DNA of 64,000 nt, taken from positions 1,178,001-1,242,000 of the forward strand of contig JAMSLZ010000001.1 of assembly GCA_026027325.1 (NCBI GenBank). Direction: 5' to 3'. The notes beneath the pieces are model-generated. The model saw nothing but the letters and a program-made list of their open reading frames with translations, was not told the DNA's origin and searched no databases. Position 1 is the first letter of the stretch, and each line of letters begins with the position of its first letter. This DNA comes from Actinomucor elegans. Its lineage: Eukaryota > Mucoromycota > Mucoromycetes > Mucorales > Mucoraceae. Below, one piece after another: positions 1 to 64,000 of the stretch. The position numbers and the translations under genes were made by a program.

Positions 1-3
1 GAT

Positions 4-277
4 ATGAAAAATACATACTGCAATTTACCACGTGCTATTATTCATCTCAAAACGAAGCCTGGAAGTGTTGCTTATAGAAAACAATACGCATTGCCTGAAG
101 CCTATCGTTCTGCGGTCCTTGACCAAATAGAAACATGGTTACAGGAAGGTGTCATTGAAAGAGCTCCTTCTCATACATCGTGGAATAGTCCAATCCTTTG
201 CGTCAAAAAGAAGGACTCATTCGGTAATTACACGTATGCTAAACCTAGAGTGGTTTGTGATGTTCGTCTAGTTAACC
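4..277 (+). pseudogene. Gypsy-A Pol, N-terminal reverse transcriptase fragment
   Basis: About 91 codons of the start of a gypsy reverse transcriptase (fingers region). The text includes GVIERAPSHTSWNSPILCV and VVCDVRLVN, the usual stretch before the first catalytic aspartate. The frame is open and continues across the Gypsy-B insertion at 6449. The apparent stop at 283-285 belongs to the inserted LTR. A close relative is Gypsy-G at 51128-52777. Confidence 0.9.
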
Positions 278-783
278 TGTTGTAAAGGTGGTAGATAAAG
301 ATTTTGGAAGATAGAAATACTTTTAAAACTGTGGATAGTTTTTTATTAGAGATCAAGAATTGATTAACTGGTCAAAAGGTGATAAAACGCATCTCTTATA
401 TACTTTTTCTCGGTCGGTACTTGATTCTAAATTCATATTACGATTTGCCAGGAACAAGGTTGGACTGCGTATAAAGAAGACCAGGGATAATAACCAAATG
501 AGCGGACCAAGATTAGCGGCGAGGAGTGTCGGGATCAATATATCCAAAGGTAATAGTATTGAATGTAATATTTGGTGTGAGAGATAGTATTTATCAATTA
601 GCGTCTACTTGCTCAGAGTGATATATAAATAAAGATATTTTAACATAATCAAATACAGTCATTTACATTCTGGTTCTTGGTAATAATGCTTTATACACTT
701 CTGCAGCTATATATAAGGATATCTATACGATTTTCTATCTGTACAGTATTCTCTTATTAATATAATTATGAGCGTTTACAACA
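278..783 (-). repeat. Gypsy-B 3' LTR
   Basis: 506 bp, TGTTGTAAAGG...TTTACAACA on the + strand, matching 5938-6443 throughout by eye. Short reading frames inside it on both strands are not genes. Confidence 0.95.
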
Positions 784-966
784 TTATCCTCCACCAGAAT
801 CAAACAAACTTGTATTGATTCGGCAAGTGCGTCAGTTCCACCAAATAGTACATTCATGCGGCTGAGTTTTGATTAACACGCTCAGGTATACCTCCTTTTA
901 CGCACCAATTCAGGGTCTTTTCTTGCATCGTGGCTTTTCTTGGTTCTTGTTTCATAACTTGCCTAC

Positions 967-3900
967 TTATTCTATCTTTCTTTTCTTGTTTGAACGTCTA
1001 TTCAGTATTCTCTCTTCTCTACTCGTAGTGGCTGCAATATTTGCTCTTTTGTTTTTCGACATCTCGATCGCTACATTTGACATCTCATTCCCATTGCATT
1101 TAGGAATCTTGGAAGTTCCAACTTTTTTGCGTCTGTTAGGTTCAGAGTTTTGAATTGACTGTTCGACTCTAGTTTGCTCTAAACGTCGTAATTCTCTTTG
1201 CTTATTCCAGTACCGTTGAATGATAGTTGGATCGGTGAAATCACTTGCTTTTTGCCAAGTATTTTCTTTCTCAGAATAACCTTTCCACTTAATCAAGTAT
1301 TCTCGATGACCTTCTTCACCTCGATGATCACGGATACCTTCGACTTCGTAGTATTCTTCTTCGATACTAGACTCATCCAGGGTAACTACTTTCAATTCCG
1401 ACGGTACATAGTTTCGGGATAATAATTCATTCTGTTCATCCTTTAGTTCATACGATCCACCAGTATTTCTTCGAACAACAGTGTAAGGTCCCTCATAAAT
1501 CGGAGCTAACTTACTAGATCGATTCTGTAATCTGATCATGACATGCGTTCCAACTGGAATGTCGACAAGAACACTCTTTTGATTGAACTTTTTGTTATAT
1601 TCCTCATTTATCTTCTGAGTTCTTTCGAGGATGGCTGGGAATACGATCTTATCCATGTAATCTACGCGTTCTTCCAACTCTCGCATGGTCATAGACTCAA
1701 TGGGTAGTTTGAACTTCTTCTCGTTCCCGTAGTCATCAGGTAAGTTGACTCTACGTGCAAACATCAAGGAGAAGGGAGAACTCATAGTTTTTGCTTTAAT
1801 GTGTCGGTTCATGCAGAGCTGTATGATAGGAAGATAATACGCCCAACTATGACTGTCTGACTTCATCATTTTTCTTAACGTGTTAGTTGCGGTACGAACT
1901 GCATTTTCCGCTGCTCCATTTGCTCGAGGATGATATGGCGTAGTGTATCTTCTATCAATTCCTAGGTTCTTCGAAATACTGTTCATCACAGCATTCTTGA
2001 ACTCTAGACCATTATCAGACTGGCAAATACGTGGAACACCAAAATCACCATAGACTTTGACCAACTCTTTTGCAACAGTATCGGATTGTTTGTTCTTCAG
2101 AGGTCTGAGAATAACGAATTTCGAACAAATATCTGTTATAACCAACATGTAAACATATCCTTCTTCAGTTACGTCAAAAGGTCCAGCCAAGTCGATAGCA
2201 ATATGATCAAATGGTCGGTTGGCTACAACATTAGATAATGGGTGATAACCTCTCTTACTGATGTTGTGCTTTTGACATTCAACACACGAACTAACAATGT
2301 CTTTTGCTTCTGCGTAGATATTCGCCCAATGGAGACCTTGTGAATGTAAATCTCGCACAATTGCTTGCGATCCAAAGTGTCCAAATGCATGCGCTTCTTT
2401 CAACAGAGCATCTCTCTCTTCTTCAGGAGGAGTCATATAGTCAGTCAGCTCATCTTTTCTTTCAACTAGTTTAGTCGCGAGTACGTTAATCGTTTTATCT
2501 CGGCTAAATCGCTTTTTTCTAATGATGGCTTTCTTTTTAGGGCTTCGTCTGATGATTTTGCTCGTAACACTATCCTCCACCAGTTTGTTTTCATCTTCTA
2601 AAGGTGAATACAAACGGCTCAGAATATCAGGCAATTTGTTCAATATACCGGGGATGTGCACTACATCAAAATCAAAATCCAGAAGAGTCTCGATCCATCC
2701 AATTAACATGGGATTTGCGATCTTTTGCGTATGTAAGTATACTAGTGCCTTGTGATCTGTAAATACAGTGAACTTTTTGCCCCATATATACTTGCGAAAC
2801 TTCAGTAATGCTAACACGACTGCATACAATTCTCTTTTAGTAGTGCTCCAACGGCGTTGTGAAGGTGACAAGGAGCTCGATACAAATCCTATGTAAAGAT
2901 CTTGGCCGGCCTCATTCTTTTGAAACAACACTGCCGCGACACCATAAAGTGATGCGTCTGTAGCTACGTAAAACTGTTTTGACAAATCCGGATAATGCAG
3001 CATCATCTTCGACTGCAAAATCTCTTTGATAGTTTCAAAGCTCTTAGTGTGACGATCGGTCCACAGCTCTTCCACATTCTCTGCATTCACTAAACTGGTG
3101 AGTGGTTCTGCTACTCTGGAAATCATCGGAACGAATTCTCTCAGGTAATTGACCAAACCCATAAATTGCTGGATGTGTTTCTTATTTTTATTTGGAAGTG
3201 GCCACTTTGAAACATTGGTAAGTTTTGATTGATCCACACGAACTCCTGAAGCGTCCACTACAAATCCCAACATACGAACTGAATGTTGAAACCATGAACA
3301 CTTGGATTCTTTCAGGATTAAATTTGCGGAATTTAATCTGTCAATCACAAACTTTACATCTTTTGCATGCTGTTCGATACTTTCACTGGCAACAATACAG
3401 TCATCCACGAAGTTCTGAACGCAATCAATACCTTCAAACAAGGTTGCCATGACCTTTTGAAATTGCGAGGTTAGCATTTTCACTCCAAAGCACGCTTTTT
3501 GAAAGGAAAAGCCATTGCCATTATAAGTAAACGATAACTTGTGTACATCCTCGGGTGCCACTTTGAATCGATGATATGCATTCGACAAATCCAAAGTTGT
3601 AAACACTTTTTTACCGGCCAAGTTATCAAAGATATCCTTAACCAAAGGTACGGGAAAATTGAATGTTGGAGGTAGAATTTGATTCAACGATCTCACATCT
3701 AAACACGCTCTATGGCTCACAATCTCACCATCTTTGTTACGTTTAGGAACAAGCAGTAATGGACTGTTGAATGACGTGTTTACTCGGGATCGAATGATTG
3801 TACCTGTTTCCAACCATTCTTTTATTTGCTTATCGAGAACTGGTCTTAATGCATAAGGGATGGGGTATTGACGTCTATACGCCGTTGCACCCTCTTTCGT

Positions 3901-5892
3901 AGGTAATCGAACAATGGATTCAGGCAAAGGACATGAAGATGTTATGGGTATGCTCTGATTAATCTCTAGTGATTCTTTAATTATACTCATGAACTCTGCT
4001 CTTTGCTCAGGCGTACCAGCAGGCGAATTGTCAGGTTCATGTTTTCTTTCACGTTCAATGTTCAAGTTTTCAAAAATAGCTTCATCACTCAAGGCAGCGT
4101 CAGAATGTGCATGATCATCTTTGATGCGAAAAGCCACTCCAGTTAATCCGATATTCATTTTGGGAAGAATATCTGTGCCAAGAAGAATATCAAACTCGAA
4201 TCCGTCGTTAAAGTTCATTACTTCAAATGAGTGTTTGAACTTAATGCCATTTGCATACTTTATTTCCAAAGGATCGGTGATACCAATTCTCTTTGCAGTA
4301 TTTTGATGAGACAAGAAATTATAAGAACCAGGTAATTTATGTACTTTATTTATATGAAGTTTATTCTTCAAAGAAGACAAACTAACAAAGCTACAACTAC
4401 TTCCTGTATCTACGCGTCCCAGGAGACGTTCAGACTCTACAATCAACGGTGTACATAAATTAAATGCGTCATTAGCCTTTAATTTGTCACTCTTCTTGTT
4501 CTCATTCAGGTACTTACATTGATAGCTCTGATTCTCAATCTCGGAGTCGGCCATCTCCAAGTCCTCTTGAACTTGCTGCTCAATTGACTTCTCACTCGAG
4601 GAAGCCGCAGGCATCACAGCCAAGACAGTACTGCTACTACTGCTTTCAGCAGCACCACAACGATGACCAGGACGCCATGGAGACACACCACAAGTCCAAC
4701 ACTCTTTACCCTTCGCCTTCTTCACAGAAGGAGGGCGTTCAGCTCTTCTCTTAGCGAGAAAACAATCCTTGGTGTCATGGGTCGCATTGTTACCATGATG
4801 GATGCACGAAAAGGGTTTCGCCACCTTACTCGCCTTTTGCACCCGACGAGCTGCATTCTTGTGATGATGGTGATAGGGGGCCTTTTCTTTGCGTCGCTCA
4901 ACAACAGGCGCACCAGGAAGAAGAGAAACAGCCTCATTATACGACGTATGGTCGTCACCAAGAATATCACGACCAATCTGTGCGATTTGATCGACAGTGT
5001 ATTCAGCATTCTCACCAGAAGATCCAGCCTTCACTGAATTCATTGCAACTCTGATCAGCGTCTGAACAGGTTTAGTCAGCGAGGCCAAAAAACGATCAGC
5101 TACTCTAGGACACTCTCTAGGTAGGCCTGCATCAAACATTGCTGTTTGAAAACGCTTAGCATAGTCGCCCACCGACTCATTGTTTTCCATTACCATGGTA
5201 AACACAAGGTCAGTATATCTTCTCAACACAAGGGAAGAACCGTGCTGCTTCTTAAACTCTCTACGAGCATCTGCCCATAGGGTACAACCTCTACTCAGCT
5301 CATCTTTCACCCATGCTTTATCGCCATGGGGAAGGCAAAGGGGTAAGAAGTTCTTCCACACCTCATCAATGGACATGGAAGAAGACTCAACTACATCCTC
5401 AAATTCTCTCAAAAAATGCTCAACAGACTCGAAGGCTTCGTAACCTGGAAAAGGTTTGACAGCCGAGGTCAAGAGTTGGAACTTGGGCAAGTCGCGACGA
5501 TTCAATGTCAAACCAGTAGGTGGCTTAACACGATCAACCTCACCGATCAATGAACTGCACTCTTGGATCTCACGGAGCATCCTCTTGGAGCGTTCAAGGG
5601 CCAACAAGGCTTCATCAGCCGCTACGTCATCTCTGACTACACGAGCACGACTAAACGCTTGAAGGTATCGGGTAATATCTGCACGGAGCCCGGCGATATT
5701 TGTGTCAATCAGTTGTGGGTCAGTCATGTCAGCAACAGCATGCTCAGCCGACTCAGACAACAAAGAACTAGCACCAGGAGACTTGATAAACTCATCAAGG
5801 TTGCTTGACAAGGTCGATTCATCAAACATGGGGGTGTCAGGGTTAACACCACAGTTGGCAGAAGAAGAACCAGAAACGTTGTTGGAAGCCAT
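967..5892 (-). CDS. Gypsy-B Gag-Pol polyprotein with chromodomain
   Basis: A single 1641-residue Gag-Pol frame starting at ATG (5892). Gag fills roughly residues 1-420 and ends in an atypical zinc knuckle near 397 (CWTCGVSPWRPGHRC). The aspartic protease has DTGS near 493. Reverse transcriptase carries FVDD near 827, followed by RNase H (ATDAS near 975) and an HHCC zinc finger. The integrase triad lies near D1232 (IAIDLAG), D1292 (SDNGLEF) and E1327 (GAAENAV). A chromodomain sits near 1514-1570 (YEVEGI... YLIKWKGYS). There is no stop or frameshift, so the protein may still be functional. Gag and Pol are in one frame, without the frameshift many relatives use. The chromodomain implies targeting to modified histones (family knowledge). 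Confidence 0.96.
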   Translation of the reverse strand: MASNNVSGSSSANCGVNPDTPMFDESTLSSNLDEFIKSPGASSLLSESAEHAVADMTDPQLIDTNIAGLRADITRYLQAFSRARVVRDDVAADEALLALERSKRMLREIQECSSLIGEVDRVKPPTGLTLNRRDLPKFQLLTSAVKPFPGYEAFESVEHFLREFEDVVESSSMSIDEVWKNFLPLCLPHGDKAWVKDELSRGCTLWADARREFKKQHGSSLVLRRYTDLVFTMVMENNESVGDYAKRFQTAMFDAGLPRECPRVADRFLASLTKPVQTLIRVAMNSVKAGSSGENAEYTVDQIAQIGRDILGDDHTSYNEAVSLLPGAPVVERRKEKAPYHHHHKNAARRVQKASKVAKPFSCIHHGNNATHDTKDCFLAKRRAERPPSVKKAKGKECWTCGVSPWRPGHRCGAAESSSSSTVLAVMPAASSSEKSIEQQVQEDLEMADSEIENQSYQCKYLNENKKSDKLKANDAFNLCTPLIVESERLLGRVDTGSSCSFVSLSSLKNKLHINKVHKLPGSYNFLSHQNTAKRIGITDPLEIKYANGIKFKHSFEVMNFNDGFEFDILLGTDILPKMNIGLTGVAFRIKDDHAHSDAALSDEAIFENLNIERERKHEPDNSPAGTPEQRAEFMSIIKESLEINQSIPITSSCPLPESIVRLPTKEGATAYRRQYPIPYALRPVLDKQIKEWLETGTIIRSRVNTSFNSPLLLVPKRNKDGEIVSHRACLDVRSLNQILPPTFNFPVPLVKDIFDNLAGKKVFTTLDLSNAYHRFKVAPEDVHKLSFTYNGNGFSFQKACFGVKMLTSQFQKVMATLFEGIDCVQNFVDDCIVASESIEQHAKDVKFVIDRLNSANLILKESKCSWFQHSVRMLGFVVDASGVRVDQSKLTNVSKWPLPNKNKKHIQQFMGLVNYLREFVPMISRVAEPLTSLVNAENVEELWTDRHTKSFETIKEILQSKMMLHYPDLSKQFYVATDASLYGVAAVLFQKNEAGQDLYIGFVSSSLSPSQRRWSTTKRELYAVVLALLKFRKYIWGKKFTVFTDHKALVYLHTQKIANPMLIGWIETLLDFDFDVVHIPGILNKLPDILSRLYSPLEDENKLVEDSVTSKIIRRSPKKKAIIRKKRFSRDKTINVLATKLVERKDELTDYMTPPEEERDALLKEAHAFGHFGSQAIVRDLHSQGLHWANIYAEAKDIVSSCVECQKHNISKRGYHPLSNVVANRPFDHIAIDLAGPFDVTEEGYVYMLVITDICSKFVILRPLKNKQSDTVAKELVKVYGDFGVPRICQSDNGLEFKNAVMNSISKNLGIDRRYTTPYHPRANGAAENAVRTATNTLRKMMKSDSHSWAYYLPIIQLCMNRHIKAKTMSSPFSLMFARRVNLPDDYGNEKKFKLPIESMTMRELEERVDYMDKIVFPAILERTQKINEEYNKKFNQKSVLVDIPVGTHVMIRLQNRSSKLAPIYEGPYTVVRRNTGGSYELKDEQNELLSRNYVPSELKVVTLDESSIEEEYYEVEGIRDHRGEEGHREYLIKWKGYSEKENTWQKASDFTDPTIIQRYWNKQRELRRLEQTRVEQSIQNSEPNRRKKVGTSKIPKCNGNEMSNVAIEMSKNKRANIAATTSREERILNRRSNKKRKIE

Positions 5893-5937
5893 ATCGATAA
5901 AAGTAAGGAAAATAGGACAGTAATTAAAAGTAAAAAA

Positions 5938-6443
5938 TGTTGTAAAGGTGGTAGATAAAGATTTTGGAAGATAGAAATACTTTTAAAACTGTGGATAGTT
6001 TTTTATTAGAGATCAAGAATTGATTAACTGGTCAAAAGGTGATAAAACGCATCTCTTATATACTTTTTCTCGGTCGGTACTTGATTCTAAATTCATATTA
6101 CGATTTGCCAGGAACAAGGTTGGACTGCGTATAAAGAAGACCAGGGATAATAACCAAATGAGCGGACCAAGATTAGCGGCGAGGAGTGTCGGGATCAATA
6201 TATCCAAAGGTAATAGTATTGAATGTAATATTTGGTGTGAGAGATAGTATTTATCAATTAGCGTCTACTTGCTCAGAGTGATATATAAATAAAGATATTT
6301 TAACATAATCAAATACAGTCATTTACATTCTGGTTCTTGGTAATAATGCTTTATACACTTCTGCAGCTATATATAAGGATATCTATACGATTTTCTATCT
6401 GTACAGTATTCTCTTATTAATATAATTATGAGCGTTTACAACA
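5938..6443 (-). repeat. Gypsy-B 5' LTR
   Basis: 506-bp partner of 278-783. Only 45 bp separate it from the Gag-Pol start codon, so the leader is very short. Related LTR pieces occur at 53010-53290 and 59179-59203. Confidence 0.95.
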
Positions 6444-6448
6444 TAACC

Positions 6449-7131
6449 AATTGCTGATTGTAAATGATAGACAACAACTACCTCTCATCTCAGAAATACA
6501 TCAACGTATTGGCTCTGCTCCAATCCACACTATATTGGACATTCATGCTTGCTTTACAAGTTTTAAGGTTGCTGATGAAGATCGCGAGAAACTGTCCTTT
6601 ACTTGTCCCTATACCAATCGGCAGATGCGCTTTATCAAAGCGTGCTATGGCATAAGTTTCGTTGGATCGGTCGTCCAACGCAATCTGACAACACTCTTTG
6701 AAGATCTTCCTTACGTCAACGTGTATGTAGATGACATCGTTGTTTCTACATTTCCTCCGCTATCATATCATGCAGATTGCGTTGCTGAAGTGATCAAACG
6801 TCTTACTAGTGCTAATCTCGTACTGAATCCTGATAAGATCGTATTCGCTCAACAGAGCATACACATATTGGGATGGTCGTTGATAAAAGGTAAACTGATC
6901 CCTGATCCTCGCAAAGTAGCAAGCTTAGAAAGCTGGCCTAAAATGACTACTGGACGTCATATCCAACAGTTTCTCGGGTTTATGAACTTCTTCCGTTCAT
7001 CCATTCCTTTCTTTGCTAAACTCGCTGCTGATTTAGATGACCTACGTAACGTAAAAGATATTACTAAAGTCTGGTCAAACAAACACGAAAAAGCTTTTGC
7101 AGCTCTTAAATACGCTCTGGCCAATGAGCTA
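6449..7131 (+). pseudogene. Gypsy-A Pol, reverse transcriptase core fragment
   Basis: An open fragment of 227 codons that completes the codon split by Gypsy-B. It carries the RT core: ILDIHACFTSF (first catalytic Asp), YVDDIVVS (catalytic YVDD box) and the thumb-like GRHIQQFLGFMNFFRS. The natural frame runs to CTA at 7129-7131 and is then broken by an AT-rich insertion. It resumes in frame at 7519. Confidence 0.92.
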
Positions 7132-7516
7132 CATTACATATCATTAATAATTAATATATATATTATAATTATTTTTATATTATTAAATTAAAATTATATA
7201 GTTTTCTTTATTTATCAAGTTGTAAGTTGCTAAAAAACTTACGACGTGCTTTTTAATCAATTTTAAAAGAAAAAAATTGTCGCACAACAGGGTTTCGATC
7301 TGGTGTGAAATATTATGAAAAAAAAAAGTTTAATTGTATTGAAAAGTAATATAAAAGTTTAATCTTTATAAGTTTTGCATAATTATTGCAATTTCTTATT
7401 TTTACGTTAATTACCAAACTTTGAAAAATTACAATAAAAAAGTGTTAAACAAAAAAAAAATATAATTACAAAAAACACTATTTAATTTAAAAACTAATTT
7501 TTATTTTTTTTATTTT
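7132..7516. other. Unclassified AT-rich insertion in Gypsy-A
   Basis: About 385 bp, very AT-rich, without coding potential, separating the RT and RNase H parts of Gypsy-A. Taking TA at 7130-7131 and 7517-7518 as the duplicated target restores the Gypsy-A frame exactly. No terminal inverted repeat is visible, so the class is unknown. It contains a near-perfect 10-bp hairpin (7219-7228 with 7236-7245, 7-nt loop) and several A/T homopolymers. Confidence 0.55.
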
Positions 7517-7518
7517 TA

Positions 7519-8199
7519 ACGTTGCTCAATGCTCCTGTTATCGGTCAACGATTTCATGTTGCAACAGATGCAAGTGTGTCTGGTATTGGTGCTATGCTGT
7601 ATCAAATTATCGATAATGAAGTTAAGTTTGTTGCATTGGCTTCTCGAAAGCTTAGTGTTTCCGAACGCAACTATAGCACTACCAAACGTGAATTGTTAGC
7701 TGTCGTTTATGCATTTGCGAAATTCCACAAGTGGCTGTATCTTATTCCCTTTACGTTGCATACTGATCATAAAAGTCTCATTTACTTGCAGACTCAAGAA
7801 GTACCTAATGCTTTAATGGCTGGTTGGTATGAGGGTATTTTTGGCTATACGTTCAATACAGTTCACCTGCCTGGATTCAAAAATCTTATTCCTGACGCTC
7901 TCTCACGCCTTTATACGGACGAGGATCAACCGATTAATGTTCTGGAGGGGGGTAGTTGTCTCGATATAGTCGCGCTTGGTGATGTTGGTAGCATTTCAAA
8001 CAAAAAGAAAAGCTTGAAAGATAGTGAAAAGGGATCTATGGCTAAAAGCAAAAAGCAATTTGCTCAACAGTCACGCCCTAGTATTTATAAAAATAATACT
8101 TCTCTCTTAGCTTCTTCTTCAACAGTACCAATATTACTTACTGATCAGAGTAATGATACTTGCGCTACTATATCTCCACAACAAACTTCTAATGACGAT
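7519..8199 (+). pseudogene. Gypsy-A Pol, RNase H fragment
   Basis: 227 open codons of RNase H and the linker to integrase. Visible motifs are HVATDASVSGIGAML, the RELLAVV active-site region, LHTDHKSL and PDALSRLY, all typical of gypsy RNase H. The Lys/Ser-rich tail ends at 8199, where Gypsy-C inserted. The TGA at 8200 belongs to the Gypsy-C LTR. Confidence 0.92.
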
Positions 8200-8781
8200 T
8201 GAGATGTTTCCTGAGATGTTCGTAATTAGTTAGGTACGTGTTTAATTAACGAGACAGAAAACAAGAGAGAGATTTATTCGGGTGATTACCAAACGAGGTC
8301 TCAGATTTAATTTATACTAATAATACATAATATTTTATTTTACACTTCATAGGGAAATGCTTAACATTTTTTGTTTTTTAAGCTTTTAATATGACCAATA
8401 AATATATCAAAAAGTATTTAAATAATTACTATTACTAATTTCTAAAATAATTCTTTTTTTCATATTTTTATCATAAATTCTACTTTTTCCTTTATTTTCA
8501 ATATTTTATTTTGTTTTTCTATTAAAACTATTTAATTTTATATATCAAGTAATAGATAATAAAAATATTAATTAAAAATATATAATAACAATAAAATTAT
8601 ATTTAAAATGTTTCTCATATGATGAATATAATGAAAATTTATTAGAAATAGATATTGTGAAGGAAGAAATAAAAAACTTAGAAAATAAAAATTTAATTTA
8701 GATAATAATTATCAGCATGATATAAATGTTAAAATTAATGGAATATATATTGAAAAATTTAATTTAGAAAATATATTTAAA

Positions 8782-9078
8782 TTATAATTTAAGTTTTTTC
8801 ATGATGGGTGCGATTTCATCAAGTATCATATTATTCTTATTATCTAATGTTTTTCTTTTTATACCTTTGTTTTTATCTTTATTATATGTCTTAAATTCAT
8901 ATACTTTTCTTAATCTTTTATTTGAACCATTTTTTTTCATGTAGATTTCATAACACCCATCTTTTTGCTTTATTTTGTATTCTGCTAAATCATATTTTTT
9001 CATATCTTTTATAATTATACTTCGTTTAATATTGTATTTATATTTATCATCTACAATAATATTAAATATTTCATCCAT
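8782..9078 (-). CDS. Merlin-1a accessory protein, 98 aa, unknown function
   Basis: A small Lys-rich protein on the transposase strand, about 280 bp downstream of it. I recognise no domain. The same 98 residues occur in Merlin-1b and Merlin-1c, and a diverged 98-residue homologue occurs in Merlin-2. The shared core is KYNIKRS, KIKQKDGC and KKNGSNK, then KVYEFKTYNK. Conservation between two transposon families suggests a real gene. A role in DNA binding or transposition is only a guess from its charge. Confidence 0.75.
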   Translation of the reverse strand: MDEIFNIIVDDKYKYNIKRSIIIKDMKKYDLAEYKIKQKDGCYEIYMKKNGSNKRLRKVYEFKTYNKDKNKGIKRKTLDNKNNMILDEIAPIMKKLKL

Positions 9079-9357
9079 TTCTTTTTTATATTATTACTTT
9101 TTCAATTTTTTTTATTTTTTTATAATAGATATATTTAATCCCACTCATAATGTAATACCCAATTGTCTCTGATCTATTACATAATCATTGTGTCTTAAAT
9201 AGGCTAGTTTACTGACTTAGTCAGGTCCTTGTAATAAGAATAATGAATATCAAATATGCATTTCACATTTATAACTATCAATATATTTTCTATCATATTT
9301 TTAATAAATATAAAAATTCAATTTTTTGCATTTTTTATGTAAATTAAAATTAATCCT

Positions 9358-10230
9358 TTAAAAACTTTTTCCATACGTTATACTCTCTATTTTCTTACGC
9401 CATTGATATTCTTTTAAATACAATACTATATCTTTTTTATTTCTATTTCGTGGTATTATACTTTGCTTTAAGCCATTCCATGTGCCTTCAATTGTATTTG
9501 TATGCACACCTGTATTTGGATCTTTAAAATGCTTTGAATGATTTACAGTTAAATGTTTGTATCCTATATTTTTCAAGTTATTATACCCTTTCCATAAATC
9601 CGTATATATTGTTGTACCTTTTTTTACATATCTTTTTATAATTAAATCAATATTATCAACATTTCTTTCTTCAATGGGTAATAAAAACATTTTTTTGTTT
9701 TCATTTTTTATTTTATTTTTTAGCATACTTCTTTCGATACCACCAATTACCCAAGCACCTTCTACCTTATGCCCCTTATTATATTTTCTTTTTGCAATTT
9801 TACTTTCATCGATTTCTACAATTTTATTTCTACCTCCAATTTTAATATTTCTGTTACCTAACAATTGTTTATTTTTCAAGTATTTTCTGAATATTTTATT
9901 GTATGATGACACTGTATTTTTGCTAATTTGCAAACTTGATGCTATAAAGGAAGAAGGTGCTTTTCCAAGAAAAAGATATAATATGTGTAATTGAGTATTT
10001 AAAGGTAAAGTTAAATTATTAAAAATTGTTCCTTTCAATGGTGATATTGCTTTCCTACATTTATAATATCTACAAACATATAATTTTTTATTTAAGTTTA
10101 ATTTAGTTTCATGTTCACATTTATTACACTTTATATGTTTATTAACGTAATCATTACTAATTAAATATAATAGTGCTTCTTTTTCATCGTCGAATATTTT
10201 TTTTAAAGATTTATATGGTTCTATAAACAT
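9358..10230 (-). CDS. Merlin-1a transposase (ISXO2/IS1595-like DDE), C-terminal frameshift
   Basis: Start taken at the ATG at 10230 (MFIEPYKSL), as in the sister copies; the frame extends further upstream but only into the terminal repeat. A zinc ribbon has Cys 35, 38, 53 and 58. The DDE triad is D141 (EIDESKIAK), D211 (YTDLWKGY) and E248 (NTIEGTWNGLKQ). This copy lost one A in the A-run of the last codons (A4 instead of A5, near 9390-9394). The final dozen residues therefore differ from the KKNREYNVWKKFLKD ending of the other copies. The catalytic core is intact. Confidence 0.9.
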   Translation of the reverse strand: MFIEPYKSLKKIFDDEKEALLYLISNDYVNKHIKCNKCEHETKLNLNKKLYVCRYYKCRKAISPLKGTIFNNLTLPLNTQLHILYLFLGKAPSSFIASSLQISKNTVSSYNKIFRKYLKNKQLLGNRNIKIGGRNKIVEIDESKIAKRKYNKGHKVEGAWVIGGIERSMLKNKIKNENKKMFLLPIEERNVDNIDLIIKRYVKKGTTIYTDLWKGYNNLKNIGYKHLTVNHSKHFKDPNTGVHTNTIEGTWNGLKQSIIPRNRNKKDIVLYLKEYQWRKKIESITYGKSF

Positions 10231-10505
10231 CTGCAATTTTATTAAATCCTTTTTATTTTTAATTTTAATTTGTAAAAAAAATTCAATTTTTTCATATAAC
10301 AATAAAATTTGTGGTAGTAGGAGTTTCAATATGGACCTGAGAGTTCCTTTGGGATACATCCATTTATTCTACCACTGCCCGCCTTCTGTTATTAATAGGC
10401 TGGGTGGTGGTTACATATAGTAAATATAACTAGTCACGATTACACAAGTTAACTATTCAGGCCACTTCTATTACTATTCTATGTAAAGTAGTTATGTCCA
10501 CTACA

Positions 10506-10809
10506 TGGCCCCCCACCAGGTTGAAGCATATATGATGATAATTAGGTGCTGTAACCGTCTTACCCTTAAATGGTTTATATAGATGTTGAAATTGGTATCC
10601 GTTACTGCTTTTCGGTAAGATTGTTTTGTGTAGATGTACTTTTTCGTTTACGTGTGTTGTACTGCTGTTGTGCTTTCAATAAAAAACCCTATGCTTGGAC
10701 CAAGCATTTCATGATATATATATATATATATACAAAAAAAACATAATAATGTAAAAAAAATAAAAAAAATAAAAATGGGTAAAAAAGATTGCACATCTTT
10801 GTAGCATGC
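10506..10809 (-). other. Gypsy-C 3' untranslated region
   Basis: Non-coding stretch between the Gag-Pol stop and the 3' LTR. It holds the polypurine tract at 10506-10517, a TA microsatellite at about 10711-10732 and A-rich runs. No gene is seen. Confidence 0.8.
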
Positions 10810-13800
10810 TTAGAGCTTGGCTCTATGTAGGCTGGCTATTATGACTTTGGATCTTCTCACACGTTTGCTTTTTCGCATACCGGTGCTTGAGCTTTGTATG
10901 TGTTTGCGATCTACTTTATCGGTCGATGGATTTCTTCTTTTGCGCTGTACATTCGCCTTATTGATCTCTGGATCCGCGCAGTTAGAGTTACGTCGCGTCC
11001 AGTAATCTTGTATGGGTTTTAGGCTGCTAAAATGTTGCACTTGTTCCCATGTGTCCTCATTGGGATCTGGATAACCTTTCCATCTGACTCGATATATGTA
11101 TTTGTTTGCATTGGTTGGATCTACTTTGTGATTGATTACAGACTGTACTTCGTATATATCGCTAGCATCCTTTGTAACTGGTGTGCTCTCGCCGCCTGCT
11201 AGCTTGAGCCTATGTATAGGATACGAGTTCGATATATTGTCCATTCTGTCTCTTAAAATGTAATTGTGTCTTTTTGTAATGCTATGCACTGTAAATGGCC
11301 CTGTATATGTTGGATCCGTTGCTGATCCTTTGATAACGTTAGATAGCATCACCAAGGTACCCACTGGATAGTCTGTATCCATTATGTTGTTTTTAGCATT
11401 AAACGTCTTTTGTTGTGCTAATTGTGTGGTTATACTTCTGTCTTTGATGACTGGTACGATGATTTTGGACATGTCATTTATACGTCTGAGAATTGCATTG
11501 GATTTTTCTGCACCTGGCTTGGCTTTAGCTATTTCCACTTTTGAATAGTCCTTGAAGTCGTTAGGCTCCCTTGCAAACATGATAGAGAATGGACGTGATC
11601 CGTGAATGCTTGCGTATTTGCAGTTGACCGCTAATTGTACTGCTGGTAGATACTTCTCCCAATCGGTTTTGTTGTCATCCAACTGTTTGATGAGTGTCCT
11701 TTTTATGGTTCCCACCCATTTTTCTGCTACTCCGTTTGCTCTAGGATTGTAGGGTAGCGTTAACCGATGATCAATGCCACAGTGGTTTACTACGTGTTGC
11801 AGTACTTGATTTACGAACTCGGTGCCATTATCGGACTGCAGCACTTTGGGGAAACCAAAGTCGCAAAATACCTTTATTACCTCTTTTGCCACTGTTACCG
11901 CCGTTTTGTCCGGAATTGCTCTGGCTATGCAGAATCTCGAAAATATGTCAACCATGATCATGATGTAGTTACTACCTTCCGAGGAAGTGACACTAAGTGT
12001 GCCTAGATCTATGGCCCAATGATCACCTGGTGCATCGGCCATGATACTGGTTAAAGGTCTGAACGCTTTGTTGCCTAGGTTAAATTGCAGACATTGCTCA
12101 CACTGTTTAACCATTTCCAGAGCTTCCTCCTTAATGTTTGTCCAGTGGATCCCGTCGTTGTGTATTTTGGTTACCATTGCATTGGCTCCAAAATGTCCAA
12201 AAAGATGAGTATCTAATAATATCTTCTGTCTTTGATCTTTAGGAGGCGTCATGTATTCTTCTTTAACTTGACTTATTGCATTAATCGCCTCTAAATAAGC
12301 TTTTGGCTTATTACTGATGTTTATCTTGCTAGCCTTACCGCCATTACCCCCCTCCAGACGCAATGTTGGATGCGTCGAAGTTTTTATTGTGTCGGGTATT
12401 GCCTTGTTATATGTTGGTACATGCTCCTCTCCAAATAAACGAGATAACGCGTCGGGGATGACGTTTAGTATACCAGGTAGATGTACCACATCATAAGTAT
12501 AGTCACAAATTATGTCTAGCCAACCTACCATCATGGGATTGGCGATAGTTTGAGTTTGCAGGTAACATAATGCTTTATGATCGGTAATGAGAGTGAATGG
12601 ATTGCCCCACAAATATTGATGAAATCTTCGTAACATAAAAACAACTCCTAGTAGTTCTCTCTTAGTACACGAATAGTTTTTTTCTGAGGTTGATAATGAA
12701 CGTGCAGCAAAGCCTATGTACTTGTATGTATTATTAATTACTTGGTAGACCACTCCACCGATGGAATACGCGCTGGCATCCGTCGCTACGTAAAATGGGT
12801 GATCCATTTGTGGAATGCTTAGCACCGGCGCACTGCTGAGTGCCGTTTTAATGTCTTCAAAATCTTGCTGAAGTTGTGCGGTCCATAGGTGAGTGATATC
12901 ACCTTCATTTCTTAGCTTATCTAAGCGGTGCGTCATATCCGAGAATTTAGGTAGATGATCTCTAAAATAATTGGCGAATCCTAGGAATCGCATAATGTGT
13001 TTGCCTGTAGTAGGTGCTGGCCAGTCATATGCGTTTGTTACTTTACGTTGATCCAAAGATACTCCATCTGCACTTAATGAGAATCCCAATAAGTAAACTG
13101 ATTTCTGAGCAAAATGACATTTTTTGACGTTAAGAATCAAATTTACTGCTGTCAGCCGGTTGATGCAATCTTGTACGTGTTTTGCATGATCATGTATATT
13201 ATCCGAGTGAACCAAAACATCATCTACAAATACCGTTACATAGCCACATCCTGCGAAGATCTTGTTCATGACCCTCTGGAAGCATGAGCTTATCGACTTC
13301 AACCCGAAAGGGCAGGAAACAAAGCAGTATTGCTGGCCATCATTCACTGTAAAAGAAGTCTTATGTTGATCTTCTTCTGCGAGTTTGAATCGATGGAACG
13401 CTTGTCGAAGGTCCAAAGTGGTAAAAACTTTCGACTTACCCATAGATCGGAAGACATCTTTAACTAATGGTATAGGAAAACGATCATCAGGCAAAAGTAG
13501 GTTTAAGGCTCTTGGGTCCAAACACACTCGAATGCCTGTATAATTTCCATCTAAATCCTTTTTAGTGGCACAAGTAATAGGATTATTAAAATCAGTATTA
13601 ACCGGAGCCACTTTTATAACTCCTTCTTGCAGCCATTGTTGAATTTGATCTTGTAAGACAGCTTTCAACTTCTCTGGAATAGGGTACTGTCGTCTATAGG
13701 CGGTTTTTCCCTTTTCTGTTGGAAGGTGAATAACTGATTCTGGTACAGTACACCACGTTGTAATAGGTATTTTCTCGTTTGCTGTGATGCTTTGCTGCAA

Positions 13801-16404
13801 TTTTCGCATAAAATGTTCATGCTCACTTTTGGATCCGTAAGGCGAATTGTTGGGCTCAAGGTTTTCCTCTAACACTGGATCTGCTTTACGTGGACCACTT
13901 GGTGTATCCCATGACGTAGCTAGTCCTGTTAAACCTAATCCTACTTTTCCCATTAGATCCGTTCCGATGATGACATCTGAAAGTTCTCGATTGAGGTCCA
14001 TTATCTCAAAGTCATGTATGGTCTTGATACCGTTATGACAAAAATTTACTTTATTAACAGTTCCTATGCGCGGTACTTCTACCTTGCTAGCAGCTAGCTG
14101 GATAGAACCATTACCTCTCGGAGAAGTAATAGGTAAAGAAAGTAAGGAAACTAGCTTTGGTGACAGGATGCTTTTATTAGCCCCTGAATCCACCGTAGCC
14201 ATGGTCCTTACATTTTCTACAGTAACCGGAACGTTAAAGTAAGGGCTGTTAGTGTCCTGTTCGATAGAAGAGGCATTGATCCCGATTTTTGCATAGACGT
14301 CTGTCTTTGACTTACATTCTTCCGATAACTTTCGCAAATCCTCTTCATCCAGTTCCTCCAAATGACTATTATCTGGGGCAAGATTACTAAGATCATTATT
14401 GATAGGTTTGTCTGTCACGACTTCCTCCATATCAATATCAGCTTCGTGTTGGTGGTGTGCTCTCACGTTAGCTGCTGCGATATCATGAAATTGCGTTTCA
14501 TTATTGCCATCTTGACCAGGCTCCACTTGAGGTACTAATTTATCCATCGAAGCTGTCGGCATGGCCCGCTTTAACGAAGGAATTGACATAGCAGACCTCG
14601 TGTGTAGAGTCGATTGCTGGTTTATATTTGCGTTCTGTTCCTCGGCTTTACGCTTTCGCTCCTTTTCATCCTGTTGTTGAACCGCTGTTGCATAATTTTC
14701 AGCTCGGATACCAAAGATGCGTACCTCCCGTGTTGTATTCAACAAGTTTTCATGCTTGCCGCGCTGGTTGGAGGGTCTCTTTTCTGATGCACGGTTGTTA
14801 CATCGTCGATCAATATCCTGCTGAGGTAACAAAGCTTGACTAGCGTTGCGCTTGATGGCCGAAGAAGGTCCTGCCATTTCATTACTGCATCCTTGCATTG
14901 GGTCGTGAATTGTAATACCCGCTACGGTGGGAAGACTTCTGCTTTTGTTGGCGTGTAGTTTATCGCAACTGGCATTATGACCCTTGAAGTATGGCACACC
15001 GCATTTATACTTGCACAATTTTGGTGATTTGTCTGGATTCAAATCGCATTCCTCTGACTTGTGCATTACATCTCGTTGATGAAATTTGCAGTAGTAATAT
15101 CCGGCTGGTCTTTCTGCCATTGCCGCTTTCTCACCGGTGGGGTTAGGTTTTCTCCTTCTTCCAATGAAGCTGTCGGCATGGCCCGCATTGACAAAGGAAG
15201 ATTCATGGGAGTTACCTTGACCTGAGTTTATCGTGCTTGGCACGTTGTGCTCGGCCTTCTGACCCTCACTGCGGTTCATAGCTACTCTGGCAAAATTACC
15301 CCGCCCTTGGATGATCAAACCCTGGTTGAAAATGTTGCCGTTCGTTGGTCTCATCATAGTGTTGATATATCCAAGCTCTCTGGCAAAATCAGGTGTGTAG
15401 GGAGGAGCCATATCGTTGCTACCCACATTGCTACCGTGAGGGTTCAAACCTGCTACAAGAATGCAATTCTTAGCCTGGATCACTGCATCGTTGATGTCTC
15501 GCAAGAGGTCTGGTCTACTTCTACTATGGCCGATAGATGCTGTCTCCGTGCCATCTACGTCCATTGGATCTCCATTAGCGATTCGCTTATTCATCAGTTG
15601 CTGATAGATGTCCTGTTGCAATGGGGCAGGTAGGCTTTCCACAAACAAGTGCCCCATCACGTAGTTGTCACTTAATCCCGTAGAGAGACTGGCCTCCTCG
15701 AATGCTTCCCTGAACCTTACAGTGTACTCTTCAATCGTTTCTGAGATAGGCATCATTCTCATGTTCACCAATTCCAAGAACTTATGGAGATCCTTGCAGA
15801 TGTGAGGTGAAGGTGCGAATCTTTGCTCAAAGGCTTCTTGAAATTGCTTCCACGATGTTGATCTTCCTTCATGACCCTTGAAAGTCTCTTGAAACCAAAT
15901 CTTTTGTTCAAGTGTGAGGGCTTCCGTCACTAGCAAAGGATAGAACAAATCCAGATGTTCTTGATTATGTCCGAGTATTTCCAGTAAGGTCATTTGCACC
16001 GCTTTGAGTGCTTTTTCGGCTGATGCAAATTCAGCATCCATTCTTGTTGCTGTTTTCCAGACAAGTTGTTTTAAGTTATTGCCTTGAATTTTTACATGTC
16101 CATGCATCATTTGAAGCTTTTCGCGTAAAGTTAAGGTTGCTGGGCCCTTTGCCTTAGCGATAGATGCATTAATGTTAGCGAGGATTTGCTCCATTTTTCT
16201 TTCATATTCGGTAGCTTTTTCCTCGTAATTCATAGCTTCCGCCATTTTAGCTTCGTCTTCAGCTTCATTGTTCATTTGCTCAAGTACATTGCTGCATTTG
16301 GCCATGTTTTGCATTTTAAATATGTGGCATCTGCGAGCCAGGTCGAAATTGACGCGATGTTCCTCAGGAACTGACGCGATATCGTTGTTAATGTTAATTT
16401 GCAT
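10810..16404 (-). CDS. Gypsy-C Gag-Pol polyprotein with chromodomain
   Basis: One frame of 1864 residues from ATG at 16404. Gag fills roughly the first 430 residues, followed by a Cys/His-rich region (YYYCKFHQRD..., CKYKCGVPYFKGHNASC). The aspartic protease has DSGA near 736. Reverse transcriptase carries FVDD near 1063, RNase H ATDAS near 1206, and there is an HHCC finger. Integrase has D near 1463 (WAIDLG), D near 1525 (SDNGTEF) and E near 1560 (NGVAEKW). A chromodomain follows near 1750-1810 (YEVQSVI... YRVRWKGYP). No internal stop is seen. The 5' leader is under 60 bp. Related to, but clearly distinct from, Gypsy-B. Confidence 0.95.
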   Translation of the reverse strand: MQININNDIASVPEEHRVNFDLARRCHIFKMQNMAKCSNVLEQMNNEAEDEAKMAEAMNYEEKATEYERKMEQILANINASIAKAKGPATLTLREKLQMMHGHVKIQGNNLKQLVWKTATRMDAEFASAEKALKAVQMTLLEILGHNQEHLDLFYPLLVTEALTLEQKIWFQETFKGHEGRSTSWKQFQEAFEQRFAPSPHICKDLHKFLELVNMRMMPISETIEEYTVRFREAFEEASLSTGLSDNYVMGHLFVESLPAPLQQDIYQQLMNKRIANGDPMDVDGTETASIGHSRSRPDLLRDINDAVIQAKNCILVAGLNPHGSNVGSNDMAPPYTPDFARELGYINTMMRPTNGNIFNQGLIIQGRGNFARVAMNRSEGQKAEHNVPSTINSGQGNSHESSFVNAGHADSFIGRRRKPNPTGEKAAMAERPAGYYYCKFHQRDVMHKSEECDLNPDKSPKLCKYKCGVPYFKGHNASCDKLHANKSRSLPTVAGITIHDPMQGCSNEMAGPSSAIKRNASQALLPQQDIDRRCNNRASEKRPSNQRGKHENLLNTTREVRIFGIRAENYATAVQQQDEKERKRKAEEQNANINQQSTLHTRSAMSIPSLKRAMPTASMDKLVPQVEPGQDGNNETQFHDIAAANVRAHHQHEADIDMEEVVTDKPINNDLSNLAPDNSHLEELDEEDLRKLSEECKSKTDVYAKIGINASSIEQDTNSPYFNVPVTVENVRTMATVDSGANKSILSPKLVSLLSLPITSPRGNGSIQLAASKVEVPRIGTVNKVNFCHNGIKTIHDFEIMDLNRELSDVIIGTDLMGKVGLGLTGLATSWDTPSGPRKADPVLEENLEPNNSPYGSKSEHEHFMRKLQQSITANEKIPITTWCTVPESVIHLPTEKGKTAYRRQYPIPEKLKAVLQDQIQQWLQEGVIKVAPVNTDFNNPITCATKKDLDGNYTGIRVCLDPRALNLLLPDDRFPIPLVKDVFRSMGKSKVFTTLDLRQAFHRFKLAEEDQHKTSFTVNDGQQYCFVSCPFGLKSISSCFQRVMNKIFAGCGYVTVFVDDVLVHSDNIHDHAKHVQDCINRLTAVNLILNVKKCHFAQKSVYLLGFSLSADGVSLDQRKVTNAYDWPAPTTGKHIMRFLGFANYFRDHLPKFSDMTHRLDKLRNEGDITHLWTAQLQQDFEDIKTALSSAPVLSIPQMDHPFYVATDASAYSIGGVVYQVINNTYKYIGFAARSLSTSEKNYSCTKRELLGVVFMLRRFHQYLWGNPFTLITDHKALCYLQTQTIANPMMVGWLDIICDYTYDVVHLPGILNVIPDALSRLFGEEHVPTYNKAIPDTIKTSTHPTLRLEGGNGGKASKINISNKPKAYLEAINAISQVKEEYMTPPKDQRQKILLDTHLFGHFGANAMVTKIHNDGIHWTNIKEEALEMVKQCEQCLQFNLGNKAFRPLTSIMADAPGDHWAIDLGTLSVTSSEGSNYIMIMVDIFSRFCIARAIPDKTAVTVAKEVIKVFCDFGFPKVLQSDNGTEFVNQVLQHVVNHCGIDHRLTLPYNPRANGVAEKWVGTIKRTLIKQLDDNKTDWEKYLPAVQLAVNCKYASIHGSRPFSIMFAREPNDFKDYSKVEIAKAKPGAEKSNAILRRINDMSKIIVPVIKDRSITTQLAQQKTFNAKNNIMDTDYPVGTLVMLSNVIKGSATDPTYTGPFTVHSITKRHNYILRDRMDNISNSYPIHRLKLAGGESTPVTKDASDIYEVQSVINHKVDPTNANKYIYRVRWKGYPDPNEDTWEQVQHFSSLKPIQDYWTRRNSNCADPEINKANVQRKRRNPSTDKVDRKHIQSSSTGMRKSKRVRRSKVIIASLHRAKL

Positions 16405-16453
16405 GTTGATTTTGTTGTTAAAATAAATCTCTGACTGAATTCGTTAAAAAAAA

Positions 16454-16669
16454 TGAGATGTTTCCTGAGATGTTCGTAATTAGTTAGGTACGTGTTTAAT
16501 TAACGAGACAGAAAACAAGAGAGAGATTTATTCTACCACTGCCCGCCTTCTGTTATTAATAGGCTGGGTGGTGGTTACATATAGTAAATATAACTAGTCA
16601 CGATTACACAAGTTAACTATTCAGGCCACTTCTATTACTATTCTATGTAAAGTAGTTATGTCCACTACA
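16454..16669 (-). repeat. Gypsy-C 5' LTR
   Basis: 216 bp, TGAGATG...CACTACA on the + strand. It matches the split left LTR (8200-8279 plus 10370-10505), which is also 216 bp once Merlin-1a and one TSD are removed. Confidence 0.95.
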
Positions 16670-16674
16670 ACGAT

Positions 16675-17065
16675 GAAGACCTGATTCTTCGAACATTAAA
16701 GTTTGCTGATTATATTACACCACCTAAAAATGAACGTGATAATCTCGTATTTAAAGCACACCTTTTAGGACATTATGGTTTACAAAGCATCGAGAACCAA
16801 TTACACCATGATGGTATTCACTGGACAAACATGCGAAAAGATATTCAACGAATCTTGGGCGAATGTACTGAATGCAATAGATTCAACATATCCAAAGTTG
16901 GTTATCACCCACCAAAATCTGTATTGCCTGATCAACCACTTGATCATTGGTGTATGGATTTAGGTACTTTTGATGTCACCTCTTCCCGCGGCAATAACTT
17001 TGTGTTAGTCATGGTAGACTATTATTCAAGGTTTACTGTTCTTAGAGCATTACCTGATAAACATA
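16675..17065 (+). pseudogene. Gypsy-A Pol, integrase zinc finger and first catalytic Asp
   Basis: An open fragment of about 130 codons continuing directly from 8199. It shows the HHCC finger (HLLGHYG... CTECNRF) and the integrase core start HWCMDLGTFDV with the first catalytic Asp. The frame passes through the TA target of Tc1-1 and resumes at 19462 with STTIAAEL. Confidence 0.92.
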
Positions 17066-17418
17066 CAGTGACTTACAATACTGTCCGCATGTTTTGCAAT
17101 TTTAGCTTCACATTATCATTACTCGCTCGATAATGGCTGCAAAAATATGAAAATAATATCATTTGAAAGCCCAACAAAATCATTACAATTAATTGAAACC
17201 TCAAATCATATGACTTTCCTAATATAGAGTATTAATCGTTTAAAAAAAGGAACATCATGCGGACAGTATTGTGAGTCAATTTTTAGATGCGAAATTCAAC
17301 CCATAAGTTGAACATGATGGAAATTGACTCAAAAACAAAGTTATCTTTCATCGCGCATACTCTCATTAATTCATTAAATCACAATCTTATTATACATTCT
17401 TAATTTATTTCATAAGTG

Positions 17419-19212
17419 ATGAGACCCATATCTGAAGACACACGACAAAATATCATTGGCGACCTCCAAGCAGGCTATTCCATTCGCCAGGTTGCCTATC
17501 GCACCAATGTTGGGCGCACGACAGTCAATAAAGTCGCCGCGGAACACTTACCTAATCGAAAGAAGCCAAAAGGAGGTAAACCTTTAAAGCTTAAAGAAGC
17601 GGATAAAAGATATTGCGTGCGACAGATTACAAGAGGAGGCCAGGGAAACGCAATAAGTGTTCAAAAACAATTGTCATTTGACTTTGGTTTATCTGTTTCA
17701 CCGCAGACCGTGCGTAGGGCACTCAAGGCCGAAGGCTTAGGATCTATGGAAAAGGAAACGAAGCCAAACCTCAATGCCAAAAACATACGTGAGCGATTAG
17801 CTTGGGCAAAAAAAGTATGAGGACTGTGGTGAAATCCACATATAACATTCTACATTATATTAAAAAGACGGGATTCATTTAATAACTATCCATCAAAAGA
17901 GGGAGTTTTGAATCACCGCTGAAAATACAATTAATGAAGAATGAACATAGATTAAAAAGACCTTTGATTGTTACTAAGAGACCATTTCTTTGGAAGTATA
18001 AATACAAGAGATACAAGCTAGATAGAAAAACTTAACTCACTTTGTGTCGTATACACGCTTATATTCACAGGCTATACATACGACATGTCTCAATTAAAGC
18101 TATCTAACTGCGTAACTGATTGACCCGACAAACAGGTTTCACCAATCAAGCAATTCACGCATAATCAATTAAGCTTCTAGATCGATTCATCATCACTTGT
18201 CATTAACATTACTCATCAGTAATAATACAAGAACCAATACAAGAACAGTACGTTTACTTGTATAAACTAATTCTACCGTAACTTGCAAGTAATCGGCTAA
18301 ACATGAATTATTGTTTCATTCATTCATTCTCAGCAGTACCTGTCAATCGGTTAAACATAAGACCTTTAACTAATATAAATACACCTTCATTTTATGATCG
18401 AAATAAAGAATAAATAACTATCTTATTACCAATCAGTAATCTGATTACATATACAAGTCTTATTATTATTATTACGTGAATCTTTGGTCTTTAGCTACTT
18501 CGGATTCAACACTTTGAATCAATAAAACCCCATAAAACGGTTCTAACTGATTCACTCGCTTTTATTCAATTTTTACCGCAAGGACTATACGATAGCCGAT
18601 TGGAGAAGGGTTATTTGGTCTGATGAGACTAAGATAAACCGCTTCTGCTCTGATGGTCGTACTTGGGCTTGGATTCGAGACAACGAGCCACTACAAGATC
18701 GCCACATAAAGCAAACAAAAAAGCATGGTGGAGGAAGCATCATGATTTGGAGTTGCATATCTTGCATTGGAGTTGGATGGATGTGTAAGATTGATTCCAT
18801 AATGGACAAGGAGCTTTATGGGACGATTCTGCGTGACGAACTGAGGAAAACGGTGAAGTTGGTCTGCCAAGAAACAGGATTAAGAACCAATCAGATCATC
18901 TTTCAACAGGATAACGACCCAAAACATACTTCTGGTACGGTCAAAGACTACCTCAAAAAACAAAAATTCGTAGTAATGGACTGGCCATCTCAATCTCCTG
19001 ATCTTAATCCAATCGAGCATATGTGGGCCTTAGTCAAAAGACGACTAAATGACTATGATACTCCGCCTTCTGGCATGCAAGAGCTTTTTGAACGTGTTAC
19101 AGACGTATGGTACCACAAAATTACCAAAGAAGAATGTTTGAATGTTATTGATAGTATGCCTTTACGCTGTGAAGCTGTCATCAAAGCGAAAGGCCGCTGG
19201 ACCGATTATTAA
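17419..19212 (+). pseudogene. Tc1-1 transposase, interrupted by a solo LTR and frameshifted
   Basis: The N-terminal part at 17419-17820 has helix-turn-helix motifs (YSIRQVAYRTNVGRTTV). The catalytic part resumes at 18586-19212. Triad: D in VIWSDETKINRF, D in IIFQQDNDPKHTS, E in DLNPIEHMW, as in Tc1 DD34E transposases. A 756-bp solo LTR splits the gene at an AGGAC target. Independently, a run of seven A before 17814 gives TGA at 17818; six A would keep the frame into the catalytic part. The gene is therefore doubly broken. Confidence 0.93.
17825..18580. repeat. Solo LTR, family S (756 bp)
   Basis: TGTGGTGAAATCC...TTTTTACCGCA flanked by the 5-bp TSD AGGAC (17820-17824 and 18581-18585). No internal retrotransposon sequence is present. 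A shorter inverted copy lies at 58776-59060. Its termini resemble those of the 302-bp family T LTRs. Non-coding. Confidence 0.92.
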
Positions 19213-19461
19213 AGCAGATTTATCAATAAACAAATTTTGTGAACCCCTGCTCACAATACTGTCCGCATGATGTTCCTTTTTTTAAACGATTAATACTCTA
19301 TATTAGGAAAGTCATATGATCTGAGATTTCAACCTATTGTAGTGATTTTATTGGGCTTTCAAATACTATTATTTTTACATTTTTGCAGCCATTATCGAGT
19401 GAGTAATGATAATGTGAAGTTAAAATTGCAAAACATGCGGACAGTATTGTAAGTCACTGTA

Positions 19462-19484
19462 GTACGACTATCGCTGCCGAACTT
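19462..19484 (+). pseudogene. Gypsy-A Pol, short integrase piece between Tc1-1 and Merlin-1b
   Basis: 23 bases reading (S)TTIAAEL in the Gypsy-A frame. They join 17065 on one side and 26089 on the other to give KHSTTIAAELLSIFSLFGF, a normal integrase stretch before the second catalytic Asp. This is what shows that Tc1-1 and Merlin-1b hit the same gene 23 bp apart. Confidence 0.85.
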
Positions 19485-20221
19485 GGATGTATCCCAAAGG
19501 AACTCTCAGGTCCATATTGAAACTCCTACTACCACAAATTTTATTGTTATATGAAAAAATTGAATTTTTTTTACAAATTAAAATTAAAAATAAAAAGGAT
19601 TTAATAAAATTGCAGATGTTTATAGAACCATATAAATCTTTAAAAAAAATATTCGACGATGAAAAAGAAGCACTATTATATTTAATTAGTAATGATTACG
19701 TTAATAAACATATAAAGTGTAATAAATGTGAACATGAAACTAAATTAAACTTAAATAAAAAATTATATGTTTGTAGATATTATAAATGTAGGAAAGCAAT
19801 ATCACCATTGAAAGGAACAATTTTTAATAATTTAACTTTACCTTTAAATACTCAATTACACATATTATATCTTTTTCTTGGAAAAGCACCTTCTTCCTTT
19901 ATAGCATCAAGTTTGCAAATTAGCAAAAATACAGTGTCATCATACAATAAAATATTCAGAAAATACTTGAAAAATAAACAATTGTTAGGTAACAGAAATA
20001 TTAAAATTGGAGGTAGAAATAAAATTGTAGAAATCGATGAAAGTAAAATTGCAAAAAGAAAATATAATAAGGGGCATAAGGTAGAAGGTGCTTGGGTAAT
20101 TGGTGGTATCGAAAGAAGTATGCTAAAAAATAAAATAAAAAATGAAAACAAAAAAATGTTTTTATTACCCATTGAAGAAAGAAATGTTGGGTCATTATGC
20201 ATCTAACTCTCATATAATTTT

Positions 20222-21160
20222 TTATACCATTTCTTCAATTAATTTTATAAAACTATCAATTGAAGTCTTCTTTATACTATTAAATGTATATAAAGGAAAA
20301 ACTAAATTACTATTAATTATTTTTTCATTACTACATATTTTGAAACTTATTTCTAAATTTTTTAAAAACCTTGATTTGTTTTTATCATACATTTCATAAA
20401 TATTATCACTATTTATTTGATTATTTTTAATTTTTGTATATAAATCATTAAACAATTTTAATGTATTTCTATTATTAACAATTACATCATTAAGCAAATT
20501 AACATCATCTTTACATTTAAGTAAATTCAAATTGTTCTTTTTTAATCTATTTATTACCTTTAAGTTTTCTTCATTATTATTTATTTTAATATAATCTTTT
20601 CTTTGTTTTTTATTATTATTACTGTTTGTAGTGGTACTATAATTACTTGTATTACTGGTTATAGAACTATTATCATCATATTCTTCAATATCATTACCGC
20701 TGCTAATACTATTATTTTCCTCATATAACTCATCTTCTATATCTTCTAAATCACTTTCTAATATTTCATCTTCATAGCTTTTATTTTTATTATTATTACT
20801 TTCTAAAAATTCATCATATATATCTTCTTCGATTACTTCTTTATCTATTTTATTATTTTGTTCATGATATTCTATAACTTTAAAATGATTTAAGCAATAT
20901 AAATTATTATTAACTAACCAATTACCAACTTCATTGCATTTATCATTATAGCATTTTTTACTTTCTAATTTTAATGTATTTCTATTAATATTATTTAATT
21001 GATTTTTTAATTCTTCATTTATTTTTTTATAATTATTATTTTCATCTGTTAATATTTTATTATTTTTTGTTAAAAATGAAATCTTTTTAATGAGATAATA
21101 ATAATCCTTCTTGTTAATTTTAATGTATTTTAATTTTTTATTTGGTCTTACTCTACTCAT
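20222..21160 (-). CDS. Merlin-3 accessory protein, 312 aa, coiled coil with Cys/His motif
   Basis: ATG at 21160, 28 bp after the transposase stop on the same strand. The N-terminus is basic (SRVRPNKKLKY), followed by a likely coiled coil (about residues 25-65). A Cys/His cluster follows (CYNDKCNEVG, then YCLNH), a possible zinc site near residues 69-92. Next come a Glu/Asp-rich stretch (110-170), a Ser/Thr/Asn linker and a Lys/Asn-rich C-terminus. I do not recognise a family. It bears no visible resemblance to the 98-aa protein of Merlin-1/2. A role in target binding or transposase assembly is speculation. Confidence 0.75.
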   Translation of the reverse strand: MSRVRPNKKLKYIKINKKDYYYLIKKISFLTKNNKILTDENNNYKKINEELKNQLNNINRNTLKLESKKCYNDKCNEVGNWLVNNNLYCLNHFKVIEYHEQNNKIDKEVIEEDIYDEFLESNNNKNKSYEDEILESDLEDIEDELYEENNSISSGNDIEEYDDNSSITSNTSNYSTTTNSNNNKKQRKDYIKINNNEENLKVINRLKKNNLNLLKCKDDVNLLNDVIVNNRNTLKLFNDLYTKIKNNQINSDNIYEMYDKNKSRFLKNLEISFKICSNEKIINSNLVFPLYTFNSIKKTSIDSFIKLIEEMV

Positions 21161-21188
21161 ATTTTTATTATATAATGAAATTCAATTT

Positions 21189-22067
21189 TTAATCTTTCAA
21201 AAAGTTTTTCCAAATATTATATTCTCTATTTTTTTTTCTCCATTGATATTCCCTGAGATATAGAATTATGTCTTTCTTGTTTCTATTTCTAGGTATAATA
21301 CTTTGTTTTAATCCATTCCATGTTCCTTCTATGGTATTTGTATGAATTCCTGTTATAGGATCTTTAAAATGTTTTTTATGATTTACTGTTTTATGTTTAT
21401 ACCCAATTTTATTTAAATCATTATAACCTTTCCAACAATCTGTGTATATAGTTGTACCTTTCTTAATATACTTACTAATTATTTGATTAATATTCTCTAT
21501 ATTTCTTTCTTCAATAGGTTCTAAAAATACTTTTTTATTTTCATTTGTAACCTTATTCTTTAATCTACTTCTTTGTATTCCACCAATAACCCAAGCACCT
21601 TCAACTTTATGTCCCTTGTTATATTTTCTTTTTGCAATTTTAGTTTCATCAATTTCTACAATTTCATTTCTTCCACCTATTTTATTACTTGGTTTAATAA
21701 GTTGTTTATTCTTAATGTATTTTCTGAAAATTTTATTATATCTACTTACTGTATTTTTATCAATTTGTAAACTTGAGGATATAAAAGATGAGGGTGCTTT
21801 TCCTAAAAATAAATACAATATGTGTAACTGGATATTTAACGGTAATCTTAATTTACTAAATATTGTTCCTTTCAATGGTGATATAGCTTTTCTACATTTA
21901 TAATATTTACAAACATACAATTTTTTTTTCAAATTTAATTTCATATCATGTCCACATTCATTACATTTTTCAATCTTATTCACATAATTATTTTTAATTA
22001 AATATTCCAATGCATCATCTTCATTATCGAATATATGCTTCAAACTTTTATAAGATTCTATAAACAT
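21189..22067 (-). CDS. Merlin-3 transposase (ISXO2/IS1595-like DDE)
   Basis: 292 residues from ATG at 22067 (MFIESYKSL). Zinc ribbon (CNECGHDM... VCKYYKCRKAISPL) and DDE motifs EIDETKIAKRKY, IYTDCWKGYN and NTIEGTWNGLKQ are all present. Length matches the Merlin-1 protein (293) and no break is seen. The protein is clearly diverged from Merlin-1, so it is a separate family. Confidence 0.93.
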   Translation of the reverse strand: MFIESYKSLKHIFDNEDDALEYLIKNNYVNKIEKCNECGHDMKLNLKKKLYVCKYYKCRKAISPLKGTIFSKLRLPLNIQLHILYLFLGKAPSSFISSSLQIDKNTVSRYNKIFRKYIKNKQLIKPSNKIGGRNEIVEIDETKIAKRKYNKGHKVEGAWVIGGIQRSRLKNKVTNENKKVFLEPIEERNIENINQIISKYIKKGTTIYTDCWKGYNDLNKIGYKHKTVNHKKHFKDPITGIHTNTIEGTWNGLKQSIIPRNRNKKDIILYLREYQWRKKNREYNIWKNFLKD

Positions 22068-22774
22068 AATAGATAATAATATCTTGGGTATTTAATTTAA
22101 TAAATTATGAAAATTCAATTTTGATGAAAACAATTTTAATAATTCGGAGTTTAAATATAACCTGAGACCTATATGCAGATACATCCGAAATGTTGATAAT
22201 ATTGATTTAATTATAAAAAGATATGTAAAAAAAGGTACAACAATATATACGGATTTATGGAAAGGGTATAATAACTTGAAAAATATAGGATACAAACATT
22301 TAACTGTAAATCATTCAAAGCATTTTAAAGATCCAAATACAGGTGTGCATACAAATACAATCGAAGGCACATGGAATGGCTTAAAGCAAAGTATAATACC
22401 ACGAAATAGAAATAAAAAAGATATAGTATTGTATTTAAAAGAATATCAATGGCGTAAGAAAAATAGAGAGTATAACGTATGGAAAAAGTTTTTAAAGGAT
22501 TAATTTTAATTTACATAAAAAATACAAAAAATTGAATTTTTATATTTATTAAAAATATGATAGAAAATATATTGATAGTTATAAATGTGAAATGCATATT
22601 TGATATTCATTATTCTTATTACAAGGACCTGACTAAGTCAGTAAACTAGTCTATTTAAGACACAATGATTATGTAATAGATCAGAGACAATTGGGTATTA
22701 CATTATGAGTGGGATTAAATATATCTATTATAAAAAAATAAAAAAAATTGAAAAAGTAATAATATAAAAAAGAA

Positions 22775-23071
22775 ATGGATGAAATATTTAATATTATTGT
22801 AGATGATAAATATAAATACAATATTAAACGAAGTATAATTATAAAAGATATGAAAAAATATGATTTAGCAGAATACAAAATAAAGCAAAAAGATGGGTGT
22901 TATGAAATCTACATGAAAAAAAATGGTTCAAATAAAAGATTAAGAAAAGTATATGAATTTAAGACATATAATAAAGATAAAAACAAAGGTATAAAAAGAA
23001 AAACATTAGATAATAAGAATAATATGATACTTGATGAAATCGCACCCATCATGAAAAAACTTAAATTATAA
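22775..23071 (+). CDS. Merlin-1b accessory protein, 98 aa
   Basis: Same 98-residue protein as in Merlin-1a and Merlin-1c, in the same position after the transposase. The gene is intact although the element has taken two insertions. Function unknown; see the Merlin-1a entry for its conserved core. Confidence 0.75.
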   Translation: MDEIFNIIVDDKYKYNIKRSIIIKDMKKYDLAEYKIKQKDGCYEIYMKKNGSNKRLRKVYEFKTYNKDKNKGIKRKTLDNKNNMILDEIAPIMKKLKL

Positions 23072-23431
23072 TTTAAATATATTTTCTAAATTAAATTTTT
23101 CAATATATACTCCATTAATTTTAACATTTATATCATGCTGATAATTATTATCTAAATTAAATTTTTATTTTCTAAGTTTTTTATTTCTTCCTTCACAATG
23201 ATAAACATTTACAACTACTTAATATTTTTAACTTTCCTAAAAAATCAAGGCATAAATATAATGTTGCCTTTTTATCCATAAATAAAATGTTGGTTACTTG
23301 TTCTATTTTAGAATAAAATTTATTTATATTATTATTTGTATTCAAAAAAATCTATTATTTCCTAATTTTTTTATATATTGTACTATTTTGAACATATTTC
23401 TGTAATACTAAATGTTCTTCTTATTAATTGA

Positions 23432-24868
23432 TTAATTATTTTCTATTGATTTCCAATAATTCAAAATAGTATCATGTGATGTAAAATCTTTTTCTTTTAC
23501 CCATGAATTATGTTCTTTACCATACTTTTTCCATTTTACAAAATATTCATATAAGTTCTTTACTTTTTTGTGTTTAATTATATATTGTATTTCATATATA
23601 TTTTGATCATTATTACTAGTGATATCTTCCTCCATTTGATCCATAATATCTATATTCACTTCATTTATATTTAAATTATTTAAAAATTGATTTTGTAATG
23701 ATTTTATATCAACGATATTTTCTATTTTATATTGTGTTTTTAATGTTACTTCTTTATTCATTTCAATATTATTTTTATAATAATAATCAAAATTATCATT
23801 TAGCCATTTGTTGTAATGGGCATTTTCTTCAATTCCAAATAACTCTGTAAAATATTTTATGTTCAGTAATACTATTGCTAATTTTAGCTGTATATTATAT
23901 GTCTTATTATCTGTTATTCTAATCTTATTTTGTCCACTAAATCTTTTAAAAATACTACCTAATTCTGCAAAATATTTTTCTATTTTTGACCTTAATCCAC
24001 CTAATTCTTCATTGAATTTTTTTTCATCTATGGTTAATTCAACTCCTTTATCTTTTTTTATAGGATAGCAAAAATTTTTCAAGGATATATTAAATCCAAT
24101 ATTACTAAATTTTTCTATAAATTCTTTTACTGTGTTTTCATATAATCCATCAAAACATATACAATCTATTTCATTATAAAACTTATTGATATTTATGTCT
24201 AAAAGCATTTTATCATCAGTATTATTTCTACAAGGTAAGGAATCAGATATATAAACACATATTCTATTAATATCTATAATAAATTGTGTATTTAATCCAT
24301 TTCTTTTTAATTTATACGAGAATAACTCTTTTTTATCTAGATTAATATCTTGATATGTTATACGATTATGGTGACCATCAATTAGTAATGTTACATTATC
24401 TAACATCATTGGATTAAATTTCTTAGCACAAAGTAATCTCAATGTATGTGTAGAAAAACATTTTTCTAATTTATTATTTATCCATTTTTCCAATAAATCA
24501 TAATTATTTATATATAATGATTGATATAATTTATAAAAACTAGTAGATGGAATATACATTTCCATTTCATTTATAGATTTTCCATTTAATAAATGTTCTA
24601 ATAATATCAATACTTTATCTGCTGTTATATATGGACCTGGTAGTTTTATATTGTTACATAAATCTGTCAAAAATACAAATGGAGCAATACTTCCTAATTT
24701 AATATATATATTTTTTTTAATTCTATCAATATTTGGTATACTCGTTATTTTAGATCTATGATATTTCAATTCAACTTTATATATATATTCATTTTTCATA
24801 AATTTCCAATACCTATTGTAAATATTTCTGTATTCATTTTCAATTAATAAGTCTATATGAGTGTTCAT
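23432..24868 (-). CDS. RDC-a DDE transposase fused to a C-terminal chromodomain
   Basis: 478 residues from the first ATG (24868); the frame extends 14 codons upstream from a TTG, but ATG is preferred. Catalytic motifs are D164 (LLIDGHHNRI), D240 (CFDGLYEN) and E297 (RSKIEKYFAELGSIFKRF), the arrangement of the IS5/Harbinger-like DDE_Tnp_4 type. Residues 424-475 form a chromodomain (YEIQYIIKHK, YFVKWKKYGKEHNSW). The protein is identical to the RDC-b copy. Superfamily placement is by motif only. The 4-bp TSD does not fit the usual 3-bp Harbinger TSD. Confidence 0.85.
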   Translation of the reverse strand: MNTHIDLLIENEYRNIYNRYWKFMKNEYIYKVELKYHRSKITSIPNIDRIKKNIYIKLGSIAPFVFLTDLCNNIKLPGPYITADKVLILLEHLLNGKSINEMEMYIPSTSFYKLYQSLYINNYDLLEKWINNKLEKCFSTHTLRLLCAKKFNPMMLDNVTLLIDGHHNRITYQDINLDKKELFSYKLKRNGLNTQFIIDINRICVYISDSLPCRNNTDDKMLLDININKFYNEIDCICFDGLYENTVKEFIEKFSNIGFNISLKNFCYPIKKDKGVELTIDEKKFNEELGGLRSKIEKYFAELGSIFKRFSGQNKIRITDNKTYNIQLKLAIVLLNIKYFTELFGIEENAHYNKWLNDNFDYYYKNNIEMNKEVTLKTQYKIENIVDIKSLQNQFLNNLNINEVNIDIMDQMEEDITSNNDQNIYEIQYIIKHKKVKNLYEYFVKWKKYGKEHNSWVKEKDFTSHDTILNYWKSIENN

Positions 24869-24958
24869 AAACAAATAAAATGATGTATTTTTATATAAAG
24901 AGAAATTCAATTTTTAATATTTTCTATATTTAATAAACTTTTATTTATATATGAAAAT

Positions 24959-25327
24959 TCAATTTTTAATATTTTCTATATTTTCCAAGAACTTATGATT
25001 TCTTTTTGCATAATCTAACCATGATTTAAAATTATAAATTTCTTTAATACTAACATATCCTTTTCTTAAACACCAGGATTTGAAATATTCATTTCTAACT
25101 TTTTCGTTATCATCTAAAATTGTTTTTATCACTAAATTGGCATGGATATTTGTATTGTTTTCACCAACATCATAGAAAGGACCACTATATAAAATTTTAT
25201 CAATATTTTTTATATTTCCAACCCATTGCAGTATTTTCTTGTTTAATATTTCGGATGATTTATTCTTGACATCTTTTTTTTCAGGATTTAGAGTTAAAAC
25301 CACAGCATAATAATAGATTTTTTCCAT
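24959..25327 (-). CDS. RDC-a small Rep-like (HUH endonuclease-like) protein
   Basis: 122 residues from ATG at 25327, upstream of the transposase on the same strand. YYYAVVLTLNPEKKD resembles motif I of rolling-circle Rep domains. GENNTNIHANLVI resembles the metal-binding motif II but has Asn for the first His. WLDYAKRNHKF resembles the Tyr motif III. Length fits a bare HUH domain without a helicase. The order and spacing support the reading, but the degenerate motif II makes it uncertain. Identical in RDC-b. Confidence 0.45.
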   Translation of the reverse strand: MEKIYYYAVVLTLNPEKKDVKNKSSEILNKKILQWVGNIKNIDKILYSGPFYDVGENNTNIHANLVIKTILDDNEKVRNEYFKSWCLRKGYVSIKEIYNFKSWLDYAKRNHKFLENIENIKN

Positions 25328-25349
25328 TAAATATAATATTGATGTTATT

Positions 25350-25562
25350 TTAAAAATAATTCTCAAATATTATAGATACTTTTATATTTTCCAAAATATC
25401 ATGCCAAGAATTAGATGCCAAGGAAGTTGTTTTTAGATTTCTCAATGTGATTAAACGCAATGGAAGTCTAAAAATAGGACAAGATAAACATTTACAACTA
25501 CTTAATATTTTTAACTTTCCTAAAAAATCAAGGCATAAATATAATGTTGCCTTTTTATCCAT
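25350..25562 (-). CDS. RDC-a possible small protein spanning the repeat boundary
   Basis: 70 residues from ATG at 25562, beginning inside the 220-bp direct repeat and continuing into the unique interior. It has a hydrophobic start and two Cys close together (CKCLSC). I recognise no family. It is kept in both RDC copies, but those are identical, so this is not evidence of selection. It may be fortuitous. Confidence 0.3.
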   Translation of the reverse strand: MDKKATLYLCLDFLGKLKILSSCKCLSCPIFRLPLRLITLRNLKTTSLASNSWHDILENIKVSIIFENYF

Positions 25563-26088
25563 AAATAAAATGTTGGTTACTTGTTCTATTTTAGAATAAA
25601 ATTTATTTATATTATTATTTGTATTCAAAAAAATCTATTATTTCCTAATTTTTTTATATATTGTACTATTTTGAACATATTTCTGTAATACTAAATGTTC
25701 TTCAATATCTATTTCTAATAAATTTTCATTATATTCATCATATGAGAAACATTTTAAATATAATTTTATTGTTATTATATATTTTTAATTAATATTTTTA
25801 TTATCTATTACTTGATATATAAAATTAAATAGTTTTAATAGAAAAAGAAAATAAAATATTGAAAATAAAGGAAAAAGTAGAATTTATGATAAAAATATGA
25901 AAAAAAGAATGATTTTAGAAATTAGTAATTGTAATTATTTAAATACTTTTTGATATATTTATTGGTCATATTAAAAGCTTAAAAAACAAAAAATGTTAAG
26001 CATTTCCCTATGAAGTGTAAAATAAAATATTATGTATTATTAGTATAAATTAAATCTGAGACCTCGTTTGGTAATCACCCCCGAACTT

Positions 26089-26246
26089 TTATCTATATTC
26101 TCGTTATTTGGCTTTCCAAAGATCTTGAATTCGGATAATGGTGCAGAGTTCACAGCTGATATTGTAGCAAAAATGATTGAGATGAGTGGCATTGATCGAA
26201 GACTTTCATTACCATACTCTCCTACGGGTAACTCGGTAAACGAAGC
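26089..26246 (+). pseudogene. Gypsy-A Pol, integrase core with second catalytic Asp and Glu
   Basis: Open frame LLSIFSLFGFPKILNSDNGAEF (second Asp in NSDNG) to NSVNEA (catalytic Glu). It joins 19484 upstream and 26554 downstream in frame; GAAGC at 26242-26246 is the TSD of the solo LTR. The integrase triad is therefore complete across the breaks. Confidence 0.9.
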
Positions 26247-26548
26247 TGCGGTAAAATTAAAATATAAAAGCAGGTAGTAAGTCGATTATAACTTGGTTAT
26301 AGTTTATTCAACTTAAATGTGATTAATTCTTTCTAACTAGTTTTTCTAGCTTGTATTTATACTCGTTGAATTGTGACTGAAGGTTATTTACTTGTGTTCA
26401 TATAAAAAGTATAAGAAGGACGTATCTCTGTTTAAGGACTGTATCGCTGTATAAGGTAATCAATGATGCTTTAGTATGTATGTGCTACAGCTAGGGCGCA
26501 CAGGCCTCTAGTCTGTCTGTACTTCAATTATGTGGCTATTTCACCACA
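26247..26548. repeat. Solo LTR, family T (302 bp)
   Basis: TGCGGTAAAATTAAA...ATTTCACCACA with the 5-bp TSD GAAGC at 26242-26246 and 26549-26553. A nearly identical copy is at 38078-38379 and a fragment at 58293-58386. No internal element sequence. Confidence 0.93.
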
Positions 26549-26553
26549 GAAGC

Positions 26554-27053
26554 ATATGTCGGCTTGGCAAAACGTACAATTGTTAAGGAATTACGCGGTA
26601 AAGGCGCTGACTGGGATTATTATTTGAATTATTGTCAATACGCTATGAATTGTAAATACGCACGGTTACATAAGTCTCGTCCTTATACAGTGTTATTCAA
26701 TAGACAACCAAATGGCTTTGAAGACTACTCAAATACTAAACCTGTATTGCAACTAGAAGAAACTGACACGAAAATGATTGATGAAAAATTCAAATTTGTC
26801 AATGAAGTCGTTATACCAGCATTGTCTAAACGCATAAGAGATACGCAAGAACGTGATCACGACAGATTCGTAAAAACGCATAGGATTGTAACTAAGCAGT
26901 TTCCTGTTGGAAGTAAAGTTATGATTAAGAATGTAACACGATTAAGCAAATTAGATGCGCGTAATCTCGGTCCATTTTATATACATGGAATCACAAAGAA
27001 CGGTAGCTATATCTTGAAAGATAAAGCGGGTACTCTCTTATCTAGAGATGTAC
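26554..27053 (+). pseudogene. Gypsy-A Pol, integrase C-terminal part
   Basis: About 166 open codons from YVGLAKRTIVKEL to LLSRDV: the end of the catalytic core and the C-terminal DNA-binding part (VGSKVMIKNV, LGPFYIHGITKNGSYILKD). The TGA seen at 27059 belongs to the Gypsy-D LTR. The frame resumes at 31669. Confidence 0.9.
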
Positions 27054-27390
27054 TGTCATGAACCAATCATTAGTCCACGTGCTTCCAAGACATCCATGCA
27101 TCACGTCACGTTACCATGACTCATGTTTCTAGTTTCAGACGCGTAATCTGAAACCGTGAGATTGTTTCAGTCAGTGAAACAATCACCAATCAGACCCATG
27201 TTCCAAGTTGATTAAGTAATCCATGTTTCATCATTGAAAAGGTATAAATAAGATCTACATTTGTAGCCATCTTTACCTTTGTCAATTATCCTAGTCTTAA
27301 CCCTAGTCATATTACTACTCAAATAAACTTACCTTTACCACTTACACTTGTCGATATTCTGTCCACGCCTTGTATAGCCAGTACCTGACA
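27054..27390 (+). repeat. Gypsy-D 5' LTR
   Basis: 337 bp, TGTCATGAACC...GTACCTGACA. It matches 31327-31663 throughout by eye and, inverted, 59505-59841 (Gypsy-E). It contains TATAAATAAG about 100 bp before its end, a plausible TATA element. The leader 27391-27498 has repeated CAAGTCAAG words and no coding sequence. Confidence 0.95.
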
Positions 27391-27498
27391 TTATAATTGA
27401 CCAAAAAACTTTTATCGCAAGTACATCAAGAACTCAAGTCAAGCCTTTGATAATCCAAGCCAAGCCTTCAAGAACCCAAGTCAAGTCTTTTTCAGATC

Positions 27499-30400
27499 AT
27501 GTCTCTCTCTGAAGATCAACTCCAGACCCTCAACAACATGGTAGCTCAAGTCCATCACCTCCAAGAAATGGTACCATGCCAGGTTGATGCGATGAATGAA
27601 CAGATCGTTGAAATCAAGTCCATTGTACAACAATGTGAAACAAGAAGCAGGGAATTGTATGATATTATCAATCACATGCAGAAAAACCTGAACGCCGCCC
27701 CTTCCACTGCCAGTGCCAACGTCAACATTCGCCTCCCCACCCCTTTCGCGGGTAAATCTTCCCTATGTGGCACGTACTTCTCACAACTGGCCCTCTACTT
27801 TGCCGGGAACCCCACTTATGATACGGATGAGAAGAAAATCTTACTTGCCATCTCCTGCCTGACTGGGCCTCCGTACAATTATATGGAACCCTTCTTGTCT
27901 AAGATCAGTGCACCTGCCCAAGAGAAACCCGAGGTTTTAACCAACTACCAGTTGTTCACTGACACCATAACCAACGCCTATGGAGACTCCGACCCTACCG
28001 TCAGAGCTGAAGCATCTTTGCGTCGCCTGCACCAGACCAGCTCAACAACCATGTATGCCACTGAATTCCGTCGTCTAGCTTCCCTCGTCGAATGGAACAA
28101 CGCTGCCCTGGTATCCCAATTCAAGGTGAACCTCCGTGACATTGTACAAGATGAATTGGCCAGGCGACCCACCATAACAAACCTTGAGGATCTCATTTCT
28201 GAGGCCATTGATATCGACAACCGGCTGTTCCAAAGACAGCGTATTAAACAATCCACTACTCCTACCATTGCTACTCCCATGGAAATCGACACAACCACAA
28301 CTTCAGGTAGTCGCCACTCTCGCAATCAAGTCAACCAGGAGGAGCGTGAGCGAAGAGCTAACGATAAGGCCTGCTACTATTGTGGTGCAAAGGGACACTT
28401 CAGCAACAACTGCCCTGCCAAGAAATCACGCGGCCACATCTCCACTATTCTCATGGATAACAGCCAAGAACAAGATGGCCCCAATCCCCAAGGCCACCAC
28501 GTCAACTCACTATTATCTGCAATCACAATACCATTCGAAAAAACAGACGAGGTCACAGTGATTGAAGACGACCTTCATGCCGTCAAGATCAAGATTAAGC
28601 ATCATTCCAACGAACGTATCAATTTTCCAGTTCGCATTGGGGGTACTACTCCCGGCTCCCACGCGTTGTTACAAGCTAACATCGATACTGGTGCGTGTAT
28701 GAATGTCATCTCAAGCAAGGTTGCCACCAAGTTAGGACTCTCTATTCGTCAGGCGACTGGTCAAAACTTCATCATTGCCAATGGCACAGTGGTCAAATCC
28801 CTTGGCGAATGCACAACCAAGATGCGCATCGTCAACTGCATCCACCATAGTGAACCCATTACATTTTGGGTAATGGAAACCCCCGTATCTGATGTTATTC
28901 TGGGTATGCCATGGCTGTTCAAGCACGACATCACCGTCCAAACCAAGAACAAGACCTCCTGGATTAACTGTGACCCATCAATTTGTTGCGAAAATGAACC
29001 TATCGAACCTACCGAACTTTTCCCAAGCACTCCTAGCACCCCTCTACCTACTTATCAGGAATTTAGTAACGAAGCTGAAGGTTTTTCGTTCAGTCCACAA
29101 GTTAAAGGACCTTCCCCTATTACTCTCTCGTACCCTTCTTACACCAAATTAAATAAAACTGAGTTTCCCTGGTATACCTCAAGTCCCAATGAAATCAATA
29201 AGTTAAAGAATCACTCAACACATATGCCACAAGTCATTGCCATAGTATCTTCGGCCAAGACATCTACGAATGAGGACAAAGAAGTTCAAGTACCAGTGAA
29301 ATACCAAGAGTTTTGGAAAGTCTTCTCAAAGACCGAAGCAGCTAAGTTACCACCCCACCGTTCATATGACCACAAGATCCCACTCAAAGATGACACCAAT
29401 GTCCCTTATGGTCCCATGTATTCTATGTCCAAGTTAGAGTTGGAAACCCTCCACGACTACATTCAGGAAAACCTCGCTAAAGGCTTCATCCGACGTTCGG
29501 AATCACCAGCAGGAGCCCCCGTACTCTTTGTAAAGAAAAAAGATGGCTCCCTACGACTTTGTATTGACTACCGAGGACTAAACAAGATCACTATTGCATC
29601 ACCAACTGTCCTGCCACTAATATCAGAAACATTAGACAGACTAAACCAAGCCAGAATATTCAGTAAACTTGATATGGTTGGAGCTTACAACCTCATTCGT
29701 ATCGCACCTGGAGATGAATGGAAAACAGCTTTCATATGCCGTTACGGCCATTTTGAATACACTGTCATGGGATTTGGACTATGCTCAGCACCAGCCACGT
29801 TTCAAGCTTTTGTTAATGACATCCTTAGAGATCACCTCGACCAGTTCCTGGTAGTGTACTTAGATGACATTCTCATTTTCAGTAATACGCAAGAAGAACA
29901 CGACCAACACGTACGCATTGTATTACAAAAACTTCAAAATGCCCATTTGTCTCTCAAGATAGAAAAGTGTGAATTCGATGTTACCAGAGTCAGCTTTCTC
30001 GGCTTCATTGTAAGCACTGACGGTATTTCCATGGACCCCGAAAAGATTAAGTCCATCCGCGAATGGACACCATGTCGTAGTGTACACGATATCCAAGTCT
30101 TCCTAGGCCTCACGAATTTTTATCGACGTTTCATAAAAGACTATTCCAAGATTTGCCACCCACTGACATCGCTCCTCAAAAAGGACGCCAAGTTCCACTG
30201 GTCATCGTCAGCTGAAGCCGCCTTCAACACACTTAAACTAGCTATTACTTCCGACCCTATTCTGCGACACTACAATGACTCACTACCTTGCATCCTCGAA
30301 ACAGATGCTTCTGATTATGCTATCGGTGCTGTATGTAGTCAAGTCAGTCCGGATGGCCTACCGCACCCGATTGCCTTCTACTCTCGTAAGCTGTTACCAG

Positions 30401-31314
30401 CTGAACAAAACTACCAAGTCCACGATAAGGAACTCCTTGCCATCATAGCCGCATTCAAGCACTGGCGCCCCTACTTAGAATTCTCTCGCCAAGCTACTGT
30501 TGTACTCACAGACCATAAAAACCTTGAATATTTTACCACTACTCGTAGTCTTAGTCGTCGCCAAGTGCGTTGGGCCGAGATCTTAGCCGATTACAATTTT
30601 GTTATTCAATACAGACCTGGAAAACAGAATGGCGCTGCTGATGCTTTGTCCAGGAGAGACAAACCGCTTATTGAGGGGAACGAACCCAGGGGTAAAACGC
30701 CTATGATATTGTTAGACCCAAGTAAAGTCATCATCAACACTGTCAAGTCAATGCCCATAGAAATTGAATCGAATGAAATTCTTACGTGTATCAAGCAAGA
30801 GATAGATCAGGATACATACTTTGGTCCCATAGTGGCTCTAATCAAGAAAGACCCCAACGGTCCAAACATACCTACCAAGTACTCATATCAAGACCATATG
30901 TTGTTCCATGAGGGCGCACTCTGCGTACCAGATAACAACCATATCAAGAAACTCATTTTAGAAGAATGCCACGATTCTCCAGCTGCAGGTCATTTCGGCA
31001 TAGCAAAAACCTACGAACTTGTTACCAGGAACTACTATTGGCCCACACTTAGGAAATACATCAAGGACTATGTCTCTGGATGCGATACATGCATACGCAA
31101 CAAAAACCACCATGAATTCGAAGTAGAAAAAATTATCGATTCACGTATCCACCGAAACCAGCTGCAATACCTAGTCCATTGGAAAGAATACAATGTAATG
31201 GATCGTACCTGGGAACCACTCAAGAACCTCTCCCATTGTCAAGACCTTATCAAGAAATTCCACGTACAACATCCAAGTCGACCCCATAGCAATCTCAACA
31301 GAGCTCGATCCTAA
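27499..31314 (+). CDS. Gypsy-D Gag-Pol lacking the integrase catalytic core
   Basis: 1271 residues from ATG. Gag has a CCHC knuckle near 291 (CYYCGAKGHFSNNC). The protease has DTGA near 395, reverse transcriptase YLDD near 786 and RNase H ETDAS near 933. The HHCC finger near 1157-1200 ends CDTCIRNKNHH and runs straight into EFEVEKIIDS, the chromodomain (about 1206-1257). In Gypsy-E the same two points are separated by an extra 936 bp encoding the D-D-E integrase core. The deletion is exactly 312 codons and lies between copies of a 9-bp word, so the frame is kept. No stop is present. Confidence 0.95.
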   Translation: MSLSEDQLQTLNNMVAQVHHLQEMVPCQVDAMNEQIVEIKSIVQQCETRSRELYDIINHMQKNLNAAPSTASANVNIRLPTPFAGKSSLCGTYFSQLALYFAGNPTYDTDEKKILLAISCLTGPPYNYMEPFLSKISAPAQEKPEVLTNYQLFTDTITNAYGDSDPTVRAEASLRRLHQTSSTTMYATEFRRLASLVEWNNAALVSQFKVNLRDIVQDELARRPTITNLEDLISEAIDIDNRLFQRQRIKQSTTPTIATPMEIDTTTTSGSRHSRNQVNQEERERRANDKACYYCGAKGHFSNNCPAKKSRGHISTILMDNSQEQDGPNPQGHHVNSLLSAITIPFEKTDEVTVIEDDLHAVKIKIKHHSNERINFPVRIGGTTPGSHALLQANIDTGACMNVISSKVATKLGLSIRQATGQNFIIANGTVVKSLGECTTKMRIVNCIHHSEPITFWVMETPVSDVILGMPWLFKHDITVQTKNKTSWINCDPSICCENEPIEPTELFPSTPSTPLPTYQEFSNEAEGFSFSPQVKGPSPITLSYPSYTKLNKTEFPWYTSSPNEINKLKNHSTHMPQVIAIVSSAKTSTNEDKEVQVPVKYQEFWKVFSKTEAAKLPPHRSYDHKIPLKDDTNVPYGPMYSMSKLELETLHDYIQENLAKGFIRRSESPAGAPVLFVKKKDGSLRLCIDYRGLNKITIASPTVLPLISETLDRLNQARIFSKLDMVGAYNLIRIAPGDEWKTAFICRYGHFEYTVMGFGLCSAPATFQAFVNDILRDHLDQFLVVYLDDILIFSNTQEEHDQHVRIVLQKLQNAHLSLKIEKCEFDVTRVSFLGFIVSTDGISMDPEKIKSIREWTPCRSVHDIQVFLGLTNFYRRFIKDYSKICHPLTSLLKKDAKFHWSSSAEAAFNTLKLAITSDPILRHYNDSLPCILETDASDYAIGAVCSQVSPDGLPHPIAFYSRKLLPAEQNYQVHDKELLAIIAAFKHWRPYLEFSRQATVVLTDHKNLEYFTTTRSLSRRQVRWAEILADYNFVIQYRPGKQNGAADALSRRDKPLIEGNEPRGKTPMILLDPSKVIINTVKSMPIEIESNEILTCIKQEIDQDTYFGPIVALIKKDPNGPNIPTKYSYQDHMLFHEGALCVPDNNHIKKLILEECHDSPAAGHFGIAKTYELVTRNYYWPTLRKYIKDYVSGCDTCIRNKNHHEFEVEKIIDSRIHRNQLQYLVHWKEYNVMDRTWEPLKNLSHCQDLIKKFHVQHPSRPHSNLNRARS

Positions 31315-31326
31315 GAAGGGAGATCA

Positions 31327-31663
31327 TGTCATGAACCAATCATTAGTCCACGTGCTTCCAAGACATCCATGCATCACGTCACGTTACCATGACTCATGTT
31401 TCTAGTTTCAGACGCGTAATCTGAAACCGTGAGATTGTTTCAGTCAGTGAAACAATCACCAATCAGACCCATGTTCCAAGTTGATTAAGTAATCCATGTT
31501 TCATCATTGAAAAGGTATAAATAAGATCTACATTTGTAGCCATCTTTACCTTTGTCAATTATCCTAGTCTTAACCCTAGTCATATTACTACTCAAATAAA
31601 CTTACCTTTACCACTTACACTTGTCGATATTCTGTCCACGCCTTGTATAGCCAGTACCTGACA
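31327..31663 (+). repeat. Gypsy-D 3' LTR
   Basis: 337-bp partner of 27054-27390, directly after the polypurine tract and followed by the TSD TGTAC. Confidence 0.95.
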
Positions 31664-31668
31664 TGTAC

Positions 31669-32003
31669 CTACATCGCATATTATATTCATCTCCTCAGAT
31701 AATATATCTACTGAAGAATATCAAAAGCTTAAAGAAGATCACTTTGAAATACAAGCAGTCATTGATCATTCTGGTTCACCTGGTAATTATTTATACAGAG
31801 TCAAATGGAAAGGATATCCAAACGATGAAGATGATACATGGGAACCTCCATCACACTTCGATTCAAAGAAACCAATTGAAATATATTGGGGACGTCGCAA
31901 TGCTGATCATAAGCAATCCTCTTCCAAGAAACATAAGGCTCCTATGACAGTCAATACACGTAAGATAGCTACTCGGAACAAACGCAGTAGAAACCAACAA
32001 TAG
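31669..32003 (+). pseudogene. Gypsy-A Pol, C-terminal chromodomain
   Basis: About 110 codons ending at TAG 32001-32003. The chromodomain reads FEIQAVIDHSG... YRVKWKGYPNDEDDTWEPPSHF, followed by a basic tail (KKHKAPM, TRNKRSRNQQ). It follows the integrase in frame after removal of Gypsy-D. This completes the RT to chromodomain order of Gypsy-A. Confidence 0.92.
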
Positions 32004-32232
32004 ATCATAGACTTTCTATACAGTCTTGTTTGTTATTCTTCTTTTCCTTCACTTTTATCCTACGGGTTTTTTACATAAGGTTTTTATCGAGGAATAACTA
32101 CGATCAGTTCATTACAAGGCGAAAGGACACGCACCGAAGTATGTAACTTCCTATTAACTTATGCACATTATGGACTACACCTAGTAACAATGCAAACACT
32201 CTTAGTATAAGCAACTGTCTAGAAGGGGGCAA
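32004..32232 (+). other. Gypsy-A 3' untranslated region with polypurine tract
   Basis: 229 bp without coding sequence, ending in AGAAGGGGGCAA directly before the 3' LTR. Confidence 0.8.
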
Positions 32233-32483
32233 TGTTGTAAACATGACTTGTTCAGTGTCCGTCACCAATCAGGTCAATGTTCGACAATGCTTATACTCAG
32301 CTTGTGCTTTGACAGCTTTGTAACGTCGGTTAAGAGATATATATGGAAATCAATGGGATGTATCCCAAAAGAACTCTCAGGTTTATTATTAAAACTCCGA
32401 AATCATTTTAATTTTTGTTTTATACAAAATTGAATTTTGTTTTATATTTAAAATATAACTTAAAAAGGTTTTTATAGAACTAT

Positions 32484-33365
32484 ATGTTTATAGAACCATA
32501 CAAATCTTTGAAAAAAATATTTGATGATGAGAAGGAAGCACTATTGTATTTAATTGAAAACAACTATGTTAACCATTATGAAAAGTGTTTAAAATGTAAC
32601 CATGATATTAAATTAAATATAAATAAAAAATTATATGTTTGCAGATTTTATAAATGTAGAAAAGCTATATCACCTTTAAAAGGTACAATATTTAATAAAT
32701 TAACATTATCATTAAATATACAATTACATATACTATATTATTTTCTTGGAAAAGTGCCATGTTCATTTACTGCATCAACATTAGGAATATCAAAGAATAC
32801 TGTGTCATCTTATAATAAATTATTTAGAAAACATTTAAAAAATAAGCAATTATTAAGTAATAGAAATATTAAAATTGGGGGTAGAAATAAAATTGTAGAA
32901 GTAGATGAAAGTAAAATAGCTAAAAGAAAATATAATAGAGGTCATAGAGTAGAAGGTGCATGGATTATTGGAGGTGTAGAAAGAAGTATGTTAAAAAATA
33001 AAATAAAAAACGAAAATAAAAAAACTTTTTTTGTCCCTATTAAAGAAAGAAATATTGATAATATAGATTTAATTATTAAAAAATATGTAAAAAAAGGAAC
33101 CACAATATATACAGATTTATGGAAAGGATACAATAATTTAAAGAATATAGGATATAAACATATGACTGTAAATCATTCCAAAAATTTTAAAGATCCAATA
33201 ACAGGTGTACATACTAATACTATTGAAGGTACTTGGAATGGATTAAAACAGAGTATAATACCCAGACATAGAAACAAAAAAGATATATTATTGTTTTTAA
33301 AAGAATATCAATGGAGGAAAAAAAATAGGGAATATAATTTATGGAAAAAGTTTTTGACAGATTAA
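32484..33365 (+). CDS. Merlin-2 transposase (ISXO2/IS1595-like DDE)
   Basis: 293 residues from ATG. Zinc ribbon (CLKCNHDI... VCRFYKCRKAISPL), then VEVDESKIAKRKY, YTDLWKGYNN and NTIEGTWNGLKQ supply D, D and E. Length matches Merlin-1 and no break is seen, so the gene may be functional. Most differences from Merlin-1 are conservative. Confidence 0.94.
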   Translation: MFIEPYKSLKKIFDDEKEALLYLIENNYVNHYEKCLKCNHDIKLNINKKLYVCRFYKCRKAISPLKGTIFNKLTLSLNIQLHILYYFLGKVPCSFTASTLGISKNTVSSYNKLFRKHLKNKQLLSNRNIKIGGRNKIVEVDESKIAKRKYNRGHRVEGAWIIGGVERSMLKNKIKNENKKTFFVPIKERNIDNIDLIIKKYVKKGTTIYTDLWKGYNNLKNIGYKHMTVNHSKNFKDPITGVHTNTIEGTWNGLKQSIIPRHRNKKDILLFLKEYQWRKKNREYNLWKKFLTD

Positions 33366-33905
33366 AGTTTATATATAACTTGATTAAATACAATTTGATT
33401 TTTTTATAAAAATGTAATATGACACGAAATATATTAAACTTAAAATGCATTTTGAAAGTTTATTTCAATTATTAATATGATCTGATCATGTTATTAAACT
33501 GATTTATTAAATATTATATAGTTATTTTATTATAAACCTAAAAAATTTGTATATAAGTATATTTGAATGATTATCTTTAATAAAATAATTCATTTCATAT
33601 TGTTCTAATAATTATTCTTATATTACATACATTGATTATAAATTTAATGAATCTTACATCGTTGAATATACTTTTCAAGAAAAGATTTATTAATCAATAA
33701 TATATATAACTTTTATTTTAATTATTTTCAATAATTATATTATAGATTCCTTTTTTTAATATACATATTATTATAATATAGATTTATTTTCTAGTAAAAT
33801 TAACTTTTCTAATATGTTCTCGGCGTTACTTAATAGTATGAATTGGATTAGATATAATGTCAACATAAAAAATTTAAAAATTGAAAACAATTATATAGAA
33901 AAATA

Positions 33906-34202
33906 ATGAACATATTAGATTTAATAGCCGATGATAACTTTAAATATAATATTAAAAGAAGTATGATTGTAAAAAAAATAAAAAAATATGATTTAAGTGA
34001 ATTTAAAATTAAACAAAAAGATGGGTGTTTTGAAATTTATATTAAAAAAAATGGATCAAATAAAAAAATAAAAAAAGTTTATGAATTTAAAACATATAAC
34101 AAAAGTAAAAAAAGCAAAAGAGTATATGAAAACAATGAGGAAGATATATTTAATAATGTTAATAACAATATTGTACCTGTTCTTAAAAAAATAAAATTAT
34201 AA
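33906..34202 (+). CDS. Merlin-2 accessory protein, 98 aa
   Basis: Homologue of the Merlin-1 98-aa protein, of equal length and in the same position, but with many substitutions (for example I for M and F for Y). The core KYNIKRS, KIKQKDGC, KKNGSNK and KVYEFKTYNK is kept; the C-terminal third differs more. Unknown function. Its survival in a diverged family is the main evidence that this reading frame is a real gene. Confidence 0.8.
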   Translation: MNILDLIADDNFKYNIKRSMIVKKIKKYDLSEFKIKQKDGCFEIYIKKNGSNKKIKKVYEFKTYNKSKKSKRVYENNEEDIFNNVNNNIVPVLKKIKL

Positions 34203-34774
34203 ATTTATAAAATAAAATAATCTTAAAACAATATATTCTATTATCACGTGATGTGAGAGCTCGTTTGATAATCATCCAATCAATGCTTAGTGCAACTAAC
34301 CTTCATAAACTATCTATCACCGAATATAAAGTCGTACTAGAATGGATTACTCTAAATCCTTGTTAACTCCATGAGCGCAGTCTTGTTGACTAACTCAATC
34401 GTCTATAATATCAAGTTAAATCCGAACTTCAATTTTGTATAAATAGCTCATCATTTTAATGCTTTAATAAATCAATTCGTTTTTATCAGTCTGGTTATTT
34501 TTACAGTCTTTATTATATTCGATATAACAATTACTTCATAAACTGATCGGTTTTTTAGATTCTTCGTCAATCTTGGCTTAATATATCATCTGATTTGCAT
34601 TAATATGCTCAATATATTCCATATGGTGATTCCGTCTTCTAATGCTTGCTAGATTTTGTATGTATCGAAACTTTCTTCTTCAACTATGTTCTTATATATT
34701 CTTCTATTTAACTGTTAGATCGGTTTGATTGAGTTGCTATTTGCAGCTGTTACGTTGTGAATTATCAGACTGCT

Positions 34775-35080
34775 ATGCTAACTCAAATTATTTTGGTCAT
34801 AATCTTTATGGTATGTATGAATTCCGTTCACGTTTAATTAACCTGTGCTGATTTCTTTCATTTACCACTCATTTTTAGGCCGTTTTGATACTTGAACATA
34901 TGGTAAGCACTTAATCTTCTATCCGCTCAAAAGCTTGTTTTACTTACATCCATTTTCATTTGTTTTAGTACTATTCTGCTGAATGCCCCTCCGCAACAAT
35001 ACTTGGTATGTTTAACTTCTGACTGGAATTATAAACACGTTATTCACCTCTCTTTTTGATGTTTAGATTTTGCTAATTAA
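34775..35080 (+). CDS. Candidate small spliced gene (36 aa), hydrophobic N-terminus
   Basis: Four possible exons (34775-34810, 34879-34902, 34969-35005, 35067-35080) are separated by introns of 68, 66 and 61 nt. Donors are GTATGT, GTAAGC and GTATGT; acceptors are TTTTTAG, TTTTAG and GTTTAG. Splicing gives an open frame MLTQIILVIIFMAVLILEHM... ending ATILDFAN and a TAA. A further GTATGT...GTTAG pair at 34658-34718 (61 nt) could be a leader intron. The hydrophobic start could be a signal peptide or membrane anchor. The regular intron sizes are the argument; the protein is very short and the call could be wrong. Confidence 0.35.
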
Positions 35081-35380
35081 ATTATCCTCTTGGTTGAAGT
35101 GGCTTTTCTTTTGGATCGTTTCTTAATATAATGCCTTTTCGGTTGTGCTTACTTTACTCTGATTGCTTCTCTAAAAAATGGCGCGTTTTACTACGACAAT
35201 ACTGGTTTGCTGAAGTTAGTTATTTATGGCTATTATATCTGGTACTCTTTCTGGTGGATTATTATTTAGCAATGAATATACAATATTTTTATTCAATAAA
35301 ATGTGTATAAACCAAAATTATAGTAAAAGATGTAAAATGTGTATAATTATAAAATATCAATTATTATTGGTTCAATTTAA

Positions 35381-35676
35381 TGTAAAAGGACCGTAATATA
35401 TGTAAAAAGACGGTAAAAGGAGGACTGTTTTACGGTCATTCTCATGGAAATAGTTGAACTTTTACGGCCTTTTACCAATGGAACAGACAAACTTTTACCA
35501 TACTTTTACCAACAGTACTAGTTGAACTTGTCCGGCCGTAAAAGGATGGTAACAGGCGAACACATACCGCGGTAATAGTTGAACTGTTACGGCCGGAATA
35601 TTTTGGTAAAAGTACGGTAATATTACATAATAATACCAATATATTACGGCCGTAAAAGTAGGTATTAGTTGCAGTG
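35381..35676. repeat. CACTA-like element end rich in TTTTACGG/CCGTAAAA motifs
   Basis: The stretch is packed with direct and inverted copies of a TTTACGGCC/GGCCGTAAA word and ends ...TTAGTTGCAGTG at 35676, followed by TTC. The inverted tip CACTGCAAC resembles the tip of the element at 53921-56383, which also has TTC flanks. No matching left tip was found, so only one end is supported. 35081-35380 shows nothing recognisable. Confidence 0.4.
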
Positions 35677-35679
35677 TTC

Positions 35680-35815
35680 TTCAACCCTTAAAACTGGTAT
35701 ATTTAAGAGGGGTTCAAAATATTTTTATTCTTTTTGATTCGCTGTAGGATTAGTACCCTGAATGAAGAGCTATACATAACGCAATTTGATACCACTTAGT
35801 TAATGAAAAAATATA
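35680..35815. repeat. Repeat shared in inverted orientation with 55975-56103
   Basis: About 135 bp, from ACCCTTAAAACTGG to the A/T run before 35818, matches the reverse complement of a stretch inside the CACTA-like element (55975-56103) with few differences. Non-coding. Confidence 0.7.
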
Positions 35816-35817
35816 TA

Positions 35818-35964
35818 TGTTGTAAACGCTCATGATTATATCAGTAAAGAAGAGGTTGTATAGGCTTTAGTAGCCATATGCCCACCTTTATGAATAGCTT
35901 GAAGATGTAACTCATTATTACCCGAATCCAGAATATGAACAACTGTGTAATTATTACGCTTTAT
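35818..35964. repeat. LTR family X, truncated
   Basis: TGTTGTAAACGCTC...ATTACGCTTTAT, the first 147 bp of the inverted family X LTR at 58387-59178. It is cut by the Gypsy-A-type LTR that begins at 35965. Confidence 0.85.
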
Positions 35965-36075
35965 TGTTGTAAACATGACTTGTTCAGTGTCCGTCACCAA
36001 TCAGGTTAATGTTCGACAATGCTTATACTCAGCTTGTGCTTTGACAGCTTTGTAACGTCGGTTAAGAGATATATA

Positions 36076-37735
36076 CTGTATGCGAAAAAAGGGTTTCAAT
36101 GTTTTATAAATTAATCTTTTTCTCTTCATATAGCTGTCTAAAATAAAACTATGCAGTTGATGTTAGTATCAATAGAGAGCTAAAACTTTGGTCTTTTTTT
36201 CTATAGTTTTTTCTTCATTCTGAACTGTATTTAAAACTAGGGAGTTAAGGAGAAGTTGAGAATTTTTGATTTTTTGATTTTTCAAAATATGTCGTTACTT
36301 AACATCGCATAAAATTATTTTAAATTGAGCTATCGAAGAAATTTAAAACATGGTCCAAAACAATGGGACATTCTTTATGAGTAGGAAAATTAAAATAAAG
36401 AATAAAAGAAGCTGGCTCGTCCTGTCCAAATTGAATATTTTCACCACTTTTTTTTTATAAAAAAATTAACATCATGGTTCGTTCTATTACTAAAGATAAG
36501 CAAGACACTCTCAAGTCACTGTTGTCAAGAAACACTCCTTACTCAAGAATTCAGAAACAACTACCAGACATTTCTCTAGCCACTATTAGTAGATATAAAA
36601 CAAAGTTTTTTCCTACTACCAAGCCTACTAGCACTGGAAGGCCATGTTCAGTAAGCAATACAACAAAGAAATACATTCAAAATAAAATGAAAACCGGTCA
36701 ATTCAAATCACCACAAGATATAAAGGCTTATCTTATTTCAGTTGGAATTAATATGACAATGAGGAGCATTCAGTTAATGCTTCATTCTATGGGCTTCAAA
36801 GCAAAAAGAAAGCAGAAGTCTAATTTCATCTCCGAAAGCAACAGAAAAAAGCGACTTGTGTGGGCTAAACAGCATAGGATGTTAACCAAGGGCGACTGGC
36901 GTAAGTGGATATTTTCAGACGAAACAAGGGTGAACATATGGGGTTCAGACGGTATTAAGTACTATTGGTCTCAGCCAAATGATGTTGTTCGCCCTCACTA
37001 TTTAGATCTCCAAATTCAGTAGGAAGGGGGTAGTGTCATGTTTTGGACTTGTATAACAGCGAAAGGCCCTGGTTATGGTACTACAATCATTGAAGGCTCG
37101 ATAAATTCATCTTTGTACGTTGAAATACTTCAGTCATCACTTAAAGATACCTTAGACTATTATGAGTTGGATTCAAAACATGTTCGTTTTCAACGAGACA
37201 AGGCCACTCCTCATAGATCAACTATTGCTAAAAAGTTGTTTCCCAAAAACAAGTTCAATGTGGACCAAATTTATAACTGGCCACCACAAAGCCCGGATTT
37301 GAACCCAATTGAACATATGTGGCACCAATTGAAAAACCGTTTGGGACAGTACCCAACTAAACCTCATACTGTAGAAGAACTAGAAAAGAGGATCAATATA
37401 GAGTGGTATAAATTTACTAAGGAGGACTGCCTGAAATAGATTGATAGCATGCCTGGTAGAATTGAAGCTGTTATAAAAAGTAAAGGTCAACAAGAACAAA
37501 TTATTAATTTTTTTCCGTAATTTTTAGCAAGCTTAATTTTTTACTTTTTAACTTTACACTTATATAAGTACTAATAAACTTTTGTTTGTTAAGAACAAAA
37601 CATATATCATCTGAAAGCCCTTCATTTCTTCTACAACTTTCTCTAAGTAACATGTTTGTTTTATAGAGTTATAAGCTGCTTATATGATGAAATATTCAAA
37701 ATTGGAAAACATTGAAACCCTTTTTTCGCATACAG
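36076..37735 (+). mobile_element. Tc1-2a, Tc1/mariner transposon
   Basis: 1660 bp with TA at 36074-36075 and 37736-37737. Inverted repeats of about 30 bp begin CTGTATGCGAAAAAAGGG and read the same at the inverted right end. It sits in an LTR of the Gypsy-A family. The transposase gene has two stops. Confidence 0.94.
36474..37520 (+). pseudogene. Tc1-2a transposase with two in-frame TAG codons
   Basis: A 348-codon frame from ATG to TAA 37518-37520, interrupted by TAG at 37020-37022 and TAG at 37437-37439 without frameshift. The N-terminal helix-turn-helix region is followed by D in IFSDETRVNIW, D in RFQRDKATPHRS and E in DLNPIEHMW. The first TAG, just before EGGSVMFWTC, is also present in Tc1-2b. 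The element is probably dead, unless TAG is read through. Confidence 0.9.
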
Positions 37736-37992
37736 TATATGGAAATCAATGCTTAGTGCAACTAACCTTCATAAACTATCTATCACCGAATATAAAGTCG
37801 TACTAGAATGGATTACTCTAAATCCTTGTTAACTCCATGAGCGCAGTCTTTGACTAACTCAATCGTCTATAATATCAAGTTAAATCCGAACTTCAATTTT
37901 GTATAAATAGCTCATCATTTTAATGCTTTAATAAATCAATTCGTTTTATCAGTCTGGTTATTTTTACAGTCTTTATTATATTCGATATAACA

Positions 37993-38670
37993 TTCTTTAT
38001 ATACATTTCATCAGAGCTTAATAGTGTAGCATTCAATCTATCAGCACGCATGGCCGTACAACGGAGTCCAATCCCAGTGCGGTAAAATTAAAATATAAAA
38101 GCAGGTAGTAAGTCGATTATAACTTGGTTATAGTTTATTCAACTTAAATGTGATTAATCATTTCTAACTAGTTTTTCTAGCTTGTATTTATACTCGTTGA
38201 ATTGTGACTGAAGGTTATTTACTTGTGTTCATATAAAAAGTATAAGAAGGACGTATCTCTGTTTAAGGACTGTATCGCTGTATAAGGTAATCAATGATAC
38301 TTTAGTATGTATGTGCTACAGCTAGGGCGCACAGGCCTCTAGTCTGTCTGTACTTCAATTATGTGGCTATTTCACCACACCCAGCAGCCACTAATAAGCC
38401 TTTCAACCACGCATTGTTGTAATTGTATAACCCACGCGTTATTCGATATTCAGGTCTTATCTTGAGATACACTCGATACTACTCGATAGTATGATGCCGC
38501 GTGTTTCTTGTAAGGATTATTGGCTAATAGTTCTAAGGATGACACATCGCTTGTATTTATGCAGGCCTCGTTAATCTGATTGGGTTATCAGATAGAGTCC
38601 GTGTATGACATAAATGAACAGTTGATTCCTTACTATTATGTCGATGCAAGATAGTAGGTGGAATACAACA
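37993..38670. repeat. LTR family Y, truncated and split by a solo LTR
   Basis: Inverted relative to 56697-57199 and ending ...GGTGGAATACAACA at 38670. Its other end is cut at 37993 by the Gypsy-A-type LTR. A family T solo LTR interrupts it at 38078-38379. It truncates LINE-M ORF1. Confidence 0.88.
38078..38379. repeat. Solo LTR, family T (302 bp)
   Basis: Second 302-bp copy, almost identical to 26247-26548, with its own 5-bp TSD CCCAG (38073-38077 and 38380-38384). Confidence 0.93.
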
Positions 38671-40092
38671 GAGACGCAGTTTCCTTGTCATGATGAAGGA
38701 GATAGCTTAGGTAGCACAAGCGCTGTTTCCTTGCTAACCTCTTTTCATCAGAGGGTGGACTTGAGGAGGAGCTGGTGGGACCAGGAGGAGAAGAAGCAGA
38801 GCGGGCAGCGAGTTCTTCAGCCAAAATGGAATCGAATTGCTTTTGGTTTATTCGCTCTTTTTCAAGAAACGAACGAGCAACAGAGACACGAAGAGGACGA
38901 CGGACAAACGAGACAGCACGGAGACAACGAAGGTTTTCAACCTCGCGAGCCTTTTGGACTCGCAAGTCACCAGAAAGAGAAGCAAACTTGGGATCCTTGA
39001 GGTTGGCAGGGTCGTAAGGATCAAAATCCAGGCAAGGGGAACCACCACGGCCATTGGCATGCATAGCTGTAGTAAATTCAAGTGTATAGTCGTTATGCAA
39101 CAGGAACGAAACAACACGACTTGTAGGATATTGTATATCCAGAATGCGAGAGTTGTTCAAGCCAATGGCCTGAAGGGACTGACGCAGTTCTTTCAACGGA
39201 CGGCGAACAGAGGTAGAGTAGTACACAAACTGATATCCTGGAGGGATACCAGTGTTAGGGCCAAAGAGGCGAGCAATTGTGGCGGCAGCACGGCGAGGTG
39301 GTGGAAGCAAAGTCTTCTTTTTTGGTTTCTTGCTGCACACATTGGTGGCAGCAACAGAAGCATAGCTAGCTGTTGACTTACCAACAACAGCAGCACCAGA
39401 AGAAGGAAGAGGAAGAGTAACAGCCTTGGCGGTGATTTTAGCCTTTTTAGGGGCCAAAAGAGAGGCAACTTGAGCTTCGAGAGCTCGGCGAGCAGATTCA
39501 GATTCTGCAAGAGCCTTTTGCAGTCGAAAGATTTCGCTATAAGCGTCTTCAAGTCGACTCAAACGCTGATTGACCTCTTGCATGAATGGTTGTAATGCGG
39601 ATTGATCAACAATACCGGTCATTTTGGTGGTAGTGGGAGCAGTAGCTGGTGAAAAATCCAAACTGAAGGCTGGTGGTGTCTGTAGTTTGGTTGGCTTGAG
39701 GTGTGAGTAGCTGGTCGACGTTTTTTTAAGTGAAAATAAATCGGCTTGAAAAAGAGGTGGTGAAAGCGATGAAAACTGCCTTTTAACACCCAATGAAAAA
39801 AATTCAGCGTGCTTTTGGGGCGGAGAGGAAGGTTCTGACAAAGTTTGAACTTGATCGGAAGAGATGATGTTGCGATCTTGCTTCGTAATGTTTTCACAAT
39901 GGAGAGATGGCGAAATCGGACAAATGTGTTCAGAATTTGACGAGATTTTGTCAGATGAAGGAGATGAAGACACAGAAATGTTGGCCAGTACTGTTTTGAT
40001 AGATTGGTTATTAGTTTTGCTGAGGTTAGTCGTGTTTAAACTGCTTAAAAAAATTTTTCACTACAACAAGTGTAGAAAAATTTGGTTAGCGG
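38671..40092 (-). pseudogene. LINE-M ORF1 fragment, tRNA-targeting LINE
   Basis: The open frame enters from the LTR at 38670 and runs to about 40050; the best early start is a GTG at 39973 or the ATG of MTGIVDQSAL (complement near 39620). A coiled coil (QEVNQRLSRLEDAYSEIFRLQ) is followed by a region resembling LINE-N ORF1 (DFDPYDPANLKDPKFASLS against DFDPLNPAHLADPKYASLS) and a Ser/Pro tail. Its 5' end lies at about 40092 against a tRNA-Ala 5' flank, the same junction as LINE-N. Everything downstream of ORF1 is missing. Confidence 0.8.
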
Positions 40093-40101
40093 AAGAAGAG
40101 T

Positions 40102-40115
40102 GGGGATGTAGCTCA
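40102..40115 (+). pseudogene. tRNA-Ala 5' fragment (14 nt) at the LINE-N 3' junction
   Basis: GGGGATGTAGCTCA, the first 14 nt of the tRNA-Ala gene at 47478, with its nine upstream bases. Positions 40093-40115 repeat exactly at 47469-47491. They form the 23-bp TSD of LINE-N, which inserted after tRNA position 14, inside the A box. Confidence 0.88.
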
Positions 40116-40430
40116 GTTTAAAGATTATATTTTATTAATAAGTAGTTATATGGGCAAACTCTATAGAGCATCTAGCCTAACTATATGAAAAAGTGTTTAA
40201 TATAAACATAGAAAAAAGTATAAAAAACCCTGAGAACCACAAGGGAGAAAAAGGTTAAAGACAAGAGCGAGAACCAGTAGACTATTGCAGCTCTGAGTGA
40301 TCCAAAAGGCAAGCCAACAGCTGGGAACTTTGATAATCACTTACCACCGTGGCTGCGCAGTTGAAAGACAAACAGGCTGGTTCATCAATAGAACAGAGAG
40401 AAAGAGAGGCTCAATAAACCAAGGAGAGGT

Positions 40431-43400
40431 TTATATAGTACGAGTAGCAGCAAACCAGGCATCACCAGGATCTGGATCTGGGACGATAGCAGCAAGAGGA
40501 TGACACAGCGTGTCAATCACATAGAGAATCTCAAGGAGTGCAGACCAGAAAGGCGGTGGACCATTGGATGCTTTCAAGGGCAACAAGTTCAGGGCATGAT
40601 CAATGCGATTGACATCTGGCGGAGCAGCAGGTAATTGGCACAGAAGGCGAGGATCAATGCCACGGCAATTGAACACAAAGTGATCTCGAGAGAGCCGGCA
40701 ACCAGTGAAACAAGGACACAATTCATCACGGTTAGCGAAACGGCCTAAGCGCCATCGAACAAGACGACTGCGAGCAGCGCGAGTCATAGGCAGGTACAGT
40801 ATTGGATCAGGCTTTGAAGTAGAGGGCCGACAAGCACGCAAAAGAACCGATTTACCAGTGTGAGCAGCAGCAGCCATTTGCTTGTCAAAGAGGTCTTGCC
40901 AGTAGCCAGAGAACCAGGACTTGAGACGAGAGGCTGTAGGTACAGGATTGGGCAATGCCATATGCATAGGATTGAGGTATAGGAGCTTGTTCAATCGAGT
41001 GTAGCCAAGACCAGAAGGAGAATTGTCTCGAGAAGAGTTCAGCAATGATATCAAGCAATCATCCGGAAGCCATTGCGACCGTAGGGCATACTTGGTAACC
41101 AGGACATTGTATCGATGCTTCATGGAAGGGATACAAGTGATGTGCTTCGTGACATTGAACCATCGGGAGCCAACAAACATACCAACTAACCGGTTCTGAA
41201 GGTTATCCAAAGCAGTAAAGTCAGCAGCAGAGAGCCTAGATATAGCAAGACCGTACTCAAACTTGGGCCGAATGAAGGTAGTATATAACCGAGAACAGAG
41301 CAAGAGAGAGAAACCATTACGGTTGACACCAACCGAATTCAGTAGAGCCATGGTTTTGACTGCACCACCAGACCGTTTAGCCAGGATACCCGGACCATCA
41401 AGACCTTTCTTGTTGAATGGCATACCAAGATACGTGAACTCGTTCACTGCAGGCAGAGGAACATCATAGAGACTCAGTCTAAAGTTGGTAGACGTAGAGG
41501 AGGTCACAGAAGGAGCGTTCAGGACAGCACACTTGGTAGGGTTCCAACGATAGCCCAGTACTCTTGAATGATCAGCAGCTAAGTTCAACATATTTTGCAC
41601 CTCATGTTTGGAGCCAAAGATTGCCACATCGTCGGCAAACAGAAGACAGTTAATGGCCACAGCCTCAGCAGATCCAGGAGGAGACACTACAGCAGTAGTA
41701 TCTGAAGCTTCAGACCGAAGGAGCTCAGGCAAGGAGTTGATGTACAAAGAATACAAGTGAGGACTCAACACCGAACCTTGGAGTACACCAGTGGCAGGAG
41801 AGAAAGAGGAAGAGATGTGGTTGGCAATCAACACGGAGATGGATACATCATCAAATAGATTGACCAGCAGACCAAGGAGAGGCCGAGGCAGAGATGAATT
41901 CTCAAGAGCATTCCAGATCACACATCGATCAACAGTGTCATAGGCAGCCTTAATATCCAGAAAAGCAACAACAGGATAGTGGTGATGAACCAAGAAGTAG
42001 TTGTGCATCAGGTCGTGCAGACAGAGGGCTTGATCCAGAGGACTACGCATAGGACGGAAGCCACCTTGTGCGAGATCTAGAGAAGGCGAATGGTCATAGA
42101 CGCTTTGTGCAATGGTAATCTCAAACAACTTACGCATCACCGAAGTCAAAGAAATTGGCCTGTAGTTGGCAGGATCAGAAGCATCACCTTTCTTGAAGAT
42201 AGGAAAGACCTGGGCTTGACGCCATAGAACCGGTGTATAGCACCATTGGTAACAAACCTGGAATAGCAAAGAGAGGACAGGAGCAAGTAAATCAGCAACA
42301 GCCTTGAGCATTTCAGCTTTTAGATGATCAGGACCAGGAGCTTTGCGATTCGGCAACTGTTTGATATGCTCAACCAAGGTTTCCACCGAGAAAATCCAAG
42401 ACACTTCTTCATCAGACACCAGGAAAGGCACTTCTAAACCAAAGTCAGGAGCAGCCAGGGGACGAGAAGCAGTTGACAAAAGAGAACCATCATACACTGT
42501 AGCCAGGTGAGTAGCCATAGAATCGACTGATGCTTGAGGGCCATCAGGATGAGCATACGTAGCAGAAGTTTCTTTCCGGCGTTTCAGCCTAGACATGGTG
42601 GCAGTGGCCTTGGCAAAGTCCTTTTGGAGTGACATGCAAAAGTTCTTCCAGGAGAGTCTTTTTGCAGCAGCAACAGCACGACGAAACGACTTGTGAGCTT
42701 GCAGATGGAGATGCCAGTAATAAGCCTTGTCAACACCAAATGAATGACGCCAACGGCAATAGAGGCGATCACGTTCTCGAGCAGCAGCTTCCAGATCAGC
42801 TGTCCAGTACTTCTTCCAATGACCAGGACGGGGAGCCTTAGACCCAATGGATTCATCCATCGCCTGATAAAGACACTCATTCAGAGATGTATTGAGTGAA
42901 TCTATAGGTGGACGACTATCCGGAGGAGAACCAACCAGACCAGCAAGAGTATCCTTCAAAGGAGCAACCAGACACCGAAACCGAGTATGGAACAGAGCCA
43001 AAGGCTCAGACTCAGCCAGCCGACTGAGGTTCCATGTCCTACGAGGAGCCAGCACCGAAGAGTCACCTACACCAGAAGAGCCACCAGAAACAGCAATGTA
43101 CTTGAACCCCAACTGAAGCAGCCGATGATCAGAGCCCAAAGACAGATCGGATGCCACAGAAAGAGAAGGAGACACCATACCAGAACCACCAATGTTGGTC
43201 AAGAACAAGTCAATGATACTGCTCGCCACAGCACCATTTCTGAAGGTACAGTATGTATCAATACCATACGCCAAGGAAGCATTCAACACTGACAGATTGC
43301 GTTCTTCAATCCAAGGAAGCAGAGCTAGACCACGAGGATTTGTTGCAGAATCACCAGTAAGATCACCAAGGCGTGCATTGAAGTCACCGCAGATAATAGT

Positions 43401-43823
43401 ATCAGTGTGAAGAGGCAGTGAGTTGAGAGAAGAGAGCACCAGATCACGAGAGAGACTGGGTGGAAAGTAGACACAATGTACATTGACTTTGTCAACCTTG
43501 ATCGACAGAGTATATGCATTGTAAGACGGAAGTTGAGAGACAGTAAAAGGACAGTGAGGAGAGATGAGAGCAGTGACACCACCTGAGCCACGTCCATTGG
43601 CATTAGTGACAGTTTGACCGTACAGATGATATTGAGACCAATCGGTAGGGATCAACCCAGAGGTAAGCCAAGTTTCAGTAATCAGGAGGATATCACAAGA
43701 GAGAGCATGAGAGAGTACATCATGGATGGTAGTGACCCGAAGGCCATTGGCATTCCACAATGCAAGAGAAAAGGAGCGGACGGGGGTATCAGAAGGAGTG
43801 AAAGGAGGGACTGAAGATGTCAT
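40431..43823 (-). CDS. LINE-N ORF2: apurinic-type endonuclease and reverse transcriptase
   Basis: 1130 residues from ATG at 43823. An N-terminal APE-like endonuclease (about 15-245) has LALWNANGL, LLITETWL, ICGDFNARLGD and GSDHRLLQLGF. The reverse transcriptase (about 440-800) has FPIFKKGDASDPANYRPISL, GVLQGSVLSPHLYSLYIN and the catalytic FADD near 732. A CCHC knuckle lies near 1034 (CPCFTGCRLSRDHFVFNC). No stop or frameshift is seen. The endonuclease presumably nicks the tRNA gene to prime reverse transcription (family knowledge). The ATG shares a base with the ORF1 stop. Confidence 0.95.
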   Translation of the reverse strand: MTSSVPPFTPSDTPVRSFSLALWNANGLRVTTIHDVLSHALSCDILLITETWLTSGLIPTDWSQYHLYGQTVTNANGRGSGGVTALISPHCPFTVSQLPSYNAYTLSIKVDKVNVHCVYFPPSLSRDLVLSSLNSLPLHTDTIICGDFNARLGDLTGDSATNPRGLALLPWIEERNLSVLNASLAYGIDTYCTFRNGAVASSIIDLFLTNIGGSGMVSPSLSVASDLSLGSDHRLLQLGFKYIAVSGGSSGVGDSSVLAPRRTWNLSRLAESEPLALFHTRFRCLVAPLKDTLAGLVGSPPDSRPPIDSLNTSLNECLYQAMDESIGSKAPRPGHWKKYWTADLEAAARERDRLYCRWRHSFGVDKAYYWHLHLQAHKSFRRAVAAAKRLSWKNFCMSLQKDFAKATATMSRLKRRKETSATYAHPDGPQASVDSMATHLATVYDGSLLSTASRPLAAPDFGLEVPFLVSDEEVSWIFSVETLVEHIKQLPNRKAPGPDHLKAEMLKAVADLLAPVLSLLFQVCYQWCYTPVLWRQAQVFPIFKKGDASDPANYRPISLTSVMRKLFEITIAQSVYDHSPSLDLAQGGFRPMRSPLDQALCLHDLMHNYFLVHHHYPVVAFLDIKAAYDTVDRCVIWNALENSSLPRPLLGLLVNLFDDVSISVLIANHISSSFSPATGVLQGSVLSPHLYSLYINSLPELLRSEASDTTAVVSPPGSAEAVAINCLLFADDVAIFGSKHEVQNMLNLAADHSRVLGYRWNPTKCAVLNAPSVTSSTSTNFRLSLYDVPLPAVNEFTYLGMPFNKKGLDGPGILAKRSGGAVKTMALLNSVGVNRNGFSLLLCSRLYTTFIRPKFEYGLAISRLSAADFTALDNLQNRLVGMFVGSRWFNVTKHITCIPSMKHRYNVLVTKYALRSQWLPDDCLISLLNSSRDNSPSGLGYTRLNKLLYLNPMHMALPNPVPTASRLKSWFSGYWQDLFDKQMAAAAHTGKSVLLRACRPSTSKPDPILYLPMTRAARSRLVRWRLGRFANRDELCPCFTGCRLSRDHFVFNCRGIDPRLLCQLPAAPPDVNRIDHALNLLPLKASNGPPPFWSALLEILYVIDTLCHPLAAIVPDPDPGDAWFAATRTI

Positions 43824-44025
43824 TATTGTGACATTTCAGTATCGCTATCACCGGTAACGTCTTCACCAGATGGCAAAGCACCAGAACTACGGAATGCAAA
43901 AGCAGCCTTCTTGGGATCCTTTTCGGCAAGACGAGAGCGAGCTTCCTTAATGGCTTGATCAAGATCACCATCATCAATCCATCCAAGTTCCACAAAGGAG
44001 CGACCAACAGAAGGGACCATCACTG

Positions 44026-44245
44026 AAGAACATTTAGTATTACAGAAATATGTTCAAAATAGTACAATATATAAAAAAATTAGGAAATAATAGATTTTTT
44101 TGAATACAAATAATAATATAAATAAATTTTATTCTAAAATAGAACAAGTAACCAACATTTTATTTATGGATAAAAAGGCAACATTATATTTATGCCTTGA
44201 TTTTTTAGGAAAGTTAAAAATATTAAGTAGTTGTAAATGTTTATC
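44026..44245 (+). repeat. RDC-b left 220-bp terminal direct repeat
   Basis: AAGAACATTTAG...AAATGTTTATC. It lacks the TG...CA ends of an LTR; its own tips are weakly inverted. Partner at 46309-46528. Confidence 0.92.
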
Positions 44246-44378
44246 TTGTCCTATTTTTAGACTTCCATTGCGTTTAATCACATTGAGAAATCTAAAAACA
44301 ACTTCCTTGGCATCTAATTCTTGGCATGATATTTTGGAAAATATAAAAGTATCTATAATATTTGAGAATTATTTTTAA
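44166..44378 (+). CDS. RDC-b possible small protein spanning the repeat boundary
   Basis: 70 residues from ATG at 44166, identical to the RDC-a counterpart (25350-25562). It starts in the left direct repeat. The right repeat therefore contains a truncated copy of its start. Unknown, possibly not a gene. Confidence 0.3.
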   Translation: MDKKATLYLCLDFLGKLKILSSCKCLSCPIFRLPLRLITLRNLKTTSLASNSWHDILENIKVSIIFENYF

Positions 44379-44400
44379 AATAACATCAATATTATATTTA

Positions 44401-44769
44401 ATGGAAAAAATCTATTATTATGCTGTGGTTTTAACTCTAAATCCTGAAAAAAAAGATGTCAAGAATAAATCATCCGAAATATTAAACAAGAAAATACTGC
44501 AATGGGTTGGAAATATAAAAAATATTGATAAAATTTTATATAGTGGTCCTTTCTATGATGTTGGTGAAAACAATACAAATATCCATGCCAATTTAGTGAT
44601 AAAAACAATTTTAGATGATAACGAAAAAGTTAGAAATGAATATTTCAAATCCTGGTGTTTAAGAAAAGGATATGTTAGTATTAAAGAAATTTATAATTTT
44701 AAATCATGGTTAGATTATGCAAAAAGAAATCATAAGTTCTTGGAAAATATAGAAAATATTAAAAATTGA
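44401..44769 (+). CDS. RDC-b small Rep-like (HUH endonuclease-like) protein
   Basis: 122 residues from ATG. Motif I-like TLNP at residues 12-15, motif II-like NIH at 60-62, Tyr motif-like WLDYAK at 103-108. Same as in RDC-a. The TTG-initiated extension upstream is not favoured. It lies 90 bp upstream of the transposase ATG, on the same strand. The HUH reading is an inference from motif order. Confidence 0.45.
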   Translation: MEKIYYYAVVLTLNPEKKDVKNKSSEILNKKILQWVGNIKNIDKILYSGPFYDVGENNTNIHANLVIKTILDDNEKVRNEYFKSWCLRKGYVSIKEIYNFKSWLDYAKRNHKFLENIENIKN

Positions 44770-44859
44770 ATTTTCATATATAAATAAAAGTTTATTAAAT
44801 ATAGAAAATATTAAAAATTGAATTTCTCTTTATATAAAAATACATCATTTTATTTGTTT

Positions 44860-46296
44860 ATGAACACTCATATAGACTTATTAATTGAAAATGAATACAG
44901 AAATATTTACAATAGGTATTGGAAATTTATGAAAAATGAATATATATATAAAGTTGAATTGAAATATCATAGATCTAAAATAACGAGTATACCAAATATT
45001 GATAGAATTAAAAAAAATATATATATTAAATTAGGAAGTATTGCTCCATTTGTATTTTTGACAGATTTATGTAACAATATAAAACTACCAGGTCCATATA
45101 TAACAGCAGATAAAGTATTGATATTATTAGAACATTTATTAAATGGAAAATCTATAAATGAAATGGAAATGTATATTCCATCTACTAGTTTTTATAAATT
45201 ATATCAATCATTATATATAAATAATTATGATTTATTGGAAAAATGGATAAATAATAAATTAGAAAAATGTTTTTCTACACATACATTGAGATTACTTTGT
45301 GCTAAGAAATTTAATCCAATGATGTTAGATAATGTAACATTACTAATTGATGGTCACCATAATCGTATAACATATCAAGATATTAATCTAGATAAAAAAG
45401 AGTTATTCTCGTATAAATTAAAAAGAAATGGATTAAATACACAATTTATTATAGATATTAATAGAATATGTGTTTATATATCTGATTCCTTACCTTGTAG
45501 AAATAATACTGATGATAAAATGCTTTTAGACATAAATATCAATAAGTTTTATAATGAAATAGATTGTATATGTTTTGATGGATTATATGAAAACACAGTA
45601 AAAGAATTTATAGAAAAATTTAGTAATATTGGATTTAATATATCCTTGAAAAATTTTTGCTATCCTATAAAAAAAGATAAAGGAGTTGAATTAACCATAG
45701 ATGAAAAAAAATTCAATGAAGAATTAGGTGGATTAAGGTCAAAAATAGAAAAATATTTTGCAGAATTAGGTAGTATTTTTAAAAGATTTAGTGGACAAAA
45801 TAAGATTAGAATAACAGATAATAAGACATATAATATACAGCTAAAATTAGCAATAGTATTACTGAACATAAAATATTTTACAGAGTTATTTGGAATTGAA
45901 GAAAATGCCCATTACAACAAATGGCTAAATGATAATTTTGATTATTATTATAAAAATAATATTGAAATGAATAAAGAAGTAACATTAAAAACACAATATA
46001 AAATAGAAAATATCGTTGATATAAAATCATTACAAAATCAATTTTTAAATAATTTAAATATAAATGAAGTGAATATAGATATTATGGATCAAATGGAGGA
46101 AGATATCACTAGTAATAATGATCAAAATATATATGAAATACAATATATAATTAAACACAAAAAAGTAAAGAACTTATATGAATATTTTGTAAAATGGAAA
46201 AAGTATGGTAAAGAACATAATTCATGGGTAAAAGAAAAAGATTTTACATCACATGATACTATTTTGAATTATTGGAAATCAATAGAAAATAATTAA
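44860..46296 (+). CDS. RDC-b DDE transposase with C-terminal chromodomain
   Basis: 478 residues from ATG. Triad D164, D240, E297 and chromodomain 424-475, identical to RDC-a. No break is seen. The stop lies 12 bp before the right direct repeat. Proteins rich in Lys, Asn and Ile reflect the element's strong AT bias, unlike the surrounding LINE. Confidence 0.86.
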   Translation: MNTHIDLLIENEYRNIYNRYWKFMKNEYIYKVELKYHRSKITSIPNIDRIKKNIYIKLGSIAPFVFLTDLCNNIKLPGPYITADKVLILLEHLLNGKSINEMEMYIPSTSFYKLYQSLYINNYDLLEKWINNKLEKCFSTHTLRLLCAKKFNPMMLDNVTLLIDGHHNRITYQDINLDKKELFSYKLKRNGLNTQFIIDINRICVYISDSLPCRNNTDDKMLLDININKFYNEIDCICFDGLYENTVKEFIEKFSNIGFNISLKNFCYPIKKDKGVELTIDEKKFNEELGGLRSKIEKYFAELGSIFKRFSGQNKIRITDNKTYNIQLKLAIVLLNIKYFTELFGIEENAHYNKWLNDNFDYYYKNNIEMNKEVTLKTQYKIENIVDIKSLQNQFLNNLNINEVNIDIMDQMEEDITSNNDQNIYEIQYIIKHKKVKNLYEYFVKWKKYGKEHNSWVKEKDFTSHDTILNYWKSIENN

Positions 46297-46308
46297 TCAA
46301 TTAATAAG

Positions 46309-46528
46309 AAGAACATTTAGTATTACAGAAATATGTTCAAAATAGTACAATATATAAAAAAATTAGGAAATAATAGATTTTTTTGAATACAAATAATAAT
46401 ATAAATAAATTTTATTCTAAAATAGAACAAGTAACCAACATTTTATTTATGGATAAAAAGGCAACATTATATTTATGCCTTGATTTTTTAGGAAAGTTAA
46501 AAATATTAAGTAGTTGTAAATGTTTATC
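46309..46528 (+). repeat. RDC-b right 220-bp terminal direct repeat
   Basis: Copy of 44026-44245, ending ...GTAAATGTTTATC next to the TSD ACTG. Confidence 0.92.
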
Positions 46529-47477
46529 ACTGGTCGAATGAACGCCAGAGTGCTGATACAGCGAGAGTGAACGAGGTTAGCCATCTCGTTTTCACGAGCA
46601 TTGGCTGAGAGAGAAGCATACTTGGGGTCAGCAAGATGGGCTGGGTTTAAAGGATCAAAATCCTTAATGAACTCAGCTTCAGCCGTAGTCATAAGCTCGG
46701 TAAACTTTTCAACATACTGCGTATGTATCAGGACACCAAGGACACCAGTAGCAGGGAAACAGACATCTAACACACGACCAGTGTCAACACCAGCGCGACG
46801 TAACCGAGAGCGGACTTCAGTACGATCAAGTTTGCGAGATCGACCAAGATAAACATAGGTAAAACCCTGAGGACCCTGGGCCTCAAGGGTTTTGAAGGCG
46901 CGAGCAGCGGCTATACGTTTCTTTAGGGAAACGGCAGCAGGGCGAGAGGGGCGGCTGTCCTTTTTTACAGCGGCTGCAGCAATGGCAGCGAAAGACCGGG
47001 CACCATTTTTTTCCTGGGCGGGAGAAGCGACATCCTGCGGTGGACTACGAGCGGTGGCAGCAGAGAGTTGTGCTCGAAGTTGGTTATTTTCATTAACCAG
47101 AGCCTGGTTTTCGGTTTTGAGTCCAAGAATCTCATTTTTCAAGGTCTGGAGCTCTTCAAATAATGTTTGATGTTGTTGCACTTGCTGAACAAGTGAAAAC
47201 ACCATTTGCTGTAGCTGCTGGAACTGCATTGGCTGTTGCATTTGGTCCATTGAGCCAGATGGCTCAGATGCATGTTGAACATTGGACATTTCGAAATGGA
47301 GAAAAATTCAAGATGTCGAAAACTTGATGGAATGTTCTGAAAAAAAAACTGCAGATAGTACTTGGCGAGGCGAAGATGGATGTGCAATTTTTATAGATGG
47401 ATGTATTGTAGTTGTTGAGATATTCGGCTTTGAAAAAGTGGATTTTTGAAAAAAGTTTTCAAAAGCGAAAGAAGAGT

Positions 47478-47550
47478 GGGGATGTAGCTCAAATGGTAGA
47501 GCGCTCGCTTAGCATGCGAGAGGCACTGGGATCGACGCCCAGCTTCTCCA
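47478..47550 (+). tRNA. tRNA-Ala (AGC)
   Basis: 73 nt without intron. The 5' end is GGGGATGTAGCTCA, the anticodon arm CTCGCTTAGCATGCGAG has anticodon AGC, and the T arm stem is CTGGG/CCCAG. The acceptor stem pairs with one G-T and one T-T, and the discriminator is A. A TTTTT terminator follows at 47551. LINE-N lies directly upstream and Gypsy-F 35 bp downstream. The T loop starts ATCGA instead of the usual TTCGA. Confidence 0.93.
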
Positions 47551-47585
47551 TTTTTAACTTTTAGATGTTTTGTAAGTGTTTCAGT

Positions 47586-50503
47586 TGTCGTGAGCAGAGA
47601 TGTATATTTTAGTGTAGATTTATATAAAAGTGTAATTAAGAGATAAAAGATGATCTTTATTCATTTAGCATTCTGTTTGATATTTATACTAATTAAAAGG
47701 TTACGCACAAATCTGTGTGTACCTGACACTACCTTCCTCCCAAAAAAAAGTACAGGTAGGAAAGAAAGAAAAATTACTATTTTGCCCTAGCAAGACGAGG
47801 AATGTACCAAGATTTCTGAGGTTTAACACCATCATATTGAACAGCATGTAGACGATCAGTGTGAACCCAGGAATTATATAGCTTCCCTTCAATTTCTTGG
47901 ATCTGATAGATGTTGTAATCTAGATTTGTCTTTACAACCACGTATGGTCCCATCCAGTTAAACTCCAGACCTTTCTTTGATTCATGCCTAAGCAAGACGT
48001 AATCACCTTTATTAAAAGTCTGAGTTTTGTGATTCTTGATAACAGCATCCCAACGTTCCTTATCCTTCTTGGCTTGCATGACCATTTGCTCCTTAGCCTC
48101 GAATCTCTTTTCACGAAGGTCGCGAATGCGAGCAAGAACATCTTCCGCCACCAACTCGGGGTCTTCTTCAGTCAAAGGATCCATAAAAGGACGCCGCGAA
48201 TCACCAGGCAAAACCGGTTCTTGACCATAAACTAAGTAGAAGGGACTATATCCCGTGGTAGCATGCTTTCTGATTCGACAAGAGAACAATGAAGAATCCA
48301 CATACTCATCCCATGAATGAACTTGGCCTTTAACATATTTTGTGAGCATATGTTTGAATGTCTGATTGAGTCTTTCACATTTAGAATTAGTACGAGGATG
48401 AAAAGCAGAAGTGAACATATGCTTTGATCTAATCTTGTGCATGTATTGCTTGAGAATCTTGCTGAGTAGATTGGTACCGCGATCACTGACAATTTCAATG
48501 GGACAACCAAACTTCATTACAATCTCTTCATACAGAAACTTGACAATTTCATCTGCTGTAGCATTTTTGAGAGCACGCGCAATGGGCCAATTTGTTGAAT
48601 AGTCTACTGCCATAATGATCCAACGATTACCATTTACAGTAGTAGGCAATTCACCAATAAAATCGATATGCCAACGAGCAAAGGGAGCAGGAACCTCTAA
48701 AGGCCTCATAGGAGCATGATGAACCTTCTTTTCATTATGGGAATGCAGCTGACATTCAGGACAAGTTTTTAACCAATAATTAATATCCTTACGCATAGAT
48801 GGCCACCACACACGTTGCTTCATCAAATGATACACCGTGAGTTGACCCGAATGACCGAAACCACGATGAAAGTCTTCAATGAGATCAGCACGACGAGCAA
48901 AAGTAATAAACTTCAATCTAGACGCTTCTTTGCCATTGGTAGGATTAGGATTCAAACGCCAAACTACATTATCAATGATTTCAAAATTTGGCTTCTCTTT
49001 TTCCAATTGAGCACGCCATTTATCTGGCCATTCTTCCTCCTTCTTTTTGAAAAAAATAGGCCAATCTTGACAAGGATCAGTTAACAAGGAAACATCAGAG
49101 GGTTGCAAGACCTTATTCAGAATAGCCGTAGAAATTTCATACAAAAATTCAGGCTCCATAGACAAAGGATCTGGCTCACAATCAGGGTTTTCACGGCGAC
49201 TCAACAGATCAGGAACAATATTATCCACACCTTTCTTATAAATCAAAGTAGGTTGATACATTTCAAGATCTTGCATCCACCGGACCAAACGAGGAGAAAC
49301 CTTGTTAGATGAGTTATAATACTGCAAAGGGCGATGATCCGTGTATACTTCATAAGCCGAACCTTCAATAAAGCAACGCCAAGTTTTACAAGCAAATAAG
49401 ATAGCTAACAGTTCACGCTCTTGAGTAGGGTAGTTTCTTTCCGCATTAGATAGCTTTTTTGAAATAAATGCCACAGGCTTCCAATCATCATGGCAAGTAG
49501 GATCCTGTTGTAATAACACAGCACCCACAGCATAGTCACTAGCATCACATTCAATACGAAAAGGTTTTGTCATGTCAGGCATAAGTAATACAGGAGAAGA
49601 AGAGATCAGCGACTTGATAGTATTAAATGCCTTTTGACAAGCATCTGACCACACAATCTTTCGATTCTTAGGACCTACACCTTTAGTCAAATCAGTAATA
49701 ACAGCGGCAATATCAGCAAAATTAGGCATGTAAGAAGAATAATATTGACAGAGACCCATAAATTTACGAACTTCTTGGACAGTTTGAGGCACAGGCCAAG
49801 CGGTAATGGCGTCCACCTTCTTTTTTGACGGCTTTGTACCTTGACCAGCAACAATATCATGACCCAAAAACGTGATTTCCTTTCGATTAAACTTGCATTT
49901 TGCTCGAGATACCACTAGACCAGCATCTTCCAGCTTTTTGAATACCATGTGCAGATGTTTCTTGTGTAATTCAATATCATTACCCTTTGTATAAATGAGG
50001 CAATCATCGATATAACAAATTACAAAATCATCAATATATTCTTTGAGCACATCATTCATTAAAAACATCCACCTTGACCTAGAGTTTTTCAATCCCATCG
50101 CCATGACAGACCAAGAAAATTGTCCATATCTAGTATTTATGGCGCTTTTGAGAGAATCCGATGGAGACAATCGTTGCTGCCAAAAGCTACTGGTCAGATC
50201 AATAGAACTCATGAAAGTAACACCATGTAGTTGTTCTAGACATTCATCAATACGAGGCAAAGGTACACGCTGTGCAATTGTTTTAGCATTCAAAGCACGG
50301 TAATCACAAACCATACGGAGAGAACCATTAGGTTTCTTGACAAATAATACTGGACTACCCCATTCAGATACACAAGGCTCAATAAAGCCTTTACTCAATA
50401 ATTCGTCCAGTTGCTTTCTCAATTCCCTCAATTCCAATGGAGACATACGATACGGAGCTCTTGATATAGGTCTAGTACCTGGCTCCAATTCAATCATATC
50501 ACC
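47586..50503 (-). mobile_element. Gypsy-F, 5'-truncated gypsy element downstream of tRNA-Ala
   Basis: The putative 3' LTR at 47586-47728 (TGTCGTGAG...CCTGACA, 143 bp) is preceded on the minus strand by a purine tract (GGGAGGAAGGTAG). Pol follows; Gag and the 5' LTR are lost, the right side being cut by an inverted Gypsy-A-type LTR at 50504. A second copy of its 3' end lies downstream of tRNA-Lys. Confidence 0.75.
47777..50497 (-). CDS. Gypsy-F Pol, truncated at the N-terminus, no chromodomain
   Basis: 906 open residues starting inside the polyprotein ([20 protein letters not shown]). Reverse transcriptase has YIDD near 164, RNase H ECDASDY near 312 and the HHCC finger lies near 555-600. Integrase has D near 610 (HIDFIGEL), D near 672 (VSDRGTN) and E near 707 (CERLNQ). 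It ends [12 protein letters not shown] without a chromodomain, unlike every other gypsy protein in the window whose C-terminus can be seen. Gag and protease are missing, so this is a partial gene. Confidence 0.9.
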
Positions 50504-50818
50504 TGTTATATCGAATATAATAAAGACCGTAAAAATAACCAGACTGATAAAACGAATTGATTTATTAAAGCATTAAAATGATGAGCTATTTATACAAAAT
50601 TGAAGTTCGGATTTAACTTGATATTATAGACGATTGAGTTAGTCAAAGACTGCGCTCATGGAGTTAACAAGGATTTATAGTAATCCATTCTAGTACGACT
50701 TTATATTCGGTGATAAATAGTTTATAATGAAGGTTAGTTGCACTAAGCATTGATTTCCATATATATCTCTTAACCGACGTTACAAAGTTGTCAAAGCACA
50801 AGCTGAGTATAAGCATTG
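50504..50818 (-). repeat. Gypsy-A-type LTR, inverted and truncated
   Basis: TGTTATATCG...AAGCATTG, the inverted Gypsy-A LTR lacking its last 50-60 bp, which are replaced by LTR family Z. Confidence 0.88.
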
Positions 50819-51127
50819 TGTTATGTTTGCACAGTGAAATAATAAAGAAGACTAAAAAGAGTACTTTTTGAGACTGTGCTTTATTAACAAAGATGAATAT
50901 AAAGATGAAGATCCTATAACTATGTCTAAACTAAACCTATTTATACTAATCGTCTATCTAAGTGTGGTGAAGAGGATTTAAGAAGATGTTATGTTATAGG
51001 TCTATGTTCTAGATATATATCCATCTGAGACATGAATCTTAAACATATCAACTCGTAAGTGCTTCCGTAAAGATGAGATTGATAATGAATAAGTTATTAT
51101 TCATACAATAGTCTCTATTCTATAACA
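50819..51127. repeat. LTR family Z (309 bp)
   Basis: TGTTATGTTTGCACAG...CTATAACA. A single copy in the window, with no matching 5-bp TSD because its left flank is a different LTR. It cuts Gypsy-G Pol. Non-coding. Confidence 0.65.
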
Positions 51128-52777
51128 ATGTGAATACTTTTCTGAGCAAGTACAATCTTTTCTGGAGAAAGTTGAAGATTTGCGTTTGTGAGGCGACGGA
51201 TAACTTCGGCTACACAATCAGTATGATGTGCTAGAGAATCATTGGTACTGATGCAAATGTCATCGATATAGATCGTTACGTAAGGAAGGTCACTGAACAA
51301 GTTAGTTAAGGTCCTTTGTACCAAATTAGCAATAAAGGAAACACCGAAACATACTTTGCGAAAAGTATATTGCAAGTTAGTAAAAGGACACATAAAGTTT
51401 AACTTGCTTTTGTGAGCAGGGTCAACGAGGAAGCTAGTGAAGCAAGAATGGATATCGATACTAGTAATGATTTTGGCATTACTTAAGCGTTCATGGATGT
51501 CCGAAATGAGAGGTATATTGTACTTATCCGTACTAATAAGAATCGAGTTTAACTCACGAACGTCAGCTACTACTCTAGGTTTCTTAAACGAATAGATACC
51601 ATCAGCATTTTTCTTACTAACACATAGAAGGGGAGAATTAAAGCCGGTGTGACTTTGTGCAATTTCTATTACACCTTCATTTTTCCAAGTTTCAATTTGA
51701 TCTAATACGGATTGCTTGTAGGCAATAGGAATTGGGTATGGCTTACGGTAAGCTACTTTACCGGGTTGCGTTTCCAATTGTACTATTGCGCCAGGCAAAT
51801 TGCAGTAGGTATTCTTCAAATCGATATTAGCGTTTGCAGCTAACAGTGGTTTAAGTTTAGATTGCATCAATTGGCGTTCATCAGCAGTACCAAAAGGACT
51901 ATTATTAGGTTTGATATCTTCAGGATCGATTGGTGATGGCAATGCAGGACCAGTATGATCATCCCAAGTTGATACCAACCCAGTGATAGCGATGTTAAGA
52001 AGAGGCATAATGTCAAGACCAAATAAAATAGGCGCACTATCGTCCTCTGTATAGAAATCAAACAATTCAAATTTATGCTTCAATTGTATTTTATTGTACA
52101 AAATGTTCAAAGAAGTATAACCAATCCTCTAGGTTGTTGCGTGTTAACATGACCAAGCTGAACCGTACCAGATGAAGGCGTAAAGCCAACACCAAGAGAA
52201 CGAAAGAAGCGAGGAGAACATATGCTGAACGTACAGCCTGTATCCAAGTATGCGTAGACGCGAATGTTCTGCACAACAATAGGTAAAAGAATCGCATTAG
52301 ATCTTTGTTTGGGTAAATTTGAAAATATGGTTGACTTACAAAGTTGTGCCTGGACGGCTGCGTGTTCATCGATATTCATGTGTTCCTGAACAGGAACAGC
52401 AGAAGATGAAGAGCTAACTTCGGAATTGAATGGAGTTACTGCGGGAGCAACTGTCGATAGGTTCGAGGCCGGAGCCAACGAAGCAGAAGATGATGCAATA
52501 GCACCAGAAGAACCAAAGGCACGAGAAGCAGCACCTGCAATACTCATCATCCCAAAACGATGAGTTGGTCCTTGATTGGGATCGTTACGCACAGCAGTAT
52601 TGCAACGATGCTGGCGTGTCCAACCAGGAGCTCCACACGAATGACAAGTACGATTGTTAATAGGAACTTGACTTGAAGAAGGCAAAGAACCGGAAGCAGC
52701 AGCAAGAGGTTGCTGGTTAGCAATAACAGATGACGCACGAGAGATATAGCCTTACAATTGGCAGTATCATGGGTATT
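51128..52777 (-). pseudogene. Gypsy-G Gag-protease-RT relic
   Basis: Two overlapping frames: 52107-52685 with a zinc knuckle (CHSCGAPGWTRQHRCN) and protease (YLDTGCTFS), and 51128-52110 with reverse transcriptase (SIDIHSCFTSF, YIDDICIS). They meet near 52107 in different frames, so there is a frameshift. Another shift is likely near 52735, where NCKAIS and ASSVIANQQ fall in different frames. It ends at SIHI where LTR Z begins; the upstream Gag is cut at 52777. The RT is the closest relative of Gypsy-A in the window. Confidence 0.88.
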
Positions 52778-53009
52778 TGTTGTAAACATGACTTGTTCAG
52801 TGTCCGTCACCAATCAGGTCAATGTTCGACAATGCTTATACTCAGCTTGTGCTTTGACAGCTTTGTAACGTCGGTTAAGAGATATATATGGAAATCAATG
52901 CTTAGTGCAACTAACCTTCATAAACTATCTATCACCGAATATAAAGTCGTACTAGAATGGATTACTATAAATCCTTGTTAACTCCATGAGCACAGTCTTT
53001 GACTAACTC
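52778..53009 (+). repeat. Gypsy-A-type LTR, truncated
   Basis: TGTTGTAAACATG... to ...TTGACTAACTC, cut by a Gypsy-B-type LTR fragment at 53010. Confidence 0.9.
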
Positions 53010-53290
53010 TGTTGTAAAGGTGGTAGATAAAGATTTTGGAAGATAGAAATACTTTTAAAACTGTGGATAGTTTTTTATTATAGATCAAGAATTGATTAAC
53101 TGGTCAAAAGGTGATAAAACGCATCTCTTATATACTTTTTCTCGATCGGTACTTGATTCTAAATTCATATTACGATTTGCCAGGAACAAGGTTGGACTGC
53201 GTATAAAGAAGACCAGGGATAATAACCAAATGAGCGGACCAAGATTAGCGGCGAGGAGTGTCGGGATCAATATATCCAAAGGTAATAGTA
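53010..53290 (-). repeat. Gypsy-B-type LTR fragment
   Basis: The first 281 bp of the Gypsy-B LTR as read on the + strand, with few differences, ending within AAAGGTAATAGTA. Confidence 0.9.
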
Positions 53291-53920
53291 ATAAAATATA
53301 AAATAAAGAAACCAAAGTATTTAGAAAGAGTCGATATAAAGCAAGGTTGAAAGTATAACAGATGAGACCAAAGTAGTAAAAACAGCTATTCGAAATCAGT
53401 AGCCAATGATATCAAGGATATAGAAAGCTCGTCCGCAACCAATAACCAGTAGAAGAAATTTGTACCTCCGTTATCCAATAAAGTTACTAACTGGGATTAA
53501 AAAAAGAAGCTATTTTCACCAGCCGATATCGCTACTACACCACGTTTCACAAGTGTCGCGCCAGACGAATTAATGCAAGACGTTCCGCTGCATTTAGAAG
53601 TACGACTCCAAAAGGCACAAAAGAGGAAAAGGCATTTCAAACCGATTTTACAAAATGTCAGGAGACGAAAAGACATATAAAGTTTATCACGCTATTCACA
53701 ATGATATATATATTATTAAGCATTTTTATCGTCATATATTGTATAATTTAACATATGATTTATAACAAACATATAACATTCAAAATAGTATAAATAGCCT
53801 TTAGAACGCATCAAAATAAACATTATCTCTTATCTTATAAAATAATTCCAAGTCCTGTACTTACCTCAAGTTATATTCAATTATTCTATTGGCTGCGTGA
53901 TTTCAAAACACGTGATCTTC
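53291..53920 (+). other. Unassigned stretch with a short Lys/Arg-rich reading frame
   Basis: No known element recognised. From about 53510 to 53680 an open frame (LFSPADIATTPRFTSVAP... HLEVRLQKAQKRKRH... RRRKDI, stop at 53678) looks protein-like and basic. It lacks an upstream ATG and could be a last exon or a retrotransposon relic. The remainder is AT-rich with no supported gene. Confidence 0.25.
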
Positions 53921-56383
53921 CACTGCAAATTTTATCTGATTAAACATATGTAGAATTACTGTGAAACTAGTAGTTTTACAGTGTTTTCAAAGTGATTCTA
54001 CATATGTAAAACTCCTAGTTCTACAACTAAGAATTTGGTATGTTCTACAGTTGTAGAATTACTGTAAAACTCGTAGTTTTACAGTTTTTACCCCACCTTA
54101 ATCTCCTGGTTTTACAGTTGTAGAACTACGAGTTTTACAGTTTTTACCCCACCTTAATCTCCTGATTTTACAGTTGTATAACTACGAGTTTTACAGTTTT
54201 TACCCCACCTTAATCTCCTGCTTTCACAACTTTGAAATCACTTTAGTATAGAATCATGGCACAATTATTTGTTTCTTATTGGTGGATCATGGCATTAAAT
54301 TCATCTGTAATGCAGCTATCATCATCACTTTTTCAGACCGTTTAATGCAGATTTTTTACAAACTGCATGATAACATTTATCAATGTTTTAATTTTAAGGT
54401 TTGTTTCTTTTATTAAAATGTCAAAAGAAACTACATGTTTCAAAAGTAGTGTAATACGGCATCATTAACAGTATTGCTTAATCTACTCTAAATAAATAAC
54501 AATACGGTTCTATATGGCTACCTGCTTATCTGTTTAATGCGAAAAACTAAGACCAATAAGAGTTGCTAGTTGGTAGCCTTGATATATGCATATCAGATAC
54601 CTAAAAATTGAGCGGTAAACCTAGAAGTGCATGCTGCGAGGCAAACTAATATAATAATAAACGATAATGAGAATACTTATCAATGAAAATGAAAGAAAAG
54701 TTAACTGGTATTTTATCTCTTACCTGACACTTATTCTACCTTTATTGCTATAAAGAAAGAAAAAGATCATTCCCTAAATAAAGATCTGCTATTTCCTAAG
54801 TATTCTTGTAATATTAGTATGTATTTCGATTAAACAAATGTGCTCATTTTTTATATATATGCAATAATACCTTAAACTAATACATATATTTTATATTAAT
54901 TTATATTTTGAGAAGCAGCATGTTTGGTTCAAACTATGATGAGTAGATCAAATAATATAGCGATGAATATACTACAAGCAATGGGTTATATCATAATAAC
55001 TTACCTTTAATGAATTAAATGAAAAAACAAAAGAAAGAGAAAAAACGAGAGAAACAAGAAAGTGTACATTCTTAAATAAAGCAATATGAAACCATTGGAG
55101 GAGTTTTATAACCCATTGATAATGCAGAGGTTTGAATCAAAACATTGTAGCGGGCATAATTATTCATATAGAGAGCTGTGATAGAAGTGCAGTTAGCTAT
55201 TCGTTCAATTTTACAGTGAAACTACTGTACAGCCTATTATTAATAATAAAAGACTAGCAGTAGGAGAATAAGTATCTCGATTTTCTGCCTCGTTAATTAT
55301 TATTTTAGTTGATAAATATTTAATAAGGAAGTATCTCTCAAACATTATATAAAATTGTTAACATTACCAAATAAGCTCAATGATAAATGTAAAAACTCAC
55401 TTCCCTATCAAATGGTCTGTACATCATTCGATATGGTCTTTTTGAACGGTAGAATTCATTTTAATTAGGCGTTTATGCGTGTTTTATTTTATTTTTCAAA
55501 TTGTTAATTTAAAACTACAAAAAATTACAAAAAACTACAAATTTATTCTCTAAACAACTGTATGAAATAAAACTAGATTATAAACAATGACTCTAGAATA
55601 GGCTTTTATTTTTCGAAAAAATAAAGACAATAGAGCCCCATTAGGCGCTAAAAATATGCCCTTTGGAAAAAAAAATTCATTTTGAACATCTCAATGCATC
55701 TCATTCAAATGTCGCATCTGATCTGCAATGTATGTTTGAAATGAACTGTGGAGCTTAATAAACCGTTATTTATGTCAATAGTAACTAGTATTTTATACTT
55801 TTACGGAAGACAGTAGATTGCATACACTAAATGTGAAATAAGGTCTAATGATTTCTAAATCTCTCTTAATTTCATTCAAATGTCGCAATTGGCTCCAGTT
55901 AATTATATTCAAAATAAATAACAGTATATATATTGAAGCATTTATTTAAATCAAAAGTAACCAATGTATATATTTTTTCATTAACTAAGTGGTATCAAAT
56001 TGCGTTATGTATAGCTCTTCATTCAGAGTACTAATCCTACACAGCGAATCAAAAAGAATAAAAATATTTTAAACCCCTCTTAAATATACAAGTTTTAAGG
56101 GCTAAGTGGCACTGAGAATTAAAGCGGTGATTTACGCAAGACGTTACTAATTTCCTTACATAATCAATTATGGTATTGTTGATATCTCGACAACCATTAT
56201 AGCATACTGAACGAAAAAAAAAGTATTCTATATTAAAAAAAAGGCTACTATCCATTTATTAATTAAAATAGCCAATATTTCAACGAAAAAAATAAAACCT
56301 GTAGAACTACTAATTCTACAACTGTAGAACTCCTAGTTCTACAACCTGTAAAAGTACTGTAAAATCAGATAAAATTTGCAGTG
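53921..56383. mobile_element. Non-coding CACTA-like DNA transposon
   Basis: 2463 bp with 21-bp perfect inverted tips CACTGCAAATTTTATC... and 3-bp TSD TTC (53918-53920 and 56384-56386). Subterminal zones are packed with TTTTACAG and TGTAGAA words in both orientations. CACTA/G tips, a 3-bp TSD and subterminal repeats are typical of CACTA/EnSpm elements (family knowledge). No reading frame over about 70 codons looks real, so it is non-autonomous. It contains the repeat shared with 35680-35815. Confidence 0.72.
54065..54222. repeat. 56-bp tandem repeat, about three copies
   Basis: The unit contains ACAGTTTTTACCCCACC and TTAATCTCCTG. ACAG starts fall at 54081, 54137 and 54193, giving a 56-bp period. 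It lies in the left subterminal zone of the CACTA-like element, so it may be an array of transposase-binding sites. Confidence 0.85.
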
Positions 56384-56440
56384 TTCTATTATTAAAAAGT
56401 AAACATCTTTACCATCTGCAAGACTGACACAAGCGCAGCT

Positions 56441-56513
56441 GCCTTGTTAGCTCAGTTGGTAGAGCGTGAGACTTTTAATCTCAATGTCAGGGGTTCGAGC
56501 CCCCTATGAGGCG
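56441..56513 (+). tRNA. tRNA-Lys (TTT)
   Basis: 73 nt without intron. GCCTTGTTAGCTCAGTTGG, anticodon arm TGAGACTTTTAATCTCA with anticodon TTT, T arm AGGGGTTCGAGCCCCCT, acceptor GCCTTGT/ATGAGGC with G-T pairs, discriminator G. A run of T at 56517-56524 is the Pol III terminator. A Gypsy-F-type LTR begins 69 bp downstream. Confidence 0.96.
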
Positions 56514-56582
56514 CGATTTTTTTTGTGCTGTTGATCTGCTAGCCTGCCGGCTTTCTCGAGATCACTTTGGAGGGTATACAGA

Positions 56583-56687
56583 TGTCGTGTGCCGAGATAT
56601 ATGTTTTATAGCCGGTTTCAATAAACGTGTAAAAAAGATTATATATGAGATAAAAAGGTTACACACCAAGACCGCGTGTACCTGACA
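56583..56687 (-). repeat. Gypsy-F-type LTR downstream of tRNA-Lys
   Basis: TGTCGTGTGCCG...GTGTACCTGACA, 105 bp, related to 47586-47728 and followed by the same CTACCTTCCTCCC boundary, here split by LTR Y. The second instance of this family on the 3' side of a tRNA gene. Confidence 0.65.
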
Positions 56688-56696
56688 CTACCTTCC

Positions 56697-57199
56697 TGTT
56701 GTATTCCACCTACTATTTTGCATCGACATAATAGTAAGGAATCAACTGTTCATTTATGTCATACACGGACTCTATCTGATAACCCAATAAGATTAACGAG
56801 GCCTGCATAAATACAAGCGATGTGTCATCCTTAGAACTATTAGCCAATAATCCTTACAAGAAACACGCGGCATCATACTATCGAGTAGTATCGAGTGTAT
56901 CTCAAGATAAGACCTGAATATCGAATAACGCGTGGGTTATACAATTACAACAATGCGTGGTTGAAAGGCTTATTAGTGGCTGCTGGGATTGGACTCCGTT
57001 GTACGGCCATGCGTGCTGATAGATATTGAATGCTACACTATTAAGCTCTGATGAAATGTATATAAAGAAGACTTGATTTTGAATTGTGAATAAACATTAG
57101 AATAACTTTTACTATCAGGATAGCTGATTCCATTTACTGTCTATTCTTTTATTATTGTATTTTAAATTATATCCTTCGTCTTTAGCACCGGATATAACA
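56697..57199. repeat. Solo LTR, family Y (503 bp)
   Basis: TGTTGTATTCCACC...GGATATAACA with 5-bp TSD CTTCC (56692-56696 and 57200-57204), inserted in the Gypsy-F copy. A truncated inverted copy is at 37993-38670. Confidence 0.92.
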
Positions 57200-57220
57200 C
57201 TTCCTCCCAAAAAAAAATTG

Positions 57221-57272
57221 TTATTTTGCTCTAGCAGCACGAGGAATATACCAAGATTTTTTAAGTTTAGCA
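57221..57272 (-). pseudogene. Gypsy-F-type Pol, C-terminal remnant
   Basis: The last 17 codons (LKKSWYIPRAARAK and stop) match the end of the Gypsy-F protein at 47777. The rest is cut by the LTR at 57273. Confidence 0.8.
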
Positions 57273-57636
57273 TGTTGTAAACATGACTTGTTCAGTGTCC
57301 GTCACCAATCAGGTCAATGTTCGACAATGCTTATACTCAGCTTGTGCTTTGACAGCTTTGTAACGTCGGTTAAGAGATATATATGGAAATCAATGCTTAG
57401 TGCAACTAACCTTCATAAACTATCTATCACCGAATATAAAGTCGTACTAGAATAGATTACTATAAATCCTTGTTAACTCCATGAGCGCAGTCTTTGACTA
57501 ACTCTATCGTCTATAATATCAAGTTAAATCCGAACTTCAATTTTGTATAAATAGCTCATCATTTTAATGCTTTAATAAATCAATTCGTTTTATCAGTCTG
57601 GTTATTTTTACGGTCTTTATTATATTCGATATAACA
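57273..57636 (+). repeat. Gypsy-A-type LTR (364 bp)
   Basis: Complete TGTTGTAAACATG...GATATAACA copy. The flanks (a Gypsy-F remnant and a LINE fragment) do not show a matching TSD. Confidence 0.93.
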
Positions 57637-57791
57637 TTGAGATTTAGATACATTCAATTTGCCATTCGATGCTTGTCGATAAACCTCAAAGTGTGTCATG
57701 AGTTGGTGATATTCAGTTGGATTATTCAGGAAAACCAGTAGATCATCCGCATACGCTAAGACTTTCAATTGAACCGTTTCTGGGTGTGGTG
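57637..57791 (-). pseudogene. Non-LTR retrotransposon RT fragment (YADD box)
   Basis: About 50 codons reading TPETVQLKVLAYADDLLVFLNNP... NGKLNVSKS, the catalytic YADD box and following region of a LINE reverse transcriptase. It differs from LINE-N, which has FADD and other flanking residues, so it marks a further LINE family. Cut by LTRs on both sides. Confidence 0.8.
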
Positions 57792-58292
57792 TGTTGTGTA
57801 CGTGGATAGAAAGAGGATTATAATAGAAGAACAGAAGAATAATATCAAAACTGTGGTAAGTCTTTTATTTCAAAATTCAATTTCGAATGATCTTTTTCTA
57901 ATCAGCTAAGAGCTCGTCCTTTTATACTTTTCAGCTTGCTGCGGTTGACTAATGATATTATGGGTATACGTAAGCTAGTAGCTTGTTGACTGCGCGGCTC
58001 ATAGTGACTTTGCTGATATTCCAAGATGATGATGATGGCCGACATACTGCCGTACCATATCGGACTGTAAATAAAGGTAAGCATTTATATCTCGGCATAA
58101 CACTCGATTAGGAATTTGTCTTTTACTGCTATTTCTTGTTTTATAATAAAGCGTAATAATTACACAGTTGTTCATATTCTGGATTCGGGTAATAATGAGT
58201 TACATCTTCAAGCTATTCATAAAGGTGGGCAAATGGCTACCAAAGCCTATACAATCTCTTCTTTACTGATATAATCATGAGCGTTTACAACA
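57792..58292. repeat. LTR family X (501 bp), first arm of an inverted pair
   Basis: TGTTGTGTACGTGG...ATGAGCGTTTACAACA. Its last 20 bases resemble the Gypsy-B LTR end, so it is a related family. The inverted partner starts at 58387. Confidence 0.9.
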
Positions 58293-58386
58293 AAGGTAAT
58301 CAATGATGCTTTAGTATGTATGTGCTACAGCTAGGGCGCACAGGCCTCTAGTCTGTCTGTACTTCAATTATGTGACTATTTCACCA
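58293..58386. repeat. LTR family T fragment
   Basis: The last 94 bp of the 302-bp LTR, ending ATTTCACCA, used as the spacer between the two inverted family X LTRs. Confidence 0.85.
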
Positions 58387-59178
58387 TGTTGTAAACGCTC
58401 ATGATTATATCAGTAAAGAAGAGATTGTATAGGCTTTGGTAGCCATATGCCCACCTTTATGAATAGCTTGAAGATGTAACTCATTATTACCCGAATCCAG
58501 AATATGAACAACTGTGTAATTATTACGCTTTATTATAAAACAAGAAATAGCAGTAAAAGACAAATTCCTAATCGAGTGTTATGCCGAGATAAAATGCTTA
58601 CCTTTATTTACAGTCCGATATGGTACGGCAGTATGTCGGCCATCATCATCATCTTGGAATATCAGCAAGTCACTATGAGCCGCGCAGTCAACAAGCTACT
58701 AGCTTACGTATACCCATAATATCATTAGTCAACCGCAGCAAGCTGAAAAGTATAAAAGGACGAGCTCTTTAGCTGTGCGGTAAAAATTGAATAAAAAGCG
58801 AGTGAATCAGTTAGAACCGTTTTATCGGGTTTTATTGATTCAAAGTGAGTTAAGTTTTTCTATCTAGCTTGTATCTCTTGTATTTATACTTCCAAAGAAA
58901 TGGTCTCTTAGTAACAATCAAAGGTCTTTTTAATCTATGTTCATTCTTCATTAATTGTATTTTCAGCGGTGATTCAAAACTCCCTCTTTTGATGGATAGT
59001 TATTAAATGAATCCCGTCTTTTTAATATAATGTAGAATGTTATATGTGGATTTCACCACAAGCTGATTAGAAAAAAATCATTCGAAATTTAATTTTGGAA
59101 ATAAAAAGACTTACCACAGTTTTGATATTATTCTTCTGTTCTTCTATTATAATCCTCTTTCTATCCACGTACACAACA
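58387..59178. repeat. LTR family X, inverted arm with nested solo LTR
   Basis: TGTTGTAAACGCTC...GTACACAACA, the reverse of 57792-58292, 502 bp once the solo LTR at 58776-59060 and its TSD are removed. Confidence 0.9.
58776..59060. repeat. Solo LTR, family S, internally deleted (285 bp)
   Basis: TGCGGTAAAAATTG...TTTCACCACA with 5-bp TSD AGCTG (58771-58775 and 59061-59065). Compared with 17825-18580 it lacks a central block; the break falls between two CACTTTG-like words. Confidence 0.9.
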
Positions 59179-59203
59179 AATATAATTATGAGCGTTTACA
59201 ACA
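59179..59203. repeat. Gypsy-B-type LTR tail
   Basis: 25 bp ending TTATGAGCGTTTACAACA, the end of the Gypsy-B LTR, directly before the Tc1-2b fragment. Confidence 0.7.
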
Positions 59204-59504
59204 GACTACTAATGAAACATTGCCTATCGGCCTTGTCTTGTTGAAAACGAACATGTTTTGAATCCAACTCATAATAGTCTAAGGTATCTTTAAGTGATGA
59301 CTGAAGTATTTCAACGTACAAAGATGAATTTATCGAGCCTTCAATGATTGTAGTACCATAACCAGGGCCTTTCGCTGTTATACAAGTCCAAAACATGACA
59401 CTACCCCCTTCCTACTGAATTTGGAGATCTAAATAGTGAGGGCGAACAACATCATTTAGCTGAGACCAATAGTACTTAATACCGTCTGAAGCCCAAATGT
59501 TAAC
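59204..59504 (-). pseudogene. Tc1-2b transposase fragment
   Basis: Transposase text MFWTCITAKGPGYG... HVRFQQDKA on the minus strand, near-identical to Tc1-2a, and upstream of it the reading up to KYYWSQLND. The TAG before EGGSV seen in Tc1-2a is here too (complement near 59413-59415). It is cut by LTR debris on the left and by Gypsy-E at 59505 on the right. Confidence 0.9.
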
Positions 59505-59841
59505 TGTCAGGTACTGGCTATACAAGGCGTGGACAGAATATCGACAAGTGTAAGTGGTAAAGGTAAGTTTATTTGAGTAGTAATATGACTAGGGTTAAGA
59601 CTAGGATAATTGACAAAGGTAAAGATGGCTACAAATGTAGATCTTATTTATACCTTTTCAATGATGAAACATGGATTACTTAATCAACTTGGAACATGGG
59701 TCTGATTGGTGATTGTTTCACTGACTGAAACAATCTCACGGTTTCAGATTACGCGTCTGAAACTAGAAACATGAGTCATGGTAACGTGACGTGATGCATG
59801 GATGTCTTGGAAGCACGTGGACTAATGATTGGTTCATGACA
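59505..59841 (-). repeat. Gypsy-E 3' LTR
   Basis: 337 bp, reverse complement of the Gypsy-D LTRs with essentially no difference by eye. The purine tract TAAGAAGGGAGATCA (minus strand) adjoins it. Confidence 0.95.
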
Positions 59842-59853
59842 TGATCTCCCTTC

Positions 59854-61184
59854 TTAGGATCGAGCTCTGTTGAGATTGCTATGGGGTCGACTTGGATGTT
59901 GTACGTGGAATTTCTTGATAAGGTCTTGACAATGGGAGAGGTTCTTGAGTGGTTCCCAGGTACGATCCATTACATTGTATTCTTTCCAATGGACTAGGTA
60001 TTGCAGCTGGTTTCGGTGGATACGTGAATCGATAATTTTTTCTACTTCGAATTCATGGTGGTTATTGACAACAATGGGCGGTAGTTCTTTTGGATGACGA
60101 TCTTGGATTTTATCTTTCTTGAATGGTTCTAATAGGTTTACATGGAAGACTGGATGTATACGCATGGTGTGTGGAAGTGCTAACTTGAATGACCTGGAGC
60201 CTATCTTGGCGGTAATCTTGAATGGTCCTAGACGCTTATGATCTAATTTCTTGGCTGGACGTTGAGTCTTGATATTCTTGGAGGAGAGCCATACGTTGTC
60301 TCCAATATTGTACGTGGGGCTTGGAATGACGTTTCTATTATGAAAAAACGCATGTTTCTCTTGGGCAGTGGCGATGTGGAAACGCATTTCCTCGTGGATA
60401 TGGTGGATGTGTTCTATTCTTTTATCAGCTAGGGTTTGGTTTTTCGTGGTGAGCGGCAATGCTACTGATAGACGTGGGTGGTAACCGTATACTGCATAGA
60501 ATGGTGAAGTATCTGTAGACGAGTGCTTTGAGTTATTGTATGCAAACTGGGCAATAGGTAAGTATTCATCCCAATCGGATTGTTGATAGTTGATGAAACA
60601 ACGTAGATACTGTTCAAGTATAGAATTGACGCGTTCAGTTTGGCCGTCTGTTTGTGGATGAAACGCCGTGGATAACTTTTGCTTGACATTAAGCTTTTTG
60701 AGCATTGCTTGGGTAAACTTGGATGTGAAGACGACTCCTCGATCTGATACAATATCGTTTGGTAGGCCGTATTGGCTAAAGACATGGGTGATGAAGAGTT
60801 TGACAGTTCCTTCTGCATCGATTTGATCAAATGTGGGGACGAAGAGTGCCATTTTGGAGAATCGGTCAACGAAAACGCAAATGGAAGTATATGTATTGGA
60901 CGGTGGTAGCTGCGTTATGAAGTCTACTGAAACGGAAGTCCAAGGAGAGTCGGGGATAGGCAATGGCGACAGTAAACCATAAGGCTTATGATGGTGGTTT
61001 TTGTTGCGTATGCATGTATCGCATCCAGAGACATAGTCCTTGATGTATTTCCTAAGTGTGGGCCAATAGTAGTTCCTGGTAACAAGTTCGTAGGTTTTTG
61101 CTATGCCGAAATGACCTGCAGCTGGAGAATCGTGGCATTCTTCTAAAATGAGTTTCTTGATATGGTTGTTATCTGGTACGCAGA
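59854..61184 (-). pseudogene. Gypsy-E Pol C-terminal part: zinc finger, integrase, chromodomain
   Basis: An open minus-strand frame of about 443 codons. HHCC finger (CHDSPAAGHFG... CDTCIRNKNHH), then HKPYGLLSPLPIPDSPW and the integrase core with D in VSVDFITQL, D in VSDRGVVF and E in GQTERVNSIL. A C-terminal chromodomain (EFEVEKIIDS, YLVHWKEYNVMDRTW) ends the protein. Outside the integrase the residues match Gypsy-D. The upstream part is displaced by Merlin-4 beyond 61184. Confidence 0.93.
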
Positions 61185-61624
61185 TTTAAATATGAAGATA
61201 AGTCTCATAAAATTTCAAACTCAATTAAAAAAAATGTTAGAAAAAAAAAATTGAATTTTTTTATAGTAATAAAATTATGTTCAAAATATATTATAAAAAT
61301 GTTAGTAGAGCCATATAAAAAATTAAAAGAAATATTTGATGACGATAGAAAGGCTTTGTTATACTTAATAAATAATGACTATGTGAATGGATATAAAAAT
61401 TGTAGTAATTGTGGAAAAGATATGACTTTAAATTTAAATAAAAAATTATACGTATGTAGAAATTATAAATGTAGAAAAACTATATCACCATTAGGATGTA
61501 TCCCAAAGGAACTCTCAGGTCCATATTGAAACTCCTACTACCACAAATTTTATTGTTATATGAAAAAATTGAATTTTTTTTACAAATTAAAATTAAAAAT
61601 AAAAAGGATTTAATAAAATTGCAG

Positions 61625-62506
61625 ATGTTTATAGAACCATATAAATCTTTAAAAAAAATATTCGACGATGAAAAAGAAGCACTATTATATTTAATTAGTA
61701 ATGATTACGTTAATAAACATATAAAGTGTAATAAATGTGAACATGAAACTAAATTAAACTTAAATAAAAAATTATATGTTTGTAGATATTATAAATGTAG
61801 GAAAGCAATATCACCATTGAAAGGAACAATTTTTAATAATTTAACTTTACCTTTAAATACTCAATTACACATATTATATCTTTTTCTTGGAAAAGCACCT
61901 TCTTCCTTTATAGCATCAAGTTTGCAAATTAGCAAAAATACAGTGTCATCATACAATAAAATATTCAGAAAATACTTGAAAAATAAACAATTGTTAGGTA
62001 ACAGAAATATTAAAATTGGAGGTAGAAATAAAATTGTAGAAATCGATGAAAGTAAAATTGCAAAAAGAAAATATAATAAGGGGCATAAGGTAGAAGGTGC
62101 TTGGGTAATTGGTGGTATCGAAAGAAGTATGCTAAAAAATAAAATAAAAAATGAAAACAAAAAAATGTTTTTATTACCCATTGAAGAAAGAAATGTTGAT
62201 AATATTGATTTAATTATAAAAAGATATGTAAAAAAAGGTACAACAATATATACGGATTTATGGAAAGGGTATAATAACTTGAAAAATATAGGATACAAAC
62301 ATTTAACTGTAAATCATTCAAAGCATTTTAAAGATCCAAATACAGGTGTGCATACAAATACAATTGAAGGCACATGGAATGGCTTAAAGCAAAGTATAAT
62401 ACCACGAAATAGAAATAAAAAAGATATAGTATTGTATTTAAAAGAATATCAATGGCGTAAGAAAAATAGAGAGTATAACGTATGGAAAAAGTTTTTAAAG
62501 GATTAA
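61625..62506 (+). CDS. Merlin-1c transposase (ISXO2/IS1595-like DDE), intact
   Basis: 293 residues from ATG at 61625 (MFIEPYKSL). The 43-codon extension to the ATG inside the terminal repeat is unlikely to be native, as Merlin-2 and Merlin-3 start at the same MFIE position. Cys 35, 38, 53, 58; D141, D211, E248; C-terminus KKNREYNVWKKFLKD. No defect seen, so it is a candidate source of activity for the Merlin-1 copies. Confidence 0.95.
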   Translation: MFIEPYKSLKKIFDDEKEALLYLISNDYVNKHIKCNKCEHETKLNLNKKLYVCRYYKCRKAISPLKGTIFNNLTLPLNTQLHILYLFLGKAPSSFIASSLQISKNTVSSYNKIFRKYLKNKQLLGNRNIKIGGRNKIVEIDESKIAKRKYNKGHKVEGAWVIGGIERSMLKNKIKNENKKMFLLPIEERNVDNIDLIIKRYVKKGTTIYTDLWKGYNNLKNIGYKHLTVNHSKHFKDPNTGVHTNTIEGTWNGLKQSIIPRNRNKKDIVLYLKEYQWRKKNREYNVWKKFLKD

Positions 62507-62777
62507 TTTTAATTTACATAAAAAATGCAAAAAATTGAATTTTTATATTTATTAAAAATATGATAGAAAATATATTGATAGTTATAAATGTGAAATGCAT
62601 ATTTGATATTCATTATTCTTATTACAAGGACCTGACTAAGTCAGTAAACTAGCCTATTTAAGACACAATGATTATGTAATAGATCAGAGACAATTGGGTA
62701 TTACATTATGAGTGGGATTAAATATATCTATTATAAAAAAATAAAAAAAATTGAAAAAGTAATAATATAAAAAAGAA

Positions 62778-63074
62778 ATGGATGAAATATTTAATATTAT
62801 TGTAGATGATAAATATAAATACAATATTAAACGAAGTATAATTATAAAAGATATGAAAAAATATGATTTAGCAGAATACAAAATAAAGCAAAAAGATGGG
62901 TGTTATGAAATCTACATGAAAAAAAATGGTTCAAATAAAAGATTAAGAAAAGTATATGAATTTAAGACATATAATAAAGATAAAAACAAAGGTATAAAAA
63001 GAAAAACATTAGATAATAAGAATAATATGATACTTGATGAAATCGCACCCATCATGAAAAAACTTAAATTATAA
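62778..63074 (+). CDS. Merlin-1c accessory protein, 98 aa
   Basis: Intact copy of the second Merlin-1 gene, 271 bp after the transposase stop on the same strand. Lys-rich, no recognised domain, identical to the other Merlin-1 copies. See Merlin-1a for the conserved core. Confidence 0.78.
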   Translation: MDEIFNIIVDDKYKYNIKRSIIIKDMKKYDLAEYKIKQKDGCYEIYMKKNGSNKRLRKVYEFKTYNKDKNKGIKRKTLDNKNNMILDEIAPIMKKLKL

Positions 63075-64000
63075 TTTAAATATATTTTCTAAATTAAATT
63101 TTTCAATATATATTCCATTAATTTTAACATTTATATCATGCTGATAATTATTATCTAAATTAAATTTTTATTTTCTAAGTTTTTTATTTCTTCCTTCACA
63201 ATATCTATTTCTAATAAATTTTCATTATATTCATCATATGAGAAACATTTTAAATATAATTTTATTGTTATTATATATTTTTAATTAATATTTTTATTAT
63301 CTATTACTTGATATATAAAATTAAATAGTTTTAATAGAAAAACAAAATAAAATATTGAAAATAAAGGAAAAAGTAGAATTTATGATAAAAATATGAAAAA
63401 AAGAATTATTTTAGAAATTAGTAATAGTAATTATTTAAATACTTTCTGATATATTTATTGGTCATATTAAAAGCTTAAAAAACAAAAAATGTTAAGCATT
63501 TCCCTATGAAGTGTAAAATAAAATATTATGTATTATTAGTATAAATTAAATCTGAGACCTCGTTTGGTAATCACCCCACCATTAAATGGTACAATTTTTA
63601 ATAAAATGAAATTACCAATAAACATACAATTACATTTATTACATTTGTTTCTTGGTAAAGTCACCGGAACTTATATTTCATCAGCATTAAATATTGATAA
63701 AAATACAGTTGTAAAATATAAAAAAATATTTAGAAAATATATAAAAAATAAACAATTAATTACACCAGATAAAAAAATAGGAGGAAAAGATAAAATAGTA
63801 GAAATGGATGAAAGTAAAATTGCTAAAAGAAAATACCATAAAGGTAGGAAAATTGATGGTGCTTGGATTATTGGAGGTATTGAAAGAAGTAATGATAATA
63901 AAGATAAAAAATTATTTATGCTACCTATAAAACATAGAAATAGTATAAATATAGATTATATTGTTAATAAATATATAAATGAAGGAACAACAATATATAC

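Follow-up and report, generated by a model that had tools for sequence, protein, structure and literature searches.

RDC-1, a putative PIF/Harbinger-like DNA transposon with long terminal direct repeats and a Rep-like protein in the fungus Actinomucor elegans

Results

The window, a 64,000-nt stretch of an Actinomucor elegans contig, contains two identical copies of a mobile element, RDC-1. Copy 1 (44025..46528, + strand) lies within a LINE and copy 2 occupies 23200..25703 on the - strand. A sequence-only reading of this DNA had described 44026-46528 and 23200-25702, which agree base for base over 2,503 bp in pairwise comparison, as one mobile unit with 220-bp direct terminal repeats and 4-bp target site duplications (TSDs; ACTG and CAAT). 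The single mobile unit is borne out by the identity of the two sequences in different flanks with TSDs, and the direct repeats are real and family-wide, but both lengths need correction. Before boundary correction, the ends of both window copies form an exact 220-bp direct repeat; a base G precedes the repeat in every left flank listed and also precedes the internal right repeat. Because this G is constant both outside and inside, it belongs to the element, giving a repeat of 221 bp, an element of 2,504 bp including the first G, and a TSD of 3 bp. Copies with a base other than G after the right TSD (ATT/ATTa, AGT/AGTc, TAT/TATa) reveal the 3-bp duplication, and a TSD of 4 bp is ruled out by the genome-wide flanks of insertions. 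By flank comparison, copy 1 is bordered by ACT (left 44022..44024, right 46529..46531, + strand); copy 2 is bordered by ATT in element orientation (left 25704..25706, right 23197..23199, - strand).

The two long terminal direct repeats (LTDRs) of copy 1, at 44025..44245 and 46308..46528 on the + strand, have the same sequence. Each carries its own 12-bp imperfect terminal inverted repeat (TIR; GAAGAACATTTA / GATAAACATTTA, 10/12 matching; 44025-44036 and 44234-44245 in the left LTDR), so that direct repeats do not stand in place of inverted ends, as had been supposed. The element encodes a 122-aa Rep-like protein (P0001, 44401..44769, + strand) and a 478-aa transposase (P0002, 44860..46296, + strand). 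The LINE target site of copy 1 is uninterrupted at 25 other places in the genome. The LINE itself (40431-43823 and 46529-47289 of the window) is GC-rich and has a 1,130-aa ORF that by eye resembles an endonuclease/reverse transcriptase; its ORF1 in the window is split by copy 1.

RDC-1 is present in many copies across the genome and shows signs of recent activity. In the 36.5 Mb searched (27 contigs), exact repeat-end motifs occur 97 times for the left end and 94 times for the right, against 0 for reversed-pattern controls. Together with the direct LTDRs of ten families (below), these counts rule out an accidental repeat private to two copies, a doubt that the sequence-only reading had itself raised. 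Of 90 genome matches to the transposase, 26 are full length and 100% identical, as are 38 of 62 matches to the 122-aa protein; these numerous identical copies point to a recent burst. A genome-wide search for solo repeats, as that reading had suggested, recovered 14 solo RDC-1 LTDRs with both ends. Dimers of the form (LTDR-INT)2-LTDR also occur, each with one TSD pair: an RDC-1 dimer on contig C22 (AGT) and a dimer of the related family R71 at L046 (TAT).

Insertions of RDC-1 duplicate 3 bp of a preferred target. The 3-bp TSD is found in 45/51 insertions with both ends recovered, comprising 33/37 with an internal region and 12/14 solo LTDRs; 51 loci entered this count, which excludes three single LTDRs that lack a right end (L056, L061, L063) and at least five loci that are partial or nested (C4:4189, C4:15950, C21:322903, C21:333679, C22:72183). 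The six exceptions are two solo LTDRs (C7:31k, C22:2148k) and four insertions with an internal region (C1:3043k, C12:3681k, C12:3695k, C8:46k), among which the flanks of C12:3681k and C12:3695k match each other or a neighboring copy, as after recombination. Two pairs among the 51 insertions have common flanks and look like segmental duplications, and the distinct flank pairs with TSDs number 43. Over these 43 sites the preference is C-A-N-T-G, with C at 53% (position -1), A at 63% (first TSD base), T at 67% (third TSD base), and G at 77% (position +1), compared with a flank composition of 19% C and 19% G.

Some RDC-1 copies have been hit by other insertions. An insertion of equal length interrupts the copies at C12:3681538-3690211 and C21:685085-693758 (repeat spacing 8,454 versus 2,283). 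It sits at a different position in the transposase gene of each and may be a single unrelated transposon of 6.2 kb. At L050 (C21:327500-334500), an element of the R42 family with both Rep and transposase is apparently nested in an RDC-1 copy, with TSD ATA.

The transposase and the TSD length together point to a PIF/Harbinger-like lineage. Pfam detects DDE_Tnp_4 (aa 163-336, E = 1.9e-8) and a chromodomain (Chromo; aa 425-473, E = 8.7e-8) in the RDC-1 transposase, both above gathering scores, which upholds the sequence-only assignment, and from motif positions read by eye we propose D164, D240, and E297 as the catalytic triad. PIF/Harbinger elements combine a 3-bp TSD, inverted ends, and an IS5-like transposase, according to the available text of PMC2572040. 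Like them, RDC-1 has a DDE_Tnp_4 domain, a 3-bp TSD, and TIRs, features that point to an IS5-type DNA transposon of this lineage; it differs in that long direct terminal repeats take the place of simple inverted ends, the TIRs are short (12 bp), and the transposase has a C-terminal chromodomain. Classical Harbingers also have a Myb/SANT partner protein, whereas no Myb-type second protein was seen here.

Chromodomains occur in chromoviruses as well, and the LTR-like layout and solo repeats would likewise be expected of an LTR-retrotransposon remnant or an assembly artefact. We regard such an origin as negligible, as no reverse transcriptase was found in the three ORFs scanned (44166-44378, 44401-44769, and 44860-46296), LTDRs end in GA..TC with TIRs, and many copies lie in different flanks with TSDs.

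Transposases of this type recur in related families of the same genome. Among eight further families scanned (F59 was left out), DDE_Tnp_4 scores above cutoff in 6/8 (F35, F43, F49, F47a, R42, and F51), slightly below it in F47b, and far below it in the first F66 ORF fragment. The R42 transposase ORF (422 aa) is without a chromodomain. Among 70 relatives of the RDC-1 transposase, Mucor flavus is the only named organism (2/70 rows), and no relative was found in viral_contigs. In a tree of 22 rows, all of the RDC-1 lineage and with no reference Harbinger transposases among them, RDC-1 and R42, both Rep-bearing, do not cluster together; the long R42 branch joins F35, a placement flagged as unsure by the program.

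The terminal layout of RDC-1 is shared by most of these families. We compared at least one copy of each of 11 families including RDC-1, the others having transposases 35–66% identical to that of RDC-1, and found LTDRs in 10/11; the 11th, F35, has inverted units. LTDR lengths, approximate because some terminal bases may belong to the flank, are 221 bp in RDC-1, 260 in F66, 263 in F59, 403 in F49, 221 in F51, 239 and 223 in the two F47 families, 293 in F43, 234 in R71, and 289 in R42. In each direct-repeat family, LTDRs start with 5′-GA, end with TC-3′, and have their own inverted ends, and 3-bp duplications can be read by eye in the flanks when the ends are placed at these bases; scripted counts gave 3-bp TSDs in 9/11 F49 and 5/5 R71 insertions. 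Transposase frames of F66 and F59 are broken or cut in the copies read, and the R71 transposase is a remnant (167–193 aa on the opposite strand in copies L046–L048 and L052).

Left and right LTDRs of one copy evolve together. Within copies of the seven families aligned, the two differ only by gaps of 1–2 bases; left and right differ by one substitution in F59 and one gap in F66. Across families, LTDRs are far apart (57% identity between RDC-1 and R71, the sole pair aligned). Four substitutions define two F49 subtypes, and both LTDRs of a copy agree at all four in 11/11 copies (3 and 8). This agreement within copies bears on whether the solo LTDRs might be the true transposons, MITE-like cassettes, and the full elements chance composites of two neighboring insertions, like bacterial composite transposons. 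Each LTDR does have both transposon ends, and 3-bp TSDs flank 12/14 intact solos, but the matching left and right LTDRs, the recurrence of the same layout in families whose transposases are about 40–66% identical to that of RDC-1, and the direct orientation of units in 10/11 families make a chance origin very improbable.

The most distant family, F35, has 282-bp terminal units in inverted orientation, each with its own 67-bp inverted ends. Copy L044 (C12:3656-3662k) has TSD AGT, and the outer flanks of the dimer L045 (C21:2356-2366k) are unmatched. Both loci encode a 469-aa transposase with DDE_Tnp_4 and chromodomain and a 556-aa second protein, for which we found no Pfam, PHROG, or PDB match and no relative in viral_contigs or plasmids. 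The F35 layout may represent a link between terminal units in inverted and in direct orientation.

The 122-aa protein of RDC-1 is a putative HUH-type Rep of an HUN variant, as judged by its predicted fold and an invariant D/H/N/Y pattern. Across 21 sequences, with identities as low as 37%, residues D53, H62, N64, and Y106 never vary. HUH endonucleases of the Rep class combine a metal triad (E/D with H-U-H/Q) with a catalytic Tyr in the last helix, and they nick ssDNA and become linked to its 5′ end. An AF2 model (pLDDT 86.9) has the order beta-alpha-beta-beta-alpha-beta-alpha, which is the Rep fold order; the same order occurs in other ferredoxin-like proteins, and in the single structural alignment on which this comparison is based S6/ACT/Lrp folds match at equal or higher Z. 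Duck circovirus Rep has a metal triad of Glu44, His52, and Gln54 together with Tyr91, according to the available text of PMC9973303. By topology and spacing, D53, H62-x-N64, and Y106 appear to fall on the model at the places of this triad and tyrosine, with Asn at the second ligand. Outside its own family the protein matches nothing significantly: among Rep profiles the best (PF23343, E = 0.01) is below cutoff, the comparison with the plasmid Viral_Rep protein p4M RepA (PF02407) is not significant (hhalign 0.3%), and neither a PDB profile match nor a relative in viral_contigs, plasmids, or phages was found. The Rep-like character claimed by the sequence-only reading thus gains a fold prediction compatible with HUH, where a non-HUH fold would have counted against it, and invariant residues, but no significant sequence or profile match.

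Rep-like genes are confined to three families, RDC-1, R71, and R42, and the other seven direct-LTDR families have no recognizable Rep. As LTDRs persist in those seven, the layout does not owe its origin to Rep, and the circular stage driven by Rep that had been offered as the reason for the repeats does not account for them; a role for Rep in the three families that carry it is plausible. All 17 R71-type Rep matches have an in-frame stop (16 at 70% identity, one at 67%), and in the six copies that were read, two of them in L046 and one each in L047, L048, L049, and L052, the reading frame stops at 100 aa and does not reach the Tyr motif, while in a metagenomic relative (P0079) it continues through that motif. 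Since R71 Rep frames are cut short yet occur at 17 places, R71 may be mobilized in trans, speculatively by the Rep of RDC-1 and another transposase.

A stem-loop in the LTDR tracks the Rep gene, being found in the three Rep-bearing families and not in the other eight. In RDC-1 it reads AAGGCA-ACATTATATTTA-TGCCTT (44175..44198 in the left LTDR and 46458..46481 in the right, + strand) and lies 47 bp from the LTDR right end, a candidate Rep recognition or nick site. The R71 stem-loop, AAAACA-ACATTATATTTA-TGTTTT, lies 46 bp from the end of the stretch used; it has the same 12-nt loop, with two stem base pairs changed on both sides (compensatory). R42 has GAAGGT-AAGCAAAGTGCA-ACCTTC at 78 bp. Hairpins with a 6-bp stem, at least one G/C in the stem, and a 12-nt loop are absent from the LTDRs of the other eight families (seven direct, and F35 inverted), in a comparison of one LTDR per family (11 in total) that was made after the data had been seen and with the stem rule eased from two G/C to one after a first scan missed R71. 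Markov shuffles yield such a hairpin from a single LTDR in 7–17% of cases, so the R42 stem-loop alone proves little. More telling is the loop that RDC-1 and R71 share, with its compensatory stem changes; the 16-base word common to the two was reached by only 3 of 2,000 shuffles. A different candidate origin, the circovirus-like nonanucleotide TAGTATTAC at LTDR position 11, was rejected: it is present in RDC-1 and not in R71 or R42, and the occurrence of TAATATTAC in two Rep-less LTDRs counts against it. At a distance of 26 bp upstream of the stem-loop, the RDC-1 LTDR contains a second, degenerate version of it (window 44150-44198), which by eye apparently occurs in R71 too; in the solo LTDR L058 (C4:57.8k) this upstream version is likewise an exact match to the conserved 16-mer.

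Two other accounts of the 122-aa protein can be weighed against these patterns. RDC-1 could be an LTDR-type Harbinger whose 122-aa protein is a ferredoxin-like DNA-binding or regulatory accessory and no nuclease, filling the place that the Myb/SANT partner has in classical Harbingers, with ordinary host recombination giving LTDR identity, solos, and dimers. The lack of a significant match to any Rep family, the equal or better scores of S6/ACT/Lrp folds, and the persistence of LTDRs in seven families without the protein all fit this account, which we nevertheless hold to be unlikely given the invariance of D53, H62, N64, and Y106, at what appear on the model to be the circovirus Rep positions, and the association of the stem-loop with the gene. 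Alternatively, RDC-1 could be a rolling-circle replicon: the LTDR-INT circle would be an autonomously replicating episome driven by Rep, and the DDE enzyme would do no more than insert linear, terminally redundant fragments released from concatemers. Such a replicon would be expected to show terminal redundancy, identical left and right LTDRs, a single TSD pair around dimers, a Rep-like fold, and a conserved stem-loop, all of which RDC-1 has. The same redundancy is seen in the seven Rep-less families, however, no helicase-like gene is present among the three RDC-1 ORFs scanned, no circle was observed, and every R71-type Rep match has a stop, so that we judge an episome improbable.

Discussion

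We favor, with a probability of about 0.6, the interpretation that RDC-1 is an LTDR-type PIF/Harbinger-like element in which the HUH-like protein most likely nicks the stem-loop and the DDE enzyme re-inserts the element. Its layout, LTDR-INT-LTDR, resembles a composite, each 221-bp LTDR being a small cassette with left and right inverted ends. Ends and TSDs are observed, and the chromodomain transposase would catalyze insertion, joining the element by its outermost ends to targets close to C-ANT-G and so generating the 3-bp duplications. An LTDR-INT circle may form, and the 122-aa protein would most likely nick the LTDR stem-loop and start copying or recombination of LTDR-INT, after which the DDE enzyme would re-insert LTDR-INT-LTDR from a dimer or concatemer. 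A rolling-circle stage is possible. It is doubtful that the full sequence of events extends to an HUN-variant Rep that nicks the stem-loop and amplifies a rolling circle, with the chromodomain DDE enzyme cutting terminally redundant units from a concatemer and inserting them into chromatin.

The closest parallel to RDC-1 is KolobokP, whose long terminal direct repeats are described as "unlike any other DNA transposons" and for which recombination between repeats, circles, and nuclease-induced unequal crossover have been proposed (Kojima and Bao 2022, PMC9587614). In the available text of that paper, KolobokP shares with RDC-1 the LTDR-INT-LTDR layout with short TIRs in each LTDR, a DDE transposase with a small accessory protein (in KolobokP a nuclease), frequent solo LTDRs, and (LTDR-INT)n-LTDR multimers whose outer ends are flanked by TSDs. 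As described there, KolobokP belongs to an animal Kolobok lineage and has a His-Me homing endonuclease and LTDRs of about 450 or 660 bp, whereas the RDC-1 group, in the fungus A. elegans, has DDE_Tnp_4 with a chromodomain, 3-bp TSDs, LTDRs of about 220–400 bp, and a Rep-like accessory protein in some families only. Pfam found no Kolobok-superfamily transposase in RDC-1, DDE_Tnp_4 and Chromo being the only significant domains, and no His-Me finger homing endonuclease was found in the ORFs scanned, the second protein having a ferredoxin/Rep-like predicted fold.

The 122-aa protein also invites comparison with other HUH systems. It resembles CRESS-DNA virus Reps in predicted fold order, in the apparent placement on the model of an acidic residue, H-x-N, and Tyr at the positions of E44, H52-x-Q54, and Y91 of the duck circovirus protein as given in the text available for it, and in the stem-loop in neighboring DNA; it differs in having no significant sequence similarity, in having N as second ligand, and in being a stand-alone domain without a helicase that is borne by a DDE transposon. 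Helitrons and Replitrons are likewise eukaryotic transposons with an HUH-type protein, but there the HUH protein is the transposase, whereas RDC-1 has a DDE transposase and its insertions have DDE-type TSDs.

Elements of the RDC-1 kind are real and probably previously undescribed. In the literature searched, which was thin on subscription journals and Repbase, KolobokP was the only LTDR DNA transposon, and we found no element combining HUH/Rep with DDE or Harbinger and no chromodomain Harbinger of Mucor. The available text of a 2025 paper on fungal transposons (PMC12730594) contains neither "chromodomain" nor "KolobokP", mentions HUH for Helitrons only, and uses "direct repeats" once, to say that there are none at a gene's borders.

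A second LTDR lineage that has a different transposase type and seems to belong to a different kingdom would demonstrate more than one evolutionary origin of the layout, and a nuclease-like small partner is again present in part of the RDC-1 group families, as in the KolobokP lineage. With 26 identical full-length transposase genes, RDC-1 offers a compact, recently active system for testing the function of LTDRs. Should the 122-aa protein nick the LTDR, RDC-1 would be an HUH/DDE hybrid, a mechanism that we did not find in the literature searched. Rolling-circle activity by Rep followed by DDE insertion would, if true, unite two unrelated transposition chemistries in one element, the DNA-only counterpart of a retrovirus-like life cycle.
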